Assembly: GCF_900176145.1 (NCBI RefSeq)
Contig: NZ_FWWY01000001.1
Coordinates: 2,180,293-2,244,292 of the forward strand
Reading direction: 5' to 3'
DNA: 64,000 nt
Source: Sulfobacillus thermosulfidooxidans DSM 9293
GTDB lineage: Bacteria > Bacillota > Sulfobacillia > Sulfobacillales > Sulfobacillaceae
This document shows, one piece after another, positions 1 through 64,000 of the stretch; positions within the stretch are counted from its first letter, which is position 1, and the number at the start of each line of letters is the position of its first letter. The position numbers were made by a program, and so were the translations under genes. The notes under the pieces were generated by a model. It was not told where the DNA came from and did no database searches. It was given only the letters and a program-made list of their open reading frames with translations.

Positions 1-555
1 TTTCTATCAATGAAAGAAGTCATTACCCGGCGATTTCATCATCAAGCCCAAGATGCCAAACAAATGGGTAAAAGTCACTTTGCCAAAACGCCCGACTTGG
101 TGATTATCGATGGTGGCCGTGGCCAGCTCGGATATGCCTATCAGGCGATGCGCGAGTTAAATGTGGCAGACATTCCCGTCTTTGGTTTAGCCAAGCAACA
201 TGAGTGGCTGTTTGAACCCGAACGTGCTGATCCTATTATTCTGGATCGGGATTCGGCTGGTCTCAAACTCTTGATGCATCTCCGGGATGAAGCTCACCGG
301 TTTGCGATCACCTATCACCGTAAACTCCGGACCAAACGTAATCTCGCTTCGATTTTAGATGATATCGAGGGCATTGGCCCAGCCCGCAAGAAAATTCTGC
401 GGCAAACTTACGGCGACTTAGCAGCCATTTCGCAAGCAAGTGTGGATGAATTGGCTGCATTACCTAAAATGACACGGCCTGCAGCGGAAGCCGTCAAACG
501 TTATCTTGATGAACATTTTAAGTCGAATGAAGAGGAAAATGCGGTGCCGGAATAA
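1..555 (+). CDS. uvrC: UvrABC system protein C, 3' part (partial)
   Basis: C-terminal 184 residues of the excinuclease subunit that makes the incisions on both sides of a DNA lesion during nucleotide excision repair. The frame is open to the first base of the window, so the gene starts upstream. The RNase H-like nuclease domain shows the block DLVIIDGGRGQL near visible residue 32 and the LRDEAHRFAITYHR block, which carries the catalytic acidic and histidine residues of the second nuclease site. The last 60 residues form the tandem helix-hairpin-helix (GIGPARKKIL and ALPKMTRPAAEAV). Identification is firm; the N-terminal GIY-YIG and UvrB-binding domains lie outside the window. Confidence 0.95.
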   Translation, partial: FLSMKEVITRRFHHQAQDAKQMGKSHFAKTPDLVIIDGGRGQLGYAYQAMRELNVADIPVFGLAKQHEWLFEPERADPIILDRDSAGLKLLMHLRDEAHRFAITYHRKLRTKRNLASILDDIEGIGPARKKILRQTYGDLAAISQASVDELAALPKMTRPAAEAVKRYLDEHFKSNEEENAVPE

Positions 556-607
556 GGATTCAACGATATTATGGGAAGAGTACACGATGACGGGAAGGTG
601 ATGGGCC

Positions 608-949
608 ATGCGGTGGTTAACGGTCTGGATTGCTTCGGCGATTGGACTAGCGGTTATCAGTCATATACACTTAGGCATTATGGCCAAGAGTACCGAGGCT
701 ATTTTGGTCGCAGCTTTGGTTTTAGGGTTAGTCAATACGACTATTAAACCCATCGTGAAATTACTGACGTTGCCCATTAACTTGCTTACCTTTGGTCTTT
801 TTGGATGGGTCATCAATGCGTTAATGCTGTGGTTGGTATCGGCCATTGTCCCGGGTTTTATTGTGCATGGATTTGGCGCGGCCTTTTGGGGCGCATTAAT
901 TTTGTCAATTGTATCGGGGGTTGTAGGTTGGATAATCAGATACGCATAA
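608..949 (+). CDS. YvlD/DUF360-type small membrane protein (phage holin family annotation)
   Basis: A 113-residue protein made almost entirely of four hydrophobic segments, about residues 4-22, 30-46, 56-82 and 88-110. The central stretch with NTTIKPIVKLLTLPIN and LFGWVINALMLWLVS is typical of the YvlD/DUF360 family, often labelled phage holin family IV although it is chromosomal and not a proven holin. Function is unknown; in Bacillus relatives belong to envelope-stress regulons. The ATG follows a GGGAAGGTGATGGG ribosome-binding region, and the 3' end overlaps the next gene by 22 bases, so the two are probably co-transcribed. Confidence 0.8.
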   Translation: MRWLTVWIASAIGLAVISHIHLGIMAKSTEAILVAALVLGLVNTTIKPIVKLLTLPINLLTFGLFGWVINALMLWLVSAIVPGFIVHGFGAAFWGALILSIVSGVVGWIIRYA

Positions 950-1776
950 AGTTGCTTGTCTTAGATTTAGACGGGACTGTGCTGCGCTCAGATGGATCGC
1001 TATCAGGGGAATTGGTGAAAGCAGTGAATCAAGTGAAGACCCACGGTATTACGGTCATTTTAGCTACAGGCCGCATGGTGCGTTCGGCAGAACCCTATTG
1101 GCTGCAGTTACAATTAGGCACGGGACCGTTAATTGCGTATAACGGGAGTATGGTTGTGGAAATGCCGCAGCAAGTCCCGTGGTTCAGCTGGCACCTGACA
1201 GAAGATGTGGCGCGTTTTGTCATAGAAGAGGCCTTAGATGCCGACATACTCACTCAGGTCTATGTCAGCAATGAGTTATGGCTTTCCAAAGAAGATGAAA
1301 GGGCTCAACACTACATTGAAGTGAATCATATTCCCGGCGATGTGAAGTCTCGCGAAGGACTGCTTAGCTGGCCCTCACCACCCATAAAAATCTTGTTGCA
1401 AGATGATCCGGATAAACTGGATCAATTTCGTCTCCGCATTTCTCCAGAAGTCTTGGGATTACAGGGAAGAATTTTCAAATCCCAAGCCGATTACTTAGAA
1501 ATTGTTCCGGCAGGGGTGGGCAAAGGACCGGCTTTAGCAAAGGTCGCTGAACGCTTGCATCTTTCCCCACAGCAGATCATGGCGATCGGTGATGCTGAAA
1601 ATGATGTTGACATGTTGAAGTGGGTGGGAATGGGCGTAGCAATGGGCCAGGCACCTGAACTGGTGAAGCATGCCGCCGATGTTGTGACCAAGAGCGTTGA
1701 CCAGGATGGGGCCGCCTACGCCATTTACCGGTGGTTATTAGATCCGATGCAAGGTTTTCACGAAATGCAGTACTGA
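928..1776 (+). CDS. Cof-type HAD-IIB family hydrolase
   Basis: About 282 residues of a haloacid dehalogenase superfamily phosphatase. Motif I is LVLDLDGTVLRSDG near residue 10, with the nucleophilic and general-acid aspartates. Motif II is ILATGRM, and motif III/IV is the late IGDAENDVDMLK that binds magnesium. A Cof-type (IIB) cap lies between motifs II and III. The longest open frame would begin inside the preceding membrane-protein gene; a TTG at 928 places motif I at the usual distance from the N terminus and gives a short overlap, so it is preferred. The substrate is probably a sugar phosphate or nucleotide, which cannot be told from sequence. Confidence 0.85.
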   Translation: MDNQIRIKLLVLDLDGTVLRSDGSLSGELVKAVNQVKTHGITVILATGRMVRSAEPYWLQLQLGTGPLIAYNGSMVVEMPQQVPWFSWHLTEDVARFVIEEALDADILTQVYVSNELWLSKEDERAQHYIEVNHIPGDVKSREGLLSWPSPPIKILLQDDPDKLDQFRLRISPEVLGLQGRIFKSQADYLEIVPAGVGKGPALAKVAERLHLSPQQIMAIGDAENDVDMLKWVGMGVAMGQAPELVKHAADVVTKSVDQDGAAYAIYRWLLDPMQGFHEMQY

Positions 1777-1983
1777 GATGAGGACTTGCTGTCCCCATGG
1801 CAGTCGCCAAATGAGATAGAGCGTGGTTGAGGTCAATGTAATGGAAAAAGCCCAGGCAAATTCTCGTTCCATTCGACGCTGTTGAGCCATGCGTTTAAGA
1901 TCCGCCCGCGAAACGGGATCAGTTGTGAAGGGCGGTTCGGATTTGTTATGACGGGCACGCCTGGATAATTCAGATGTCGCCAT
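1738..1983 (-). CDS. Small single-pass membrane protein, unknown function
   Basis: An 81-residue protein on the minus strand, overlapping the end of the HAD gene by about 39 bases in convergent orientation. The first 40 residues are basic and hydrophilic; residues about 44-73 form one hydrophobic segment (FAWAFSITLTSTTLYLIW and following). A good ribosome-binding sequence, GGGAGGTC, sits just upstream of the ATG on the minus strand, which is the main reason to accept it as real. I do not recognise the family. Confidence 0.55.
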   Translation of the reverse strand: MATSELSRRARHNKSEPPFTTDPVSRADLKRMAQQRRMEREFAWAFSITLTSTTLYLIWRLPWGQQVLISVLHFVKTLHRI

Positions 1984-2130
1984 AATAGACCTCCCGATAG
2001 AAACTCTTTGGGGTATTATTCGACAAGAAGTGAATTTTTCCTGTTAACGTCGTGACGAAATTACAAGTTTGTCGGCTGAAGCCACCGACTTGTGGCGAAA
2101 TTCATGTGAGGCCAAATCGGAGTGAAACGG

Positions 2131-3000
2131 ATGGAACACGTACGTTTAGTGATTATCACCGGTCTATCTGGTGCTGGGCGTAGCGAAGCGATGCGCGTTT
2201 TCGAAGACTTAGGATATTTTTGTGTCGATAATTTGCCTCCCAACTTGATTAGCAAATTTGCGGAACTCCTGCAGAAAAGTCCCGAAGTTCAAGGAGCCGC
2301 TTTGGTCATGGATATCCGGGGCGGGGTATTTTTCTCCGAGCTTCAAGGGTCTCTGAATGAACTGGATGCCAGCCAATTACCCTACCAGATTCTTTATTTA
2401 GAAGCGGATGAAGAAACGTTAATTCGACGTTACAAAATGTCTAGACGTCGGCATCCTTTGGAGACGCAGGGACGGTTGGTGGATGCTTTGCGTAAAGAGA
2501 AGGAGGCGTTGCGGGAACTCCGTGGTAAAGCCGACGTGATCATTGATACCTCGGGCTTGACGGCTCTCCAACTGAGGCAGCGTATCTCCGATGTGTTTCG
2601 TCTTGATGGAACCCAGTCTTTATTTCAAGTACGGTTGGTGTCTTTTGGGTTTAAACATGGGTTACCGAAAGATGCCGATTTAGTGTTTGATGTCCGTTAC
2701 TTACCTAACCCCTATTATGTGGAGGAATTACGCAGCAAGACTGGTAATGATGAAGAAGTCGATCAATATGTGATGCGTTTTCCCCAAGCCAAAGAAACCC
2801 TCGACAAACTGGCCAATCTGCTCGCCTTTTTGATTCCTCAGTTTCAGCAAGAAGGCAAGCCGCAAGTCACAATCGGCATTGGCTGTACAGGGGGCCAGCA
2901 CCGGTCAGTGGTCTTTGCCAACCGGCTGAAAGACTTATTAACGCAGGCCGGGCATCAAGCCCTTGTCGAACATCGTGATTTGGACTTGCGGGAGGAGTAA
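2131..3000 (+). CDS. rapZ: RapZ / YvcJ nucleotide-binding protein
   Basis: P-loop protein of the RapZ/YvcJ family. In E. coli the homologue adapts RNase E to a glmS-regulating small RNA; in Firmicutes its role is less clear. Visible are the N-terminal P-loop GLSGAGRS (about residues 11-18), the DLGYFCVDNLPP block, and the C-terminal domain ending with GIGCTGGQHRSV. The Walker lysine is replaced by arginine, as I recall is common in actinobacterial members. An ATG at 2131 has GGAG eight bases upstream and is preferred over a GTG at 2122. It is followed within one base by yvcK and then whiA, the conserved gram-positive trio. Confidence 0.92.
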   Translation: MEHVRLVIITGLSGAGRSEAMRVFEDLGYFCVDNLPPNLISKFAELLQKSPEVQGAALVMDIRGGVFFSELQGSLNELDASQLPYQILYLEADEETLIRRYKMSRRRHPLETQGRLVDALRKEKEALRELRGKADVIIDTSGLTALQLRQRISDVFRLDGTQSLFQVRLVSFGFKHGLPKDADLVFDVRYLPNPYYVEELRSKTGNDEEVDQYVMRFPQAKETLDKLANLLAFLIPQFQQEGKPQVTIGIGCTGGQHRSVVFANRLKDLLTQAGHQALVEHRDLDLREE

Positions 3001-3001
3001 T

Positions 3002-4336
3002 ATGTGGCGGTTGTTGGTTCCGGGATTAAAGCTTAAACGTTTTTTGGCTTTAATTGCTTTGGGATTTATGGCACTGGGCGTGGCGATGGGATTATCAGCC
3101 TGGATAGAGCCCTACCTATTTCCTTTTTGGCGCCGGCCGGTATTAGAAATGATTTTGTTTGTTGTGGGCACTGTGTTGGTGGTGGGAGGATTTTGGGGAT
3201 TATGGCGCTCCATTAATGAGGTCCTGGGATCCGACAAATGGGCAGGATTATTATATTCGCGCCGGCAATTGGCCAGGGGCCCACACATTGCCGCCTTAGG
3301 AGGCGGAACCGGAATGCCGTCAGTTCTGCGGGGTCTCAAACACTACACGTCAAATTTGACGGCGATTGTGACCGTAGCCGACGATGGCGGGAGCTCGGGG
3401 CGGTTACGCGGCGATTTGGGCATGTTGCCACCAGGAGACATTCGTAATTGTATGGTTGCTTTAGCGGACACCGAACCCTTAATGGAGCAGCTTTTTCAAC
3501 ACCGGTTTCAAGCGGGAGAATTAAAAGGCCACAGTTTTGGTAACTTATTTTTAGCGGCAATGGAACAAGCCTCAGGGGATTTTGTCACCGCTTTACGTGA
3601 ATCCAGTCGGGTGTTGGCTGTTCGTGGAACGGTTCTGCCAGCAACCTTGGAGCATGTCACGCTTCATGCAACGCTTGTGACCGGCGCGCATGTGGAAGGA
3701 GAAAGTGCTATTGGCCACAGTACTGACCGAATAGAGCGGATTTGGATGGATCCGCCCGATGCCACTCCTCTTCGGGAAGCTGTAGAAGCCATTGTTGCGG
3801 CCGATATGGTAGTTTTGGGCCCTGGCAGTCTTTATACTTCCATTTTGCCTAATCTCTTAATTCCCGCGATTGCTGATGCCATCCGGCAATCAAAAGGCAT
3901 TCGGGTCTATGTCGCCAATATCATGACCCAACCTGGAGAAACGGCGAACTTTTCTGTCCGGGATCATTTAAAAGCTATCGAAGATCATGTCGGTCCTGGA
4001 TTAATTGATGTGGTGTTGGTGAACAACGAAAAGGTTCCCGAACGGCTATTGCAAAAATACCGGAGGGAAGGGGCTGATCAGGTGGCGTTTCAAGGGGAAG
4101 AATCCCTGGTCACGGGACAACCCGTCGTCATCTATGATAATCTACTTTTAGCCGATGGGGTCGTCCGTCATGATCCCGATAAGCTGGCGCCGGCACTTTT
4201 GCGGGTGCTCCTCAAATTTCGCCCGAAGTGGGCTGAAGGGCGTTTGATCGACGCCTTATGGTTGGAAAATCGTTTACGGGAGCGACATCAACCACGATGG
4301 GATGGTCATATGCCAGGCAAATCAAAGCGGAACTAG
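3002..4336 (+). CDS. yvcK: YvcK / gluconeogenesis factor family protein
   Basis: A 444-residue member of the YvcK family, related to 2-phospho-L-lactate transferase (CofD). In Bacillus it is a UDP-GlcNAc-binding protein needed for normal morphology on gluconeogenic carbon. Two N-terminal membrane helices (about residues 11-35 and 48-66) precede the soluble domain, which begins with HIAALGGGTGMPSVLRGLK and continues with TVADDGGSSGRLR and MLPPGDIRNC, all signature blocks. The ATG at 3002 lies 4-5 bases after GGGAGGAG and directly after the rapZ stop codon. The 3' end overlaps whiA. Confidence 0.92.
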   Translation: MWRLLVPGLKLKRFLALIALGFMALGVAMGLSAWIEPYLFPFWRRPVLEMILFVVGTVLVVGGFWGLWRSINEVLGSDKWAGLLYSRRQLARGPHIAALGGGTGMPSVLRGLKHYTSNLTAIVTVADDGGSSGRLRGDLGMLPPGDIRNCMVALADTEPLMEQLFQHRFQAGELKGHSFGNLFLAAMEQASGDFVTALRESSRVLAVRGTVLPATLEHVTLHATLVTGAHVEGESAIGHSTDRIERIWMDPPDATPLREAVEAIVAADMVVLGPGSLYTSILPNLLIPAIADAIRQSKGIRVYVANIMTQPGETANFSVRDHLKAIEDHVGPGLIDVVLVNNEKVPERLLQKYRREGADQVAFQGEESLVTGQPVVIYDNLLLADGVVRHDPDKLAPALLRVLLKFRPKWAEGRLIDALWLENRLRERHQPRWDGHMPGKSKRN

Positions 4337-5148
4337 CCCGGCTTCCTCAAGAAAAACGTCGGGTTTGCTTATGGGCAGAATTGCTGGGAATGGGTTCATA
4401 TCTTGGCATGGAATCACTATCATCCGGGTTGGATGTCGGCAATGCCCTGGTGGCACGGCGCGCATACCATATCATGAAATGGTTAGGCCTATCGCCGCAT
4501 ATTACGGTAAAACGCTCTAGACGCCGGTTAGTCTTTCACGTGTCATACACGGAGTCGACCGCTAACACCAGCGAAAATCCCATTACTGGTTGTCCGAAAG
4601 CCTATTTACGCGGTCTTTTTTTGGCTCGCGGCTATTTGGCCGAGCCCGAACGTGCGATTCATTTGGAAATCTGGATGAATGACCCTGAGCAATTTAATCT
4701 GGCCGAACGCATCTTGCTGCCTCTTAAGATTCGGCCCAAAAGTTCCAGACGACGGGGACGCGTTATTCTTTATCTGAAAGATGGCGAGCAAGTCGGGCGT
4801 TTCTTAACCCACATTGGTGCGCATCAAGCCGTTCTGGCACTAGAAAGTGCTCAAGTCATGAAAACCATGAAAAACCAGGTGAACCGCTTGGTCAATTCGG
4901 AAACCGCCAATTTGCGGCGAGCCGTTGAATCGGGACTAGAACAGGCTCGAATCCTTAAGATCCTTCTGAATAGTCCTCATGAAGACATCCCTCCAGCACT
5001 GAGGGAACTGGCCCTATTGCGGATTGCTCATCCGGATTGGTCCCTAAAAGAATTGGGATTGGCTCTTCATCCGCCGCTTAGTAAATCGGCCGTTAATCAC
5101 CGTATGCGGCGTCTGTTGCGCGGCTATGAAATGAAAACAACCAGTTAA
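4297..5148 (+). CDS. whiA: DNA-binding protein WhiA
   Basis: About 283 residues. WhiA proteins combine an N-terminal LAGLIDADG-homing-endonuclease-like fold without nuclease activity and a C-terminal helix-turn-helix; they control division genes in Actinobacteria and affect chromosome segregation in Bacillus. The start MGWSYARQIKAELARLP matches the usual WhiA N terminus, so the ATG at 4297 is chosen over one at 4258. The C terminus contains LRIAHPDWSLKELGLALHP and KSAVNHRMRRL, the helix-turn-helix. The gene overlaps yvcK by 40 bases, consistent with translational coupling. Confidence 0.9.
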   Translation: MGWSYARQIKAELARLPQEKRRVCLWAELLGMGSYLGMESLSSGLDVGNALVARRAYHIMKWLGLSPHITVKRSRRRLVFHVSYTESTANTSENPITGCPKAYLRGLFLARGYLAEPERAIHLEIWMNDPEQFNLAERILLPLKIRPKSSRRRGRVILYLKDGEQVGRFLTHIGAHQAVLALESAQVMKTMKNQVNRLVNSETANLRRAVESGLEQARILKILLNSPHEDIPPALRELALLRIAHPDWSLKELGLALHPPLSKSAVNHRMRRLLRGYEMKTTS

Positions 5149-5252
5149 GTCTAGCCATTTTTTCATCATTTTTGTCAAAAAGCTACCGTTCTGTCTGTTG
5201 TTTTGGCATAATGGTGAATTGTTAGAGTACTTTGACGAAACGCACCGTCGTG

Positions 5253-5281
5253 TCGACGGGGTGTACCGCACAGCGTATAAT
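5253..5281 (+). promoter_or_regulatory. Predicted sigma-A promoter of the nuo operon
   Basis: A perfect TATAAT at 5276-5281 is preceded, after a 17-base spacer, by TCGACG at 5253-5258 (four of six matches to TTGACA). It is the best promoter-like pair in the 212-base gap between whiA and nuoA and would start transcription about 75 bases before the nuoA TTG codon. It is predicted from sequence only. Confidence 0.5.
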
Positions 5282-5285
5282 TTAC

Positions 5286-5303
5286 TTGTGAATCCGGTCA
5301 CGT
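5286..5303 (+). promoter_or_regulatory. Candidate Rex operator upstream of nuoA
   Basis: TTGTGAA-TCCG-GTCACGT resembles the Rex consensus TTGTGAA-N4-TTCACAA: the left half is perfect and the right half matches four of seven positions. It lies a few bases downstream of the TATAAT, across the expected transcription start, where a bound repressor would block initiation. The rex gene is 15 kb downstream, just behind the operon. Rex is known to act on nuo genes in Streptomyces; its use here is inference. Confidence 0.5.
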
Positions 5304-5360
5304 AAATTTGAATTAGCTATTTTAGTTCCTAACCTTTAACCAGATGGCGGGGGTGTTGTA

Positions 5361-5714
5361 TTGTTTACGCATTATACCGCGCTTTTGATTTATATCATCG
5401 TGGCCTTCCTTGTGGCCTTCGGCATGTCCTTTACGTCGGACTTGCTGGGACCTAAGGCGCCGGGCGGGTTGAAACGCACGACCTATGAGTCGGGAATCAT
5501 TCCAGAGGCGCCGGTCGGATATTTTTCTGTGCGGTTTTATCGTGTCGCGATGTTTTTCATGATTTTTGATGTCGCTGTCATGGCGCTTTATCCATGGGCC
5601 ATTAGTTTGACTAGCCTTCACCAAGCGGGATTCGTTAAAGCCCTAATCTTCTTAGTGGTCGTTGCTCTAGCGTTTGCTTACGTCTGGAATAAAGGAGGAT
5701 TTCAATGGGATTAA
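5361..5714 (+). CDS. nuoA: NADH-quinone oxidoreductase subunit A
   Basis: A 117-residue membrane subunit of complex I, first gene of a 14-gene nuo operon. Three transmembrane helices are visible at about residues 6-28, 61-83 and 90-110. The loop [20 protein letters not shown] is the conserved family block, although the usual cysteine after ESG is replaced by isoleucine. Translation starts at a TTG behind a G-rich GGCGGGGG sequence. The last codons overlap nuoB by ten bases. Confidence 0.95.
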
Positions 5715-6220
5715 ACCTCACACAAAAAGAAGCCGAAAAATCCTTACTACTTACCACTGTGGAGAAAATGGGACGCTGGGCACAGAAATCCTCGGTGTGG
5801 CCTGCAACTTTCGGGTTAGCCTGCTGTGCTATCGAGATGATGAGTGTGACCAATTCCCGCTATGATTTAGCCCGATTTGGGGCCGAGGTCTTCCGGGCTT
5901 CCCCCAGGCAAGCCGACTTGATGATTGTTGCCGGACGTGTCAGCCAAAAGATGGCCCCCGTTCTAAGAACAATTTGGGAACAAATGCCCGAACCCAAATG
6001 GGTCATATCGATGGGAGCGTGTGCTTCCTCCGGGGGTGTGTTTGACAACTATGCCATTATTCAAGGCGTGGACCATGTGGTGCCCGTGGATATTTATGTT
6101 CCAGGGTGCCCCCCCAACCCCGAAGCATTGATGTTTGGGATCTTGAAATTGCAAGAACAAATTATGCAAGGGATTCCTCCTAAATATCAACGCCTTGCCA
6201 TGGAGGGACACACGCCATGA
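5705..6220 (+). CDS. nuoB: NADH-quinone oxidoreductase subunit B
   Basis: 171 residues. This peripheral-arm subunit of complex I binds the terminal iron-sulfur cluster N2, which passes electrons to quinone. All ligand motifs are present: the tandem cysteines of [10 protein letters not shown] near residue 40, the cysteine in GACASSGG, and that in [11 protein letters not shown]. The start overlaps the end of nuoA and the stop overlaps the nuoC ATG in an ATGA arrangement. Confidence 0.97.
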
Positions 6221-6678
6221 ACCATAATGACCCCGATATATTAGAACGTTTAGCTGGCGAGTTTCCTGATGCCTTTACGGTTGTGGAGGCGGTCGATCAG
6301 CCCACGATTTCCACATCACTTGAGCAACTACTCGCTGTCATGCAATATCTGCGAGATCAGGCTCAGTACCGCATTTGTCTTGATGTTTTGGCTGTAGATT
6401 ACTTGCCAGACCGCCCACGTTTTGAATTGGTTTATCACTTGTACAATCCCTGGAAACATGCCCGTATACGGGTGAAGGTGCGCGCCGGGATTAATGAAAA
6501 AGTTCCGAGTGTCACACCACTGTGGCCAGGCGCCAATTGGCCAGAGCGTGAGGCGTATGACTTGTTTGGCATTGAGTTTGAAGGGCACCCCGATTTGCGC
6601 CGGATTTATTTACCGGATGACTGGGATGGGCACCCCTTGCGTAAAGATTATCCCTTAACAGGCACACGAGTTGATTGA
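6217..6678 (+). CDS. nuoC: NADH-quinone oxidoreductase subunit C
   Basis: 153-residue 30-kDa-type subunit of the complex I hydrophilic arm, which forms part of the quinone-proximal module with NuoD and NuoB. The signature [21 protein letters not shown] and the following [17 protein letters not shown] are clear. Length fits the stand-alone NuoC of gram-positive and archaeal-type operons rather than the NuoCD fusion of E. coli. Confidence 0.95.
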
Positions 6679-6689
6679 GAGGTGACGAT

Positions 6690-7898
6690 ATGGCCACTGA
6701 AAAGCCTGAATTGCTAGAAACCTCGGAACGAAGTGACACCATGATTATTAATTTAGGGCCTCAGCATCCGAGTACGCACGGGGTACTGCGCGTGCGTCTT
6801 GAACTCGATGGAGAGCGGGTGGTGCATGCCGAGCCGGTGGTTGGATATCTGCATACAGGATTTGAAAAGACGGCGGAAAATCTAACGTATCAGCAGTGTA
6901 ATACGATAACGGACCGGTTAGATTACCTGGCTCCGATGACGAATAACTTGGCGTATGTGTTAGCCGTAGAAAAATTGTTGAACGTGGAAGTGCCTAAACG
7001 CGCTCAATATATTCGTGTTCTGTTCGCGGAATTGACGCGCGTGGCCAGCCACTTAGTGTGGCTCGGCACCCATGTAATGGATTTAGGCGCGATGAGTTTA
7101 TTTTTCTATACCATGCGGGAACGGGAAGTCATTTTAGATCTCATTGAAGCGGTTTCAGGAGTCCGCATGAACCCAAGCTATTTCCGCATTGGGGGACTAG
7201 CCTATGACCTTCCCGAAGGCTTTCATGAAAAAGTTTATGCCTTCATTAAAGATTTTCCGCGCTGGATGAAAACCTATCGTCATCTTTTTGACGGGAATCC
7301 CCTCATTAACGAGCGTCTTCAAGGTATCGCGGTATTGACACAGGAGGATGCTTTAGCGCTATCGGTAACCGGACCGAATTTGCGGGCCACGGGAATGCCC
7401 TTAGATTTGAGAAAAGATGAACCCTATTCATCTTATGAAGATTTTGAGTTTAATGTTCCAATTCGCACGGAATGTGATGCATACGCGCGGTTTTGGGTGC
7501 GTGTCGAAGAAATGTACGAATCGATGAAAATCATCGAACAAGCCATCGACAAAATTGAACCCAAAGGTCCTTATACCACGAGTGACCGAAAAATCAGCTT
7601 GCCTCCCCGAGAGGAGATTTACGGCAATATGGAGGCGTTGATTCATCAGTTCAAGTTGGTGACGCAAGGTTTTCCTGTGCCGGCTGGTGAGGTTTATCAG
7701 GGTATTGAAGGCCCGCGGGGCGAAATCGGATTTTATATTGTGTCAGATGGTGGATCGAAACCTTACCGGTGGCGGGCTCGGACCCCATCCTTTTACAACT
7801 TACAATCCCTGCCACAAATGTGTGAGGGGGGGCTTGTTGCCGACGTGATTACGGCTATTGGGAGCATAGACATAATGTTGGGGGATGTCGACAAATGA
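6690..7898 (+). CDS. nuoD: NADH-quinone oxidoreductase subunit D
   Basis: 402 residues of the 49-kDa-type subunit, related to hydrogenase large subunits, which forms the quinone-binding cavity with NuoB. The N-terminal block MIINLGPQHPSTHGVLRVRL contains the conserved histidines next to the quinone site. ASHLVWLGTHVMDLGA and the late VADVITAIGSIDIMLGDVDK are also typical. The ATG at 6690 follows GAGGTGAC at the right distance, so it is preferred over an in-frame TTG fifteen bases earlier. The stop overlaps the nuoE start. Confidence 0.96.
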   Translation: MATEKPELLETSERSDTMIINLGPQHPSTHGVLRVRLELDGERVVHAEPVVGYLHTGFEKTAENLTYQQCNTITDRLDYLAPMTNNLAYVLAVEKLLNVEVPKRAQYIRVLFAELTRVASHLVWLGTHVMDLGAMSLFFYTMREREVILDLIEAVSGVRMNPSYFRIGGLAYDLPEGFHEKVYAFIKDFPRWMKTYRHLFDGNPLINERLQGIAVLTQEDALALSVTGPNLRATGMPLDLRKDEPYSSYEDFEFNVPIRTECDAYARFWVRVEEMYESMKIIEQAIDKIEPKGPYTTSDRKISLPPREEIYGNMEALIHQFKLVTQGFPVPAGEVYQGIEGPRGEIGFYIVSDGGSKPYRWRARTPSFYNLQSLPQMCEGGLVADVITAIGSIDIMLGDVDK

Positions 7899-8374
7899 AG
7901 CCTGAATGGATAAAGTGGGCTGAAGAAGCCAAAGAGCAATTTCCGGAAGCCAATTCGAGTTTACTGCCACTTTTACACCGGATTCAACAGGCCGAGGGAT
8001 GGTTGTCTGATGACACCATAGCGGATGTGGCTTCACTCCTTGGTTTAACCACCCAGTATGTTGAATCTGTGGCCTCATTTTATTCGTTGTTATACCGGGA
8101 AAAAGTCGGCAAGAATGTGATTCATGTCTGCGTCGGACTGTCTTGTGCATTAGCAGGGGCAGACAAGGTTATGGAAGAATTGGAGCATAAACTCGGGATT
8201 TCTGAAGGCCAGAGTACTCCCGATGGAGAGTATACATTATTAGAAGCGGAATGCCTTGCCGCTTGCAATCTGGCTCCCGTCGTCCAGCGCAACTTGCGCT
8301 ACCATGGGCTGGTTAATACGGCCGAAAAATTGGATGCGCTGTTGACCGATGACGAAAAAGAGGTGACGTCGTGA
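7895..8374 (+). CDS. nuoE: NADH-quinone oxidoreductase subunit E
   Basis: 159-residue thioredoxin-like [2Fe-2S] subunit of the NADH-oxidising module. The cluster ligands are the cysteines in VCVGLSCAL and in ECLAACNLAP, the C-x4-C and C-x3-C pair of the family. An N-terminal helical domain precedes them. It overlaps both neighbours by ATGA/GTGA junctions, so translation is likely coupled. The presence of NuoE, F and G shows that this complex uses NADH and is not the 11-subunit type. Confidence 0.95.
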   Translation: MKPEWIKWAEEAKEQFPEANSSLLPLLHRIQQAEGWLSDDTIADVASLLGLTTQYVESVASFYSLLYREKVGKNVIHVCVGLSCALAGADKVMEELEHKLGISEGQSTPDGEYTLLEAECLAACNLAPVVQRNLRYHGLVNTAEKLDALLTDDEKEVTS

Positions 8375-9663
8375 GTCAGAAATATTACTTATTACGCAAC
8401 CGGGAAATTCCCGATATTGATCAGATGCCCGTGTATCTTGCCAACGGTGGCTACCAGGCCTTACGCAAAGCATTGAATGACTTTAAGCCGGAAGAACTTG
8501 TCGAGTTGGTTAAGAAATCGGGACTCAGAGGACGAGGTGGCGCGGGCTTTCCTACTGGTATGAAATGGGGATTTTTGCCCAATGATGGCCGAAAACGATA
8601 TTTAGTGGTCAATTCCGATGAAGCCGAACCGGGAACCTATAAAGACCGCGAAATTATTGAACGCAATCCTCATCAGCTTATTGAAGGAATTATTATCTCT
8701 AGTTACGCAACCAAAGCGCGGGAAGCTTATATTTATTGTCGCGGTGAGTTTCTCTTTGGGTCGGAACAACTGAAGCGCGCTGTGCAAGAAGCGTATGAAC
8801 AGGGATTTCTTGGTGAAAACATTCTCGGATCAGGATTTTCTTTGGATCTGAAAGTGTATCGGGGCGCTGGTGCCTATATTTGTGGAGAAGAATCGGCTTT
8901 ATTGGAATCCCTTGAAGGCAAGCGCGGTAATCCTCGTCTAAAGCCACCTTTTCCCGCCATTGCAGGGTTGTATGGCGGTCCAACGGTGGTCAATAATGTG
9001 GAAACAATCACCAATATCCCCGCGATTGTGACCTATGGAGCCGAATGGTACACCTCGATGGGAACCGCCAAAAGTCCCGGTTTAAAAATCTTTAGCGTGA
9101 GTGGGCGCGTCAATCGTCCGGACAATTATGAAATTCCGCTTGCCACTCCGCTTCGTACCCTGATTGAGGATTATGCCGGAGGTGTCTTGCCGGGTCGCAA
9201 GATTAAAGCGGTCATTCCCGGCGGCAGCTCGGTGCCCCTCCTGACACCCGATAAATTGGATACCCCCTTGGATTATGAATCCGTTTTGCAAGCGGGTTCC
9301 ATGTTGGGTTCCGGAGGCTGTATAGTGCTCGATGATCAGGTGTGCATCGTAGGCGCCACCGCAAGACTCGTGAAATTCTATCGGGAAGAGTCTTGTGGCA
9401 AGTGTACCCCGTGCCGGGAAGGAACGTACTGGATGACCGATATTCTCGAACGGGTGGAACACGGTCTCGGCACACCTGCCGATCTCGACACGCTGTTAGA
9501 TGTTGCCGACAATATCGGCGGAAAATGTTTCTGTCCACTTGGTGATGCCTCACTGGGTGTGCTGGTCAGTGCCATGAAATACTTCCGTGATGAGTTCGAA
9601 GCACATGTCTTTGAACACGCATGTCCGATGGGAGCGAAATTATATGATACGGTTAACCATTGA
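8371..9663 (+). CDS. nuoF: NADH-quinone oxidoreductase subunit F (NADH and FMN binding)
   Basis: 430-residue flavoprotein of complex I that takes hydride from NADH to FMN and passes electrons to a [4Fe-4S] cluster. The FMN/NADH site shows SGLRGRGGAGFPTGMKW near residue 50 and GAYICGEESALLESLEG near residue 170. The cluster ligands are SCGKCTPCREGT near residue 350 and the later cysteine pair KCFCPLG. The GTG start overlaps the nuoE stop; nuoG starts 20 bases before its end. Confidence 0.97.
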   Translation: MSQKYYLLRNREIPDIDQMPVYLANGGYQALRKALNDFKPEELVELVKKSGLRGRGGAGFPTGMKWGFLPNDGRKRYLVVNSDEAEPGTYKDREIIERNPHQLIEGIIISSYATKAREAYIYCRGEFLFGSEQLKRAVQEAYEQGFLGENILGSGFSLDLKVYRGAGAYICGEESALLESLEGKRGNPRLKPPFPAIAGLYGGPTVVNNVETITNIPAIVTYGAEWYTSMGTAKSPGLKIFSVSGRVNRPDNYEIPLATPLRTLIEDYAGGVLPGRKIKAVIPGGSSVPLLTPDKLDTPLDYESVLQAGSMLGSGGCIVLDDQVCIVGATARLVKFYREESCGKCTPCREGTYWMTDILERVEHGLGTPADLDTLLDVADNIGGKCFCPLGDASLGVLVSAMKYFRDEFEAHVFEHACPMGAKLYDTVNH

Positions 9664-11968
9664 TGGCCAAGAAGTCACCGTGCCGGAAGGCACTATGATT
9701 GTCGATGCCGCAGCCAAATTAGGCATTGACGTACCGATTTACTGCTATCATCAAGCTTTAGGTCCCTTAGGCGCATGTCGTATGTGCCTAGTGCAGGTCG
9801 AGAAAATGCCTAAACTGGTCACCGGCTGTACCACGGCAGTGGCTGAAGGTATGGTTGTGCATACCAAAGGCGACGTGGTTGAAAAAGGTCGAAAGGGTGT
9901 TCTCGAGTTTCTTTTAATTAATCACCCGCTAGATTGTCCGGTTTGTGACAAAGGTGGAGAATGTTATCTTCAAGATTATACATTTGAATATGGTCCGGGC
10001 CGGGGACGCTTTCAAGAGCCAAAGATTCAAAAAGTTAAAGATGGGCCCATTAACGAATTCGTGTTAATCGATCAAGAACGTTGTGTGTTGTGTCAACGCT
10101 GCGTACGTTATATGAACGAATATGTCGGCGAAGGCCAATTGTTGTTAGAAGGACGTGGTGTTGAAACAGTCGTAACAACGGTGAACCATGAGCCAGCAAC
10201 CAGCGTGTTTACCGGGAATGTCATTGACTTGTGCCCGGTTGGGGCGTTATTGTCTGCACCGTATCACCACAAAGGTCGTCCTTGGAATATTGATCGGCAA
10301 ACAACGATTTGTCCCCAATGTCCGGTCGGTTGCGCGAGTAAAATGACCACGCGGGAAAGCCATATCATCCGAATGGAAGGCCGGCCGATTCCAGAGCGGG
10401 ACTGGGGCTTTTTATGTGACCGAGGACGTTTTGGCTATGACTTTGGGTATCATCCGTTGCGTGTTCTCGATTCAGTCGTCCATGGGGAGTCCTTATCCAG
10501 TGCTCAAGCGATGCGCGATACGGCTGAATGGATGAAGGAAACGCTGAGGGAATATGGATACGGCAGCATTGGCTTTATCCTAGGCGGACATTTTACCTCC
10601 GAGGAGGCGTATTGGATCAAACAATTTGCCCAGGAGGTTGTGCATAGTCCCGAGTTAGCCACGGTGCGCAATGTGCCAGGATATCTTCCTATGAGTTTAA
10701 ATGGCACCTTTGAGGACATCGCCCAAAGTCATACCGTAGTTTTCGTCGGCGTTGATCCTTATGAGGCTGTACCGGTGGTTCATCTCAAGTTGCGAGACCG
10801 CTACAAACACTTTCCTGCACTTCAGGTCATTGGCGTCGGGCCGAGAAAATTAACCCGTCCAACCCTACCGGGAGAAAATTACATCGTGCCCAGCGAAGAT
10901 GAAGCCGTGTTATTTGCTCAAGCATTATTTATGGCCAAAGAGGATGACCCTATCGCTCAAGGACTGGTGCAACAGGTGAAAGATTATCCTTTGCCAGTAT
11001 CTGCCGATGTACTAAAAGCGTTTGGAGAATCACTTCTTAACTCGCCGTATTTAACGCTGTTATGGGATGGCGAAAATCCGGAGATGGAGCAAATCTTCAT
11101 AGCTTTACGTAGCATGCGCGAAAACCCTACCGCCATCTTACCGACGTTTGGACCCATGAACTGGCGTGGTTATGAATGGGCTGGTATTCCCACTCGTTAC
11201 GAAGCGGTGCAAGATTTATTGATGAAGGCCAAAAATGGGGAAATTCGCATGCTGATATTATGGGGCGCAGATTTATTACGTGACTTCCCCGACAAGGTCC
11301 TGGCGAAGGAGGCCTTAGAGGCTGTGGATTACGTGATTTCCGCTCAAATCCGGCCACCTTTGGATATGCCCTATGTCGATGCATTACTGCCGGTCGCAAC
11401 GTGGGGAGAAGTGGAAGGAACCTATGTCAACATGGAAGGACGCATTGCCTTGGCGTCTGCTGGGGTGCAGCCGCCTGGTCAGTCTCGTCCAACCAAAACG
11501 TATTTGGTCGGTTGGGCCCGCTTATTCAAACAGGTTTTTGGCACGGAAGACTTGTGGGATCTCTTTGATGATGTAGCGGGTGACTTAATTCCCCGCGATC
11601 AAGACATGGAACAATCGCGTGTCGTGCCGATTACGCGGCCAGCGTCTTCTGACGATCCTGCTCTATGGCGGGTTATTCAAGGCGAATGGGTTTTTGAAAA
11701 TGGTTTGCCGTCTGAAATTCTCGAACCCCGTCTCACGCCGTTTATTGCCCGCATCCATCCTGATGAGGCGAAAATCTTGCAAATACCCGAAGAGGGTGGA
11801 TATGTGGATGTAATCACCTCCTTCGGCACATTTACGTTAGGCGTTAGACCTGATGACGCGATTCCCCTTCGAACATTATGGGTTCCGAGAACCTCTCACT
11901 ATGATTGGATAACCGATCTTCACGACGTGAAAGGACTCAGCCGGCGTGAGGAGGTGAAAAGCCTGTGA
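9644..11968 (+). CDS. nuoG: NADH-quinone oxidoreductase subunit G
   Basis: 774 residues. Iron-sulfur subunit that links the NADH module to the rest of the peripheral arm. An N-terminal 2Fe-2S ferredoxin domain (MIRLTIDGQEVTVPEG, ligands in YCYHQALGPLGACRMC) is followed by HPLDCPVCDKGGEC, then ERCVLCQRCVRY, and then TICPQCPVGC, which begins the molybdopterin-oxidoreductase-like domain. That last domain is catalytically silent in complex I. The ATG at 9644 is preceded by GGGAGCG and starts exactly at the family N terminus, unlike an upstream in-frame ATG at 9587. Confidence 0.95.
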   Translation: MIRLTIDGQEVTVPEGTMIVDAAAKLGIDVPIYCYHQALGPLGACRMCLVQVEKMPKLVTGCTTAVAEGMVVHTKGDVVEKGRKGVLEFLLINHPLDCPVCDKGGECYLQDYTFEYGPGRGRFQEPKIQKVKDGPINEFVLIDQERCVLCQRCVRYMNEYVGEGQLLLEGRGVETVVTTVNHEPATSVFTGNVIDLCPVGALLSAPYHHKGRPWNIDRQTTICPQCPVGCASKMTTRESHIIRMEGRPIPERDWGFLCDRGRFGYDFGYHPLRVLDSVVHGESLSSAQAMRDTAEWMKETLREYGYGSIGFILGGHFTSEEAYWIKQFAQEVVHSPELATVRNVPGYLPMSLNGTFEDIAQSHTVVFVGVDPYEAVPVVHLKLRDRYKHFPALQVIGVGPRKLTRPTLPGENYIVPSEDEAVLFAQALFMAKEDDPIAQGLVQQVKDYPLPVSADVLKAFGESLLNSPYLTLLWDGENPEMEQIFIALRSMRENPTAILPTFGPMNWRGYEWAGIPTRYEAVQDLLMKAKNGEIRMLILWGADLLRDFPDKVLAKEALEAVDYVISAQIRPPLDMPYVDALLPVATWGEVEGTYVNMEGRIALASAGVQPPGQSRPTKTYLVGWARLFKQVFGTEDLWDLFDDVAGDLIPRDQDMEQSRVVPITRPASSDDPALWRVIQGEWVFENGLPSEILEPRLTPFIARIHPDEAKILQIPEEGGYVDVITSFGTFTLGVRPDDAIPLRTLWVPRTSHYDWITDLHDVKGLSRREEVKSL

Positions 11969-12954
11969 TATTGCAGCTGATTATTCTCATCGTCAAGATC
12001 ATCTTGTTGATCGGCTTGTTGATGGGTGGGTTTGCCTATACCATGCTCTTAGAACGTCGCTTATTGGGATTTTTTCAATTGCGCCTCGGGCCCAATCGGG
12101 TGGGACCTTTTGGACTCATGCAGCCATTGGCTGACGGTCTAAAGATGGCGATGAAAGAAGATCTGATGCCCTATGGTGCTGATAAATGGGTTTTTCGCAT
12201 GGCGCCGGTGTTTTCGCTCTTTGCCGCTTTGTCGGTTGATGCGGTTATCCCCTTTGGGGCACCGATTCATCTCTTTGGGACGACCATCTCCTTGGACATT
12301 GCCAATCCGTCCATTGGACTTCTCATTGCATTTGCCTTTAGTTCCTTGGGGATCTATGGAATTGTCTTAGGTGGGTGGGCTTCCCAGAACAAGTATTCGC
12401 TACTGGGAGGGATTCGCGCCTCAGCGCAGATGATTTCTTATGAATTAGCGATGGGGCTCTCAGTGCTGGGGGTCTTAATGCTGGCAGGCACCGCTAATTT
12501 AGAGGGAATTGTGCTCGCGCAAAAAGAACATGGTTGGTTCTTTATCCCAGAATTTATTCCGTTTTTGATTTACTATACCACCGCTATTGCCGAAACCAAC
12601 CGAACCCCATTTGACTTGCCTGAAGCGGAATCCGAGCTCGTTGCCGGATATCATACCGAATACTCCGGGTTCCGTTTTGCCATGTTTTATGTTGCAGAAT
12701 ACATCAACATGATTGCGGTAAGTGGAATTGCGGTCACCCTCTTTTTTGGAGGCTGGCTAGGTCCAAGTTTCTTGCCCCCCATTATTTGGTTCTTGTTAAA
12801 AGTTGGGGTATCGATCTTCATCTTCATTTGGATTCGCGCCACTTTTCCCCGCTTTCGCTATGACAAACTGATGTCATTTGGCTGGAAGTTCCTTGTTCCC
12901 GTGTCATTTGTCTATTTTCTAGCGACGGCGGCATTTGTTTCCGGTGTGATCTAG
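11965..12954 (+). CDS. nuoH: NADH-quinone oxidoreductase subunit H
   Basis: 329-residue membrane subunit with eight or so helices that forms the quinone entry tunnel and the joint between the two arms of complex I. Signature blocks: LLERRLLGFFQLRLGPNRVGP at the N terminus, QPLADGLKMAMKED, and AETNRTPFDLPEAESELVAGYHTEYSGF in the third loop, rich in the conserved glutamates. The GTG start overlaps the nuoG stop. A 118-base gap follows, the only sizeable break in the operon. Confidence 0.96.
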   Translation: MILQLIILIVKIILLIGLLMGGFAYTMLLERRLLGFFQLRLGPNRVGPFGLMQPLADGLKMAMKEDLMPYGADKWVFRMAPVFSLFAALSVDAVIPFGAPIHLFGTTISLDIANPSIGLLIAFAFSSLGIYGIVLGGWASQNKYSLLGGIRASAQMISYELAMGLSVLGVLMLAGTANLEGIVLAQKEHGWFFIPEFIPFLIYYTTAIAETNRTPFDLPEAESELVAGYHTEYSGFRFAMFYVAEYINMIAVSGIAVTLFFGGWLGPSFLPPIIWFLLKVGVSIFIFIWIRATFPRFRYDKLMSFGWKFLVPVSFVYFLATAAFVSGVI

Positions 12955-13072
12955 TACCTAACTTGTTTAGCTGATGATGTGAGATGACCCAAAGTCTGAG
13001 AACACAGTTAGACTTGTGATCCATTAACAAATTCATACGCAAAATTCCAGATTTTAAAGGAGGGACTCATTC

Positions 13073-13510
13073 ATGTTCGAAGGGATTAAGGCCTTAGCCA
13101 AGGGACTTGGCACCACCTTTAAGGCTTTAGGCGAACCTCGTGATACCATCCAGTATCCAGAAAAACGCCGGGAATATTCCCCACGTTTTCGGGGGAAGCA
13201 CATGCTTGCTAAAGATGCTGATGGGCATGAATTGTGTGTGGGTTGTGGCTTATGCGAAGCGGTGTGCCCGGCTCATGCGATACGGGTAGTGGCGGCTGAA
13301 GCCACAGAAGGAAAAGCGATCTCGTGGACCAATCGCTATGCGGTCGATTATGAAGTCGATTTAATTCGATGCATTTTCTGCGGGATGTGTGAAGAGGCAT
13401 GCCCGACCAATGCGGTTAGACTGACTCCCTTCAACGAATTAGCGGCCTCGGACCGTCTTGATATGATTGCAGACAAAGAAGAATTACTCCATCCGCCAGT
13501 CAGAAAATGA
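13073..13510 (+). CDS. nuoI: NADH-quinone oxidoreductase subunit I
   Basis: 145-residue ferredoxin-like subunit carrying clusters N6a and N6b. Both [4Fe-4S] motifs are complete: LCVGCGLCEAVCPAHA and RCIFCGMCEEACPTNAV. It has a strong ribosome-binding sequence, AAAGGAGGGA, before the ATG. It is shorter than many NuoI proteins at the C terminus but has everything needed to bind both clusters. The gap before it carries no recognisable gene. Confidence 0.95.
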   Translation: MFEGIKALAKGLGTTFKALGEPRDTIQYPEKRREYSPRFRGKHMLAKDADGHELCVGCGLCEAVCPAHAIRVVAAEATEGKAISWTNRYAVDYEVDLIRCIFCGMCEEACPTNAVRLTPFNELAASDRLDMIADKEELLHPPVRK

Positions 13511-13524
13511 GGTGATTTCGGCAC

Positions 13525-14097
13525 ATGGTCGGCATAGGTATATTGGCCATATTGGCTATTGCAGCATCCATTGGGGTTGTCACGGCACGTCAACCTGTTC
13601 ATAGTGCGTTATATCTTGTCGGAAATATTTTGGCGTTGGCGCTTTTGTACTTGATCTTAAAAGCGGAATTTTTGGCGGCCGCTCAAGTGATTGTGTACGC
13701 TGGTGCCATTATGGTTCTCTTCCTCTTTGTGGTAACGCTCTTAACAGCGGGGAAAGAAGAGCGAGAACTTCCTGAGGATTTGCCTGGTCAACGGCTCACA
13801 GCAGGGATTTTGTCTGTTGTTGTGGGCGTCATTCTGGTCGCCTTAGCCATCAAATATCCAGGCTCAGCGATTCAGGCGCCTTTGCCTGCTCATTTTGGAG
13901 ATCTTACCGGCATTGGACGCTTATTATGGGGCCCCGATTTTCTGTACTTGATTGCGGTGGCCATTATGCTGGTCTCAGCCGCCTTAGGCGTATTGGTATT
14001 GAATCCTCCCAGGCGGCGCCGGGCTCAAATTGCGGCATCCCAAGAACAGAGCAAAAACCTCAGCACTAAAAAAGAGCAGGAGGGGACTGGCTCATGA
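13525..14097 (+). CDS. nuoJ: NADH-quinone oxidoreductase subunit J
   Basis: 190-residue membrane subunit with five predicted helices. The block FLAAAQVIVYAGAIMVLFLFVVTLL contains the pi-bulge helix typical of NuoJ. The C-terminal 35 residues are basic and soluble. It starts 14 bases after nuoI and overlaps nuoK by four bases. Confidence 0.94.
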   Translation: MVGIGILAILAIAASIGVVTARQPVHSALYLVGNILALALLYLILKAEFLAAAQVIVYAGAIMVLFLFVVTLLTAGKEERELPEDLPGQRLTAGILSVVVGVILVALAIKYPGSAIQAPLPAHFGDLTGIGRLLWGPDFLYLIAVAIMLVSAALGVLVLNPPRRRRAQIAASQEQSKNLSTKKEQEGTGS

Positions 14098-14396
14098 TCT
14101 ATAGCAATTGGATTGTAGCCTTAGCGGGCATTATCTTTGCGATTGGCGCCATTGGTGTCATGTTTCGACGAAATCCTCTCATTATGTTCATGGCTTCAGA
14201 AATGATGTGGAATGCAGCAGCATTGGCATTTGTCGCTTATGCCCGGGAACTTCATGACATGAATGGACAAGTTATGGCCTTTTTGATTATCGCGACAGCT
14301 GCGGCCGAAGTGGGGATAGGGCTGGCGATTATTGTCAGTGTCTATCACAAACGGCATCGATTGGATATTGATGAAATTTCCCGTCTGAAAGGTTAA
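14094..14396 (+). CDS. nuoK: NADH-quinone oxidoreductase subunit K
   Basis: 100-residue subunit with three helices. NuoK is related to the MrpC subunit of Na+/H+ antiporters and contains membrane glutamates in the proton path. Here these are in MFMASEMMWNAAALAF and ATAAAEVGIGLAIIVS. The ATG overlaps the nuoJ stop codon. Confidence 0.95.
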   Translation: MIYSNWIVALAGIIFAIGAIGVMFRRNPLIMFMASEMMWNAAALAFVAYARELHDMNGQVMAFLIIATAAAEVGIGLAIIVSVYHKRHRLDIDEISRLKG

Positions 14397-14455
14397 ATGG
14401 ACGAATGATAGCGGACACAACAGACCAAAAGAGTGTCCAGTAAGGAGCGGCGGAT

Positions 14456-16321
14456 ATGCAAGGTGTGGCGGAAATTGTGCTATTGCCTTTGTTTGGCGCA
14501 ATAACCATTGGGATATTTAAAGGAATAATGCCAAAGAAACTTCCCGGCATCTGGGCGAGCTTGCTCGTAGGGATTAGTTTCTTGGTGAGTATTAGTATGG
14601 ACCTGAAATTGGCTTCACTGCCCTCAAATCATCGTGTGATTACCGGTATTTTCTTTCCGTGGGTCACTGGATTTGGACCCGCTATTGATTGGCGATATTA
14701 TCTTGACCCGTTGTCAGGGGTTTGGTTACTCGTGATTACCGGGGTCGGCATGCTGATTCACATTTATTCCATAGGATACATGCATGATGATCCTCATCAA
14801 GACCGGTATTTTTCGTATCTCAACTTCTTTGTGTTTTCCATGCTTTTGTTGGTCTTAGCGGGCAACCTGCTCATTTTGCTTATTGGTTGGGCGTTAGTCG
14901 GGTTGGCGTCTTACCTCTTAATCGGCTTTTGGTATTATCGTCCATCAGCGGTGCGTGCGGCCAAAAAGGCCTTTGTGATGAATACCTTGGGGGATGCTGG
15001 TATCTTAGTGGGATTGGCGTTATTGTATGCTCATTTCCACACGGTGTCATACCCCGGTCTATTTCGAATATTCGACGCATCCCATTCCTCGGCTTTCTTT
15101 GAATGGACAGCTTTTCTGCTTTATATCGGGGCCATGGCCAAGTCGGCGCAGTTTCCTCTACACATGTGGTTGGTCGACGCAATGGAAGGTCCCACGCCAG
15201 TCTCTGCTCTCATTCACGCTGCGACTATGGTCACGGCTGGTGTTTACTTGATGGCAAGACTGTACCCGCTTTTACGCGTGGCTCCAACGATGGCTTATAT
15301 CGTTGCCGCAATTGGGACGTTCATGACGATTTTGGCAGCGAGTAGTGCCATTTTTCAGCGGGATATTAAAAAAGTCTTGGCGTATTCCACAGTGAGCCAG
15401 CTAGGGTACATGTTTTTAGGCGTCGGCGTGGGCGCTTATACCGCTGGAGTTTTTCACTTTATGATGCATGCCTTTTTCAAAGCCCTCTTGTTCTTAGGAG
15501 CAGGTAGTGTCATTCATGCATTGGCTGGTGAACAGGATTTGAACCGGATGGGAGGATTATGGCGGAAAATGCCATGGACCACATGGTCGTTTCTCGCCGG
15601 AACTTTAGCTATCTCAGGGATTCCACCGTTTTCCGGATTTTATTCAAAAGAAGCCGTTTTAGGAGAGGCCTTTAATCTCGGGCACCCAGTTTTATGGTTG
15701 GTCGGCGCGATTGCGGCGGGGATGACCACATTTTATATGTTTCGTCTTTTCTTCTTGACATTCTTTGGAAAGCCACGGGATGAATCTCTCTATGCCCATG
15801 CCCATGAAGCGCCTCTTGTGATGACGATTCCCGTCGTGATTTTAGGGGTTTTAGCCGTCATCGGAGGGTTTTTGGGATCGTGGCTGAACGGGTGGTTGTC
15901 ACCCACTTTTCGCCAGTACTTGGGTGCACCGCATGCCAGTCTTGAACAAGGTCCCTTTTGGACCACGGCTTTTACGGTGGGCTTGGCTGTCGTTGCCTTT
16001 ATCATCGCGTACGCCTTATATATTCGCAAGGAAACCCCAACCAATGCCGCGACGGAAAAGGGTGTCGGGTTGTGGGCGTATAACGCATGGTATGTCGATG
16101 CCATGTGGATGTATTTGGTTGTTGTACCCTTCAAGATGATTGGAAATAGCGTCCGCCAAATAGAGGGCGGGATTTTGGGGACAGTGAAAGGGATTGGTAC
16201 CCTTGTGTGGGATTGGGCCGAAGACTTGCGTCCCTTAGAAAGCGGATATGTCAGGCGTTACGCCCTGTCCATCATGGTGGGATTAGGTGCCTTGCTGGCC
16301 TACTATCTTATCCGCGTGTGA
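14456..16321 (+). CDS. nuoL: NADH-quinone oxidoreductase subunit L
   Basis: 621-residue antiporter-like proton-pumping subunit at the far end of the membrane arm. The proton_antipo_M domain is clear in KSAQFPLHMWLVDAMEGPTP and SALIHAATMVTAGVYLMAR, followed by KKVLAYSTVSQLGYMFLG, which carries pump lysines. A C-terminal extension with a last membrane helix (about 600-620) is the lateral helix of NuoL. A TAAGGAGCGG ribosome-binding sequence lies at the right distance. Confidence 0.96.
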   Translation: MQGVAEIVLLPLFGAITIGIFKGIMPKKLPGIWASLLVGISFLVSISMDLKLASLPSNHRVITGIFFPWVTGFGPAIDWRYYLDPLSGVWLLVITGVGMLIHIYSIGYMHDDPHQDRYFSYLNFFVFSMLLLVLAGNLLILLIGWALVGLASYLLIGFWYYRPSAVRAAKKAFVMNTLGDAGILVGLALLYAHFHTVSYPGLFRIFDASHSSAFFEWTAFLLYIGAMAKSAQFPLHMWLVDAMEGPTPVSALIHAATMVTAGVYLMARLYPLLRVAPTMAYIVAAIGTFMTILAASSAIFQRDIKKVLAYSTVSQLGYMFLGVGVGAYTAGVFHFMMHAFFKALLFLGAGSVIHALAGEQDLNRMGGLWRKMPWTTWSFLAGTLAISGIPPFSGFYSKEAVLGEAFNLGHPVLWLVGAIAAGMTTFYMFRLFFLTFFGKPRDESLYAHAHEAPLVMTIPVVILGVLAVIGGFLGSWLNGWLSPTFRQYLGAPHASLEQGPFWTTAFTVGLAVVAFIIAYALYIRKETPTNAATEKGVGLWAYNAWYVDAMWMYLVVVPFKMIGNSVRQIEGGILGTVKGIGTLVWDWAEDLRPLESGYVRRYALSIMVGLGALLAYYLIRV

Positions 16322-16369
16322 TGGATGACATCCCCCGCTGACAGTGCATAAAGGTGAGGAGGCTAGGTA

Positions 16370-17812
16370 ATGGTTTTAGTGTGGTTGATGGCAATTCCGC
16401 TAATTGGCAGCTTTATTGTGCTATTTAGCGGCAACCGTTTGGCCAAAGGGCTCAGCGTCATCGTCAGTTTCATCGAACTGATGGCATTTCTCATCTTACT
16501 CATTCATGGGCCTATGGCATTTAATCGCTCTTGGATTCCCTCTTGGGGCGTGCGTTTTCACTTGGGTGCTGATGGGCTGTCGATGTTTCTTATTGGACTC
16601 ACAGCAATCTTAACCCTCATGGCGATATTGGCGTCGTCTGCTTCCTTTGGTAGAGCCTATTTTTTCTGGCTGTTATTCTTGGAATTTGGGACGATCGGGC
16701 TCTTTGAATCGTTGGATCTCGTGTTATTCTACGTGTTTTGGGAAGTGATTTTGGTCCCGATCTTTTTCTTGCTGACGGGATATTCTGGTCCCCAAGGACG
16801 TGGGGCCGCCATGAAATGGTTGATCATGAATTTAGTCGGCAGCTTATTTATGCTGATTGGGATTGTGGCCGTGGCGGTGATTCACGCGGCGCCGTTTGGT
16901 TCGTTAACCTTCGAAATTAATCAACTCAGCAACTTGACTATGAATCCTGCGGTGGCTCCCTGGGTCTTTGCGAGCTTCTTCATCGCATTTGCGATTAAGG
17001 CACCCTTGTGGCCTTTTCATGGGTGGATGCCGGACAGCTATCGAGAGGCGCCACCTCCCGTTACTGCACTTTTGTCGGGGGTAATGTCGAAAGCCGGAAT
17101 CTATGGATTTCTTCGCATCATGTTGCCCATATTTATGCCGCAAATGCAGCACTATCAAGTGGGCCTCTTAATCTTCGCCGTCATTGGGTTAGTTTATGGC
17201 GGGTTTATGGCGCTTCGGCAGACAGATATGAAAATGATCAGTGCGTATTCTTCCTTGTCTCATATGGGCATGATGGCGCTGGGCGTGTTTTCCTTGACGA
17301 CCGCGGGCATTTTGGGCGCGACATTTTTGATGGTGGCTCATGGACTCATTGTCGGTGGCCTATTTATTGTTCTAGGATTTGTGGAAGAACGGACCAAGAC
17401 CCGCGATATTAAAGTTTTAGGGGGTCTCAACGAGGACGCCCCGAGACTGGGTGCCTACTTCTTATTCTTTGCGTTAGCCGCGTTAGGATTGCCGGGATTG
17501 CCAGGTTTTGTTGGAGAATATTTGATTATCCAAGGACTTGTCGGCCATGACCTGGTATTTGCCATTATTGCCGCCATCGTGCTAGTGGTGGCAGCATGGT
17601 ACATGATACGGCTGTTCCAAGGGGTCATGCAGGCGCAACATAGAGCGGGACCCATCACCGACATGACAGCTGGGCAAGTTAGCTATATAGCCTCATTAGC
17701 GATCTTGATTGTACTCTTAGGGGTCTGGCCTGCGGGAATCACTGCGCATGCTGCTCCCACTTTATATCACGCCGTGCACCTTATCGCGACGAAAGGAGGC
17801 CAGGGACTATGA
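16370..17812 (+). CDS. nuoM: NADH-quinone oxidoreductase subunit M
   Basis: 480-residue antiporter-like subunit of complex I with about 14 helices. The blocks FAIKAPLWPFHGWMPDSYREAP, VTALLSGVMSKAGIYG and DMKMISAYSSLSHMGMMALG identify it; the membrane glutamate in YVFWEVILVPIFFLL is retained. GTGAGGAGG lies before the ATG, and its stop codon overlaps the nuoN start. Confidence 0.96.
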   Translation: MVLVWLMAIPLIGSFIVLFSGNRLAKGLSVIVSFIELMAFLILLIHGPMAFNRSWIPSWGVRFHLGADGLSMFLIGLTAILTLMAILASSASFGRAYFFWLLFLEFGTIGLFESLDLVLFYVFWEVILVPIFFLLTGYSGPQGRGAAMKWLIMNLVGSLFMLIGIVAVAVIHAAPFGSLTFEINQLSNLTMNPAVAPWVFASFFIAFAIKAPLWPFHGWMPDSYREAPPPVTALLSGVMSKAGIYGFLRIMLPIFMPQMQHYQVGLLIFAVIGLVYGGFMALRQTDMKMISAYSSLSHMGMMALGVFSLTTAGILGATFLMVAHGLIVGGLFIVLGFVEERTKTRDIKVLGGLNEDAPRLGAYFLFFALAALGLPGLPGFVGEYLIIQGLVGHDLVFAIIAAIVLVVAAWYMIRLFQGVMQAQHRAGPITDMTAGQVSYIASLAILIVLLGVWPAGITAHAAPTLYHAVHLIATKGGQGL

Positions 17813-19230
17813 GTGCGACCACCGCTTTGTTACCGGACTATATTATCGGAATTACGATTTTGGTGACGATGATTGCTGCGATGATTCGGCATGAACGGGG
17901 CACTTTGAGTTCTTGGGTAGCATTAATCGGGACACTGGGGGGGCTGTGGGCCACGATCGATTTGTGGACCCAACATATAAAGCCGATGGTGTTCTATAAC
18001 CAAAGTTTAACCGTTGACAATTACAGTTTGTTTGTGAATATTTTGGTTCTTATCGCGGCGGGTTCAACCTTGCTGTTAGGATGGACTGGGGAACAAGAGC
18101 ATGAAGAATTTCCGATTTTGGTGCTGATTGCTGCACTGGGAATGATGAGTCTAGGGATGGCGGCCAATTTGATTTCCCTGTTCTTAGGCATTGAAGTCTT
18201 GTCTCTGCCGTTATACGTCTTAGCCGCTTCACATCGAAATGCGTTAGGAGGCGAAGCCGGCTTAAAGTATTTGTTATTAGGCGCTTTCTCTTCCGGCATT
18301 TTGTTGTTTGGATTGGCCTTAATCTATGGAGCAGCGGGCACCATGAATTTCATCGACTTTGCCTCCTCGGTTAACAACAATTCGCCGTTATTGGCCGCAG
18401 GACTGATGTTAACGCTCGTGGGCTTACTCTTTAAACTCGGAATTGTCCCCTTTCACATGTGGGTCCCGGATGTCTATGAAGGTTCACCCACGCCGGTGAC
18501 AAGTTTTATGGCTTTTGGAACCAAGGTGGGAGCGGCAGTCATTTTACTCCGCCTCTTAGCGTATGGATTTTATATGTCACCCCAAAATTGGGGACCGGTT
18601 TTAGGATATTTGGCCCTTTTAACGATGATTGTGGGAAATCTTTTGGCGTTGCCACAAAATGATTTAAAACGGCTGTTTGGATATTCGGGTATAGGCCATG
18701 CGGGATTCTTACTCATTGGGGTGGCTGTGCACAATGTCATCGGGGCCAGGGCTATGCTATTTTATCTTTTGCCCTATGGACTGGCCGTGATTGGTGCCTT
18801 CGCTATTTTGACGATGATGGGATCAGAAAAAGAAACCGTCACAATTAACGACCTACACGGTCTTGTGCGTCAAAAACCGTGGGCAGCCGCTTTATTCATC
18901 GTTTTTATGTTATCATTTGTGGGCATTCCCCTAACCGGAGGATTTGTGGGCAAGTTTTATTTGTTGCAAGCGGCCCTATTCGCTCATCAACCAGGACTGG
19001 CTATCGGATTAGTGCTGGGAACCTTCTTGGGATTAGGCGCCTATTTGAGACCCTTACAAGCGATGTTCCGACGCCGGCAAACGGATCCAGAGATGGCTAC
19101 TTGGAATGTGAATTGGGCGCAAGTTGTGGTACTCGTGGTCGCGGTGGTGGGAACGATTGGTCTTGGTGTTTATCCGACACCCGTGGTTCACTGGGTTAAT
19201 CAATCTGCCAACTTTTTCTGGCTTCATTAA
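17809..19230 (+). CDS. nuoN: NADH-quinone oxidoreductase subunit N
   Basis: 473-residue antiporter-like subunit and last gene of the operon. Typical blocks are FLGIEVLSLPLYVLAASHR, GIVPFHMWVPDVYEGSPTPV and NDLKRLFGYSGIGHAGFLLIG. It has the same proton_antipo_M fold as NuoL and NuoM. No convincing intrinsic terminator follows; a promoter-like pair for the next gene starts 13 bases after the stop codon. Confidence 0.96.
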   Translation: MSATTALLPDYIIGITILVTMIAAMIRHERGTLSSWVALIGTLGGLWATIDLWTQHIKPMVFYNQSLTVDNYSLFVNILVLIAAGSTLLLGWTGEQEHEEFPILVLIAALGMMSLGMAANLISLFLGIEVLSLPLYVLAASHRNALGGEAGLKYLLLGAFSSGILLFGLALIYGAAGTMNFIDFASSVNNNSPLLAAGLMLTLVGLLFKLGIVPFHMWVPDVYEGSPTPVTSFMAFGTKVGAAVILLRLLAYGFYMSPQNWGPVLGYLALLTMIVGNLLALPQNDLKRLFGYSGIGHAGFLLIGVAVHNVIGARAMLFYLLPYGLAVIGAFAILTMMGSEKETVTINDLHGLVRQKPWAAALFIVFMLSFVGIPLTGGFVGKFYLLQAALFAHQPGLAIGLVLGTFLGLGAYLRPLQAMFRRRQTDPEMATWNVNWAQVVVLVVAVVGTIGLGVYPTPVVHWVNQSANFFWLH

Positions 19231-19242
19231 ATGAGAATTCGA

Positions 19243-19270
19243 TTAAGAACATCTTATGGTGTGTTAAAAT
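19243..19270 (+). promoter_or_regulatory. Predicted promoter of the polyprenyl synthase-rex-eamA group
   Basis: TTAAGA at 19243-19248 and TAAAAT at 19265-19270 are separated by 16 bases. Transcription would begin near 19277, leaving about a 50-base leader before the TTG start at 19326. It suggests that the genes behind nuoN have their own promoter besides any read-through. Confidence 0.35.
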
Positions 19271-19325
19271 TGTGAAGATAAGTGGCGCCTATTTCACACC
19301 CTTCTCAGGTAGAGAGGAGATTATT

Positions 19326-20291
19326 TTGGAGTTTTTTTCGTTGGTCGAACCCTATCTCCGGCAAGTTAATAGCTTGCTGGAAGAACAGCTCTTGACGGGC
19401 AATGAACTCATAGAAAATGTCGCCCAATATCTTCTGGTGGCTAGTGGTAAACGGCTACGACCAGCGTTGGTGCTTTTAGCCGGGCAGTTTGGAACGGAAT
19501 TATCCGCTGCCCGGTTGCAAAAGCTCATCGAAGTGGCTACGGCTGTAGAAATGATTCATATGGCCACGCTGGTGCACGATGATATTATCGACGACGCCGT
19601 GATGCGACGGGGTATGCCAGCTGTTCGCACGCAATTTAATAATACGATTGCCGTATTAGCGGGAGATTTTCTTTTTGCTTTGGCGTTTCGCCTCTTTTCT
19701 TCCGCGGGAGATTTAGCTATTGTGGATATAGCCGCCAAGGTTGTTCATGTGATGTGCGTGGGTGAAATTTATCAGAACATGGATCATGGTCAAGTTGCTA
19801 CGGAAGAAGCCTACTGGCGGCGTATAGAAGCCAAAACCGGATTTTTTCTCGAGACCAGTTGTCGGTTAGGCGCCCTTGCCACGGGAGTTCCAGAGCGTGT
19901 AGAAACCCTGCTAGGCCAGTACGGTCATCATATCGGCTTAGCGTATCAAGTCGTGGATGATCTCTTAGACTGGTTAGCTAATCCGGAGACCTTAGGAAAA
20001 GCAGTGGGGGAAGATGTGGCAGCGGGAGTCTATACATTGCCCATTATCTACGCTTTGCGGCAAGAGCGCGTGGGAAGCCAGGTACAAAAAATCTTATCTG
20101 GTCCGCATCCCGAAAACCAAGTAGAAGAACTCAGGCATCTCTTGGAGAAGAGCGGAGCCTTACAATATGCGAAGACTCAAGCGGGTCATCATATCGATAA
20201 GGCCCTGGAAATGTGCCGGCAATTGCCCAGTGGCCCTGCCCAACGAGCATTAGAAGAACTGGCAGAGTTTGTCTTGGCTCGAGAGTATTGA
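19326..20291 (+). CDS. Polyprenyl (heptaprenyl-type) diphosphate synthase
   Basis: 321-residue trans-prenyltransferase that extends allylic diphosphates with isopentenyl diphosphate to make the menaquinone side chain. The first aspartate-rich motif is HDDIIDDAVMRRG near residue 90 and the second is VVDDLLDWLA near residue 210. GKRLRPALVLL, which binds diphosphate, is also present. A TTG at 19326 preceded by GAGAGGAG fits the family N terminus better than an upstream in-frame GTG at 19272. Its position behind complex I fits quinone supply to respiration. The exact chain length cannot be read from sequence. Confidence 0.88.
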   Translation: MEFFSLVEPYLRQVNSLLEEQLLTGNELIENVAQYLLVASGKRLRPALVLLAGQFGTELSAARLQKLIEVATAVEMIHMATLVHDDIIDDAVMRRGMPAVRTQFNNTIAVLAGDFLFALAFRLFSSAGDLAIVDIAAKVVHVMCVGEIYQNMDHGQVATEEAYWRRIEAKTGFFLETSCRLGALATGVPERVETLLGQYGHHIGLAYQVVDDLLDWLANPETLGKAVGEDVAAGVYTLPIIYALRQERVGSQVQKILSGPHPENQVEELRHLLEKSGALQYAKTQAGHHIDKALEMCRQLPSGPAQRALEELAEFVLAREY

Positions 20292-20319
20292 TGGGGACTG
20301 GCAATAAGGAGCGATCGTC

Positions 20320-20949
20320 TTGCAACGGATTCCCGATGCGGCCATTCGACGCCTGCCTGCGTATTTGCGCTGGCTTACCGAATGTGAAGAAGAACGTGTG
20401 ACATCAGTCATGTTAGGTCAGGCTACGGGTTATTCGTCGGAGCAGGTTCGTAAAGATCTGGCCTATTTTGGAGCGTTTGGGACCCGGGGTGTAGGGTACG
20501 ATGTGAGCGCTCTGCGTGATGAAATTTACCGCATACTCAAATTAGACCAGGGTGTACGTGCCATTGTTGTGGGATCGGGGCATTTAGGGACCGCTCTTGT
20601 GCGTTATGTGGATCAAGGCCACCAAGATGTCAAAATTATGGCATTGGTCGACAATAACCCAGCCATCATTGGAACGCAAGTTGGCTCTTTACGGGTTGAG
20701 CCAGTCGAGCGGTTAGAAGAGTTGGTGCACGAACTAGATATCGGCATTGGCGTGTTGACGGTTCCCAAGGAAGCGGCGGTCTTGGTTGCCGATCGGCTGG
20801 CCGAGGCGGGAGTTCGCGCCATATTGAATTTCGCCCCGGTTGCGGTGTGTACCAGACATCCTGAAGTTTTTGTGCAACCGATTGATCTCACATTGGAAAT
20901 GCAAGCCTTATCGTATTTCGTGGGGCAGAAGGCTCCGAATCGTTTATGA
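20320..20949 (+). CDS. rex: Redox-sensing transcriptional repressor Rex
   Basis: 209 residues. Rex dimers bind DNA when the NADH/NAD+ ratio is low and release it when NADH accumulates. The N-terminal winged helix covers about residues 1-80 (RLPAYLRWLTECEEE, GYSSEQVRKDLAYFGAFG), followed by a Rossmann domain beginning AIVVGSGHLGTALVRY. The C-terminal helix swaps between subunits. The TTG start follows AAGGAGCG. Its location just after nuoA-N and the Rex-like site before nuoA suggest control of complex I. Confidence 0.94.
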   Translation: MQRIPDAAIRRLPAYLRWLTECEEERVTSVMLGQATGYSSEQVRKDLAYFGAFGTRGVGYDVSALRDEIYRILKLDQGVRAIVVGSGHLGTALVRYVDQGHQDVKIMALVDNNPAIIGTQVGSLRVEPVERLEELVHELDIGIGVLTVPKEAAVLVADRLAEAGVRAILNFAPVAVCTRHPEVFVQPIDLTLEMQALSYFVGQKAPNRL

Positions 20950-21830
20950 ATCGGCGTGGATTTTATGTGGGCATGTCCCTGGTGGTATTAAGCTGGGGGC
21001 TCAATTATGTCGTCACCAAAATCGGCGTGGGGCATTTTCCCCCGGCTGATTTTGTTTTTTGGCGGTTTTTGGCGACCACGGTCATTACCTTGCCTTGGAT
21101 GCTCAGAACCCGTCCTGGGGCTTGGCGTCAATATGCGCAAGTGGCCTTATTAGGTTTCACGGGGGTGTCATTTTACCAGTGGGCATTTACCACGGCGTTG
21201 CATGATACCTTAGCCGCCAATGTGGCTTTTCTTTTTGATGTGTCCCCTTTGATGACACTGGTCGGTCAGCGTCTATTAAAGCTGCGTCCTTCCGGTCCGC
21301 AAATGTTCCTTGGGGCAGGAATTTCTCTTGTCGGTGTCGCCTTATTGGTGGGAGCCTCGCGTAGTGGTTCCTTGTTAGGGGATAGTCTAGCGCTATTAGC
21401 GGCCTTTCTGTGGGCTTTATTCACCATTTTGACCGATAAATTTCATGTCCCGGTAAAAGGTATTGCCCTGACTGGCTGGATGAGTCTTTTTGGGACACTG
21501 GGGATCATGCCGTTCATTTCATGGCATGGCGTTATTCCCATGCATCCGGTGGTGATTATTCCTTTAGGCTATACCGTCGTGTTTGTAACGATTATGGGAC
21601 TATCCCTTTGGCAAAACGCCGTGATGGCCGTAGGCGGCGGCAAAGCCAGTCTTTACTTGTATCTAGTCCCGGTCATTGCTGCCGTCGCTGGCTGGTTGGT
21701 ACTTGATGAAGCCATGAATGTGATGGAAGCTTGCGGGGCTGTCTTGATTATTTTGGGCGTGAGCGTTGCGGAAGGCGTTATCCCTATTAAACTTCGCCGT
21801 TCCGCACAAGCTCCACCATTTTGTGAGTAA
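20946..21830 (+). CDS. EamA-family (DMT superfamily) transporter
   Basis: 294-residue integral membrane protein with ten predicted helices in two EamA repeats, about residues 1-135 and 145-285. The first begins MSLVVLSWGLNYVVTKIGVG and contains FWRFLATTVITLPW. The second ends with the typical late block AAVAGWLVLDEAMNVMEACG. These carriers usually export amino acids or metabolites; the substrate cannot be inferred. The ATG overlaps the rex stop codon. Confidence 0.85.
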   Translation: MNRRGFYVGMSLVVLSWGLNYVVTKIGVGHFPPADFVFWRFLATTVITLPWMLRTRPGAWRQYAQVALLGFTGVSFYQWAFTTALHDTLAANVAFLFDVSPLMTLVGQRLLKLRPSGPQMFLGAGISLVGVALLVGASRSGSLLGDSLALLAAFLWALFTILTDKFHVPVKGIALTGWMSLFGTLGIMPFISWHGVIPMHPVVIIPLGYTVVFVTIMGLSLWQNAVMAVGGGKASLYLYLVPVIAAVAGWLVLDEAMNVMEACGAVLIILGVSVAEGVIPIKLRRSAQAPPFCE

Positions 21831-23330
21831 TTAGTGGACGGGATGGTTTCCGCCCTCATTGGGCGAACGAAATTGAAAGTGAGGAGCTTCGGGAAAGACT
21901 CCGGGACCTCCTTGGCTGATCCACGGTTGTACCAGGCTTTTAACGCCAGCTATTTGTGCTGTCCAAGGATCTAATGCGACTAGGTCATCTCGATTGACGT
22001 CATGGATATTGGTTTTTCCGACGGCTTGGACTCCATAACGGAGTTCGTCGCAAGAGGAACGCAGAAAATGGGCCAAGTGGCGTGCAGCTTGGTCGACGTC
22101 CAATTCATGATGATGTTTACCTTTGTGATATAACAGATCTTCTGGTGGGGCATAGGGCAACACTTTTTGTGCCTGATAGGCGGATAGTGCCATTAAGGCT
22201 GCATAGCCAATATAAACGGCATCGGCGCCCAGTGCCATAGCTTTCAAATAATCTCCTGGGCTCCTTAAACCGCCAGCAGCAATAAGCGTGATTCGTTGGC
22301 GGCAGTTTTTTTCGCGCAAAAATTGGTCAGCCCAGGAAATGGCGGCCATGGTGGGAATGCCAAAATCGTCTTGTAAGATAGGAGGACCACTGTGCGTGCC
22401 TCCTTCTCCACCGTCCAACACGATGAAGTCGACATGGGCATCCAAAATGACGGCTAAATCGTCTTCTAACCATCCCGATGGGGCAATTTTGACCCCTACG
22501 GGCACGCTATAGCGCCCTTTTAACTGATGCACGAGGCGAACGAAATCTTGGGGAGTCTCCACACCCTGTAGGCGCGCGGCAATAACCGCTTTGTCTCCGT
22601 CTTTGAGACCAAAATACTTTTGCATTTCCGGATCCACGTGTTTGGTGATCATGGCGCTGGCGGCCTGGGCTCCCTGGCCAATTTGAATTTCAATGGCATC
22701 GGCTGATTCCAAATATTCCGGATGGTTCTGGGCTGAAAGCGGCCATGTGCCGCGGTGATATTGGACGATAAGCCGCTTGGCGGCATCGCGTTCTTCGGGA
22801 AGATAGGATTCCCCGGTGTTGGTGGCCGTGCCAGCCATATTGGCGCCCAGGGCCAAGGCTATTTTGGCTTTCATGGATAGGGCACCACCATAACTCATGG
22901 CGGCAATCAGGATTGGGATGTCGGTGACGAGGGGACGCGCCGTTTTGGGCCCTATCACGGTTTTGAGTTCTACCTCTTCTCGGCGTCTGGTGGGGATATG
23001 CGCCAATTGCGCCGGATTGAAAACGAGATTTTCCCAATGTGAAAAAACTAAGGGCGTGCCCATGGGCCGACCAATCGCTTGATCTTGCGTCGCTCTGAGC
23101 GAATTTTCCAAGAAAATTTGCGGATTGGCACGGCGCAATAAAGACCATGCCGAGGTGAGGCTGGTCATGTACCGGCTCTTCATGACTTTTTGTAAGGCTT
23201 GATCCGACAAATAATTAAATAAGGCTTTTTCTAATGTCGGCATTAAAAAAGCCACTGCAATACTAAAAAGCGCCAAGGCTAAGAGGGTCGCACCAAAGAT
23301 TTGCCAAAACACGTTTCTCACTCCCCGCAT
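21831..23330 (-). CDS. FMN-binding glutamate synthase family protein
   Basis: 499 residues. One N-terminal membrane helix (about residues 10-30) is followed by a glutamate-synthase-type alpha/beta barrel of the stand-alone archaeal-like kind. Visible blocks are IPILIAAMSYGGALSMKAK, GTATNTGESYLPEE, DFIVLDGGEGGTHSGPP and LIAAGGLRSPGDYLKAMALG, which bind FMN and substrate. The glutaminase domain and the cysteine-rich beta subunit of true glutamate synthase are absent. The substrate is therefore uncertain and might be another imino or amino acid. Transcribed convergently with eamA. Confidence 0.82.
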   Translation of the reverse strand: MRGVRNVFWQIFGATLLALALFSIAVAFLMPTLEKALFNYLSDQALQKVMKSRYMTSLTSAWSLLRRANPQIFLENSLRATQDQAIGRPMGTPLVFSHWENLVFNPAQLAHIPTRRREEVELKTVIGPKTARPLVTDIPILIAAMSYGGALSMKAKIALALGANMAGTATNTGESYLPEERDAAKRLIVQYHRGTWPLSAQNHPEYLESADAIEIQIGQGAQAASAMITKHVDPEMQKYFGLKDGDKAVIAARLQGVETPQDFVRLVHQLKGRYSVPVGVKIAPSGWLEDDLAVILDAHVDFIVLDGGEGGTHSGPPILQDDFGIPTMAAISWADQFLREKNCRQRITLIAAGGLRSPGDYLKAMALGADAVYIGYAALMALSAYQAQKVLPYAPPEDLLYHKGKHHHELDVDQAARHLAHFLRSSCDELRYGVQAVGKTNIHDVNRDDLVALDPWTAQIAGVKSLVQPWISQGGPGVFPEAPHFQFRSPNEGGNHPVH

Positions 23331-23442
23331 GTTATCTTTGGTGAGCGTGCCCCAAGAGAAGAAAATTTATGTTGTATGGGTAGCAGAATGTTAGCTTCAA
23401 GGATTCCGTTATCGGCATGAAGATGGTTCTATCTAGTTGATA

Positions 23443-25122
23443 TTACGGCAGATGGCGACCATGAAAAAGGGTGCCATATAAAAAGGCGAAAAAGGCCAAG
23501 AGATAGAATCCGCCACTCAGCACATCATGATGATGGACGAGTAATAAGGTGGCTATTAGCGAAAATCCGACCACGTAGATCGACTGAATAAGGCCTCGAA
23601 TCCCCCGGTATAAAGAGTGTAGTTGGGAGGTTCCCTGTTTCCATTCGACCTTGGCTTCTAGTTCGCCATTCTCGACTTGTTTGAGAATACGGTGAGACAA
23701 TTCCGGGAGATCTACGAGCGTTTTGGTCATGTCCATGACGACGTGTTTGGCATAGCCCAATGTCCCACCGCGGTCTTCGGTGACGAATCGCTTCGCATAA
23801 GGTGCAAATAATTCAACGAGATTGATATCCGGATCAAGACCGGTGGCTAATCCCACTAAAATGGCAATTGCGCGTCCCAAAAACGCGAATTGTCCCGGCA
23901 CTTGAATGGGCTGCGTGCGCAATAAATTTTCAAAATCCCGCAACAACGCGACGAGATCGAGCGATTTTAACTCGTCCAAGGTTTCGGCATAATAACGGTC
24001 TAACAGGTATTGGATCTGCCGGCGCAATTGGGCCCGGTCGGCATCAGGGCGAACCATTCCAAGCGCTTCCATGCTGGCTTGGAGTTCGGTGGCATTGCGC
24101 TTGGACACGGCCACAAAGAGTCGCCGAATCTGTTTGCGTGAGGCTTGATCAATAATCCCAATCATGCCGTAGTCCAACAGAATGAGTTTCGCGTCTTTTG
24201 TTACGAGGATATTGCCTGGATGCGGATCCGCGTGAAAAATACCCGATTCCATCACCATATGTAAATATAAATGGATAGCTTCTTCGGCAACGACGGTGGG
24301 ATTTATGTGATGCTGCTTGAGCTCCTCTAATTGATTTATCTTAATCCCATCTTGAAAGGCCATGGTCAAGACACGACTGGTTGAGTACTCGGGGTATGTT
24401 TTTGGCACGATAACATAACCAAGATGCCGGACGTCTTGACGAATGAGTTCGGTATTGGCCAATTCTTGTTGGTAGTTGAGTTCTTCAGTGACGACGCGCC
24501 GAAATTCCCGAAGTACAGTGAACAGGTCAAAAGCCTGACCAAATCGGGTAAAACGTGTGGCCAGATTCACGACGATACTGAGAGCCTTGAGATCGGCTTG
24601 TACGGTGCTCTCGATATAGGGACGCTGCACTTTTACGGCGACTTCCGTCCCGTCGTGGAGTGCGGCCCGGTAGACCTGTCCTAATGAGGCCGCGGCCAGA
24701 GGCTTTTCATCAAAAATGAGAAAGGATTCATGCAACGGGCCCAACTCTTGTTCTAGAATAGGACGAACCTGGGACCAAGGGGCGCTTTTGACATTGTCTT
24801 GCAGGGCTTGAAGTTGATCGATAAAGGGTTTGGGCAATAAATCCACCCGGCTCGACAAAAATTGCCCAACCTTAATCACTAATCCGCCAAGTTGTTCAGC
24901 GGTTTGCCGAAATTTTATGGCTTGGCGCGTATAGAGTTGCTCGAAAAAGGCGTCTTTTTCCGGACTATCGGGACGATTTCGGTGCCAGAATGCGGCCCAG
25001 CCAATCCGGAGGATTATGCCAACGAATAATGTCACGACACGGTAAATGCGATGAACAACCCTCGTCCAGCTGAGCTGAGCTGCTGGCAGGGCGCCTTCTT
25101 TCTCGTGGGTCATAGATGGCAC
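23443..25122 (-). CDS. ABC1/UbiB (AarF) family atypical kinase
   Basis: 559-residue protein of the UbiB/AarF family linked to quinone biosynthesis and lipid homeostasis. An N-terminal lysine-glutamine motif region KVGQFLSSRVDLLPKPF, the alanine-rich loop AAASLGQVYRA replacing the usual glycine loop, VAVKVQRP with the ATP lysine, and FHADPHPGNILV with LLDYGMIG are all diagnostic. Two C-terminal membrane helices lie at about residues 505-550. A GTG start is preceded by GGGAGGGGG on the minus strand. It could act in menaquinone metabolism alongside the nearby polyprenyl synthase, but this is inference. Confidence 0.88.
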   Translation of the reverse strand: MPSMTHEKEGALPAAQLSWTRVVHRIYRVVTLFVGIILRIGWAAFWHRNRPDSPEKDAFFEQLYTRQAIKFRQTAEQLGGLVIKVGQFLSSRVDLLPKPFIDQLQALQDNVKSAPWSQVRPILEQELGPLHESFLIFDEKPLAAASLGQVYRAALHDGTEVAVKVQRPYIESTVQADLKALSIVVNLATRFTRFGQAFDLFTVLREFRRVVTEELNYQQELANTELIRQDVRHLGYVIVPKTYPEYSTSRVLTMAFQDGIKINQLEELKQHHINPTVVAEEAIHLYLHMVMESGIFHADPHPGNILVTKDAKLILLDYGMIGIIDQASRKQIRRLFVAVSKRNATELQASMEALGMVRPDADRAQLRRQIQYLLDRYYAETLDELKSLDLVALLRDFENLLRTQPIQVPGQFAFLGRAIAILVGLATGLDPDINLVELFAPYAKRFVTEDRGGTLGYAKHVVMDMTKTLVDLPELSHRILKQVENGELEAKVEWKQGTSQLHSLYRGIRGLIQSIYVVGFSLIATLLLVHHHDVLSGGFYLLAFFAFLYGTLFHGRHLP

Positions 25123-25276
25123 GTGATTTCCCCCTCCCGGCTAGTCTATCATAGCAGGTAGAGGATGGACGCGGGTTTTGGTCAGGACTTGCCACCTGAC
25201 CAAAAGATTTGACGTGAAGAATATGGTACGCTTAAAAGGGTACAGGATATTGGGGTCAGTAAGTGGGGTGGAACCG

Positions 25277-26098
25277 GTGTTATCATTTGTACAAAATATG
25301 TCATGGTCATCATGGCTCCTATCCGTGGTCGATATATCCATTGTGGCTTACGGACTCTATCGCTTCTTTTTACTCATTCGGGGAACGCGGGCGGTACAAC
25401 TCATCAAAGGTATTATCATTTTGTTGGTGGCGGTGCCCGTGTCCAATTGGCTGCATCTATACACGACACATTTTCTGTTACAGCAAATTCAGGTGATGCT
25501 TGTCGTGGCGTTGCCTATTGTATTTCAACCCGAACTTCGGCGCGCCCTTGAACACATTGGTCAAGGACGGTTTTTTTCCGAAGGCATTTTAGTGCACGAA
25601 GAAACCGATATGGCCAAGGCCATTGACGAACTGGCTAGGGCTTGTGATCATCTCTCCCGGAGCCGGACCGGGGCCTTGTTTGTTATAGAACGGACGACAG
25701 GGTTGAATGAATACGCGGCAACGGGAACCCCGATTGGAGCCATCGTGTCCGCACCGCTTTTGGAGAATATCTTCGTTCCTAATACCCCGTTGCATGATGG
25801 GGCATGCATTATTCGCGGGGACCGGGTTATTGCTGCGGCAGCTTTTTTGCCGCTAACGGATAGTGCGCAGCCCGGAAGTGAACTAGGGAGCCGTCACCGT
25901 GCCGCCATTGGGATTAGTGAGCAGTCCGATGCGATTAGTGTGGCTGTCTCCGAGGAGACCGGATGGATATCTGTGGCCGTCGAAGGGCAATTATATCGGC
26001 GACTCGATGACCGGGCCCTAAGGGATATGTTAAGTCGTTTATTGATCACTAAACCTCATGCGCCCTTAAAAATTTGGCGGAGGGGTGTGAATTCGTGA
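25277..26098 (+). CDS. cdaA: Diadenylate cyclase CdaA
   Basis: About 273 residues. Makes cyclic di-AMP from two ATP at the membrane. Three N-terminal helices (to about residue 80) precede the DAC domain, whose active-site motifs are both present: PLHDGACIIRGD (DGA) and GSRHRAAIGIS (RHR). FQPELRRALEHIGQGRFF is the family linker. The GTG at 25277 follows GGGGTGG and matches the start of characterised CdaA proteins better than more upstream codons. It overlaps cdaR by one base, and the order cdaA-cdaR-glmM is conserved in Firmicutes, where GlmM binds and inhibits CdaA. Confidence 0.92.
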   Translation: MLSFVQNMSWSSWLLSVVDISIVAYGLYRFFLLIRGTRAVQLIKGIIILLVAVPVSNWLHLYTTHFLLQQIQVMLVVALPIVFQPELRRALEHIGQGRFFSEGILVHEETDMAKAIDELARACDHLSRSRTGALFVIERTTGLNEYAATGTPIGAIVSAPLLENIFVPNTPLHDGACIIRGDRVIAAAAFLPLTDSAQPGSELGSRHRAAIGISEQSDAISVAVSEETGWISVAVEGQLYRRLDDRALRDMLSRLLITKPHAPLKIWRRGVNS

Positions 26099-27036
26099 TG
26101 GACCGTCTTTTGGAAAATGATACAATCTTGAAGATCATTTCCTTAATCGTCGCGTTGTTTTTATGGTTTCAAGTGACCTCCACCAATGCCCAAGTGGTGG
26201 CAGATCGTCCGATTGGCCCGGTACCCTTGGAATATACTCCTCCCACCAAATCTAATCTGACCGTCATGTCTATGAACCCGAATACGGTCACCGTGCAAAT
26301 CAAAGGACCCGTCCAATCTATAAACCAGGTCAATCCCCATGCCATTGCGGCTTTTGTTGACATGCAAGGACTTACCCATTCGGGAACATATACGTTGCCG
26401 GTCCGGGTTTCCGTTCCCACGGGAACGAGTTTTGTAAATGTTGTCCCCAACAAAGTTACCGTGGTGGTGGATGAGATGGGCACCAGACATATGAACATTA
26501 ACTTGCGCCCCATTGGCTCACCAGCCCCTGGCTATGAGCTGCAGCAGTTAACCAGTAATACGCAAACGGCGACATTGTCAGGTCCGACGACAGATTTGAA
26601 CATGGTTCATGAAGTGGTTGCCGAAGTGCCGGTAGGTGGGCGCGATGCAAGTTTTCAAGAACAAGTAATTCTGTTACCCTTAAACGCGGATGATCGCGTG
26701 GTTCAGCATGTGCAGGTATCACCGGCCATGATTTCTGCTTCGGCGACGATCAAGAAGCGCCCGCCGGAAAAGGTCGTAGGCGTGGTGGCGAAATTAAGTG
26801 GTCATCCAGCATCAGGTTATCAAATTACGAATATTCGCGTGCGGCCCGCTAACGTTACCATTACTGGCAGCCAAAGCGCCATTAATGCGGTGTCGGTTGT
26901 CTATACGATTCCGATTAATGTCTCCGGAGATACGAGTTCCGTATCAGCGGCAGTGCCACTGGTATTTCCTTCTGGGGTTTCAGGAGTCAAACAACAAGAT
27001 GTTAGCGTGACTGTCACCATTACTAAAGCGGGATAA
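26098..27036 (+). CDS. cdaR: CdaR, YbbR-domain regulator of CdaA
   Basis: 312 residues with one N-terminal membrane anchor (about 8-26) and a long extracellular part made of YbbR repeats. These are recognisable by recurring blocks such as TVQIKGPVQSINQV, TATLSGPTTDLNMV and NVTITGSQSAINAV. YbbR/CdaR modulates the diadenylate cyclase encoded immediately upstream. The ATG shares its first base with the cdaA stop codon, so the two are translationally coupled. Confidence 0.9.
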   Translation: MDRLLENDTILKIISLIVALFLWFQVTSTNAQVVADRPIGPVPLEYTPPTKSNLTVMSMNPNTVTVQIKGPVQSINQVNPHAIAAFVDMQGLTHSGTYTLPVRVSVPTGTSFVNVVPNKVTVVVDEMGTRHMNINLRPIGSPAPGYELQQLTSNTQTATLSGPTTDLNMVHEVVAEVPVGGRDASFQEQVILLPLNADDRVVQHVQVSPAMISASATIKKRPPEKVVGVVAKLSGHPASGYQITNIRVRPANVTITGSQSAINAVSVVYTIPINVSGDTSSVSAAVPLVFPSGVSGVKQQDVSVTVTITKAG

Positions 27037-27084
27037 TAGGGTATAAGCAGGTGTTCATTTAACGGATTGAAGGGACTGTCGTTC

Positions 27085-28425
27085 ATGTCGTTGTTTGGTA
27101 CGGATGGGGCTCGGGGTATTGCGAATGTGGACCTCACGATTGATTTAGCCACGAAAATTGCAAGAGCTGCTGCCAAGTCCTTGGGCTCTGGCGCTCGCGT
27201 CCTGATTGGACGGGACACACGTATTTCGGGCCCGATGTTAGAAGCGGCGTTAACAGCCGGATTTACTGCAAGCGGCGTAGATGTCTTGTTAGTCGGAATG
27301 CTCCCTACGCCGGCATTGGCATATTTAATCAGTAAAATGGATTGCCAAGCTGGAGTCATGATTTCGGCATCGCACAACCCACCGCAATACAACGGAATCA
27401 AGTTATTAGATCACCAAGGACGGAAGTGGCCGATTGAGCAAGAGGCGCTCGTCGAGCAGATGGTTCTCTCCGGAGAGTTTCAAGCCGTTGGCGATTCTCA
27501 TATTGGACGCGTCTTTCATTATGAGACAACAGCCATCGGCCATTACCTTCGCTATTTAGAGAGCTTATTTGCCGGACTGATTCCCGAGCTTCATGTGGGA
27601 CTGGATTTAGGACATGGAGCGGCCCAGGCAACCGCAGAAAGGGTTCTACGAAATCTCGGAGTGCATGTCCATCCCTTGTTTCATGAACCTGAAGGCTCCT
27701 TAATTAATGTCCGTTGCGGTGCCACGGATCCATCGACGTTGCAAGACCAAGTGTTATTGAATAGGTGGGATTTAGGTCTAGCCTTTGATGGAGATGCAGA
27801 TCGTTTAATTGCTGTCGATCATACAGGACATATTGTAGACGGGGACGAGATCTTATATGTTTTGGCAACGGGTCTCAAGCAACAAGGCCTGTTGGCTCAA
27901 AATACCGTCGTCGCCACCGTGATGTCGAATCTCGGCTTAGAACGCGCTCTGGAAAAAGAAGGGATTGTTCTCGAGCGCACACCTGTGGGTGACCGCTGGG
28001 TCGCACAACGCATGCGGGAACAGGGCTTTGTGCTCGGGGGTGAACAGTCAGGGCATGTGATTTTAGCTCAGTACGCTTCCACTGGCGATGGACTATTGAC
28101 GGCTCTAGCCCTTTTAGCAGAGATTCGCCGGCAAAATCAATCGTTAGCGGAACTTGTGGGGGCTGTGGAACGTTACCCGCAAATATTGCGTAACGTAAGA
28201 ATTGAAAAGACCGTGGCAGAGTGGGAGAGTATTCCCGGACTTGTTGAATTGGTCAAAGAGGCTGAACACAGTCTAGGTCGTGATGGGCGTGTTTTCATCC
28301 GGCCTTCCGGAACAGAGCCTTTGTTGCGTATTATGGTAGAGGGACGTGATCTTCAAGAGATTACAATGTGGGCTGACCGTTTAGAATCGGTCGTGCAGCA
28401 TGCTTTGGAGTCGGCTAAGGCATAA
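27085..28425 (+). CDS. glmM: Phosphoglucosamine mutase
   Basis: 446 residues. Converts glucosamine-6-phosphate to glucosamine-1-phosphate for UDP-GlcNAc and peptidoglycan synthesis. Signatures: LFGTDGARGIANVDLT at the N terminus, the phosphoserine loop MISASHNPPQYNGIK near residue 100, the metal site FDGDADRLIAVD, the sugar loop GGEQSGHVIL, and the phosphate loop IRPSGTEPLLR. The ATG at 27085 begins directly at the conserved MSLFGTDG; an upstream in-frame TTG at 27067 is less likely. Confidence 0.95.
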   Translation: MSLFGTDGARGIANVDLTIDLATKIARAAAKSLGSGARVLIGRDTRISGPMLEAALTAGFTASGVDVLLVGMLPTPALAYLISKMDCQAGVMISASHNPPQYNGIKLLDHQGRKWPIEQEALVEQMVLSGEFQAVGDSHIGRVFHYETTAIGHYLRYLESLFAGLIPELHVGLDLGHGAAQATAERVLRNLGVHVHPLFHEPEGSLINVRCGATDPSTLQDQVLLNRWDLGLAFDGDADRLIAVDHTGHIVDGDEILYVLATGLKQQGLLAQNTVVATVMSNLGLERALEKEGIVLERTPVGDRWVAQRMREQGFVLGGEQSGHVILAQYASTGDGLLTALALLAEIRRQNQSLAELVGAVERYPQILRNVRIEKTVAEWESIPGLVELVKEAEHSLGRDGRVFIRPSGTEPLLRIMVEGRDLQEITMWADRLESVVQHALESAKA

Positions 28426-28439
28426 CCTGCATAGGGCCC

Positions 28440-28622
28440 AAGTAGCGCCGGAACCTTTCGTTCGAGAATGAAAAGAAAGCCAAGAATATGGGTTTGAGAC
28501 GAAAGGTTGACGAGGTGAGGGATCTCGAAGTCTTCGGCGGGTGACCTCCGGCTTCCCGACAGTCGTCAAATCACGAACAAAGGTCGTTTGTAAAGACGAC
28601 ACAAAAACGTGTAGTTGGGACC
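28440..28622 (+). ncRNA. glmS self-cleaving ribozyme / riboswitch
   Basis: The 226-base gap before glmS carries the glmS catalytic riboswitch, which uses glucosamine-6-phosphate as cofactor to cut its own mRNA and lower GlmS synthesis. Cleavage should fall between A28444 and G28445, in front of GCGCCGGAAC. P1 is formed by AACCTTTCGT (28452-28461) and ACGAAAGGTT; next comes the conserved GACGAGGTGAGGGATCTCGA and then TTCGGCGGGTGACCTCCGG, which supplies the strand pairing with GCGCC. A distal P3/P4 region follows. The 3' limit is approximate. Structure is inferred from matching the known consensus by eye. Confidence 0.92.
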
Positions 28623-28651
28623 GACTCCAATCCTTTTGGAGGCGATGACAA

Positions 28652-30469
28652 GTGTGTGGCATTGTAGGATTCGTTGGGGAGAAAGACGATGCCCTCCCCT
28701 TTATTTTTAATGGACTAAAACGGTTGGAATATCGAGGATATGATTCGGCGGGTATTGCTTTGGCCGCCTCATCGGGCATTGCTATTCAGAAGACCCGGGG
28801 AAAACTCGCGGCATTAGGCGAGTTATTGGCATCCTTACCATCAGGAGTTCCCTGTGGAATTGGGCATACCAGGTGGGCAACACATGGGCGTCCCACGGAT
28901 GAAAATGCCCATCCGCATACCGATTGCCGGGGAGAAATTGCCACGGTTCATAACGGGATTATTGAAAATTTCCAGGCTCTGCGTGAAGAATTGATGGCGA
29001 AAGGCCATGTGTTTCAATCAGAGACTGATACGGAAGTCATTCCGCACTTGCTTGAAGAATACGGAGGCGCTGAGGATTTAGAAGGAGCCGTGCGTAAAGC
29101 TGAAAGCCGGCTTGAAGGGGCCTATGCCTTTTTAGCGATTTCTTCAAGGCATCCTGATCGGATCGTGGCCGTGCGGCGTACGAGTCCTTTGATTATTGGA
29201 TTGGGCGAAGATGCGAATTATTTGGCTTCGGATTTCAGTGCCTTTTTAGCCGCGACGAAACGCGCTCAAATTCTAGAGAACGGCGACATGGCGGTGGTGA
29301 CCCCGCGTTCTGTAACCATTACGAATTTGGCTGGCGACATGATTACACGCCCCGTTATCACCGTCGATTGGGATATTAAGCAAGCGGAACGCGGCGGTTA
29401 TGCGCACTTTATGTTAAAAGAAATTATGGAGCAGCCCGATGTCTGGGGAGACTGCCTTTTAGGACGCATTCATGAAGACCAAGTTGTTCCCAAAGAAATC
29501 GGGTTGACGCCCGAGTTACTGACCAGGGTGAAACGGATTCAAATTGTTGCGGCCGGTACCGCGTATCATGCAGGGTTGATTGGGAAATCTTTAATCGAGC
29601 GCTTGGCGCGAGTTCCCGTTAATGTCGATGTAGCCTCTGAATTTCGTTATGCTCATCCGATATTAGATAAGGACACCATGGTCATTGCCATATCGCAGTC
29701 GGGAGAAACGGCAGACACCTTGGCCTGCTTGCGAATGGCCCGCGAACAGGGGGTCTTTACGTATAGTATTACGAATACGGTAGGGTCCACGGTGGCACGG
29801 GAATCCGATGCTGTAGCCTATACCCTAGCGGGACCAGAAATTGCGGTGGCATCGACTAAAGCCTATACGACCCAAATACTGGTTTTGACGCTGTTAGCAT
29901 TAGCACTCGCGCAAGTTCACGGCAATCCTCGACCAGATTTGGTCCGGCGCATGTTACAGTTGCCGCTATTAGGACATAAAGTGCTAGACCGTATGAACCA
30001 AGGTATTGAAAGCATGGCCCAGAGATTGGCTAAGACGCATGATGTGTTTTATATTGGCCGCGGTCTCGATTATGCCTTAGCGATGGAAGGGCAGTTGAAG
30101 ATTAAGGAAATCTCGTATTTACATGCCGAAGCTTATGCGGCAGGGGAACTCAAACACGGGACCTTAGCTTTAATTGAAGAAGGCACCCCGGTCGTGGCTA
30201 TTGTGACGGAACGGGAAGTTGCGGATAAGACGGTATCAAATATTTTGGAAGTGAAAGCTCGGGGTGCTGAAGTATGGGGGATCGTTGATGATTGGCTGCC
30301 TTCCACCCTACCTATTGATCACCGCATTGCCGTGCCGATTGAGGAACCGCTTTTGGCTCCGGTATTGGCGGCCATCCCGCTCCAACTCTTGGCCTATTAT
30401 ACGGCAGTGGCCCGCGGTCACGATGTGGATCAACCGAGAAATTTGGCCAAATCTGTCACTGTAGAATAG
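28652..30469 (+). CDS. glmS: Glutamine-fructose-6-phosphate aminotransferase (isomerizing)
   Basis: 605 residues. First enzyme of hexosamine synthesis; makes glucosamine-6-phosphate. The N-terminal nucleophile cysteine follows the start (GTG, then CGIVGFVGE), with GHTRWATHG and the HNGIIENF block of the glutaminase half. Two SIS domains (from about residue 280) show ISQSGETADTLACLR and ASTKAYTTQ. The C-terminal DQPRNLAKSVTVE is the conserved end whose coding sequence is the TnsD target in Tn7 systems. GGAGGCG precedes the start codon. Regulated by the ribozyme in its leader. Confidence 0.97.
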   Translation: MCGIVGFVGEKDDALPFIFNGLKRLEYRGYDSAGIALAASSGIAIQKTRGKLAALGELLASLPSGVPCGIGHTRWATHGRPTDENAHPHTDCRGEIATVHNGIIENFQALREELMAKGHVFQSETDTEVIPHLLEEYGGAEDLEGAVRKAESRLEGAYAFLAISSRHPDRIVAVRRTSPLIIGLGEDANYLASDFSAFLAATKRAQILENGDMAVVTPRSVTITNLAGDMITRPVITVDWDIKQAERGGYAHFMLKEIMEQPDVWGDCLLGRIHEDQVVPKEIGLTPELLTRVKRIQIVAAGTAYHAGLIGKSLIERLARVPVNVDVASEFRYAHPILDKDTMVIAISQSGETADTLACLRMAREQGVFTYSITNTVGSTVARESDAVAYTLAGPEIAVASTKAYTTQILVLTLLALALAQVHGNPRPDLVRRMLQLPLLGHKVLDRMNQGIESMAQRLAKTHDVFYIGRGLDYALAMEGQLKIKEISYLHAEAYAAGELKHGTLALIEEGTPVVAIVTEREVADKTVSNILEVKARGAEVWGIVDDWLPSTLPIDHRIAVPIEEPLLAPVLAAIPLQLLAYYTAVARGHDVDQPRNLAKSVTVE

Positions 30470-30492
30470 AGGCCGTTCAGAGCGAACATGGT
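30470..30492 (+). other. attTn7-type insertion point downstream of glmS
   Basis: 23 bases separate the glmS stop codon from the first base of the transposon end. In Tn7 itself, TnsD reads the 3' end of glmS and the element inserts about 25 bp beyond the stop, so the spacing is right. The five bases ATGGT at 30488-30492 would be the target duplication; the matching copy at the far end of the element is not in the window, so this is unconfirmed. Confidence 0.75.
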
Positions 30493-30560
30493 TGTTGAGA
30501 GTAAAAAATTAGCTAGACTCGATAAAAATTACCTAGACTGAGAAAAAATTATCTAGACTG
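30493..30560 (+). repeat. Tn7-like transposon end (glmS-proximal, Tn7R equivalent) with three TnsB-type repeats
   Basis: The end begins TGTTGAGAGT. It contains three direct repeats of consensus AAAAATTANCTAGACT, at 30502-30520, 30522-30540 and 30542-30560, with an exact 20-bp period. Tn7 ends carry tandem 22-bp TnsB sites arranged in this way, with overlapping copies at the right end. The first base, TGT start and repeat phasing are read from sequence; TnsB binding is inferred. The repeats lie upstream of tnsA and could also allow autoregulation. Confidence 0.75.
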
Positions 30561-30574
30561 TGTTGGAAGAACAT

Positions 30575-30630
30575 GGTACAGTTGGAACAAGGGAAAACGC
30601 TTGTTCTAACTGTACCTCTTTGTTTTTTAA
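30575..30630 (+). terminator. Intrinsic terminator between glmS and tnsA
   Basis: A 17-base inverted repeat (30575-30591 with 30600-30616, a single G-T wobble) encloses an eight-base loop and is followed by TCTTTGTTTTTT. It lies inside the transposon end, so it would stop glmS transcripts that enter the element, or act as an attenuator for tnsA. The tnsA ribosome-binding sequence follows at once. Confidence 0.75.
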
Positions 30631-30647
30631 TTATAAGGAGGGCGACA

Positions 30648-31481
30648 TTGGCCAAACGTAAACGAGAAAGCACTCCTAACACCATTGAACGGCGAACCAA
30701 AGAAGGACGGGGCACCGGACGTGGGGTGGATTATAAGCCGTGGCTTTTGGTGCAAGATGTCCCGTCCCAAGGATTAGCCAGCCGGGTGAAGGGTGTAAAG
30801 ACTGGCCGCGTCCATCATCTGTTAAGTCAACTTGAATATCGGTGTTTTTTGATTCTGGATTGGTCGGAGCGGATTACGGATATTCGCGAACAGTTTCCGC
30901 TTTTGCCGCTCGACGAAACCCTAGCTTTAGCGGAATCTCTGGGGATTAAACATCCTCGCGATCCCAAAACCCAAATTCCTACAGTGCTCACATCCGACTT
31001 TCTCATTACCGTCAAACAGGGAGAGGGAACAGGAGAACAAGTCCTCAGTATCAAGCCATCCAATCAACTCTCTCGCCCACGAGTGTTAGAAAAACTCGAA
31101 TTGGAACGCCAATATTGGGCAAAGCGCCAGGTGCCGTGGCATATTGTCACGGAACAGGATATTCCCAGGAGCTTGGCTGATAATTTGGAGTGGCTCCAGC
31201 CGTATCGATTTTCCGATGTTCTCTCACCGCTGGCGTCGTCCGATATCCAACGTATCCGCGTGGTTTTGGAACAGGCCTTGCTGAAGGTTCAACCGTTATC
31301 GGATGTTGTACGGGCTGTCGATGATCGGCTGGGATTGGATCCGGGAACGAGTTTGTCCGTTGCCCGCCATTTGTTGGCGACGCGTGCGTGGCGAACAAAT
31401 TGGATGGCACCGTTTAATTTGAGCCAACCGCTTGTCTTGCAACGTCCGGGCGAGCTCTCCTCGGAGGTGGGTGTCTCATGA
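30648..31481 (+). CDS. tnsA: Tn7-like transposition protein TnsA (endonuclease)
   Basis: 277 residues, close to the 273 of Tn7 TnsA. TnsA cuts the 5' ends of the transposon, so Tn7 moves by cut-and-paste. The catalytic residues align well with the Tn7 triad E63, D114, K132: E63 in SQLEYRCF, D117 in LTSDFLITV, and K136 in VLSIKPSNQL. A C-terminal winged-helix-like region contacting TnsC is expected from about residue 170. A TTG at 30648 after AAGGAGGG is chosen; the frame extends upstream into the terminator hairpin. Overlaps tnsB by four bases. Confidence 0.92.
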   Translation: MAKRKRESTPNTIERRTKEGRGTGRGVDYKPWLLVQDVPSQGLASRVKGVKTGRVHHLLSQLEYRCFLILDWSERITDIREQFPLLPLDETLALAESLGIKHPRDPKTQIPTVLTSDFLITVKQGEGTGEQVLSIKPSNQLSRPRVLEKLELERQYWAKRQVPWHIVTEQDIPRSLADNLEWLQPYRFSDVLSPLASSDIQRIRVVLEQALLKVQPLSDVVRAVDDRLGLDPGTSLSVARHLLATRAWRTNWMAPFNLSQPLVLQRPGELSSEVGVS

Positions 31482-33613
31482 ATTGGGCAGTCAACCAGCT
31501 CATTGAATGGCTTGGGGAAAACGGCGATCCCCTGACGGAGCGGCTACTGTGGATGGATCTTTCTTATACCGATGTATACCTTTTCAATGTCCGGGATCCC
31601 AAAGCGCTGCCTGTCTGGCGTCGCCTCAAAGACTTGGAGAGTGCGGTCAGTCAAGGCATAGCTCGGGTTTTGGCGGAAGACCCGTTTTTAAAGGGAATGC
31701 GTCCGGATGACCTGGTAACGGAATCCCAACGTGTTCAACGGGATCAAGCGTGGCAGATTATTCAGCCGTTGGTGGAAATGGCGGACGAGGCCATTTATCG
31801 CCCAGAGACGCGAGGACCGTTGATTGCCGACATTTCAGTGCGTGCTGGGGTCACGAAGACAACGATTTATGGATATCTTCGGCGTTATTGGCGTGGTGGT
31901 CAAACGAAAAATGCCTTGTTACCCGAATATGAACGTCGTGGTGGACGAGGTAAGACCAAAAGGGTCAGCGACCGTAAGAGAGGCCGACCGCCCCGACGGA
32001 CGGACACGGTCACAGACGAATTCGGAATCAATGTGGATGAGGGAATCCGGGAAAAATTTCGCCGCGGGATCCGTCTGTTTTATGAAACGCGGAAGACCCG
32101 CACGCTGAAAGAAGCATATCAACTCATGTTGGAACATTTATTCCATCAGGGGTATGACAAACGGGGCGATATTTTGGTGCCCGTCCTTCCACCAATTACC
32201 GAACTTCCGAGCTTTGGTCAATTCCGTTATTGGTACGAAAAGGAACGGGATTGGGAAACTTCCCAAAAGCGGCGTTTAGGTGAACGGCGATACGCTCTAA
32301 GTCGACGGCCTATTACGGGGGATTCTACGCAAATGGCCCAAGGCCCTGGGGCTTTGTATCAGATCGATGCTACCATTGCCGATGTTTATTTAGTCAGCCG
32401 ATGGGACCGTAACCGCGTGATCGGTCGACCCGTGGTGTATATGGTAGAAGACGTTTTTAGTCGCATGATTGTCGGCTTGTCCGTCAGCCTGGAAGGACCG
32501 AGTTGGTTGGGCGCGATGTTGGCATTGGAAAACGCGGCGAGTGATAAAACGGGATTTTGCGGCCGATTTGGCATTGAGGATGTTTCGTGGTGGCCGGTGC
32601 AACACCTACCAGATGCCATTTTGGCTGACCGGGGCGAACTAGAGGGTTATAATGCCGACCAGTTGGTCAATGCGTTGGCGATTCGCGTGGCCAACACGCC
32701 GCCCTATCGTGGGGACTTGAAAGCGATTATCGAGCAGAACTTTCGGTTGATGAATCTCAACCTCGTTGGTCAGTTGCCTGGAGCGGTGGTGAAGGACCGG
32801 GAACGGGGCGAACCGGATTATCGCCTCGATGCGGTGCTAACATTGGACGAATTTACCCATCTGTTGGTCTTGTCGGTACGCGACCATAACCTGTATCAAC
32901 GATTGGAGTCCTATCCTATGACCGAGGATATGATGGGGGACAACGTGGAGCCGTATCCGTGGGATCTATGGCAGTGGGGGATTACCCATCGTTCCGGCCA
33001 TCTACGGTCGGTGCCTCATGATGTCCTTCGGTTAAACCTACTACCGGGAGCTGAGGCTTCGGTGACGCCGCGGGGCATCCAGTTTCGGGGGGTTCTCTAT
33101 ACCACGGAGCGCGCCATTCGCGAACAGTGGTATGAACGGGCTCGAGCTCGCGGAACATTTCGTGTAGCTATTGCATTCGATCCCCGGGTAATGGACGTCA
33201 TCTACTTGCGCGATGACAATGGAATGGGCATTGAACCGGGCACCTTATTGGATCGCAATCAACAGTTTCGCGGGTATTCGTGGTGGGATTACGAGGCATG
33301 GAAGCAAGCGCAGGCAGAACGTACGGTCCATCGCGAGACTCGAGAACGCCAAGCACAAGCCGAATTGCATGCTGAAATGGCCAAAGTGGTCCAACAAGCC
33401 CAGACCGAAACCGAGCAAACGCGTGACGGCAGCAGTAAACGCGCTCGGGTGAAGTCCATTCGTGCCAATCGTCAGATTGAGCGCGATGAAGACCGCGGCA
33501 CCCAAGGATGGCGTCTCGGACAAGAGGAAGCCAAGATCCTAGCTCCGCCCAACTGTCGGATGAGGAGGTCTATGTGCCCCCGCCTGATCGGATTACCCTG
33601 CTTCGGAGGCTAA
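31478..33613 (+). CDS. tnsB: Tn7-like transposase TnsB (DDE), 3' end apparently frameshifted
   Basis: 711 residues as read. TnsB binds the transposon ends and performs 3' cleavage and joining. The integrase core carries the DDE triad: D297 in YQIDATIADV, D384 in LADRGELEGY and E419 in AIIEQNFRLM. N-terminal helix-turn-helix segments include VRAGVTKTTIYGYLRRYW. After about residue 688 the frame ends in an unlikely tail, while the -1 frame from 33541 stays open to a TGA at 33639, encodes LSDEEVYVPPPDRITLL, and makes an ATGA overlap with tnsC. One base appears deleted near 33540, replacing the C-terminal tail that contacts TnsC. Confidence 0.9.
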   Translation: MNWAVNQLIEWLGENGDPLTERLLWMDLSYTDVYLFNVRDPKALPVWRRLKDLESAVSQGIARVLAEDPFLKGMRPDDLVTESQRVQRDQAWQIIQPLVEMADEAIYRPETRGPLIADISVRAGVTKTTIYGYLRRYWRGGQTKNALLPEYERRGGRGKTKRVSDRKRGRPPRRTDTVTDEFGINVDEGIREKFRRGIRLFYETRKTRTLKEAYQLMLEHLFHQGYDKRGDILVPVLPPITELPSFGQFRYWYEKERDWETSQKRRLGERRYALSRRPITGDSTQMAQGPGALYQIDATIADVYLVSRWDRNRVIGRPVVYMVEDVFSRMIVGLSVSLEGPSWLGAMLALENAASDKTGFCGRFGIEDVSWWPVQHLPDAILADRGELEGYNADQLVNALAIRVANTPPYRGDLKAIIEQNFRLMNLNLVGQLPGAVVKDRERGEPDYRLDAVLTLDEFTHLLVLSVRDHNLYQRLESYPMTEDMMGDNVEPYPWDLWQWGITHRSGHLRSVPHDVLRLNLLPGAEASVTPRGIQFRGVLYTTERAIREQWYERARARGTFRVAIAFDPRVMDVIYLRDDNGMGIEPGTLLDRNQQFRGYSWWDYEAWKQAQAERTVHRETRERQAQAELHAEMAKVVQQAQTETEQTRDGSSKRARVKSIRANRQIERDEDRGTQGWRLGQEEAKILAPPNCRMRRSMCPRLIGLPCFGG

Positions 33614-33635
33614 AAAAGCCTGGGGAGGAGTCAAA

Positions 33636-35312
33636 ATGAGCGACGAACTGCGGATTTTAGTGGGCCAAGGGCGTCGCATCGACGCTGACTATCAGACTCC
33701 GCCGATTGCGACGTACCAAGGAAATCCTTTCATTGAGGCCTTGCCCCCCATCTGGTCGGAGGAAGAGGTGGGTCAACAATTAACCTATGCCCCGCTCTAT
33801 TCTTTGCAGGATCGGGACATGCCAGCCCACTATCGGCTTCATCTCATTCAAAACACTTTGCAATTTTTTGAACCCTTGCCGGTGCATTTGGAACTGGAAC
33901 AACGCTTTTCGCGGATGATTCGCATTGGCTATTTGGCGCGCAATCCCCGCGATCCCCGATTTGTGGCCCAATTGCACGAAAATGCCGACCTTATCGCAAA
34001 CGAGGGCAGTCTCTCGTCAGCAACGCGGTCGACCGCTACGGGATTTACCATCTTGGGCATGAGCGGAGTGGGGAAAACCACGTCGGTCGAGCGCGTTCTG
34101 TCACTCTACCCTCAACTCATTGGGCACCACGAATATGCAGGGCGGCCGCTGACCGTGATGCAGGTGGTCTGGCTTAAGCTGGACTGCCCGTTTGATGGCT
34201 CCATTAAGGGGCTCTGCTTGAATTTCTTTCAGGCAATCGATGATTTGTTGGGCTCCCGCTATTATGAGCGCTATGCCTCAGGTCGGCACACCGTGGATGA
34301 ATTATTGCCGCGCATGGCCCGAGTGGCGGCCTTGCACGGTCTGGGCGTGCTGGTGATTGATGAGATCCAGCATCTCAGCGAGGCCAAAAGTGGTGGTTCC
34401 CGCAAGATGTTGAATTTCTTTGTCCAACTGGTCAACACCATCGGCCTTCCCGTAGTTCTGGTGGGCACCTACAAGGCCCAAGCGCTCTTAAGTGGCGAAT
34501 TTCGGCAAACGCGTCGAGGGACCGGTCAGGGCGACTTTATCTGGGATCGCATGGCCAATGATGAGGTGTGGCAATTCTTCGTCGAATCCCTCTGGCGATT
34601 TCAATATACGCGACGGCTCGTTCCCTTGACGCCAGCCTTGCGAGATGCATTGTACGATGCCAGCCAGGGAATCACCGATTTTGCGGTGAAGTTGTACATG
34701 CTGGCGCAAGCACGGGCGATTACCCGAAATGATGACACCATCACCCCAGCTCTGATTCGATCGGTGGCCAAAGACAGCTTGCGGCTAGCGTCCCCCATTT
34801 TAGAAGCGCTTCGAACGGGCAATATCCGCTTGTTGCAAGGCGTCGACGATGTGGTGCCGTTGGATGTCGAACGGTATCTTGCAGAGGCCGAGCGGTCCGT
34901 GACGACCATGGGACGGCTTGATTCCCTGAGAAAACCGGCTGACCAGAGTTCATCGGTTACGGGCGAGTCCGCCTTAGTCGGGTGGTTGATCGAGGCAGGA
35001 GTACCTAAGATAGTGGCCCGACAGGCGGTAGAATTCATCCAGTCGGATGAAGCCACTTCTCTCCTTGATGACAGGCAAAATGCGTTGGAGAAGGCACGAG
35101 CTCTCATGCAATCAACGCCAGGCTCCGAGGATTCACCGAGCGCGCAGATGCCGGAAGCGGTGAAAAAACGTCCCTCTCAGAAGCAAGAGGGTGCTCCTGA
35201 GAGTTTGGTCCTAAAATCGGTCGTGCAAACAGGTCTCAAAGCGGGGAGGTCGGCCTACGGCGCGTTGAAAAATGCAGGATGGATCCAATCAATGGAGGCG
35301 TTTGTTAGTTAA
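33636..35312 (+). CDS. tnsC: Tn7-like transposition regulator TnsC (AAA+ ATPase)
   Basis: 558 residues, near the 555 of Tn7 TnsC. It bridges target selectors TnsD/TnsE and the TnsAB transposase and gives target immunity. The Walker A motif is ILGMSGVGKTTSVERVL near residue 145 and Walker B is GVLVIDEIQHLSEA near residue 240. VVLVGTYKAQAL corresponds to sensor 1. The C-terminal 130 residues are charged and probably the TnsA/B-binding tail. Start ATG after GGGGAGGAG. Confidence 0.92.
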   Translation: MSDELRILVGQGRRIDADYQTPPIATYQGNPFIEALPPIWSEEEVGQQLTYAPLYSLQDRDMPAHYRLHLIQNTLQFFEPLPVHLELEQRFSRMIRIGYLARNPRDPRFVAQLHENADLIANEGSLSSATRSTATGFTILGMSGVGKTTSVERVLSLYPQLIGHHEYAGRPLTVMQVVWLKLDCPFDGSIKGLCLNFFQAIDDLLGSRYYERYASGRHTVDELLPRMARVAALHGLGVLVIDEIQHLSEAKSGGSRKMLNFFVQLVNTIGLPVVLVGTYKAQALLSGEFRQTRRGTGQGDFIWDRMANDEVWQFFVESLWRFQYTRRLVPLTPALRDALYDASQGITDFAVKLYMLAQARAITRNDDTITPALIRSVAKDSLRLASPILEALRTGNIRLLQGVDDVVPLDVERYLAEAERSVTTMGRLDSLRKPADQSSSVTGESALVGWLIEAGVPKIVARQAVEFIQSDEATSLLDDRQNALEKARALMQSTPGSEDSPSAQMPEAVKKRPSQKQEGAPESLVLKSVVQTGLKAGRSAYGALKNAGWIQSMEAFVS

Positions 35313-35324
35313 GCGGAGGATGGC

Positions 35325-37220
35325 ATGATTACAGTCTTTCCCGATCCGTATCCGGATGAATTGCTTTATAGCGTGTGTGCCAGATATCAGGAACGGATGA
35401 TGTGGGGCAATCAGAAAACGACACTGGAAGACTTGTTCGGAAGCAACACGGTAGTGGCGGTTGTGGATTTACCTGGGCACGTGGACGCCTTAATAAGCCA
35501 TTTGCCGGCAGGCCATCGGTACTCATCCGACGAAATCATCGATCGTCACACCTTGCTCCCCTATTTTTCTCCATTTCTTGCGGCAAGCCAACTGGAAGGG
35601 GTCCGCCTTGCCATGAGACGTGGGTCGGGATCGGGGATTTCCGGACGTGCCGGCATCATGGCATCAACCGTCAAGACGCCGCAAGTGTTACAGTACTGTC
35701 CACAATGCGTGGAAGCAGACCGCACGGCCTATGGAGAGGCCTATTGGCATCGGGTGCACCAACTCCCTGGTTTGACCGTGTGCCCCCATCATTCCGGGAC
35801 GTCGATCTACCCGAGTCAGGTGGCCATTCATAGTTCGGGGAGACGTCAGGGCTTTGATATCTTGGAGGCGACGACACCAGAGGCATATAAGGAACCTGTA
35901 TTATACCCTGGTGCCAATGCCCAACCCGATCTGAATACCTTTGTCGCCCACCAAAGTTGGGGTTTGCTTTCGCAATCTCGCGTGGCGGTAGGGTTGGATG
36001 CGTTAAGACAGCGCTACATGGAACAGTTGCAGAACCGGGATCTGGCGAACACGAACGGTCGGATTCGGGCACGGGAATTTGTGCAACAATTTGAGCAGTT
36101 TTATGGCCGCGATTGGCTGCGAGCGATGGGTTGCGGGCTAACCGAGGACGGTGAGCAAGCGTGGGTCTTACGAATGGTCCGCCATCCCAAAGGTTCCCAA
36201 CATCCCTTCAAGCATCTGTTGTTGACGCATTTTCTCGGGATGACGATGGACGCGTTATTGGAACCTAAAAGGCCTTCCCTCCGCCTTAATCGGCTCTGGC
36301 CGTGTCTTAATCGAGTAGCCGTCCATTATGGGCAACCTCTAATATCGGAGGCACAAACCCAGCTTCGACAGACAAGTGGTGGGAAGGTAGGTGTTTTCAC
36401 CTGTTCGTGTGGCTTTAGTTACCGTTGCGCGATCGGTGAAGATCCGTATCTTGAGGCGAAGGTCGTCCAATTTGGCCCTATTTGGGAAGCAAAACTTAAA
36501 AAGCTGAGCGAGGACGCGACGGTGTCCCTTCGCGGGGCGGCGCGGATTTTAGGCGTGGATCCCGCGACAGTGAAATATCACGCCACCCGATTGCAGCTGG
36601 GAAGATGGCAACGACCTCTCTCTCCCGGTAAGACTCCTCAGCAAGGTTCGATCGAAGATTACCGCCAACATTGGCTTGATGTGCAAGCACAGTATCCGGA
36701 GATGGGACGTACTGCACTTCGTCAGATGGCGCCGGCGGTTTGGTCGTGGCTGTACTGCCATGATCGGGAATGGCTCATGGCTCATCAGCCCTCTGCCGCA
36801 CCAACACTGCGGCCTGAACGGATAAGCCGTGTGGACTGGACTCAGAGAGACCGTGACTGCGCTGCCCAAGTTCCTGCCATTGTCACCCGTTTGAAGCAAC
36901 AAGAAGACCCCATCGTCCGTGTGACGGCCAAAGCCATCTTTCGGGAATTGGGTCACAGCAGTTGGCTTGAGCGCCATCACGACAAACTTCCTCTCACCAT
37001 CCAAACCATTGCCGAAGTGGTGGAGGATCGGATCGCGTTTGCCTTGCGACGTTTAGATATAGTGGCGACGGATTTTTGGCGCACAGGCCGCACACCGAAC
37101 CCATGGGAGCTACTACGTTCGGCGGGAATCCGAACTGACTTGGCCCGCCTTTCAGAAATCCAAAATACAGCAGCTCGGCTTTGTGACCCAGTGGTCGCGA
37201 TCACTTATGCCGACTCGTAG
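35325..37220 (+). CDS. tnsD: TniQ/TnsD-family target selection protein
   Basis: 631 residues, longer than Tn7 TnsD (508). The N terminus (FPDPYPDELLYSVCARY) is the TniQ domain, followed by a zinc-binding block with YCPQCVEADRTAYGEAYWHR and LTVCPHH near residues 124-160. The long C-terminal part has several helix-turn-helix-like segments (DATVSLRGAARILGVDPATV). TnsD directs insertion to the 3' end of glmS, and the element sits exactly there, which supports the assignment over a generic TniQ. A second cysteine pair FTCSCGFSYRC lies near residue 355. Confidence 0.88.
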   Translation: MITVFPDPYPDELLYSVCARYQERMMWGNQKTTLEDLFGSNTVVAVVDLPGHVDALISHLPAGHRYSSDEIIDRHTLLPYFSPFLAASQLEGVRLAMRRGSGSGISGRAGIMASTVKTPQVLQYCPQCVEADRTAYGEAYWHRVHQLPGLTVCPHHSGTSIYPSQVAIHSSGRRQGFDILEATTPEAYKEPVLYPGANAQPDLNTFVAHQSWGLLSQSRVAVGLDALRQRYMEQLQNRDLANTNGRIRAREFVQQFEQFYGRDWLRAMGCGLTEDGEQAWVLRMVRHPKGSQHPFKHLLLTHFLGMTMDALLEPKRPSLRLNRLWPCLNRVAVHYGQPLISEAQTQLRQTSGGKVGVFTCSCGFSYRCAIGEDPYLEAKVVQFGPIWEAKLKKLSEDATVSLRGAARILGVDPATVKYHATRLQLGRWQRPLSPGKTPQQGSIEDYRQHWLDVQAQYPEMGRTALRQMAPAVWSWLYCHDREWLMAHQPSAAPTLRPERISRVDWTQRDRDCAAQVPAIVTRLKQQEDPIVRVTAKAIFRELGHSSWLERHHDKLPLTIQTIAEVVEDRIAFALRRLDIVATDFWRTGRTPNPWELLRSAGIRTDLARLSEIQNTAARLCDPVVAITYADS

Positions 37221-38766
37221 GATTCATTGGAGTCCCTGGCCATTTGCCCCCAATCAAGTGGTCACCCTTTATTGGATTCGTTCGCCCCAGCGCGACCCCG
37301 TGAGTGGTCAATGGATGACGACGGCTGTCTTTCAGGATGATGCCCAACGCCTCCACGAGGTGTCGGTTCCCTGGGGCTTTTTGCCTTGGCTCAAGCTCGG
37401 GCGCTTATATCGCAACGGGGTCCCGGTGCGGGATGCATCGCAAGGGTGCCTCATCGCGATAGACGACTTGGATCAATGGGATGTTCAAATAGCGGAAGCC
37501 GGCCAGGTCATTCCCCGAACGGGGTATCCGCTTCGAACGGCGATGAATTTGGCCGAGTTCTGTTGGGTGTATTCTCGTGGGGCACGGACGGTCGTGGTGC
37601 CCCAATTCGAAGCCGTTCGGTCCGTGGTGGCTCCCACGCGATTTCTCGCCTTGGGATGTCTGCAACCATCGTTTCTTGATACCATCGTGCGAGATTACGA
37701 CATCAAAGGGGACATCCTGTACATGGAGTTCAGTAAGGATATGCCGGTTCGGCTGCTCACGCGAGCCACGGTGTTGCAGTTAGCTCATCTTTTGCTGGAT
37801 CCGTCACTTCGCCGATGTTGGGATGCCTTATACCCGTATCAGCGACGTATAGACTCGGGCCGCATGGCATGTCCTCCCCCTGATGTACGAAACTTGGTCG
37901 TTCGGGGTCAACCGATGCTGGCAGCTACCCTATTGGTCTATGAAGTTCTTGAGGCCAAGTTGTACCCCTTGCCGGTTCACCAGGTACTTTGGCGCCATCC
38001 CCAAAGCGAGCTTGAGCCAGAGTGGAATGAGACCAAAATCCGGTGGCACCGTGTGGATGCGGCCGGAAAAGATCTGGCGCTCGACAAACGGGTTGCCGCA
38101 ACTGGTTCTGGGTCAATTCTGGTTGATGGCATGGGGGCCATCCGTGATACTCATAGGATTCAAGTCCGGCGGTGGGCGGTGGAGAGTCGTAGGACGCGAA
38201 ATTGGCGTGTGTTGACGAAAGAACGGACAGAGTTCAGGGTGAGTGGCGCTGATGTGGGTTCCGGGGCCAAGAGGCAGTCCGTTGACGTCACCTTGGAGAG
38301 TCCACAGGGGGAGTTGTTGCAGAGGGATAGCGACGACGGGCTTAACGACTTTTGGCCGGCGATCCAATGGATGAAGCAGGACGCTCAAGGGTATGTTGCC
38401 GTCCATGTTTTTGATAGCCTCGGTGAGCAGGGGTTTTGGACGGTCGACGGGAAGCCTCGACGAGTGGCTATGGTGCGTGTGGTATTACCATCCGGGGATG
38501 AAGCCACTATTCTCGAATTTGCTCGACCAGACAAATATCCCATTTCGACGCTCATTGTGGCCAATATTCTCGATCAGGACGAGATTAAAACATTGCTGCC
38601 CTCTCTTTTGTTCCGTGAGGGCGGGTGGAATGGCTCCGCTTTAGATCGGCAATGGGGCTCCCACTATCATCTTCTTCGCCATCTGTCTCGTCCTCCACGA
38701 CGGTGGGCCGCCTTGCTGACGGACTGGGCACGGATCATGTGGGGAACCCGTTCCAACATGGTGTAA
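37207..38766 (+). CDS. tnsE: TnsE-like target selector
   Basis: About 519 residues (527 from an upstream GTG at 37183), compared with 538 for Tn7 TnsE. TnsE steers transposition to discontinuously replicating DNA such as conjugating plasmids, by contact with the sliding clamp. The C-terminal domain pattern GKPRRVAMVRVVLPSG, ATILEFARPDKYPISTLI and the LLPSLLFREGGWN block match what I know of TnsE. There is no strong ribosome-binding sequence at either start and the gene overlaps tnsD, suggesting coupling. Fifth tns gene in Tn7 order, which supports the assignment. Confidence 0.82.
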   Translation: MPTRRIHWSPWPFAPNQVVTLYWIRSPQRDPVSGQWMTTAVFQDDAQRLHEVSVPWGFLPWLKLGRLYRNGVPVRDASQGCLIAIDDLDQWDVQIAEAGQVIPRTGYPLRTAMNLAEFCWVYSRGARTVVVPQFEAVRSVVAPTRFLALGCLQPSFLDTIVRDYDIKGDILYMEFSKDMPVRLLTRATVLQLAHLLLDPSLRRCWDALYPYQRRIDSGRMACPPPDVRNLVVRGQPMLAATLLVYEVLEAKLYPLPVHQVLWRHPQSELEPEWNETKIRWHRVDAAGKDLALDKRVAATGSGSILVDGMGAIRDTHRIQVRRWAVESRRTRNWRVLTKERTEFRVSGADVGSGAKRQSVDVTLESPQGELLQRDSDDGLNDFWPAIQWMKQDAQGYVAVHVFDSLGEQGFWTVDGKPRRVAMVRVVLPSGDEATILEFARPDKYPISTLIVANILDQDEIKTLLPSLLFREGGWNGSALDRQWGSHYHLLRHLSRPPRRWAALLTDWARIMWGTRSNMV

Positions 38767-39285
38767 TGTCGATGATTCAGGTGCAATACTGTCTTCATGT
38801 TTTCTTACATAAGCGATCGAGGGTAGATCAGCTATAGACTGATGCAGGAGAGTTGTCAAGGAGCGTGTTATGCCTGCTTATACGGAACACCCATGACAGG
38901 GTCAGGTCATATCAAAGGACATGACCAGTCGAGGAATGGATGTTATCCCATCAGGATTTCCACACGGTATTCCGGCGAATCGGGGGATTTCTCAAAAGGT
39001 CGAGAAAGGTAATTTCACACCAAAATCCGGATACCCCAAAAATCATAGCATGGGTGGCGAACAAAACGTCCGGTGTGACACTACGGTTACAGGATTGTTA
39101 TTGACGTGATACATTGCCTGACTACGATTAACCAGGATAATCGTAGTCAGGGTGGCAACAGACGGCGATCTTATCGCATGGCTCCTGGTCTGGCGATAGC
39201 ATGGGGGCTATCACTGGCGGGAGGCGTGATGGGATCGAGGGGTGTCCGCTAGGCGACCTCGGGGATAATCATCGTAGGGGAGGAT
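38767..39285 (+). other. Gene-free stretch between tnsE and the broken redoxin
   Basis: 519 bases without a credible gene. It holds a 14-bp inverted repeat at 39117-39151 and a TTGACG at 39101-39106. A TGTGAC-N5-GGTTAC arrangement at about 39076-39092 weakly resembles the 11-bp-phased boxes near 47.4-48.8 kb. Confidence 0.5.
39117..39151 (+). repeat. Perfect 14-bp inverted repeat upstream of the redoxin remnant
   Basis: CCTGACTACGATTA and its reverse complement TAATCGTAGTCAGG flank a seven-base centre. No T-run follows, so it is more likely an operator or a recombination site than a terminator. A TTGACG begins 16 bases before it. Which protein might bind is unknown. Confidence 0.6.
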
Positions 39286-39747
39286 GTGGCGCCGTTGAAA
39301 CCGTCTCGGAGCCTGGTGGGAATTCTTTTGGGCCTACTCAGTCTGGTGGCCGTGTGGGGGATCGGACGATGGCCTCCCGGGTTCCCGCGTTTCGCGCCCT
39401 CTCATCATTGGGGCCGGTACGGTTTCCGCCTGTGGGGTACGTTAGTGTGGTCTTTTTCTACGAGGCCGATACGTGATCGGCCTGTCTTCAGCAACTGGTC
39501 GAGTTGCAACAGGCACAGGCGCTGTTTCAGTCGCGAGGAGTGAAGACGTATGCCATTTCCGGTAGCTCCCTGCCACACGACAAGATTCTGGCCCGGCAAC
39601 GGCACCTCACCATTCCCCATGGACACCCATGCGATCTTTATCATCAATCCTCGGGGGACGATTGTGTTTGCCATGGTGTCCCCGCATACCATGCACATTG
39701 CGATGACGCGCGTGATTGCCGCCGTCCGGCGGGCACTGACTCCGTGA
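39286..39747 (+). pseudogene. Redoxin (AhpC/TSA-like) with membrane anchor, broken in three places
   Basis: The N terminus in frame 1 (LVGILLGLLSLVAVWGIG) is a signal anchor. The core in frame 3 reads VSVVFFYEADT, then a TGA, then SACLQQLVELQQAQ and SRGVKTYAIS. The C terminus, back in frame 1 from about 39615, reads THAIFIINPRGTIVFAM and SPHTMHIAMTRVIAAV. Together these form a thiol-dependent redoxin fold, but with a frame change near 39435, another near 39615 where some 25-40 family residues seem to be missing, and the TGA at the redox site. Best called a pseudogene; see the finding on the TGA. AGGGGAGG lies just upstream of the GTG. Confidence 0.6.
39474..39513 (+). other. In-frame TGA at the redox motif followed by a SECIS-like hairpin
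   Basis: TGA at 39474-39476 takes the place of the first residue of a C-x-x-C motif (stop-S-A-C). Downstream, CCTGT (39481-39485) pairs with ACAGG (39509-39513), and GCAACT (39491-39496) pairs with AGTTGC (39502-39507). The apical loop GGTCG begins 20 bases after the TGA. Bacterial SECIS elements have this size, place and GGU-type loop. Read directly from sequence; function untested and the gene is otherwise broken. Confidence 0.35.
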
Positions 39748-39932
39748 TCCTCGGGGCATCACCACATCACCATGTTGGGCCAATACTCGTTTCAGGTGCC
39801 CGAATCGGTGGCTCAAGGGCGACTGCGGCCGTTGAGGCGGCTCACCCGGCGGTAGTGCCTACTGCATTTTTCGTTCCGTTACTACCCGAACCCCATTAAG
39901 AATACGCGGTCGTAAGGAGGTGAGAGGCATCC

Positions 39933-41075
39933 ATGTCATTAGCGTCCATGATTCAACCAGAGGTCGTGGCACAATTTTATCATGCCGTGCTCACCGTGGT
40001 CGTAGTGCTGATCACCATCGGACTGGCGGTGGTGCTGATCCGTTGGGTTTGGCGGCTCATTGCGGAATCTGAATCGCCGTCCGTGTCGCGGGAGGACCTC
40101 TGCGATCGGGCGCCGAAAATATGGGGAAAAGAGGGGCTCTGGCGGGCACTGGGGGCTTTGTGGGTGTTGGACGGCCTCTTACAACTACAGCCGGCTATGC
40201 CCAATTACGCCTTTTTAGAAATGGTGATCGCGCCCAATTTGTTGGGACAGCCAGGCTGGGTGGTACGTGTGATGGGGTGGGGGATTCAAGCCTGGTCGAA
40301 TGCGCCGATCACGGCCGACGTGGTCGCGGTGTTTGTGCAACTCGGCATAGGACTAGCCTTGTTAGCAGGTCGTTGGCGCCCCTGGGGGCGCTGGGCCCTG
40401 TGGACATCCCTGTTTTGGGGTCTATTCGTCTGGATTTTAGGGGAAGGGATGGGCGGCATTCTGACCGGCCAGGCGTCCCTGGTCATCGGAGATCCCGGAT
40501 CGGTCCTCTTCTATATGGCGAGCGCCGGATTGCTCCTCCTGCCGGATGCGATGTGGTTAGCCGGACAGGTGCGCCGTGGGGTGCGATGGGGCGTCGTGGG
40601 ACTCTGGCTCTGGGGGGCTCTGGTGCAGGCGTGGCCGGGGGCGGGATTTTGGTCGGGACCCGCCCTCGGAACTCTCTTCCAAAATGCTGCCCAAAATGCG
40701 CAACCGCTCTGGCTGTCAGGGCCAATTTACGCCACCGCCCACTGGGTCACGCACCACGGTCTGGTGGCCAATGGCGTCATCGTGGGAATGATGAGTCTCC
40801 TCGCGCTTTTGTGGGCATGGCGACCCTATGGCCGTGGCACGATGGCGGTCACCATGGGGTGGCTCGGGGTGTTATGGTGGCTGGGGCAGGATTTTGGCGT
40901 CCTCGGGGGCGTGGGCACCGACCCGAATACCGCCCCCGTCTTCGCGCTACTGTTGGGGACGGCGGCGTGGAGTCAAAAACCCCTTGCCGATGTTCCTGCC
41001 CTTCGGTTCATTCCCTGGTTTCGTGCTAAGCGGGGTGCCGAGACATTGTCTGTCGAGCGAGGACGACGCGTGTGA
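39933..41075 (+). CDS. Polytopic membrane protein, unknown function
   Basis: 380 residues with roughly nine predicted helices, including about 16-40, 72-90, 110-125, 127-165, 180-197, 205-222, 250-290, 305-322 and 330-345. It has an excellent ribosome-binding sequence, TAAGGAGGTGAG, before the ATG. Tryptophan- and glycine-rich composition, the segment ILTGQASLVIGDPGSVLFY, and few charged residues in the core are the main features. I do not recognise a characterised family. It lies between a broken redoxin and a broken CsoR in the copper section and is itself intact. Confidence 0.7.
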   Translation: MSLASMIQPEVVAQFYHAVLTVVVVLITIGLAVVLIRWVWRLIAESESPSVSREDLCDRAPKIWGKEGLWRALGALWVLDGLLQLQPAMPNYAFLEMVIAPNLLGQPGWVVRVMGWGIQAWSNAPITADVVAVFVQLGIGLALLAGRWRPWGRWALWTSLFWGLFVWILGEGMGGILTGQASLVIGDPGSVLFYMASAGLLLLPDAMWLAGQVRRGVRWGVVGLWLWGALVQAWPGAGFWSGPALGTLFQNAAQNAQPLWLSGPIYATAHWVTHHGLVANGVIVGMMSLLALLWAWRPYGRGTMAVTMGWLGVLWWLGQDFGVLGGVGTDPNTAPVFALLLGTAAWSQKPLADVPALRFIPWFRAKRGAETLSVERGRRV

Positions 41076-41106
41076 GCGAGGACGCGATGCAGGTCGGGGC
41101 AGATCC

Positions 41107-41135
41107 TTGACAACGGAGAGGTGAGGATCTAGAAT
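41107..41135 (+). promoter_or_regulatory. Strong predicted promoter of the csoR-copA operon
   Basis: A perfect TTGACA at 41107-41112 and TAGAAT at 41130-41135 (five of six) are separated by exactly 17 bases. Transcription would start near 41142, just before the csoR remnant, and run through the SHOCT, YHS, copA and copZ genes. Confidence 0.65.
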
Positions 41136-41142
41136 GACGCTA

Positions 41143-41161
41143 ACCCCACCCGGGGTGGGGT
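41143..41161 (+). promoter_or_regulatory. Candidate CsoR operator
   Basis: ACCCCACCCGGGGTGGGGT is a nearly perfect palindrome of C and G tracts, at the predicted transcription start of the operon that begins with a csoR remnant. CsoR-family repressors bind such GC-tract palindromes. Assignment is inferred from sequence and position. Confidence 0.55.
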
Positions 41162-41178
41162 GGGATGGAGGAGATTCG

Positions 41179-41576
41179 ATGGAACCGGAATTCAAAAAAT
41201 CGGCGGCGCTCCGGCTCAAAGTGGCTGCCGGCCATCTGGAAAGTGTGCGGCGGATGGTCGACGACGACGTCTATTGCGTAACCATATGAAGCAGGTGTCG
41301 GCCGTCCAAGCGAGTTTGGAGCAAGTCCAGCGGATTTTGTTGCAAAATCATTTGCGGACGTGTGTTTCCGACGCCATTCAGCACGGTATGGGGTCCGAGA
41401 TTATTGCCGAACTGATGGAAGCTCTGAAGTACATGCCGTTTAGCGCAGGTGATGCCATTGAGCCGAAGGCTCCCTTGCATTCCTTGGTCGAGGGGACGTT
41501 TTGTGGGTGCCATGCCCCAGCGTCTGCCGAATTGAATGGGACGTCCAGAAAGGAGCGCGATAAGCCATGCCCATAA
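41179..41576 (+). pseudogene. csoR: Copper-sensing repressor CsoR (DUF156), frameshifted
   Basis: Frame 1 gives MEPEFKKSAALRLKVAAGH and SVRRMVDDDVYC, then hits a stop at 41287. The frame shifted by -1 continues with MKQVSAVQASLEQVQ, QNHLRTCVSDAI and a 50-residue tail ending at 41576. Joined, the protein has the Cys-His-Cys copper-site order of CsoR: the cysteine in VYC, the histidine in NHLRTC and its cysteine. One base seems lost near 41285. CsoR represses copper efflux genes until it binds Cu(I). Because the DNA-binding N-terminal helix and the rest are in different frames, the repressor is probably not made. Confidence 0.75.
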
Positions 41577-41887
41577 TACTGCCCTACGGGTGGTGGTGGA
41601 TTTTTCCGGTGTTCGGAATCGCCGCGATGCTCGTCTTTCGGTGGGTGATGGGGTCACAAAGCCCACGGCATCGGCACTCGGTCTCGTTTGGCCCCGAATG
41701 CGGCCCCCCCAGAGCATGCGGAGCGGATGTGAGCGCGGAATTCCGTGAATCCGTGCCCCCAACGGCTTCCTCCCGCCAAGACCCTTTGATGATCGCGCGG
41801 GAGCGGTACGCCCAGGGCCTCATATCCCAAAATGAATTTGACGTTCTGGTCGAAAGGCTCGTGAAAACGGAGGGGAAAACCTGGTAA
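41567..41887 (+). CDS. Short membrane-anchored SHOCT-domain protein
   Basis: 106 residues: one N-terminal hydrophobic helix (WWWIFPVFGIAAMLVFRWVM, about residues 9-28), a variable linker, and a C-terminal SHOCT motif DPLMIARERYAQGLISQNEF. SHOCT (short C-terminal) domains are about 30 residues long and thought to mediate oligomerisation. The C terminus closely resembles that of the protein at 61850. The ATG overlaps the csoR remnant and follows AAAGGAGCG. Role unknown; it belongs to the copper operon by position. Confidence 0.75.
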   Translation: MPIILPYGWWWIFPVFGIAAMLVFRWVMGSQSPRHRHSVSFGPECGPPRACGADVSAEFRESVPPTASSRQDPLMIARERYAQGLISQNEFDVLVERLVKTEGKTW

Positions 41888-41935
41888 CGAGCACGGGGGA
41901 CCGCATGATAAGCACACGGTGAGGAGAGGATCTCA

Positions 41936-42112
41936 ATGGAGCACGATGTGGTGTGTCAGATGGCCGTGGATCCGATCACGGCCATGGCACGGGACTATCA
42001 GGGTCAAACGTACTATTTCTGTTGCGAAGGCTGTGCCCGAGCCTTCCTGGCGGATCCCGGCCCCTATCCCAAGCATAACACGCCCCAAAAGCCCGTTAGG
42101 CAGCGCGCATAA
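41936..42112 (+). CDS. Small YHS-domain protein (58 residues)
   Basis: The short ORF reads MEHDVVCQMAVDPITAMAR, then YQGQTYYFCCEGCARAFLAD and ends PKHNTPQKPVRQRA. CQMAVDP plus the FCCEGCARAFLADP block is the YHS/TRASH-type metal-binding domain, with cysteines at about residues 7, 29, 30 and 33. Such domains occur in copper-handling proteins, often fused to the N terminus of CopA; here it is a separate protein just before copA. GAGGAGAGGAT lies before the ATG. It is probably a Cu chaperone or sensor. Confidence 0.8.
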   Translation: MEHDVVCQMAVDPITAMARDYQGQTYYFCCEGCARAFLADPGPYPKHNTPQKPVRQRA

Positions 42113-42246
42113 TTACCTGAACCAGGACGAGGATTTGAAAGCCATAAACACTTGGATCCGCATTTCAAGTTAATCAAGTTATTTTTGCGCGATGCCTTAG
42201 GCCGCGTGGCGGGAAGTGGGATGGGAATACGGGAGGGGGATAGACA

Positions 42247-44717
42247 ATGGCCACAGACACTGTAGAGCACGGAAACGGAGTGAGCGCACCCTCGGGGTCG
42301 GCCGCAGGCGGCGTGACGCTGGAAATCGGGGGAATGACGTGTGCCACGTGTGCCCTCAGTATTGAAAAGACGTTGAAGCAACAGCCGGGTGTCACCAAGG
42401 CCCAGGTGAATCTGGCGCTGGAACGCGCGGATATCCGATTTGACGCCGGTCAAGTGGCCCTGCCCGAACTTATGCAAGCCGTGACGCAACTGGGCTACAC
42501 GGTCCGCCACGATACGGTGACGCTATGGGTCCCAGGCATCGATGAGGAGCCCCGCCGTCAACGGGTCGAATCGATGCTGGAGGCTCTGGACGGGGTGGCA
42601 AACGTGCGGGCCAATATGACCACGGGATCCGTCACCGTAGACTTGGTGCGCGGCGTGGGTCGCCTGGATGCGGTGCAAGCGGCCTTGCGCCAGGGAGGCT
42701 TTGACGCGGAAGTCGCGCCCGCCGTCTCCTCGTCTGATCCGCGTCGGGCGGAACTCGCCCGCGCCCGAAGAAATTTCGGGATGGCCCTGATCTTTACCCT
42801 CCCCGTCTGGGTGGCTATGGTGCACACGCTGCTTGGGATTGGCCCCACATGGCTCGCGATGCCGATTGTGGTGGCGCTGAGCGCCACCGTCGTCCAATGG
42901 GGCCCCGGCATGGGCTTTACGCGGCGGGCCTGGATGAACCTGCGTCATCGCAATGCCAATATGGATGTGTTGGTGGCGCTGGGCACACTGGACGCCTGGG
43001 GACTTTCAGTCTATGACTGGGGCGTTGGCGGGCGATTGTATTTTGACGTATCGGCCACGGTTATCACGCTGATTATCCTGGGCAAATATTTTGAGGCCCT
43101 GGCCAAAGGCCGCACGGGCGCGGCCATTGCCGAATTATTAGCGTTGCAGCCCCACGAGGCCCGGCGCAGAACCCCCGTGGGGGACTGGGAGACGGTGACG
43201 ACGGACAGCGTGCAAGCGGGAGATCAGATCCAAGTTCGGGCCGGGGATCGAATTCCGGTGGACGGGGTGAGGTAGTGGAAGGTATCGGGGCAGTTGATGA
43301 AGCCATGTTGACCGGAGAGCCGATGCCCCAAGAGAAACACCCAGGGAGCACCGTGTCGGCGGGAACCGTCAACGGGTCGACGACGCTCATCATCGAAGCG
43401 ACGCGGGTAGGGCACGACACCACCTTGGCACACATTGTGCGCACCGTTGAGGAGGCGCAGGCGACGAAAGCCCCTGTGCAACGATTCGCCGACCGCGTCG
43501 CCAGTGTTTTTGTGCCCATTGTGATGGGCATTGCGCTGATCACCCTCGGAGCGTGGGGATTGGGCACCGGCGATTGGCGCCATGCCATTTTGGCGGCGGT
43601 CGCCGTGTTGGTGGTCGCCTGTCCTTGTGCCTTGGGATTAGCCACTCCCACCGCTGTCATGGTGGGCTCTGGCGTCGGGGCCAAACGGGGCATCTTATAT
43701 CGGAGTGGGGAGGCCCTGGAAAAGGTGTCGGGGGTGACCTTGGTCGCGATGGATAAGACCGGCACCTTAACGGCAGGGCGTCCTCGCGTGCAGGCAATGC
43801 GGGCGACCGAAGATGTCGCAGACGCCGAGGTCTTGGGGTGGGCAGCGGCCTTAGAACAGGAGTCGAGTCATCCTTTGGCGAGGGCCATCGTGGGGGCGAC
43901 TACCGAGCAGGGGGTTCGCGTACCCCCAGCGGAGGATGTGTATACCGAGGCAGGCCAAGGGGTGGTCGGCACGGTAAACGGGGCCGAGGTCTTGGTCGGG
44001 AATGCTGCTCTCCTCCACGCCTATGGGGTGTCCTTGCCGCCAGACCCGGAGGAGACATGGACCCGATGGCAACAAGAGGGGGCGACCGTGGTGTGGGTGG
44101 CGCGGGACGGCCAGTGGGTGGGCACGCTGGCGGTGGCCGATTTTGTCCGCGATGACGCGGTAGACCTCATCCAGGCTCTGCATCGCCGCAAGATTCAGGT
44201 GGCCATGCTGACGGGAGACCAAACCCGGACGGCCGAGGCCGTTGGTCACAAGCTGGGCGTGGATCGGATTTTTGCCGAATTGATGCCGCAGGACAAAGCA
44301 CGGGTGATCGAACAATTGCGTCACGAAGGCTACCATGTGCTCATGGTCGGGGATGGGATCAACGATGCCCCGGCATTGGTCGCGGCGGATGTCGGGATGG
44401 CCGTCGGTTCGGGGACCGATGTCGCCATTGAGGCGGCCGACATCACCTTGATGGCGCCCGAAATTTCGGGAATCCTGCGGGCGCTGACAATCGGCAGAAA
44501 GACGCTCGGCAAGATTCGGCAAAATCTGTTTTGGGCCATGATTTACAACGTGATTCTGATCCCCCTGGCGGCGTTGGGTTTCCTGTCCCCCATGATTGCG
44601 GGGGCCGCGATGGCCTTCAGTTCGGTGTCGGTGGTCACCAACTCGTTGTTGCTACGCGGCATGCGCCTGCCCACCGGCGAGGCGCAGATCCCCCAGCCGG
44701 TGGGACAACACATCTGA
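42247..44717 (+). pseudogene. copA: Cu(I)-transporting P1B-type ATPase CopA, frameshifted into two parts
   Basis: Part 1 (42247-43275) has an N-terminal HMA domain with GGMTCATCALSIEK (cysteines 32 and 35), a second HMA-like region without cysteines, and the first membrane helices. It ends at RAGDRIPVDGVR. Part 2, in the -1 frame, continues VVEGIGAVDEAMLTGEP and holds VVACPCALGLATPTA, MDKTGTLTAGRP, MLTGDQTRTAEAVG and VGDGINDAPALVA, then YNVILIPLAALGF and AFSSVSVVTNSLLLR, the TM7/TM8 signature of Cu(I) pumps. One base appears deleted at about 43268-43274, inside the actuator domain. No full-length pump can be made without frame correction. Confidence 0.88.
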
Positions 44718-44758
44718 CGGTGGTCGAGAACAAGGCATGATGGAGAGGAGGAACCAGG

Positions 44759-44964
44759 ATGGAACGTGTGGAACTGCCCGTAAAGGGCATGACCTGCCAT
44801 CACTGTGTGATGACGGTGACCCAAGCGTTGAACAGTGTGGAGGGCGTTCGGGCTGCGCGGTCAATTTGGAGGGGGCCTGGGCGAAGGTGACCTTTGATCC
44901 CACCAAGGCGTCCCGCGCGGATTTGGCCCGGGCGGTCCAGACAGCAGGGTACCAGGTCGAGTAA
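44759..44964 (+). pseudogene. copZ: CopZ-like HMA copper chaperone, frameshifted
   Basis: MERVELPVKGMTCHHCVM starts after GAGGAGGAACC, with the metal site GMTCHHC at residues 10-16. After EGVRAAR, near 44860, the frame must shift by -1 to continue VNLEGAWAKVTFDPTKASRA and end at GYQVE. With one base restored the product is 68 residues, the standard size of CopZ. It lies 42 bases after copA, which supports the assignment. As it stands, translation gives a 43-residue peptide with a wrong C terminus. Confidence 0.78.
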
Positions 44965-45878
44965 AAACCCTGGGGGCCACTTGGCGGCGGCTGAAGTCGT
45001 TGCAAAGTGGCTTCATCTTCTGTCCATCGGCTCAACACTCAACGGATGGCGCGATCATCAAGACGATGTGTCTGCCCTGCATGTCCGGGGTTTCGGCTCC
45101 TGGTTTTCTCCCGTTATTTTGCGTTGCCGTGACCAATCTTTGTGGTGTGTGGGAATTTCTTCGTGTAGCGAGTGGCTTTTGTATCGTTCGCACGTGATGG
45201 TGGGGAGTCATCGCATAAAACGGGTTGGGGCCCGGTGTTCGCGGATGCGTGGGACAACAGGCTAAACCGCCGTCCTCGCGTCGTGGCCCGAGGCTGGGGG
45301 CCACGAACGGAGTGATGGGGTGTCCCGGCTTGCGGCGGCCACGCCCGTCGAGCTCTGTTCCTGCCGTTTTCGTCCTGCGCCTGGCGTATTGGGTCGGGGC
45401 CCTGGAAACCGAACAGATACCCATTCCTTGAAGGAGTGCCGCCAACACAACGCGCGAATTTTCCACGGTATCTGTGCCATTGACTGGAGAGTGCAGACAA
45501 GAATCCTCGCTATGGTCGTGGATATTGACCCTTTTATGCTCACCCATCTTGTCAATCGCCCAGACGGGGTCCTCAGACCTCAGTGGGAGGTTTTTTGGTT
45601 TACTGATTGAGACACCCGCAGGATCATAGGTCTTGTCATGGGTGTTGACCTCCAGTTCTAGCACGGTTCTTGCGCGTTTTGTTGGCATGACCCCTTTTAG
45701 GCAGCGTCCTAGGGACTAATATGCCGCCATACCCGTCTCGTTGAGGCCCATGAGCCCGTGCGCGCCCATCCCACGTCGAGGATTCGCGTTCGGGCCGTCA
45801 CACCGCAGAATGCTGCAGGATAGATCGAGGCAAAAAGAGGGAATCATAGAAGTGTTGTGTTCGGAAAGGAGTGTTGGC
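44965..45878 (+). other. Gene-free stretch behind the copper cluster
   Basis: 914 bases with overlapping open frames on both strands but no frame with a convincing start, ribosome-binding sequence or family resemblance. A weak terminator-like element (ACCTC-loop-GAGGT followed by TTTTT) lies near 45580-45598. I see nothing else. Confidence 0.45.
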
Positions 45879-46328
45879 GTGACACATAAATCCCCCCTGG
45901 CATCCCCCGTGCGGATGATGGCGGTGATGATGATTATCGCGTTACTGATCCAATTCCTTTTGGGGATGTATACGAATTTGTTTATTGCCCTTCCCCGAGT
46001 CACCGTGCAAGGAACGGGGGCTTTGATGCCTGGCATGGGACGCATGATGTCGGTGGGGTTTTCGGATCCCGTGTTCATGGTGCATATGATTGTGGGGATG
46101 CTCTTGGCGCTCGGGGCGATCGCGATAGTGATCATGGCCGTCCGTGTGAAACAAATTCCTTTCATGATCATCACCGTCATTGGACTCATCTCGGTGCTGG
46201 CCGCCGGATATGGAGGGCTCACGTTTTTTATGAACGGTCAGCATAATAGCGCGTCCTATACCATGGCGGTCGGGTGGCTTTCGGCGTTTACCACCTATTT
46301 TATGGCCCTACGGGCGTTATCGGGGTAA
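45879..46328 (+). CDS. Four-helix membrane protein, unknown function
   Basis: 149 residues from a GTG preceded by AAAGGA eight bases upstream. Predicted helices lie at about residues 13-34, 66-88, 95-118 and 124-145. The first helix runs into LLIQFLLGMYTNLFIALP; an ALMPGMGRMM loop follows. The open frame extends upstream, but the extra residues are not hydrophobic and not protein-like. I recall similar uncharacterised four-helix proteins in acidophile genomes but cannot name a function. Confidence 0.65.
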   Translation: MTHKSPLASPVRMMAVMMIIALLIQFLLGMYTNLFIALPRVTVQGTGALMPGMGRMMSVGFSDPVFMVHMIVGMLLALGAIAIVIMAVRVKQIPFMIITVIGLISVLAAGYGGLTFFMNGQHNSASYTMAVGWLSAFTTYFMALRALSG

Positions 46329-46563
46329 CCTGACCCCTCACCTCAATAGCATGGACAGGCTCGGAATCAGAAACCCGTGGTCGAGGAAAAACTTTCTGAT
46401 GGTTGGCGGCCGAGCCCTGAAAGAAAACGCGAGAGATCCGGGAGTCTGACCAACGATTTATCTCGGGCCGGGGCCCGCGCAACACGGCATGACGGACTGC
46501 TTCGCCGGACAATCAACCCCTCTTCTTTGTGACCTTATGATGTGGAGTCTGATAATACGCGAG

Positions 46564-46609
46564 GCCCTTGTGCAGCCCGTCCGATGATCGGATGCGGCTG
46601 CACAAGGGC
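46564..46609 (+). repeat. Large hairpin-forming palindrome A
   Basis: GCCCTTGTGCAGCC (46564-46577) pairs with GGCTGCACAAGGGC (46596-46609). Inside, TCCGAT and ATCGGA flank a single G, so nearly the whole 46 bases can fold. The centre contains GGATGCGGCTG at 46590-46600, shared with palindrome B. No T-run follows. Confidence 0.8.
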
Positions 46610-47095
46610 TCGGATTCGTGGAGGGGTGGGATCCGGGCAAGTCATCCCGCCTCAAAGCGAGAGGGCCGGGAATTGTGTGAACCCATCGAACCGTGGGGGT
46701 TCTGGATTGCACTGGCGGACTTATGCTGAATAGCGGTATTGTCTGCGTTAATTCCCAGGGATTGTGAATGCGCCAGGTTATTACCCTACTAGGGTGGACA
46801 TAAGTTAACCTCATCGAACGTAGACCGAGTGTGGAGGGGTCTGATCCTGAGATTTTGCACTGATCATGGCCACCAGGAACGATGGTGGGTCCATTTTTTC
46901 AGGGTGTGCGGTGTTTCTGCTATCACATAATGCCCAGCAGTTGACGGTATTCGTTGTCCAGGGTTCTGTGGATATTGTTATGTCTTACGTTATTTGGCCA
47001 CCCAAGTCTCGACTTAGCTGGCCGAGTATGGGGGCAGGCGTTTGGTCGCTAAGCAAACCGGTGGAGGCTCTTGACGAGTACTTTTGCCCGCGGTA

Positions 47096-47147
47096 GTCGG
47101 CGGTCCAGAGCGCATGGATGCGGCTGTGCGGACTCTGGACCGCCGAC
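47096..47147 (+). repeat. Large hairpin-forming palindrome B
   Basis: GTCGGCGGTCCAGAG (47096-47110) pairs perfectly with CTCTGGACCGCCGAC (47133-47147). Imperfect pairing extends outward on both sides, with CTCTTGA-like sequence near 47069 and 47165. The loop includes GGATGCGGCTG at 47116-47126, identical to palindrome A. Confidence 0.8.
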
Positions 47148-47375
47148 TGCCCCGGGCGGTATCCTCAAGAGAGAGCGTCCACAGAGAGTCTGGATGCGGC
47201 GGAGAAAGTTGAGAAAAACACGTGCATTTCCGGCCAAATAACGTGAGAACCGACAGGATATCGACAAATGGCCTCGTCGACGCCACACCACGCTTCGCCT
47301 CGGGCTGGGATAACGGGGGCAGAAAGGGCATTAATCAGCCCGGCATGACCTCTTCGTGGGTGGCGTTGCGGAGGT

Positions 47376-47392
47376 TGTGACAGAATTGTGAC
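47376..47392 (+). promoter_or_regulatory. 11-bp-phased TGTGAC direct repeat, site 1
   Basis: TGTGAC at 47376 and again at 47387, eleven bases apart, 240 bases before the SHOCT gene at 47632. Eleven-base phasing of hexamers is the usual arrangement for OmpR/PhoB-type response regulators. The second copy runs on as TGTGACCGTTCTG, identical to 13 bases at site 3. Confidence 0.5.
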
Positions 47393-47631
47393 CGTTCTGA
47401 CATGGACCGGACACATGGGTGTGGCATTCTGAGGATGGTCGCGCAGGCTTGTATCATAAAAGAGCGCGGCGTGACCTGGCCAGGTTTCACCCATACGGTC
47501 CATAGCCCACTTCCCGCTAGGCGAATAGAGCACGGGTTGCCTGGGGTGCGCACAACTGGCGCGAATCCATTGGCCGGAGAGCCGTCTTCCTATCGGTTTA
47601 TCGGGGTCACAGGGGTCAAAGGGGGCACGTC

Positions 47632-47835
47632 ATGGGGACCATGGGGAGATGGATGGTGATCAGTGCGCTGCTGTGGCTCGTGGTCAACCTCGGGTTACTG
47701 GTGGGTTTGGGGCTGTGGCTTCGAGATTCCGGGGCGGTGCGCCACCGCGACGATCCCTTAGCCATTCTGCGCATTCGGTATCAGCGGCGGGAAATTTCGC
47801 ACGACGAATACGAAAGGCTCAGGCATCTGCTTTAG
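47632..47835 (+). CDS. Short membrane-anchored SHOCT-domain protein
   Basis: 67 residues: N-terminal helix at about residues 8-29 (VISALLWLVVNLGLLVGLGL), then the SHOCT motif DPLAILRIRYQRREISHDEYERL. A GGGGG-rich sequence precedes the ATG at 47632; ATG codons three and eight codons later are possible alternatives. Same architecture as four other proteins in this window. Function unknown. Confidence 0.7.
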   Translation: MGTMGRWMVISALLWLVVNLGLLVGLGLWLRDSGAVRHRDDPLAILRIRYQRREISHDEYERLRHLL

Positions 47836-48010
47836 AGGGAAGGAGTCCCAGGTGACTGGCGATGTTCTCCACCGTGGCGGATGCCCCGCATGCCGACTCA
47901 TCCGGGAGCATCGGCGAGGACGTGCAAAGACCCGGCAGTCACGATTCTGGTGAATCACAGGACTTCCCATGACTTTCGACAGCTTGCCCACCCATCTCTT
48001 TACGGCGCTG

Positions 48011-48027
48011 TTTCACATTCTTGTGAC
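48011..48027 (+). promoter_or_regulatory. 11-bp-phased TGTGAC-like repeat, site 2
   Basis: TTTCAC at 48011 and TGTGAC at 48022 are eleven bases apart, about 75 bases before the rhodanese gene. GATAAA follows closely and could serve as a -10. The first half-site is degenerate, so this is the weakest of the three sites. Confidence 0.4.
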
Positions 48028-48100
48028 AGGATAAACGGGAGATCACTCAGGAGAGTGAGAGAGAAGCCACTCTGAACCCATAAGAAAGGTCGGGGCATTC

Positions 48101-48448
48101 ATGAATTTGATGAATTTATTTAGACATCCGCGCCAATTGAAAGATTTGAACCCCGCGCAGATTGACGGGTTCATTCAGCAGACGCAGCCCACGGTGGTTG
48201 ATGTCCGTAGGGCAGAAGAGTATCAAAGCGGCCATCTTCCTGACGCGATGCTGGCTCCACTGGGCACTATGGCGCGGGAAATGGAGAAAGTGGATCGAAA
48301 TATTCCCGTGTTGCTTATTTGCAAAACGGGCCACCGCAGTCAAGCGGCGTCCTGGGACTTGCTGAAAATGGGATTTACCGATGTGCAACACCTGAAAGGG
48401 GGCATGGACCAGTGGAAGCGCGAGAACAGGCCGGTCGAGCGTTCATAG
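48101..48448 (+). CDS. Rhodanese-domain protein (single domain)
   Basis: 115 residues. Single-domain sulfurtransferase: DVRRAEEYQSGHLPDAMLAP is the N-terminal signature, and the catalytic cysteine lies in LLICKTGHRSQAAS, a six-residue CKTGHR active loop. The C-terminal block is LKGGMDQWKRENRPV. Such proteins move sulfane sulfur and are common near sulfur-oxidation or metal-detoxification genes. GAAAGG precedes the ATG. Confidence 0.9.
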   Translation: MNLMNLFRHPRQLKDLNPAQIDGFIQQTQPTVVDVRRAEEYQSGHLPDAMLAPLGTMAREMEKVDRNIPVLLICKTGHRSQAASWDLLKMGFTDVQHLKGGMDQWKRENRPVERS

Positions 48449-48752
48449 AGAGGGCGGAGGTGGTTAACGTCAGAGAAGGACTCCTGCGGTAGCCCCGAAT
48501 CCCGCCCTGAGAGATCCTCAGGGCCTGGTAATTACCGTCTACATCCAGCCTGGTGCAGGATTGGATGGCACCGGGACCACGACCACAGCATCCTCGGAGC
48601 TCATGCTCCCTGGGACTGCTCTCCCCAAGGGAACCTGTCGTGCGTTGAGACTTGCGGAGTGTGCTGTGCACTTGGAAATTGGTCTGCCCATTGTCGTCAG
48701 CAGTCTGCTTACACGCAACGCTCCATCGAGTGAAAACCACCAGTTGAGGGAA

Positions 48753-48769
48753 TGTGACCGTTCTGTGAC
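48753..48769 (+). promoter_or_regulatory. 11-bp-phased TGTGAC direct repeat, site 3
   Basis: TGTGAC at 48753 and TGTGAC at 48764, eleven bases apart, followed by GATATA at 48776-48781. The SHOCT gene begins 80 bases further on. Both half-sites are perfect copies of the motif at site 1. Confidence 0.5.
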
Positions 48770-48849
48770 ACGGAGGATATACGGCTGACACAAAAGGTGG
48801 ATACCCTAAAGATGACCACAATGGTCTGAACGGAAGGAGGTCAGGGATC

Positions 48850-49092
48850 ATGATGGGATTCGGGGTCGGCGGTGGTTTGGCGGGAATGTGGATCATGGGG
48901 CTATTGGGCCTGTTGATTCTGGCCGGTGTCATCGTCGTCATTGTATGGGCCATTCGGGCCTTGATTCCGGCCAACCGGTCGGGGCCCCCCGCTGCGGCGG
49001 TCGATCCCCTGACGCAATTGCGATTGCGATTAGCGCGTGGGGAGATTACGCCCGATGAATACGAGGAGTTGCGCGCCCACCTACGCGATTAA
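48850..49092 (+). CDS. Short membrane-anchored SHOCT-domain protein
   Basis: 80 residues: glycine-rich N terminus, hydrophobic helix at about residues 10-40 (LLGLLILAGVIVVIVWAI), then the SHOCT motif DPLTQLRLRLARGEITPDEYEEL. Strong ribosome-binding sequence GGAAGGAGG before the ATG. The SHOCT tail is nearly the same as that of the minus-strand protein at 55110 (ILQLRLARGEISLDEYQEL), so they are likely recent paralogues. Confidence 0.75.
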   Translation: MMGFGVGGGLAGMWIMGLLGLLILAGVIVVIVWAIRALIPANRSGPPAAAVDPLTQLRLRLARGEITPDEYEELRAHLRD

Positions 49093-49132
49093 GCGTCGGT
49101 GAGTGAAAATCGGGACCAAGGGGTGGAGGACG

Positions 49133-49311
49133 ATGAAGCGGCTCAACGGGCTTGTAATGGGCCTAGGATTGTTGGCAGCCGGCACGATAGGTGGAGTAGT
49201 CGCTTAACGGCGAAATCAAGCGTAGCCGCAAGGATAAGCGGCCGCATCATGGGGACCGCGCGCATCGCGATGGGTTGTATGGGATTCAGCGGTGGGGAGA
49301 TGATGGGATGA
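49133..49311 (+). pseudogene. Remnant of a second cupredoxin gene (signal peptide and M/G-rich start)
   Basis: 49133-49207 encodes MKRLNGLVMGLGLLAAGTIG and ends in TAA after VVA. It is almost the same, base for base, as the first 70 bases of the intact cupredoxin gene at 49420. Further along, a different frame gives IAMGCMGFSGGEMMG, which resembles the AAMGYVGSGGGGMMG part of that protein. The copper-binding half is absent. A tandem duplication followed by deletion is the simplest explanation. Confidence 0.7.
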
Positions 49312-49419
49312 TGGGACGATAGCGTCGTTGACGAGTGTGAACCTTTGGGATGGGTCGCGATCCATCGAAACACTAAAGAATTAGCGAAACGAAGAGCATG
49401 GGAAAAGGAGTGGAGAATC

Positions 49420-50196
49420 ATGAAGCGAGTCAACGGCCTTGTCGTGGGCCTAGGATTGATGGCAGCCGGCACGATAGGCGGGGTGGCCTTTGCTGCTACC
49501 CACGGCTCTGCCCTATCGACATCGACGCCGGGGTCTGTCCCGCAGTCGGGAAGTTTGGGACGTTTTAGCGCCATGATGGGGGGGTCGGGCGCGGGAGCGT
49601 CTTCGGGTCTCGGCGGCATGATGGCCTCGGCGATGAACCAATACCTGGGCAATACGCACGCCGCGATGGGCTATGTCGGATCCGGCGGCGGAGGGATGAT
49701 GGGAGCGGCTTCGGGATCGGTGTGGACCCCCGCCCAAGTGGCGAAGTTGGTGCAGCAGAGTGAACAAGGGGTCACCATCGACCGGACGACCAACACCATT
49801 ACGTATCACAGCACGCAGGACCTGCTCGTACCGTTGGCGGCCCCGGCGGCGCTACACATTAAGGGGATGCAGTGGGAGATTGACGGGCTCATCAACCCCA
49901 AGGTGGTGGTACCGCAGGGGGCTCAGATCACGGTGGATTTGGTCAATGCCGACCAGGGCTATATGCATGGGTTTGAGGTGACGACGGCGCGCCCTCCCTT
50001 TCGTGAGATGGCCATGATGCAAGGACCTGCCACATTCTCGAGGGCCTTTATTATGCCCATTTTACCGGAGACGAGCCAAGGCCAATATCATCGGAGCACA
50101 CAATTTACTGCCACCAAGGCGGGGACTTACTCCTACATTTGTCCCGTGCCAGGCCACGCGGCGCAAGGCATGGCCGGCCGGTTTGTGGTGTCCTAA
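49420..50196 (+). CDS. Exported cupredoxin, rusticyanin/sulfocyanin-like blue copper protein
   Basis: 258 residues. Signal peptide MKRVNGLVVGLGLMAAGTIG then GVAFA; a linker rich in serine, glycine and methionine (residues about 30-110); then the cupredoxin domain. Type 1 copper ligands are visible: the histidine in GYMHGFEVT and the cysteine, histidine and methionine of CPVPGHAAQGM near the C terminus. This arrangement is typical of rusticyanin-like electron carriers of acidophiles. It could carry electrons during iron oxidation or serve copper handling in the cell wall. The ATG at 49420 follows AAAAGGAGTGG. Confidence 0.88.
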   Translation: MKRVNGLVVGLGLMAAGTIGGVAFAATHGSALSTSTPGSVPQSGSLGRFSAMMGGSGAGASSGLGGMMASAMNQYLGNTHAAMGYVGSGGGGMMGAASGSVWTPAQVAKLVQQSEQGVTIDRTTNTITYHSTQDLLVPLAAPAALHIKGMQWEIDGLINPKVVVPQGAQITVDLVNADQGYMHGFEVTTARPPFREMAMMQGPATFSRAFIMPILPETSQGQYHRSTQFTATKAGTYSYICPVPGHAAQGMAGRFVVS

Positions 50197-50198
50197 CG

Positions 50199-50834
50199 AT
50201 GCCCGACACTGAGCCCGATGACGCTTTACCCCGTGCTCGCGTCGATCACCCGTGGTTCAGTCGTGGGTATCCCCTGGCAGAATGGGCACTGGAACTGGCA
50301 TTAGGGGACGCGCGACGAGCCCAAAATGCGCAGGCGTCGGGACGGACGCTCATTATTGGAGCGGGTACGGGATTGGATGTGCCGGTCTTAGGACGCGGCG
50401 CCACGGATGTCGTGCTGCTGGAACCGGATGCGACGATGCGCCGGACCCTGTTCCGTAGGTTTCCGGAGTGGGCCATTGTCGGAGCGTCGGCCGAGGCGAT
50501 GCCCTTCACCGAAGGGACGTTTGATACGGTCATCAGTAGCCTGGTGCTGTGTAGCGTTGGAGATGTGGCACGCGTGTTAGAAGAAATCACACGCGTGCTG
50601 GTACCTGGTGGGCAGTATCTCTTTTTAGAGCATATCGCCAATCCCCATCGACTGGCCGGCATGGTGCAACAGGGAATCGAACCGGTGTGGCGGCTCCTGG
50701 GCGGAGGGTGTCGGTTGATCCGTGATGTGGAAACTGCCGTACGGCAGTCCCCCTTGACATTGACTTATTGTGAGACGGTACGTGCGGGAGGGCTCCTCCC
50801 CATAATTCGTGGCCGCGCCATGAAGAGCCGTTGA
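50199..50834 (+). CDS. Class I SAM-dependent methyltransferase
   Basis: 211 residues. The SAM-binding motif I is TLIIGAGTGLDVPVL, followed by the acidic end of strand 2 in VVLLEPDATMRR, then GASAEAMPFTEGTFDTVISS and EITRVLVPGGQYLFLEHI. The pattern is that of methyltransferase_11 / UbiE-like enzymes and of short lipid N-methyltransferases. Substrate unknown. It starts two bases after the cupredoxin stop, so the two may be co-transcribed. Confidence 0.82.
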   Translation: MPDTEPDDALPRARVDHPWFSRGYPLAEWALELALGDARRAQNAQASGRTLIIGAGTGLDVPVLGRGATDVVLLEPDATMRRTLFRRFPEWAIVGASAEAMPFTEGTFDTVISSLVLCSVGDVARVLEEITRVLVPGGQYLFLEHIANPHRLAGMVQQGIEPVWRLLGGGCRLIRDVETAVRQSPLTLTYCETVRAGGLLPIIRGRAMKSR

Positions 50835-51077
50835 ATCCGAAGGACGCGCGATTACGATCGGCGGGTGATGAGGGAATTCTGTCAGGAGCCACCCAGCGCA
50901 AACGGATGGGGTTCCCATGCGCTCGCACGATCACAGGGGGTTGCTCACACACGATGCCCGTGGGGTTTCAGAGGACGCCCTCGCGAGATTCACTGAGAAC
51001 ACTCGGGCAATTGTCTGATGGCGGAACGGCAAGGCCCAGCGTGAGGAACGCGGAGAAATGATGAAGGGAATGGGACA

Positions 51078-51860
51078 ATGAGCGAGCAACATCCATGGAA
51101 AGCGGTGGTCATCCCCGAGAAGTCGATGCACCGCATGGCCGACGCGCTTCGGAGCCCGTCGGACCACGATCTGAAAGATCATCCCGTCACCCAAGAAGTC
51201 ATGGCGCATCTGGGCCCTCAGCGCACCGTGGTGGACATTGGGGCCGGTATCGGCCGGTTCACGGTTCCGCTGGCGGCCATGGGGTGTGACGTCTGGGCGA
51301 TTGAACCGTCGGCCCTGATGCGAGACCAGTTGCACCAGGCCTTAATCACCAACAAATTGGACTCGAGGGTGCACACGGTCGCCGGATTGTGGCCGGGCGT
51401 GGAGGTGCCGATGGTCGAGGTGGCCTTGGCCGCCTTCGTGATTCAATTTTCCCCCGACCCCCGGCAATTCGTGCAGGCCATGGAGGTGGCGGCGACGGTC
51501 CGCTGTGTGATGGCGATCCATGTGGATCACATGTTTTCGGGACTCGACGATTTGTGGGCGGTTTTCCATCCGGATCGTCCCTCGCCGACCTCTCCGGTGT
51601 TTCGCGACGTCTATACCTTGCTGTGGAATGAGGGCATTGTGGCTGATGTGCGCGTCGTGGAGGATCCCCCACGGGACGGTTTTTGGCGTGATCCGCACAA
51701 AGTGCTGGACGGGTTGGCGGACCTGTTGCAAATTGACACCGATGCGGAGCGGGAGCACTTGGCTACCCTCGTGCGGGAAGGTTGGGGGACTCGGGGGGGC
51801 ACCCTGACGCCTTCGTCTCATCGGTGGGCAATCGTGTCTTGGACACCCCGAAAAACATAG
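51078..51860 (+). CDS. Class I SAM-dependent methyltransferase
   Basis: 260 residues. Motif I is TVVDIGAGIGRFTVPLAAMG near residue 50, followed by CDVWAIEPSALMRDQL. The remainder is not assignable to a substrate. It is not closely similar to the preceding methyltransferase. The 243-base gap before it holds no gene. GGAATGGGAC precedes the ATG, a modest ribosome-binding region. Confidence 0.78.
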   Translation: MSEQHPWKAVVIPEKSMHRMADALRSPSDHDLKDHPVTQEVMAHLGPQRTVVDIGAGIGRFTVPLAAMGCDVWAIEPSALMRDQLHQALITNKLDSRVHTVAGLWPGVEVPMVEVALAAFVIQFSPDPRQFVQAMEVAATVRCVMAIHVDHMFSGLDDLWAVFHPDRPSPTSPVFRDVYTLLWNEGIVADVRVVEDPPRDGFWRDPHKVLDGLADLLQIDTDAEREHLATLVREGWGTRGGTLTPSSHRWAIVSWTPRKT

Positions 51861-52122
51861 AATAGCGCGTCGTTGCCCGTGGTGGATGATCTGGGCCGTT
51901 GACTCCATGAGCGGGACGGGGTGACTATTGCAATTCTGCCGTGCGGACTCTCTCTGGGGGATGGAATTTGGGCTCGCCGCCCCACACGGACACCGTCCGC
52001 CCAATGCGTGTGGGCGCTGTCTCTGTCTCCAGCGCTTCGGATCACGGCCCACGAACCCTTGAAGATCCCATGGTGGACCTATGTCAATAAAATGGACACC
52101 CGAAATTGAGACATTATCCCGA

Positions 52123-52932
52123 TCACGCTTGATATGCCGCCTCAGCCTCGGCTGGAGTCTGATAATCTAGGGCGCTATGGACGCGCTGCCGATTATAAAA
52201 AATCTCGATATAGGCAAAGATCGCAACTTCCGCTTCTGCCCGGGTTCGGAATTTCGTCAGGTAAATGAGCTCCTTTTTCAGGAGGCTATGCCATGATTCA
52301 ATCATGGCATTATCATAGCCATTGCCCTTCCGACTCATGCTGGCCGTCATCCCGTATTGCTTAAGGCGCTCTTGGTAAGCCGTCGCGGCATATTGGCTCC
52401 CCCGATCCGAGTGATGCAACACCCCGGCCGGCGGCCGGCTGTGCCTGACCGCGCGGTCTAAGGCCCGGAGAACTAAGTCTTGCGTCATGCGCCGATCCAC
52501 GGCCCATCCCACAATTTTTCGGGTGTACAAGTCCTCGAGGCTTGCTAAATAGAGCCATCCTTCCTCGGTGGGGATGTAGGTAATATCTGCCATCCACACC
52601 GCATGCGGCCGATCCGCGGTAAACGTTTGATTCAACACGTTCTCATGCACCGGCAACGTATGCCGAGAATTGGTGGTGGCTTTATATTTCCGTGTCACGC
52701 GAGAGCGCAATCGATGGTCGTGCATCAACCGTGCCACCGTTTTTTGACTGATGCGCTCGCCTTCCCGCCGTAACACGGCGGTGATTTTGGGGCTGCCGTA
52801 GCGTTCCCCTGATGCGGTAAACACCGCCCGAATCCGTTCGACCCGCCGGGTCCGGACTTGCGCCTGAGTACTGGGAGGGCGATGGCGCCACGCATAATAC
52901 CCGCTTCGCGAAACGTCGAGGATTTGGCACAT
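52123..52932 (-). CDS. IS3-family transposase OrfB (DDE integrase core)
   Basis: 269 residues as an ATG-started ORF; in nature probably made as an OrfAB fusion by -1 frameshifting at the A7 run at 53012-53018, because the reading frame continues upstream without a stop. The catalytic triad is in VWMADITYIPT, LHHSDRGSQYAA and NAMIESWHSLLKKEL. It ends with YNRQRVHSALDYQTPAEAE, the complete family C terminus. Moves the element by copy-out paste-in. Confidence 0.9.
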   Translation of the reverse strand: MCQILDVSRSGYYAWRHRPPSTQAQVRTRRVERIRAVFTASGERYGSPKITAVLRREGERISQKTVARLMHDHRLRSRVTRKYKATTNSRHTLPVHENVLNQTFTADRPHAVWMADITYIPTEEGWLYLASLEDLYTRKIVGWAVDRRMTQDLVLRALDRAVRHSRPPAGVLHHSDRGSQYAATAYQERLKQYGMTASMSRKGNGYDNAMIESWHSLLKKELIYLTKFRTRAEAEVAIFAYIEIFYNRQRVHSALDYQTPAEAEAAYQA

Positions 52933-52979
52933 CTTCGTGATCGAGAAGGTGAAGCGGTGTTCATGAATGAACGGAAAGA

Positions 52980-53267
52980 TTACTTCCGATCGTTGGTGAA
53001 GATGCGCATCGCTTTTTTTAGGATCGCATTCTCCTCTTCGAGATCCCGAATGCGTCGCTGCAAATCGCGCAGGGCTTGGTCTTCCGCTTTCAGATGCCCA
53101 CTACCCACAAAGGGTTCGACCGGGTCGGCTTTGTAGGCAGCGACCCAGGCATACAAGGTTTTGCTGGGAATGCCCAGTTCGCGCGCCACTTGCGCGCCAC
53201 TTTTTTGTTGGGTCAACACGAGTTGAACCGCTTGTTCTTTAAACGCTCGATCATATTGATTGGCCAT
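52980..53267 (-). CDS. IS3-family OrfA (helix-turn-helix protein)
   Basis: 95 residues from ATG 53267 (GAGGTG six bases upstream on the minus strand). It has the helix-turn-helix AQVARELGIPSKTLYAWVAA and a C-terminal leucine-zipper-like coiled coil (LRDLQRRIRDLEEENAILKK). It ends just past the slippery A7 run that joins it to OrfB. Confidence 0.88.
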   Translation of the reverse strand: MANQYDRAFKEQAVQLVLTQQKSGAQVARELGIPSKTLYAWVAAYKADPVEPFVGSGHLKAEDQALRDLQRRIRDLEEENAILKKAMRIFTNDRK

Positions 53268-53342
53268 CGGATTCACCTCAATTGAGAATTATTGTATCAT
53301 CTTGTCTCAATTCGAGGTGTCCACAATTTAGACTAACATCCA

Positions 53343-53351
53343 TGGTATACT
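53343..53351 (+). promoter_or_regulatory. Extended -10 promoter for the two-component genes
   Basis: TG-G-TATACT is an extended -10 element located 20 bases outside the IS3 right end and 42 bases before the response-regulator ATG. No good -35 lies in front, which is usual for extended -10 promoters. The IS insertion has replaced whatever lay further upstream. Confidence 0.4.
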
Positions 53352-53392
53352 AAGATCAGTGCAAGAGATATCGGCTCAAGGTGGAGAAACCT

Positions 53393-54118
53393 ATGGATGC
53401 GACCCAATATTCCGCGAAAGATTCTCTCCTCATCATCGACGACGATCCGGGGATTATTGAGGTGTTGACCGCGTATGGCGAACCGTGGGGCTGGTCAGTG
53501 GCGACGGCGGCTTCGCTCACGGAGGCGTTATCGCGCTTGGCGGATCATGTCCCCCAGGTCATTGTGTTGGACTGGCAACTGCCCGATAGTGACGGTCTGG
53601 CGTCCATTCGGGCCCTGCGTGCGCACACGGCCATCCCGATTCTGATGTTGACGGTGCGGGATCAGGAAGCGGACATTATTCGGGCGCTGCAGCTCGGCGC
53701 GGATGACTACGTCGTGAAGCCGTTTAGTCCCGGTCAAGTGCTCGCGCGGTGTGGCGCATTGCGCCGCCGGGGGCAGGATCGGCCCGAGGGTTCGCGTGAC
53801 CGCGTCGAGGCGAAGGATTTAGTGATCGACATCCCACGACGGCAAGTCTGGCGTCGGGATGCTCTCATTGAATTCACCACCTTGGAGTTTGAACTGCTGA
53901 GGCATCTCGCGACCAACCCGGGCCGAGTGTGGACCCGAGAGGAGTTGCTGGACCGGATTTGGGGCGACGTGGGCGAGGTGTTTGATCGCGCAGTCGATAT
54001 GGAGATCGCGCGTTTACGCAAAAAACTCGGAGACGCCGTCGAGACGCCCCGGTATATTGACACGATTCGGGGGGTGGGATACCGTTGGCGCGACGATCCG
54101 GGCCCCGGTGGGCCCTAG
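53393..54118 (+). CDS. OmpR-family response regulator
   Basis: 241 residues. Receiver domain with acidic pocket LLIIDDDPGIIEVL near residue 13, phosphoacceptor aspartate in VIVLDWQLPDSDG near residue 58, and KPFSPGQVLARC near residue 106. The winged-helix output domain covers the last 100 residues (LTTLEFELLRHLATNPGRVW, written FTTLEFELL in the sequence, and DTIRGVGYRW). ATG 53393 follows AGGTGGAG. Partner of the histidine kinase that overlaps it by 34 bases. Phased TGTGAC sites in the neighbourhood could be its targets. Confidence 0.92.
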   Translation: MDATQYSAKDSLLIIDDDPGIIEVLTAYGEPWGWSVATAASLTEALSRLADHVPQVIVLDWQLPDSDGLASIRALRAHTAIPILMLTVRDQEADIIRALQLGADDYVVKPFSPGQVLARCGALRRRGQDRPEGSRDRVEAKDLVIDIPRRQVWRRDALIEFTTLEFELLRHLATNPGRVWTREELLDRIWGDVGEVFDRAVDMEIARLRKKLGDAVETPRYIDTIRGVGYRWRDDPGPGGP

Positions 54119-55113
54119 GTCTCTGGTTGGTCCTGACCATCGGCATTGGTCTCGCGTTGGGGCTGACCGTGGGGCTCGGAACGCTCTGGGCGGGGTTGAC
54201 ATCTCGGCGGAGTGGGGCCATTGCCGAGATTTATCTTCTGGTGGCGGGGATGGTCTGGATCAGCCTGGCCGGGATCGGCTGGGTGGTGGTGCGCCGCGTG
54301 GACCAGCTCTTAGCGCGCGATTGGCTCGATATCGTCACCTGGATTAATCAGTTAGAGGAAGGGCATTGGGAGCCGCTGCCAGTTCCCGATACTGGGCCTT
54401 GGGGGCAATTAAGCTATGCCTTGAATCAAATGGCCCGCAGGCTCGCGATGGCCCAATCCGAGCGCGAGATGTTTCTGGCCAGTGTCGCGCACGAATTGAA
54501 AACGCCGCTGACGGTGTTACGTGCGAACCTGGAGGGTTTGGCGACGGGTGCGTTGCGTGCGACGCCGGAACGATGGACCACGCTCCTCCGGGAAGTGCAT
54601 CGCCTCACCCGACTGGTGAATGATTTGTTGCTGATTGAGACCATGCAATCTCCGACCGCTTCGTTGCATCCGACGCCCTATCGTTTGGATGCACAAATTG
54701 AGGAGGTTTTGTTGAAGTTTGGACCCCTGGCGGACCTTCAGCAGATAACCCTGGTCGGGACGGGGGAGCCCGTCGAGGTGGAGGCGGACCGGGATCGCCT
54801 GGACCAGGTGTTGACCAATATAGTGGATAACGCTTTGCGTCACACGCCGCAAGGGGGACGAATTGCCATTACGTGGCGTGGCTTGCCCGAGGGAGTGGAA
54901 TGTTGTGTGGACGATAGCGGGCCCGGCATTCCGGTGGCGCAACACACGCTGGTTACCCGACCGTTCTATCGGGATCCCCGGTCGTCGGGCGTCGGTTTGG
55001 GGTTGGCGGTCGCGGCGGCGTTGCTCCAAGCGCACGGCGGGTCGCTCACCATCGGGAACAGTCCCTGGGGTGGGGCACGGGTGTGCCTACGCCTCCCCGG
55101 TCGGACCGACTAA
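54085..55113 (+). CDS. Sensor histidine kinase
   Basis: 342 residues from a TTG that overlaps the regulator gene. Two membrane helices (about 10-33 and 46-70) with almost no extracellular loop, a HAMP-like linker, the H-box SVAHELKTPLTVLRANLEG with the phosphorylated histidine near residue 138, the N-box NIVDNALRHTPQGG, and G-boxes VDDSGPGIP and GVGLGLAVAAAL. The very short periplasmic segment suggests sensing within the membrane. Located in metal-resistance cargo, so a metal or envelope signal is possible but unproven. Confidence 0.9.
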   Translation: MARRSGPRWALGLWLVLTIGIGLALGLTVGLGTLWAGLTSRRSGAIAEIYLLVAGMVWISLAGIGWVVVRRVDQLLARDWLDIVTWINQLEEGHWEPLPVPDTGPWGQLSYALNQMARRLAMAQSEREMFLASVAHELKTPLTVLRANLEGLATGALRATPERWTTLLREVHRLTRLVNDLLLIETMQSPTASLHPTPYRLDAQIEEVLLKFGPLADLQQITLVGTGEPVEVEADRDRLDQVLTNIVDNALRHTPQGGRIAITWRGLPEGVECCVDDSGPGIPVAQHTLVTRPFYRDPRSSGVGLGLAVAAALLQAHGGSLTIGNSPWGGARVCLRLPGRTD

Positions 55114-55316
55114 CGCGTTTCCAAGTGTCGACGGAGTTCTTGATATTCGTCGAGGGAAATTTCTCCGCGGGCTAGGCGCAACTGCAAGATGGATAGCGGA
55201 TCATCCGGAGCCTGGCGCCAGCTTTGGACATGATGAAACCATACCGAGACCGCCACGGCCAACACGACTAAAATGCCCAACCAAATCACCGTTCCTACCC
55301 ACATCATTGCCATCAT
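55110..55316 (-). CDS. Short membrane-anchored SHOCT-domain protein
   Basis: 68 residues on the minus strand, ending inside the last codons of the kinase gene. N-terminal helix at about residues 5-27 (WVGTVIWLGILVVLAVAVSV), then DPLSILQLRLARGEISLDEYQELRRHL, the SHOCT motif. AGGGGTGAG precedes the ATG on the minus strand. Close paralogue of the protein at 48850. Confidence 0.72.
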   Translation of the reverse strand: MMAMMWVGTVIWLGILVVLAVAVSVWFHHVQSWRQAPDDPLSILQLRLARGEISLDEYQELRRHLETR

Positions 55317-55420
55317 GGCGTGCGCTCACCCCTGTCGCTATCGTTATTATTTTATTATTTTATGCGATTTTGCGGCAATCGTCATGGGGCCATCTCACCG
55401 GCCCTGGGATAGTCCACGGC

Positions 55421-55816
55421 TCAATGCTTGATCTGGCCGGGCACCGCCCGACCTTCCCATTCGAGAATCTGGATAATCTGACTCACGCTGCGCCGCGGCA
55501 CTTCCCGCCGTAAGAGAATCGCTTCTTGCACCAACGCTTCGGGCACGGCGTCTTCGGATCGCCGAGACGCTTTCGGACGCGGTTGCAATCCCGCGAATCC
55601 TTGAGCCCGGTATTGGGCGACATACCGGCGTACGGTCCGTTCGGACAGACCCGTCTGCGCACAAATTTCCTCACGACGCACCCGGATCGGGGTTTCTGTA
55701 GCAATGGAACGAAAATGGCAATAGCCCATCAAGAGCCCGTGATCGGGCCCGAACGGCAAGTAACCTAATGAAATCCCTGATTCGATCATTTCACGCTGCT
55801 TAAGAAGAGTTCTCAC
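55421..55816 (-). pseudogene. Truncated transposase, N-terminal helix-turn-helix part
   Basis: 131 residues with the region ICAQTGLSERTVRRYVAQYR, the LQPRPKASRRSEDAVPEAL linker, and LVQEAILLRREVPRRSVSQII, ending at EGRAVPGQIKH. This is the first quarter of a DDE transposase of the kind that has an N-terminal helix-turn-helix before an integrase core. The catalytic core is missing; the next bases on the minus strand do not continue the protein in any frame. It marks a deletion joint. Confidence 0.65.
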
Positions 55817-55858
55817 GGACTGAAGTCCGGCGTCGTTTATAAAACTTCGTTCAGCGGC

Positions 55859-55887
55859 TTGCTCGACGCATTGTTACATTGTATTAT
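55859..55887 (+). promoter_or_regulatory. Predicted promoter of the ccdA-thioredoxin-arsR operon
   Basis: TTGCTC at 55859-55864 and TATTAT at 55882-55887 with a 17-base spacer. The ccdA ATG lies 36 bases beyond the -10. Confidence 0.5.
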
Positions 55888-55895
55888 TGCAATAA
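55884..55895 (+). promoter_or_regulatory. Candidate ArsR-type operator
   Basis: TTATTGCAATAA is a perfect 12-bp palindrome overlapping the -10 and the transcription start. AT-rich palindromes at this place are typical targets of ArsR/SmtB repressors, and the third gene of the operon encodes one. Inferred autoregulation. Confidence 0.45.
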
Positions 55896-55922
55896 GTCAT
55901 CACTGAGCAGGAGGCCCTCCCC

Positions 55923-56603
55923 ATGAATCTCGCGTTTTATATGGGCATCGCCGCAGTCTTTAACCCCTGTGGCATCGCCTTATTGCCGGCTTCGTTCGCC
56001 TGGATTGGCGGCACAGTGGGCGGCACGGCGACCGTGCCGACCCGTGTGGGTCGTGGCATTCAGTCGGGGATTTTGATGGCCGTCGGCTTTACGGCCGTGG
56101 TGGCGGGTCTCGCCGTCGTCGTGCATGGCATTGGCAGTGCGCTGTCCCCCATCCTCCATACAGTAATGCTTGCCCTCAGTGGTCTCCTGATTGTGGGTGG
56201 GAGCGCGGTGGCGCTGGGCCTCTTCCATTTCCCCGTCGATCGCTGGACCGGGATGGGGCGCATCACGCCGGCCGGGCGCTCCATCTGGACCCTGGTCGTC
56301 GCCGGGATCGTGTACGGAGTGGCGGCGCTGAGTTGCACCTTGCCCCTCTTTCTCGCGGCCCTCGCGCCGGCGGTGGCGGGTGGGTGGCCGACGGTTGTGC
56401 AGATTGTCGGCTCCTTTGGGCTCGGGACCGCCGTGGTGTTGGTCGGCGTGGGGTTAGTGACCTTGTTCGCCCGCGATGGACTACTCCGGGCGATCCGGGC
56501 GGTGGGTCCCTGGCTGAACCCTGCGCTCGGGCTCATCATTGTCGGTGCCGGCGCCTATCTCGGCTACTATTGGCTCTGGGGACCCGGCCACTTCTTGGCC
56601 TGA
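55923..56603 (+). CDS. CcdA/DsbD-family thiol-disulfide membrane protein
   Basis: 226 residues, six predicted helices. The two conserved membrane cysteines that carry electrons across the membrane are in FNPCGIALLPA near residue 16 and in VAALSCTLPLFLAAL near residue 138. The halves are related, as usual for CcdA. It starts after AGGAGG and is followed by a thioredoxin-like protein, its likely outside partner. Such pairs reduce extracytoplasmic thiols for cytochrome maturation or metal detoxification. Confidence 0.85.
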   Translation: MNLAFYMGIAAVFNPCGIALLPASFAWIGGTVGGTATVPTRVGRGIQSGILMAVGFTAVVAGLAVVVHGIGSALSPILHTVMLALSGLLIVGGSAVALGLFHFPVDRWTGMGRITPAGRSIWTLVVAGIVYGVAALSCTLPLFLAALAPAVAGGWPTVVQIVGSFGLGTAVVLVGVGLVTLFARDGLLRAIRAVGPWLNPALGLIIVGAGAYLGYYWLWGPGHFLA

Positions 56604-56637
56604 TCTGCCGGGCATGCATGGAAAGGAGCAGATGTCC

Positions 56638-57204
56638 ATGAAAACCGCGTGGTGGATTGGCGGACTCGCGACGCTGTCGGCGATTGTCGGGGTGGGCTAT
56701 CATCTCACGCGATCCGCCCCGGGGACTGGGCCCACGCGCCCGGTGGCGGTCGCCAAGACCGGACCAACGGCCGTGGCCACGTCCACGAACACGGCGTCCC
56801 CAGCGAGCGCGCCGCCGTTTCATGTCGCCTCGTTAAATGCCGGAACCGTCACCGTGCCCGATGGACGACCGACGGTGGTGTATTTTATGTCCGCAGGCTG
56901 CGGCAGTTGTATTAGCGGGGAGCAACAGCTCGCCCGCTTGGCGGCCCAGACCGCCCCGACGGTCCAATGGGTGTCGTTGGATGTCGATCCCGGTTACGAC
57001 ACGGCGAAAGCGGTGCTCAGTATGGCGCATTACACCGGGGCCCACTGGCCGCAAGCATTCGGAACGAATGCCATCATTAATGCGTATCACGTCACCCAAC
57101 TGGATATGGTCGCCGTCATCGCCAAAAATGGGCAACTCCTCTATGATGGGGCGTTGCCCTCCAATGCCCAACTCCACCGGCTGATCACGCAAGCGCAGGC
57201 GTAA
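56638..57204 (+). CDS. Membrane-anchored thioredoxin-like protein
   Basis: About 188 residues. N-terminal signal anchor (WWIGGLATLSAIVGVGYHL), a threonine/alanine/proline-rich linker, then a thioredoxin fold with the redox motif FMSAGCGSCISGEQQ (C-G-S-C) near residue 85 and the cis-proline strand replaced by LDMVAVIAKNGQLLYDG. The ATG at 56638 lies nine bases after AAAGGAG. Probably receives electrons from the CcdA-like protein encoded just before. Client unknown. Confidence 0.82.
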   Translation: MKTAWWIGGLATLSAIVGVGYHLTRSAPGTGPTRPVAVAKTGPTAVATSTNTASPASAPPFHVASLNAGTVTVPDGRPTVVYFMSAGCGSCISGEQQLARLAAQTAPTVQWVSLDVDPGYDTAKAVLSMAHYTGAHWPQAFGTNAIINAYHVTQLDMVAVIAKNGQLLYDGALPSNAQLHRLITQAQA

Positions 57205-57256
57205 CGGGCGGAGGAGCCGATGGGTTGACTGTCCATGAAGAAATCGAAGGAGGGTC

Positions 57257-57613
57257 ATGATGGCCGAGAAAACGACTGAGACGTATGCATTGTGGGCCGA
57301 CTTTTGGCAGGCGCTGAGCCACCCCATTCGCCTCCGGGTGTTGGAAACCCTCCGGCAGCACGGCGAGCTCAACGTGGGGCAACTGGTCGACCGGGTGGGA
57401 ATTGGTCAAGGGCATCTCTCCAATCACCTGGCCTGCCTCAAAAACTGCGGTCTGGTGACGACGGAGGCGCAGGGGCGCTACGTGTACTATCGCATGGCCG
57501 ATGACCGCGTGCCGGCCTTATTGGACTTAGGCGAAGCCATCTTCAGCGACCATTGGGCCGGGGTGGCCACCTGTGCCGTGGTGAGTCGTCCGGCGGTGCC
57601 GAATCGTGAATAA
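57257..57613 (+). CDS. ArsR/SmtB-family metal-responsive repressor
   Basis: 118 residues. Winged-helix repressor: ALSHPIRLRVLETLRQHGEL, then IGQGHLSNHLACLKNCGLV as recognition helix and AQGRYVYYRMADDRV as wing. Cysteines in CLKNC on the recognition helix plus one near the C terminus (VATCAVV) match the C-x3-C plus C pattern of the CmtR group, which senses cadmium or lead. Mercury or another thiophilic ion is also possible. Last gene of the ccdA operon; it likely represses its own promoter. Confidence 0.88.
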   Translation: MMAEKTTETYALWADFWQALSHPIRLRVLETLRQHGELNVGQLVDRVGIGQGHLSNHLACLKNCGLVTTEAQGRYVYYRMADDRVPALLDLGEAIFSDHWAGVATCAVVSRPAVPNRE

Positions 57614-57772
57614 GGCGCTCCTCACTGCCTCGGAAGCCTGGGAGGCGTCCCGTCCCCCGGACGAACGGGCCCTTACCCGCGCCGCCTTTCCTTTTAAGCC
57701 CCTTAAGAAGACGAGACAATCGCGATCTCTCCTGGTAGGATAATTATCAGTTCAGAGGAGAGAGTGTGCACG

Positions 57773-58042
57773 ATGAGTCAAACCTATTCACCGGAATTCA
57801 AGCAACAGATTGTTCAAGAAGCTCAAGACACGCAAAATGCGACATTAGTCGCTCGTCGTCATCAGCTGAGTCCATCCATGGTGCGTCGCTGGGTGCGTGA
57901 GGCGGTGAAGGCGGCCCACCATCCCCACGATCTCATGAGTCTGGTAGACGAAAATGAACGATTAAAGAAATTACTCGGGGAAAAAGATCTGCAGATTGCC
58001 ATGCTTCAAGATCTGCTGCAAAAAAAGGGGATCCGTCCGTGA
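57773..58042 (+). CDS. IS3-family OrfA-like protein
   Basis: 89 residues: MSQTYSPEFKQQIVQEAQ is the start, then NATLVARRHQLSPSMVRRWV, the helix-turn-helix, and a leucine-zipper-like C terminus (ENERLKKLLGEKDLQIAML). It belongs to a second IS3-family element, unlike the one at 52093. The stop codon overlaps the orfB GTG. Confidence 0.82.
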   Translation: MSQTYSPEFKQQIVQEAQDTQNATLVARRHQLSPSMVRRWVREAVKAAHHPHDLMSLVDENERLKKLLGEKDLQIAMLQDLLQKKGIRP

Positions 58043-58914
58043 CAGAATTGTGTGAACACGTGATGGACTGGCATCACCGCGCTCCCCAGGTGTCCCTTCG
58101 CCGATGGTGTGCGACGATTCGCCTTTCACGGGCCACCTTTTATGCGTGGCGTCATCGCCAACGCCATCCTGAACCAGATCGGCGCCATCAGGCGCCGGGT
58201 CGACCTCCGCGAGGATACAGCGTCACACAAAATGGCCAGAAAATCGCCGATGGCCAGATTATGGACTGGATTACCGATATTCTGACGACGGAGAACGCGG
58301 CCTATGGGTATCATAAAATCACATGGGTCTTGCGACGACGCTATCATCTACAGATTAGTTTCAAAAAGGTGTATCGCCTCCTTCGACAATGGCACTTGTT
58401 ATGGCCTCAGCGAAAACGCCGCATCCGGCATCCGCGCCGGCTGGCGCGGAACCGCATCATTACGGCTCCCAACCAGCTCTGGCAAACGGACATTACCTAT
58501 GTGTATATCGCGGGCGAGGATCGGTTTTTGTATCTCCAAGCCATTATCGATGTGTGTGACCGCATGATTATTGCCTACCACATGGGACTCCATTGTCAGG
58601 CGACGGATGTTGTGCGAACCTTAAAACACGCGGTGATGCAGCGTCAATCGGAATGGCAGACGCCTCCCGTTCTGCGGACCGACAATGGCCCCCAGTTTAT
58701 CGCCGAGGCATTCGAAACGGCTTGTGCCGCCTATGGTCTGGAACATGAACGCATTCCGGTGGCCACGCCGAATAAAAACGCCTTTATTGAGTCGTGGCAT
58801 GCTCCGTGGGAGCGCGAGTGTCTCACTCAAGCATTGGCCACATATGGCGAGGCCTATGCGGCCATAACGCGATGGATTGCCTTTTATAACCCAGATCGGC
58901 TGCATGGGAGCTGA
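58039..58914 (+). CDS. IS3-family transposase OrfB, 3' end probably truncated
   Basis: 291 residues with catalytic blocks LWQTDITYVYI, VLRTDNGPQFIAEAF and NAFIESWHAPWEREC. It stops at YNPDRLHGS, where related proteins go on for another 10-20 residues (the usual LGY-P end). No terminal inverted repeat was found on the right. The following DNA leads into a headless merA, so a deletion likely removed the end of the element and the front of merA. Confidence 0.8.
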   Translation: MTELCEHVMDWHHRAPQVSLRRWCATIRLSRATFYAWRHRQRHPEPDRRHQAPGRPPRGYSVTQNGQKIADGQIMDWITDILTTENAAYGYHKITWVLRRRYHLQISFKKVYRLLRQWHLLWPQRKRRIRHPRRLARNRIITAPNQLWQTDITYVYIAGEDRFLYLQAIIDVCDRMIIAYHMGLHCQATDVVRTLKHAVMQRQSEWQTPPVLRTDNGPQFIAEAFETACAAYGLEHERIPVATPNKNAFIESWHAPWERECLTQALATYGEAYAAITRWIAFYNPDRLHGS

Positions 58915-59011
58915 GAATTTTGGTCCCCGGCGACGATGCGACAACGCGTCGCGGGAGGGCAAGCGACCGGGATGCCCGTCACAGTGTAGAAAAGCTAGCG
59001 ACTTTTGCACG

Positions 59012-59052
59012 GGGGGACAGGGGCGAGGTGACGCCCTGGCCCCCTGTCCCCC
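59012..59052 (+). repeat. GC-rich inverted repeat between truncated IS and merA remnant
   Basis: GGGGGACAGGGGC and the complementary GCCCCCTGTCCCCC, with one bulged base, surround a 14-base loop. No T-run follows. It could be part of a mobile-element end or a repeat at the deletion joint. Confidence 0.6.
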
Positions 59053-59101
59053 AGTCCCAGCCCGTAGGGCTGATATGATGTCCCAATGCGTATCCGCGTG
59101 A

Positions 59102-59416
<315 letters not shown>

Positions 59417-59429
59417 CGAGGCCCGGGCG

Positions 59430-59981
59430 ATGGCGCCGCAAAGGGCGTGGCGGGTTGTCGGCGCCGTCGGGGCGCTCGGGTTGGCCGCATGGAATCTGTC
59501 GCCCGGGCTCTTCACCCGAGGGCTCGGTGTGGGATTCGTCGACGGGGCGCTCATGGCCACCGGGCTGGGACTGATCGCACGACAGCCAGGACAGTGGAGC
59601 GGGCCGCTCTGCCTCGGACTCATGATCGGCAAGGGTCTGGTGCTCACGTTAGCCACCATGGGTTTCGAGATTTCATTGCGGGTGCCGTGGGCGTTCTCGA
59701 TCCTCATTTTGCTCTACATGGCGGGAACGCTCGCCGCGGCCCGAGTCTGGGTGCTCGCCGGCGGCGCTCTGGCGGCGGCAATCCTGACCTGGCATGGGTC
59801 CCTCGCGTGGGGGATGGGGGTGCGCGCGGCCTGGTTTGTGGGATTGGCGGGATGGTTAGCTCCGGGGACGGGGATCGCCCCCGCCGGCCGACACCGGCCC
59901 CACGCCGACGCAGCTCCGCTGCGGGGCGCTTCATCGCTCCTTCAGCATTCCTCAAACCGTGACACCGAGGAAAGGAGGTGA
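59430..59981 (+). CDS. Membrane protein, unknown function
   Basis: 183 residues with about five hydrophobic helices between residues 8 and 145, followed by a soluble tail rich in alanine, histidine and arginine. It begins 14 bases after the merA stop, so it may belong to the former mer operon. It lacks the cysteine pair of MerT and MerC, and I do not recognise the family. Confidence 0.55.
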   Translation: MAPQRAWRVVGAVGALGLAAWNLSPGLFTRGLGVGFVDGALMATGLGLIARQPGQWSGPLCLGLMIGKGLVLTLATMGFEISLRVPWAFSILILLYMAGTLAAARVWVLAGGALAAAILTWHGSLAWGMGVRAAWFVGLAGWLAPGTGIAPAGRHRPHADAAPLRGASSLLQHSSNRDTEERR

Positions 59982-59985
59982 TGTC

Positions 59986-60096
59986 ATGACCTGTCGAGGC
60001 GGTGCAGCGCTCGATCCGGCGCAGCCGAAGCCGACCGACCCGTGCCCCTGCGGATCGGGGGAGCCCTATGGCGAGTGCTGCGGACACGGCAAGTAA
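59986..60096 (+). CDS. SEC-C motif mini-protein (36 residues)
   Basis: The short ORF encodes MTCRGGAALDPAQPKP, then DPCPCGSGEPYGECCGHGK. PCPCGSGEPYGECCGHG is a complete SEC-C zinc-binding motif (C-x-C and C-C/H), found at the C terminus of SecA and in many metal-related proteins. A strong ribosome-binding sequence, AAAGGAGGTGATG, precedes the ATG. As an isolated 36-residue protein it is unusual. Confidence 0.7.
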   Translation: MTCRGGAALDPAQPKPTDPCPCGSGEPYGECCGHGK

Positions 60097-60162
60097 AAGT
60101 CTATCGGGCGGGCGGCGGACACCGCCCTGCCCGGGTCAGGATGAATCGAGGAGGCGGATAGC

Positions 60163-60375
60163 ATGTTGACGTATGATCTCAAAATTACGGGGATGCACTG
60201 TGTGGATTGCGCGCACAAGGTCGAAGCCGCGCTCCAGGCGGTGCCGGGCGTCACGGCCGCCCATGTACACTATTTGAAGCGACGGGCGCAGGTCACCGTG
60301 GAGAATCCGACCATCGTGGTCGATCACTTGCGCCAGGCGGTGCAGGCAGCCGGATACGATGCGACCCCCGGCTAA
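60163..60375 (+). CDS. HMA-domain metallochaperone (MerP/CopZ-like)
   Basis: 70 residues without a signal peptide. The metal site is LKITGMHCVDCAHKVEAAL (GMHCVDC, residues 10-16), followed by VPGVTAAHVHYLKRRAQV and the C-terminal QAAGYDATPG, a full ferredoxin-like HMA domain. The first cysteine is preceded by histidine in place of threonine, which is common in mer-linked proteins. In mer context it could bind Hg(II); copper is also possible. GAGGAGG lies before the ATG. Confidence 0.85.
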   Translation: MLTYDLKITGMHCVDCAHKVEAALQAVPGVTAAHVHYLKRRAQVTVENPTIVVDHLRQAVQAAGYDATPG

Positions 60376-60625
60376 ACCCGAACGTCCGTTTCGCTTGCGC
60401 CTGTCGGTCCCGGTGGAAGCCACCGCGGTCGCGCAAACCCAGCTCACCGCCGCGCTGGCCGCCACGGGCTTAGACGCCTGGTTTGATCTGGCCTCGCCGA
60501 CGTCCGGACCGTGGGCGCTCTGGTGGGACGACACCGCGATTTGGGTGGGATCGGGCGCGGATCCCGCCGCCTGGCAGGAGGCCCTCTTAGAGGGCTGGTG
60601 GGGGTCAGGTGGAGGCTGTTGTTAA
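60359..60625 (+). CDS. Small protein of unknown function with C-terminal Cys pair
   Basis: 88 residues overlapping the HMA gene by 17 bases. The start has PERPFRLRLSVPVEATAV; the middle resembles a degenerate second HMA-like fold without cysteines, and the C terminus ends GWWGSGGGCC. No ribosome-binding sequence beyond a weak purine run was seen; translational coupling would explain this. Confidence is moderate, based on codon composition and arrangement. Confidence 0.5.
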   Translation: MRPPAKPERPFRLRLSVPVEATAVAQTQLTAALAATGLDAWFDLASPTSGPWALWWDDTAIWVGSGADPAAWQEALLEGWWGSGGGCC

Positions 60626-60669
60626 TGGCGGCAGTTGCGTCGTCCCCGAATTCGTTGGAGGTGGGAGCG

Positions 60670-60918
60670 ATGGGCATCACGCCCGAAAGGCGGGCATTGT
60701 TGGCGACCTGGCAACGACGGCCTTGGCGCCAGTTGTCATTGCGGGAGGCGGTGGGGTTGCCCGCATTGGAGATCGCCCAAAATGACCCCCGCGGGTGCAC
60801 GCCCGATTGGGTCGTCTCCGCCTTGCATCGGCGTGGCGACACCCTGGTCCTGCCGATGGCCACCCTGTTGATGACGGCGGATGAATGGGCGACGCTCGGG
60901 CCGCGCGTGTCCACCTGA
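60670..60918 (+). CDS. Hypothetical protein
   Basis: 82 residues from an ATG preceded by GGAGGTGGGAG. Soluble and arginine-rich; no motif recognised. The open frame extends upstream to other starts, but the ribosome-binding sequence supports this one. It lies between the HMA chaperone and a MerR-like regulator and could belong to the same transcript. Confidence 0.5.
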   Translation: MGITPERRALLATWQRRPWRQLSLREAVGLPALEIAQNDPRGCTPDWVVSALHRRGDTLVLPMATLLMTADEWATLGPRVST

Positions 60919-61020
60919 GCAGCCCAGCTCAGTCCACCGGCCACCGAAGCGGCCCAGCCACGATAAAAGAACGTGAGCACAATATTGACTAGCTAGTACG
61001 ATGCGTGTGAGGTGAGCGCG

Positions 61021-61674
61021 ATGATCGGCCATTATGTGCGGGTCCAAGAAGAGTCGGCGCTCTTGGGGGTATCCCCAGCCACGATCCGCTGGTATTCGCT
61101 GCAAGGCTGGTTGCCCACCTACCGGGTGGGGCGTGGACAGGTCGCCCATCGGCGATTTCGGTATCCGGACCTCCAGCACGTCGCTACCCGAACGGGCCGT
61201 TATGTGGCGGACGAACCGGCGTGGGATCGCACGGTACCGATTACGGTCGAGATGGCGGCCCAATACCTGGGATTGTCGGCTCGATACCTCACCGAGACCG
61301 GGGCCATGCCGCCGGGGACGGTGTTAAGCTGGGAGGGTTTAACGGCGCTCGAACAGCAGGTGTATCCCGGTCCCGAGGAGCCGTGGAACGGCTCGGATTC
61401 TTTGAAGGAGGCCATCCCCATGATGAGGGAACAGATGATGATGAATCAGGCTTGTGGTTGTCACGGCGGAAGGACGGCTCCGGCGTCCGGAGAGGCCGAA
61501 TCGGCCGCCACCCCCAAAGGTGGCTGGCCTGCGGTCGACTTGCCGGTCGAGGGTGCCAGCCTGTTGGCGTTACGACGGACTCGACGGCATTTGGAAGTGC
61601 AAAAAGCTGACCTGGAGGACCAACTGGCGGAGTTGGAACGGCGGATTCAGGCGCATCCTGAGAATCACGGATAG
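61021..61674 (+). CDS. MerR-like regulator with two helix-turn-helix segments and Cys-rich tail
   Basis: 217 residues. The first helix-turn-helix with a wing is LLGVSPATIRWYSLQGWLPT then YRVGRGQVAHRRFRYPDL, typical of MerR/excisionase folds. A second, MAAQYLGLSARYLTETGAMPP, follows near residue 85. The tail has QACGCHGG near residue 145, a likely metal site, and ends with a coiled coil (RRHLEVQKADLEDQLAELERR). Not the standard MerR layout; the tail resembles separate small coiled-coil proteins. A 10-bp palindrome ACTAGCTAGT lies 24 bases before the start, just after TTG. Confidence 0.68.
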   Translation: MIGHYVRVQEESALLGVSPATIRWYSLQGWLPTYRVGRGQVAHRRFRYPDLQHVATRTGRYVADEPAWDRTVPITVEMAAQYLGLSARYLTETGAMPPGTVLSWEGLTALEQQVYPGPEEPWNGSDSLKEAIPMMREQMMMNQACGCHGGRTAPASGEAESAATPKGGWPAVDLPVEGASLLALRRTRRHLEVQKADLEDQLAELERRIQAHPENHG

Positions 61675-61849
61675 TCCGTATCATCGGTGAGGGAGCTGAC
61701 CATTCCCTCGCTATCATACCAAAGAGTGCATCAGATGTTCAGGGGCGGCATTGTGAATACGTCCCGGATGGAACGACGGGAACGGCCGCCTCGCAGGCAT
61801 ACAGGATCACGGAGCGATGCAAGCCCATTAAAGAAGGGACGTGGGTCAT

Positions 61850-62203
61850 ATGCCGATGATGTTCGGATTTGGTCTCTGGTGGATGTTTCCGCTATCGTTG
61901 ATGGTCATGATGGCCTTCGTGGGCGGGGTCGTACTTCCTCGCGCGTTCCGGGGACATCTGCACGTGTCCTCGAATACTCCGTCCCCCGATCCGTTGGCCG
62001 TGGCCCGCGAACGGTATGCCCAGGGTCTCATCGCGAAACCGGAATTTGACCAGATCGTCCAGGACCTCGTCAGCACGGAAGACGCTTTGGGGATGATCGA
62101 CGGGCAGGCGTCCACCGATCGGCGACGCATGGCGCTTCGTCACGTGGAGCGGCCCCCCGACCAGGATTGTTGGCCGGGCGCCCGCCGGTACCCATGTCGA
62201 TAG
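61850..62203 (+). CDS. Short membrane-anchored SHOCT-domain protein
   Basis: 117 residues from an ATG about ten bases after GAAGGGA. N-terminal helix at about residues 3-28 (LWWMFPLSLMVMMAFVGG), linker, SHOCT motif DPLAVARERYAQGLIAKPEF, and a further 45-residue tail rich in arginine. The SHOCT part is nearly the same as that of the protein at 41567, so the two are close paralogues. Confidence 0.72.
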   Translation: MPMMFGFGLWWMFPLSLMVMMAFVGGVVLPRAFRGHLHVSSNTPSPDPLAVARERYAQGLIAKPEFDQIVQDLVSTEDALGMIDGQASTDRRRMALRHVERPPDQDCWPGARRYPCR

Positions 62204-62216
62204 GCCCGGGCATGCG

Positions 62217-62432
62217 ATGCTGACTGCCTACGGAGCCCTGATTGTCACCCTGATGATGATATTTTACGCCCTGGAATCCCGTTCGTTGTGGTTTACTTTC
62301 GCGTTCGGCATCGCGTGTTTAGGATCGGCCAGTTATGGGCTTATGGCTGGCACGTGGCCTTTCGGCGTGGTGGAGACGGTATGGAGTGGGATTGCCTTCC
62401 GCAAATGGTATCGCCTGAGACACCAGCCCTAA
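62217..62432 (+). CDS. Small two-helix membrane protein
   Basis: 71 residues, helices at about 5-19 and 25-50, with the conserved-looking end GTWPFGVVETVWSGIAFRKW. I recall similar small proteins as a widespread uncharacterised family, usually with this WPFG-VE-W pattern. Function unknown. Starts 13 bases after the SHOCT gene. Confidence 0.6.
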   Translation: MLTAYGALIVTLMMIFYALESRSLWFTFAFGIACLGSASYGLMAGTWPFGVVETVWSGIAFRKWYRLRHQP

Positions 62433-62443
62433 CGGTTAACGGA

Positions 62444-63049
62444 TCAACGGATCGGTTCGTGGGTATCGTGAACCGTCTGGCGTGCGGCTCGATATAACGT
62501 AGCCCGGCTAATCTGCGTCATGGCACAGATGTCGTTAACAGTCAAATGGTTGGTGTCGCGGGCTTCAAAGAGCTCCAGGGCATGCGCGAGCCCTTTATGA
62601 TGGCGGGTATAAGTCCGCGGGCGCCCTTGGTACACCCCGCGGGCTTTCGCCGCCGCGATGCCCTCGATTTGGCGTTCCTTGATCATGTCGGCTTCAAATT
62701 CGGCGATGCCGGCCAGCAGCGTAATGAGGAGTTTTCCCACCGCTGTCCGCGTGTCCACGACGTCACCGCCCATGTTCAACACCACCAATGATACTCCCTT
62801 GTCGGTGAGCTGGCCGATGGTGGTGAGGGCATCCTGGGTACTGCGGGCAAAACGGTCGAGCTTGGTCACCACCAGCACATCGCCCGAGCCAACGGTGTCC
62901 AACAAGGCGGCGAGTTGGGTGCGATGCGTGAGCGTCCGACCCGAGGTCTTCTCCTGATAAATTTTCTCGCACCCAAAGGACTGAAGCTGAGCGAGTTGCG
63001 CGTCGAGATGCTGGGTTGTGGAACTCACCCGCGCGTAGCCGTAAATCAT
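62444..63049 (-). CDS. tnpR: Tn3-family serine resolvase
   Basis: 201 residues. Serine recombinase that resolves cointegrates of the Tn3 element. MIYGYARVSSTTQHLDAQLAQL carries the catalytic serine at about residue 10, followed by VVTKLDRFARSTQDAL and GIAEFEADMIKERQIEGI. The C-terminal helix-turn-helix is NDICAMTQISRATLYRAA. The ATG at 63049 matches the family start; an open frame extends upstream but without sense. Transcribed divergently from tnpA. Confidence 0.92.
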   Translation of the reverse strand: MIYGYARVSSTTQHLDAQLAQLQSFGCEKIYQEKTSGRTLTHRTQLAALLDTVGSGDVLVVTKLDRFARSTQDALTTIGQLTDKGVSLVVLNMGGDVVDTRTAVGKLLITLLAGIAEFEADMIKERQIEGIAAAKARGVYQGRPRTYTRHHKGLAHALELFEARDTNHLTVNDICAMTQISRATLYRAARQTVHDTHEPIR

Positions 63050-63194
63050 CGTCTCGGAGCCTTTCTTTGGATATAATTGTGATACATGTATATGATACAC
63101 GAAAAACGGCGCAAACACACGTGGGTTATGGCGTCTCAGGTGAGTGTACCCATGTGAGACACGCACGCGATGTCCCACGGAAGGAGGGATTCCC
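63050..63194. promoter_or_regulatory. Divergent tnpR/tnpA control region with likely res site
   Basis: 145 bases between the divergent genes. It contains TATAAT at 63072-63077, the palindrome ATACATGTAT at 63082-63091, and TGATACA repeated at 63080 and 63093. Res sites of Tn3 elements lie between the two genes, so this is the expected place; subsite boundaries cannot be set. Confidence 0.5.
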
Positions 63195-64000
63195 ACGCCG
63201 GTCAATTTCCTCACCGAGGAGCAGGCGGCGCAATACGGCCAGTATGTCGGCGACCCGTCCCCGGCCCAACTCGCCCAGTATTTCTATCTGGACGATACGG
63301 ATCGCCAATTCCTTCGTCCGCTCCGCGGGGATCGTCAACAGCTGGGATGGGCGGTGCAACTGGGGACCCTCCGGTTTCTCGGCACGTTTGTGGAGGACTG
63401 GACGACCATCCCCACGGCGGTTATCGACTACGTTGCGGGCCAGTTGGCCATGGCCGTTCCCGATGGTATGGCGCGATATGGGAGTAGTCGTACCCGTCGA
63501 GAGCATACCCTCCGGCTGACGACGTTGTACGAATATCAACCCTTTGAGGCCCAACCCGGCCACTGGCGTCTGGTGCGGTGGTTATACCAGCGCGCCTGGC
63601 TCACGGCCGAACGTCCGAGCGTGTTGTTTGATCGGGCAACGGCGTATCTCGTGGAACACAAAATTCTCTTGCCCGGGGTGACCACCCTTACCCGGCTGGT
63701 GGCCCAGGTCCGCGATCGGGCCCAAGGACGACTCTGGCAGCGTCTCGCCGCCGTGCCGAGTGCCACCCAACGAGACGCGTTGGAAAGCATCTTAGCCGTC
63801 GACCCCAAGACCCGCCAAACCGCGCTGGATGGGCTCCGCCGTGCGCCCACCCGCCCCAGCATTCGAGGATTCCACTACGCCCTTGACCGGCTCGATCAGC
63901 TGCGGGCGCTCGGGGACGCGGGCTGGAACCTCCGCGCTATTCCCCCCACGCGACTGACCGCCTTGGCGCGTCATGCGGCCACGGTTCGCGCGCAAGCATT
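63195..64000 (+). CDS. tnpA: Tn3-family transposase TnpA, 5' part (partial)
   Basis: About 268 residues visible, continuing beyond the window. PVNFLTEEQAAQYGQYVGDP followed by LAQYFYLDDTDRQFLRPLRG, QLGWAVQLGTLRFLGTFVED and REHTLRLTTLYEYQPF are typical of the N-terminal (DUF4158) domain of Tn3 transposases. The codon where family members have the initiating methionine is ACG (63195), six bases after GGAGGG. An in-frame GTG at 63144 is the only normal upstream alternative. The catalytic domain is not visible. Confidence 0.85.

Follow-up and report, generated by a model that had tools for sequence, protein, structure and literature searches.

The sequence analysed here is a 64,000-nucleotide stretch of the genome of Sulfobacillus thermosulfidooxidans DSM 9293 (the window, to which all unlabelled coordinates refer; genomes and loci used for comparison carry G and L numbers). 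It contains an AhpC/TSA-type redoxin gene in three pieces, with an in-frame TGA at 39474-39476 on the forward strand. Reading across this codon gives FFYEADT-*-SACLQQLVELQQAQALFQSRGVKTYAISGSS, i.e., the TGA is directly preceded by FFYEADT and followed by SACLQQLVELQQ, and it occupies the first position of the redoxin C/U-x-x-C motif, where the original prediction had placed it. When the three pieces were joined, the reading matched the AhpC-TSA family of Pfam (PF00578) with an E value of 3.2e-7 and a score of 30.8 bits, versus a cut-off of 26. The features of the locus are as follows:

39286-39377, forward strand: piece encoding the redoxin N-terminus, no longer in frame with what follows; it starts at GTG 39286 or TTG 39295, downstream of GGGGAGG, and carries the membrane anchor KPSRSLVGILLGLLSLVAVWGIGRW
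39377-39378, no strand: junction of a 46-nt deletion, i.e., the first frame change, placed by alignment with L019; the point is ambiguous by a few bases
39378-39617, forward strand: main part of the redoxin, read in the frame of the TGA as SRVPAFRALSSLGPVRFPPVGYVSVVFFYEADT-U-SACLQQLVELQQAQALFQSRGVKTYAISGSSLPHDKILARQRHLTIP, identified from PF00578 on the joined reading and from the orthologues
39474-39476, forward strand: predicted selenocysteine (Sec) codon TGA, position 1 of U-x-x-C; TGA in 13 orthologous loci and TGC in one homologue
39480-39514, forward strand: SECIS-type hairpin, from the bSECIS criteria (PMC13188914, Figure 2) and comparison across copies
39615-39619, no strand: second lesion, about 65-70 nt lost with a frame change, relative to the intact locus L020 and orthologues from the same order
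39619-39747, forward strand: C-terminal piece MDTHAIFIINPRGTIVFAMVSPHTMHIAMTRVIAAVRRALTP, in the same frame as the N-terminal piece and ending at a TGA stop

The N-terminal piece was 94% identical in protein sequence to that of S. thermotolerans Kr1 (G004, CP019454.1), and could also be aligned with the intact copy in G009 (L019). The C-terminal piece aligned with MDAHAIIVVNAQGRI...DMHVP of L020. A search of the window genome found no second copy of the redoxin gene.

Downstream of the TGA, both stems of the two-part hairpin in the original prediction were present, at the spacing proposed. An apical stem of 6 bp, formed by GCAACT (39491-39496) and AGTTGC (39502-39507), encloses a GGTCG loop (39497-39501) that begins 20 nt after the TGA; the lower stem pairs GCCTGT with ACAGGC (39480-39485/39509-39514). 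The hairpin had a minimum free energy (MFE) of -15.9 kcal/mol; measured against 200 shuffled sequences, of which 3 folded equally well, its z score was -2.36. The SECIS element of E. coli fdhF is likewise a small stem-loop with a GGUC-type loop about 20 nt after the UGA, although its stem sequence differs from that in the window; the fdhF-like GGTC loop is limited to the copies of the window, G004 and G009, other members having CGTG, GGGA or GGTT. A two-part SECIS was rejected as the conserved element, the lower stem being confined to the same three copies while the apical stem is general.

The consensus for bacterial SECIS elements specifies a loop of 3-9 nt with G in the first two positions, a stem of 4-16 bp, a spacing of 16-37 nt from the UGA and an MFE of -7.5 or lower (PMC13188914). 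The window hairpin agrees with all of these, having a loop of 5 nt that begins with G, a stem of 6 bp, a spacing of 20 nt and the MFE given above. However, 6-bp hairpins accepted by comparable rules accompanied 4.3% of the 2047 TGAs in the window (both strands), so that the hairpin by itself is weak evidence, and the case for a Sec codon rests on conservation across genomes.

The original prediction would have been undermined by a genome lacking the machinery for Sec decoding, but the complete set was found: tRNA-Sec (64.5 bits, anticodon TCA, i.e., UCA), selA (556 bits), selB (358 bits, with the SelB winged-helix domains) and selD (360 bits). Within the order, to which this survey was confined, selA and tRNA-Sec scored above cut-off in 12 of 12 genomes tested. 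The selD gene (L085:1501-2436) is itself a predicted selenoprotein gene, with TGA at the active-site position (SKSG-U-GCK) and its own stem-loop downstream, TTAGGTCC/GGACCTAA.

When relatives were searched with the joined protein, the best match was interrupted by exactly one stop codon, which was always TGA; such homologues occurred in G004, G009, G031 (S. harzensis), G037, G038, G039 and G040. Reading TGA as Sec turned five orthologues into complete proteins, which have a hydrophobic segment at the N-terminus and a redoxin domain, and in which F(F/Y)YE(A/G)(A/D)T is followed by UPAC, UTAC or UGAC; the window sequence adds USAC to these variants. The frame beyond the UGA reaches the full domain in intact orthologues such as L020-L024, and AhpC-TSA scored above its gathering threshold in intact members (96.8 bits for L023, 52.8 bits for L020). 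In G009 the gene shows no break before the contig runs out. Seven further TGA loci, from Chloroflexota and one unplaced bacterial genome, came from a scan of genome contigs; one of them (L054) is likewise cut by the contig end. A single homologue, L055, had Cys (TGC) at the TGA position. No relatives were found in viral contigs, and a search of plasmids gave only distant matches, with less than 60% identity.

The seven added loci, with those of G009, G031 and G037-G040, make up 13 orthologous loci, spread over a dozen bacterial genomes besides that of the window, with TGA at the same codon; within the limits of their contigs, all are otherwise intact. All six apical stem pairs form in 13 of the 13 distinct TGA sequences, and one pair covaries from A-U to G-C with G-U intermediates, whereas pairing fell to 1-47% in a control in which the partners were slid by 1-3 columns. 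In the Cys homologue, L055, the apical stem is no longer formed. Only one of the six pairs varies, and the stem overlaps the codons of a conserved QQLV(Q/E)L motif; the covariation is therefore modest, and the conservation of the stem may come in part from constraint on the protein.

One alternative is that the TGA is merely a decayed cysteine codon, as considered in the original prediction, in a CxxC redoxin gene that is dead, and that the hairpin arose by chance. The two other lesions in the window gene and the frequency of comparable hairpins at window TGAs fit such decay, but a TGA at the same codon in 13 otherwise intact loci, Sec genes in every member of the order tested, and a hairpin conserved with covariation do not; we regard it as very improbable and as refuted by the orthologues. 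The alignment of homologues revealed no random codons at this position, only TGA and the one TGC. Because the TGA is shared among 13 loci, with the stem kept and covarying where TGA is present and lost where it is replaced by TGC, the codon is read here as a Sec codon and not as a decayed Cys codon. At the level of sequence, the covariation, the contrast with the Cys homologue and the Sec machinery are, taken together, sufficient for this reading. In the predicted mechanism, SelB bound to the hairpin 20 nt downstream would deliver Sec-tRNA to the UGA that immediately follows the FFYEA(A/D)T strand, creating a U-x-x-C redox motif. The intact gene would encode a membrane-anchored, probably extracytoplasmic thiol:disulfide oxidoreductase of the AhpC/TSA fold, with its N-terminal segment as the anchor.

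What holds for the codon and its hairpin does not extend to the window gene as a working selenoprotein gene. Both of the frame changes noted in the original prediction are real, but the site of the first, at about 39377, is further upstream than the position of FFYEADT had suggested. Compared with L019 of G009, which reads through in a single frame, the window lacks 46 nt near 39377, so that the membrane anchor and the redoxin body no longer share a frame. At 39615-39619 (about 39617), a segment matching IIQDRTFAIGRDYGVYGGQRMP of S. harzensis is absent and the frame has changed; the size of this second loss is an estimate, because no close intact copy spans the site. The second deletion takes out a conserved segment of the redoxin fold, and with two deletions and frame changes the continuous frame from the UGA to the full domain seen in intact relatives is missing here. 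Sequencing or assembly error was rejected as the source of the frame changes, since both lesions recur in S. thermotolerans Kr1, whose genome was sequenced independently and which has lost 1 nt more. Because this extra loss returns the C-terminal piece to the TGA frame, running to the original C-terminus, a shortened product is conceivable in that species. Between the window and G009, changes by codon position numbered 4/3/6, with no strong third-position excess in these small numbers. With its frame broken and part of its fold gone through two deletions, the window copy is almost certainly a pseudogene.

Might the window gene still yield a functional selenoprotein, e.g., from an internal start at ATG 39369 with programmed frameshifting? 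That ATG lies at the first deletion and opens the TGA frame, and in G004 the frame extends to the original C-terminus. However, such a product would have lost its membrane anchor, together with about 22 residues of the conserved core, the intact relatives need no frameshift, and no frameshift signal was noticed, albeit without a systematic search; we consider a functional product improbable. A different proposal is that the remnant is kept solely for its RNA, with the SECIS hairpin on a short transcript still recruiting SelB. The hairpin sequence is indeed the same in the window, G009 and G004 (with one change in G004, outside the stem), but these copies diverged recently, so that their identity says little. 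To our knowledge there is no precedent for a SECIS remnant retained in this way, and we think the proposal extremely improbable.

The original prediction had stated that selenoprotein redoxins with a U-x-x-C motif are known, and they do form an established, albeit mostly predicted, class. Prx-like thiol:disulfide oxidoreductase selenoproteins (PF00578, with UxxC or UxxU) have been predicted with high confidence (PMC13188914) and appear in a second report (PMC9312934). The present clade shares with them the AhpC/TSA domain, the UxxC motif and a bacterial SECIS inside the coding region, but differs in its N-terminal membrane anchor and FYEA(A/D)T-UxAC signature, and in the broken state of the window copy. 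It was placed with the class by description (a listed example is WP_010940744.1), and none of the NCBIfam models reached its cut-off on intact members. As judged from sequence, the type of protein is known, i.e., a Prx-like UxxC thiol:disulfide oxidoreductase selenoprotein, and the clade is new within it. The literature searched yielded no selenoprotein paper on this clade of redoxins from Sulfobacillus and related bacteria.

The closest solved relatives by sequence are peroxiredoxins of the Bcp/PrxQ type (2ywn, 5enu, 1xvw), which have a TxxC motif. In profile alignments the second Cys of the clade's UxxC falls on the peroxidatic Cys, whereas Sec takes the Thr position to make a UxxC pair. From these positions, the motif merges a peroxiredoxin with a thioredoxin-type pair, which suggests that the intact protein is a thiol:disulfide oxidoreductase or a peroxidase. 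Membrane-anchored oxidoreductases of the ResA/TlpA type also combine an anchor with a CxxC-like motif, and the ResA model matched L023 and L024 with E values of 4e-9 to 5e-13, below its cut-off of 170 bits; the clade, however, is without W-C-x-x-C and has Sec in place of Cys. Many more Bcp-like peroxiredoxin matches with one TGA were seen in the order, e.g., G040:C161:73071-73469, G038:C191:9439-9843 and G011:C1:2861158-2861562. These are possible further Sec peroxiredoxins, but in some, such as L077, the match had merely caught an upstream stop.

Two membrane proteins recur beside the redoxin genes. One, with the motif FAPCC, adjoins the intact genes L044 and L045 and the Cys homologue L055, and the neighbour of L045 weakly matched the DsbD part of TsoB (E = 4e-5). 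The other, sharing WVLDGLLQLQ, is encoded close to L041 and L055, and the window has one as well (39933-41075). Pfam searches with these DsbD-like and DoxX-like neighbours gave nothing relevant even at an E value of 10, so that the two names rest on the weak TsoB/DsbD match and on reading by eye. Both proteins could be electron-supply partners. A tentative reading, to which we give somewhat less than an even chance, is that the intact orthologues of Sulfobacillia and Chloroflexota make up a subfamily, so far uncatalogued, of membrane-anchored UxxC selenoredoxins that, with the DsbD-like and DoxX-like (WVLDGLLQLQP) proteins, form an extracytoplasmic selenium-based reducing pathway linked to metal or thiosulfate chemistry.

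The redoxin remnant lies in a probably mobile metal-resistance island, in which TnsD/TniQ and TnsE-like genes precede it and genes for a YHS protein and a heavy-metal ATPase come after it. Over a stretch of about 8.4 kb that includes the remnant, identity to G004 was 86-99.8% per 500-nt bin, mostly 97-99%, whereas the selA genes of the two genomes were only 70% identical. Since both deletions are shared within this stretch, the gene would appear to have moved between species when already dead, and the simplest reading is that the island crossed species after gene death. We therefore think it very likely that the site holds the remains of a selenoprotein redoxin gene in which the Sec codon and hairpin survive, which became a pseudogene through two deletions, and which was later shared with S. 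thermotolerans on the Tn7-like/copper island. In this Sulfobacillus the codon, hairpin and machinery have outlasted the frame and fold, and the dead gene would have become common to both species via the island.

Loss of selenoprotein genes has been documented in general in Firmicutes (PMC1794560). The present locus offers a clear case of such a gene dying while its Sec codon, its SECIS and the Sec machinery of the host remain, and would also exemplify a dead selenoprotein gene carried between species. If the proposed reducing pathway is real, the window would capture it in the process of disappearing and of travelling onward as a dead passenger. Annotation that reads UGA only as stop would miss the window gene and its intact relatives; once UGA is read as Sec, a clade of selenoprotein redoxins emerges in Sulfobacillus and related bacteria.

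Other observations concern the island itself. At 35325-38766, TnsD/TniQ (PF15978, E = 3e-86) is followed by the TnsE-like gene (PF18623, E = 0.0015), forming part of a Tn7-like element. Between these genes and the redoxin remnant is a 17-nt inverted repeat of 94% identity, CCTGACTACGATTAACC/GGATAATCGTAGTCAGG (39117-39151), possibly an element boundary or a terminator, and the homology of L019 to the window ends there. A 104-nt segment after the YHS gene (42097-42199) was 98% identical to L019:1268-1371, which in G009 is directly upstream of the redoxin gene; from its sequence, it is a putative small mobile or recombining piece. Finally, the frame of the heavy-metal ATPase (42247-43275) ends early, at 342 amino acids, and covers two HMA matches but no more than the start of the E1-E2 ATPase, so this gene may also have been broken by a frame change.
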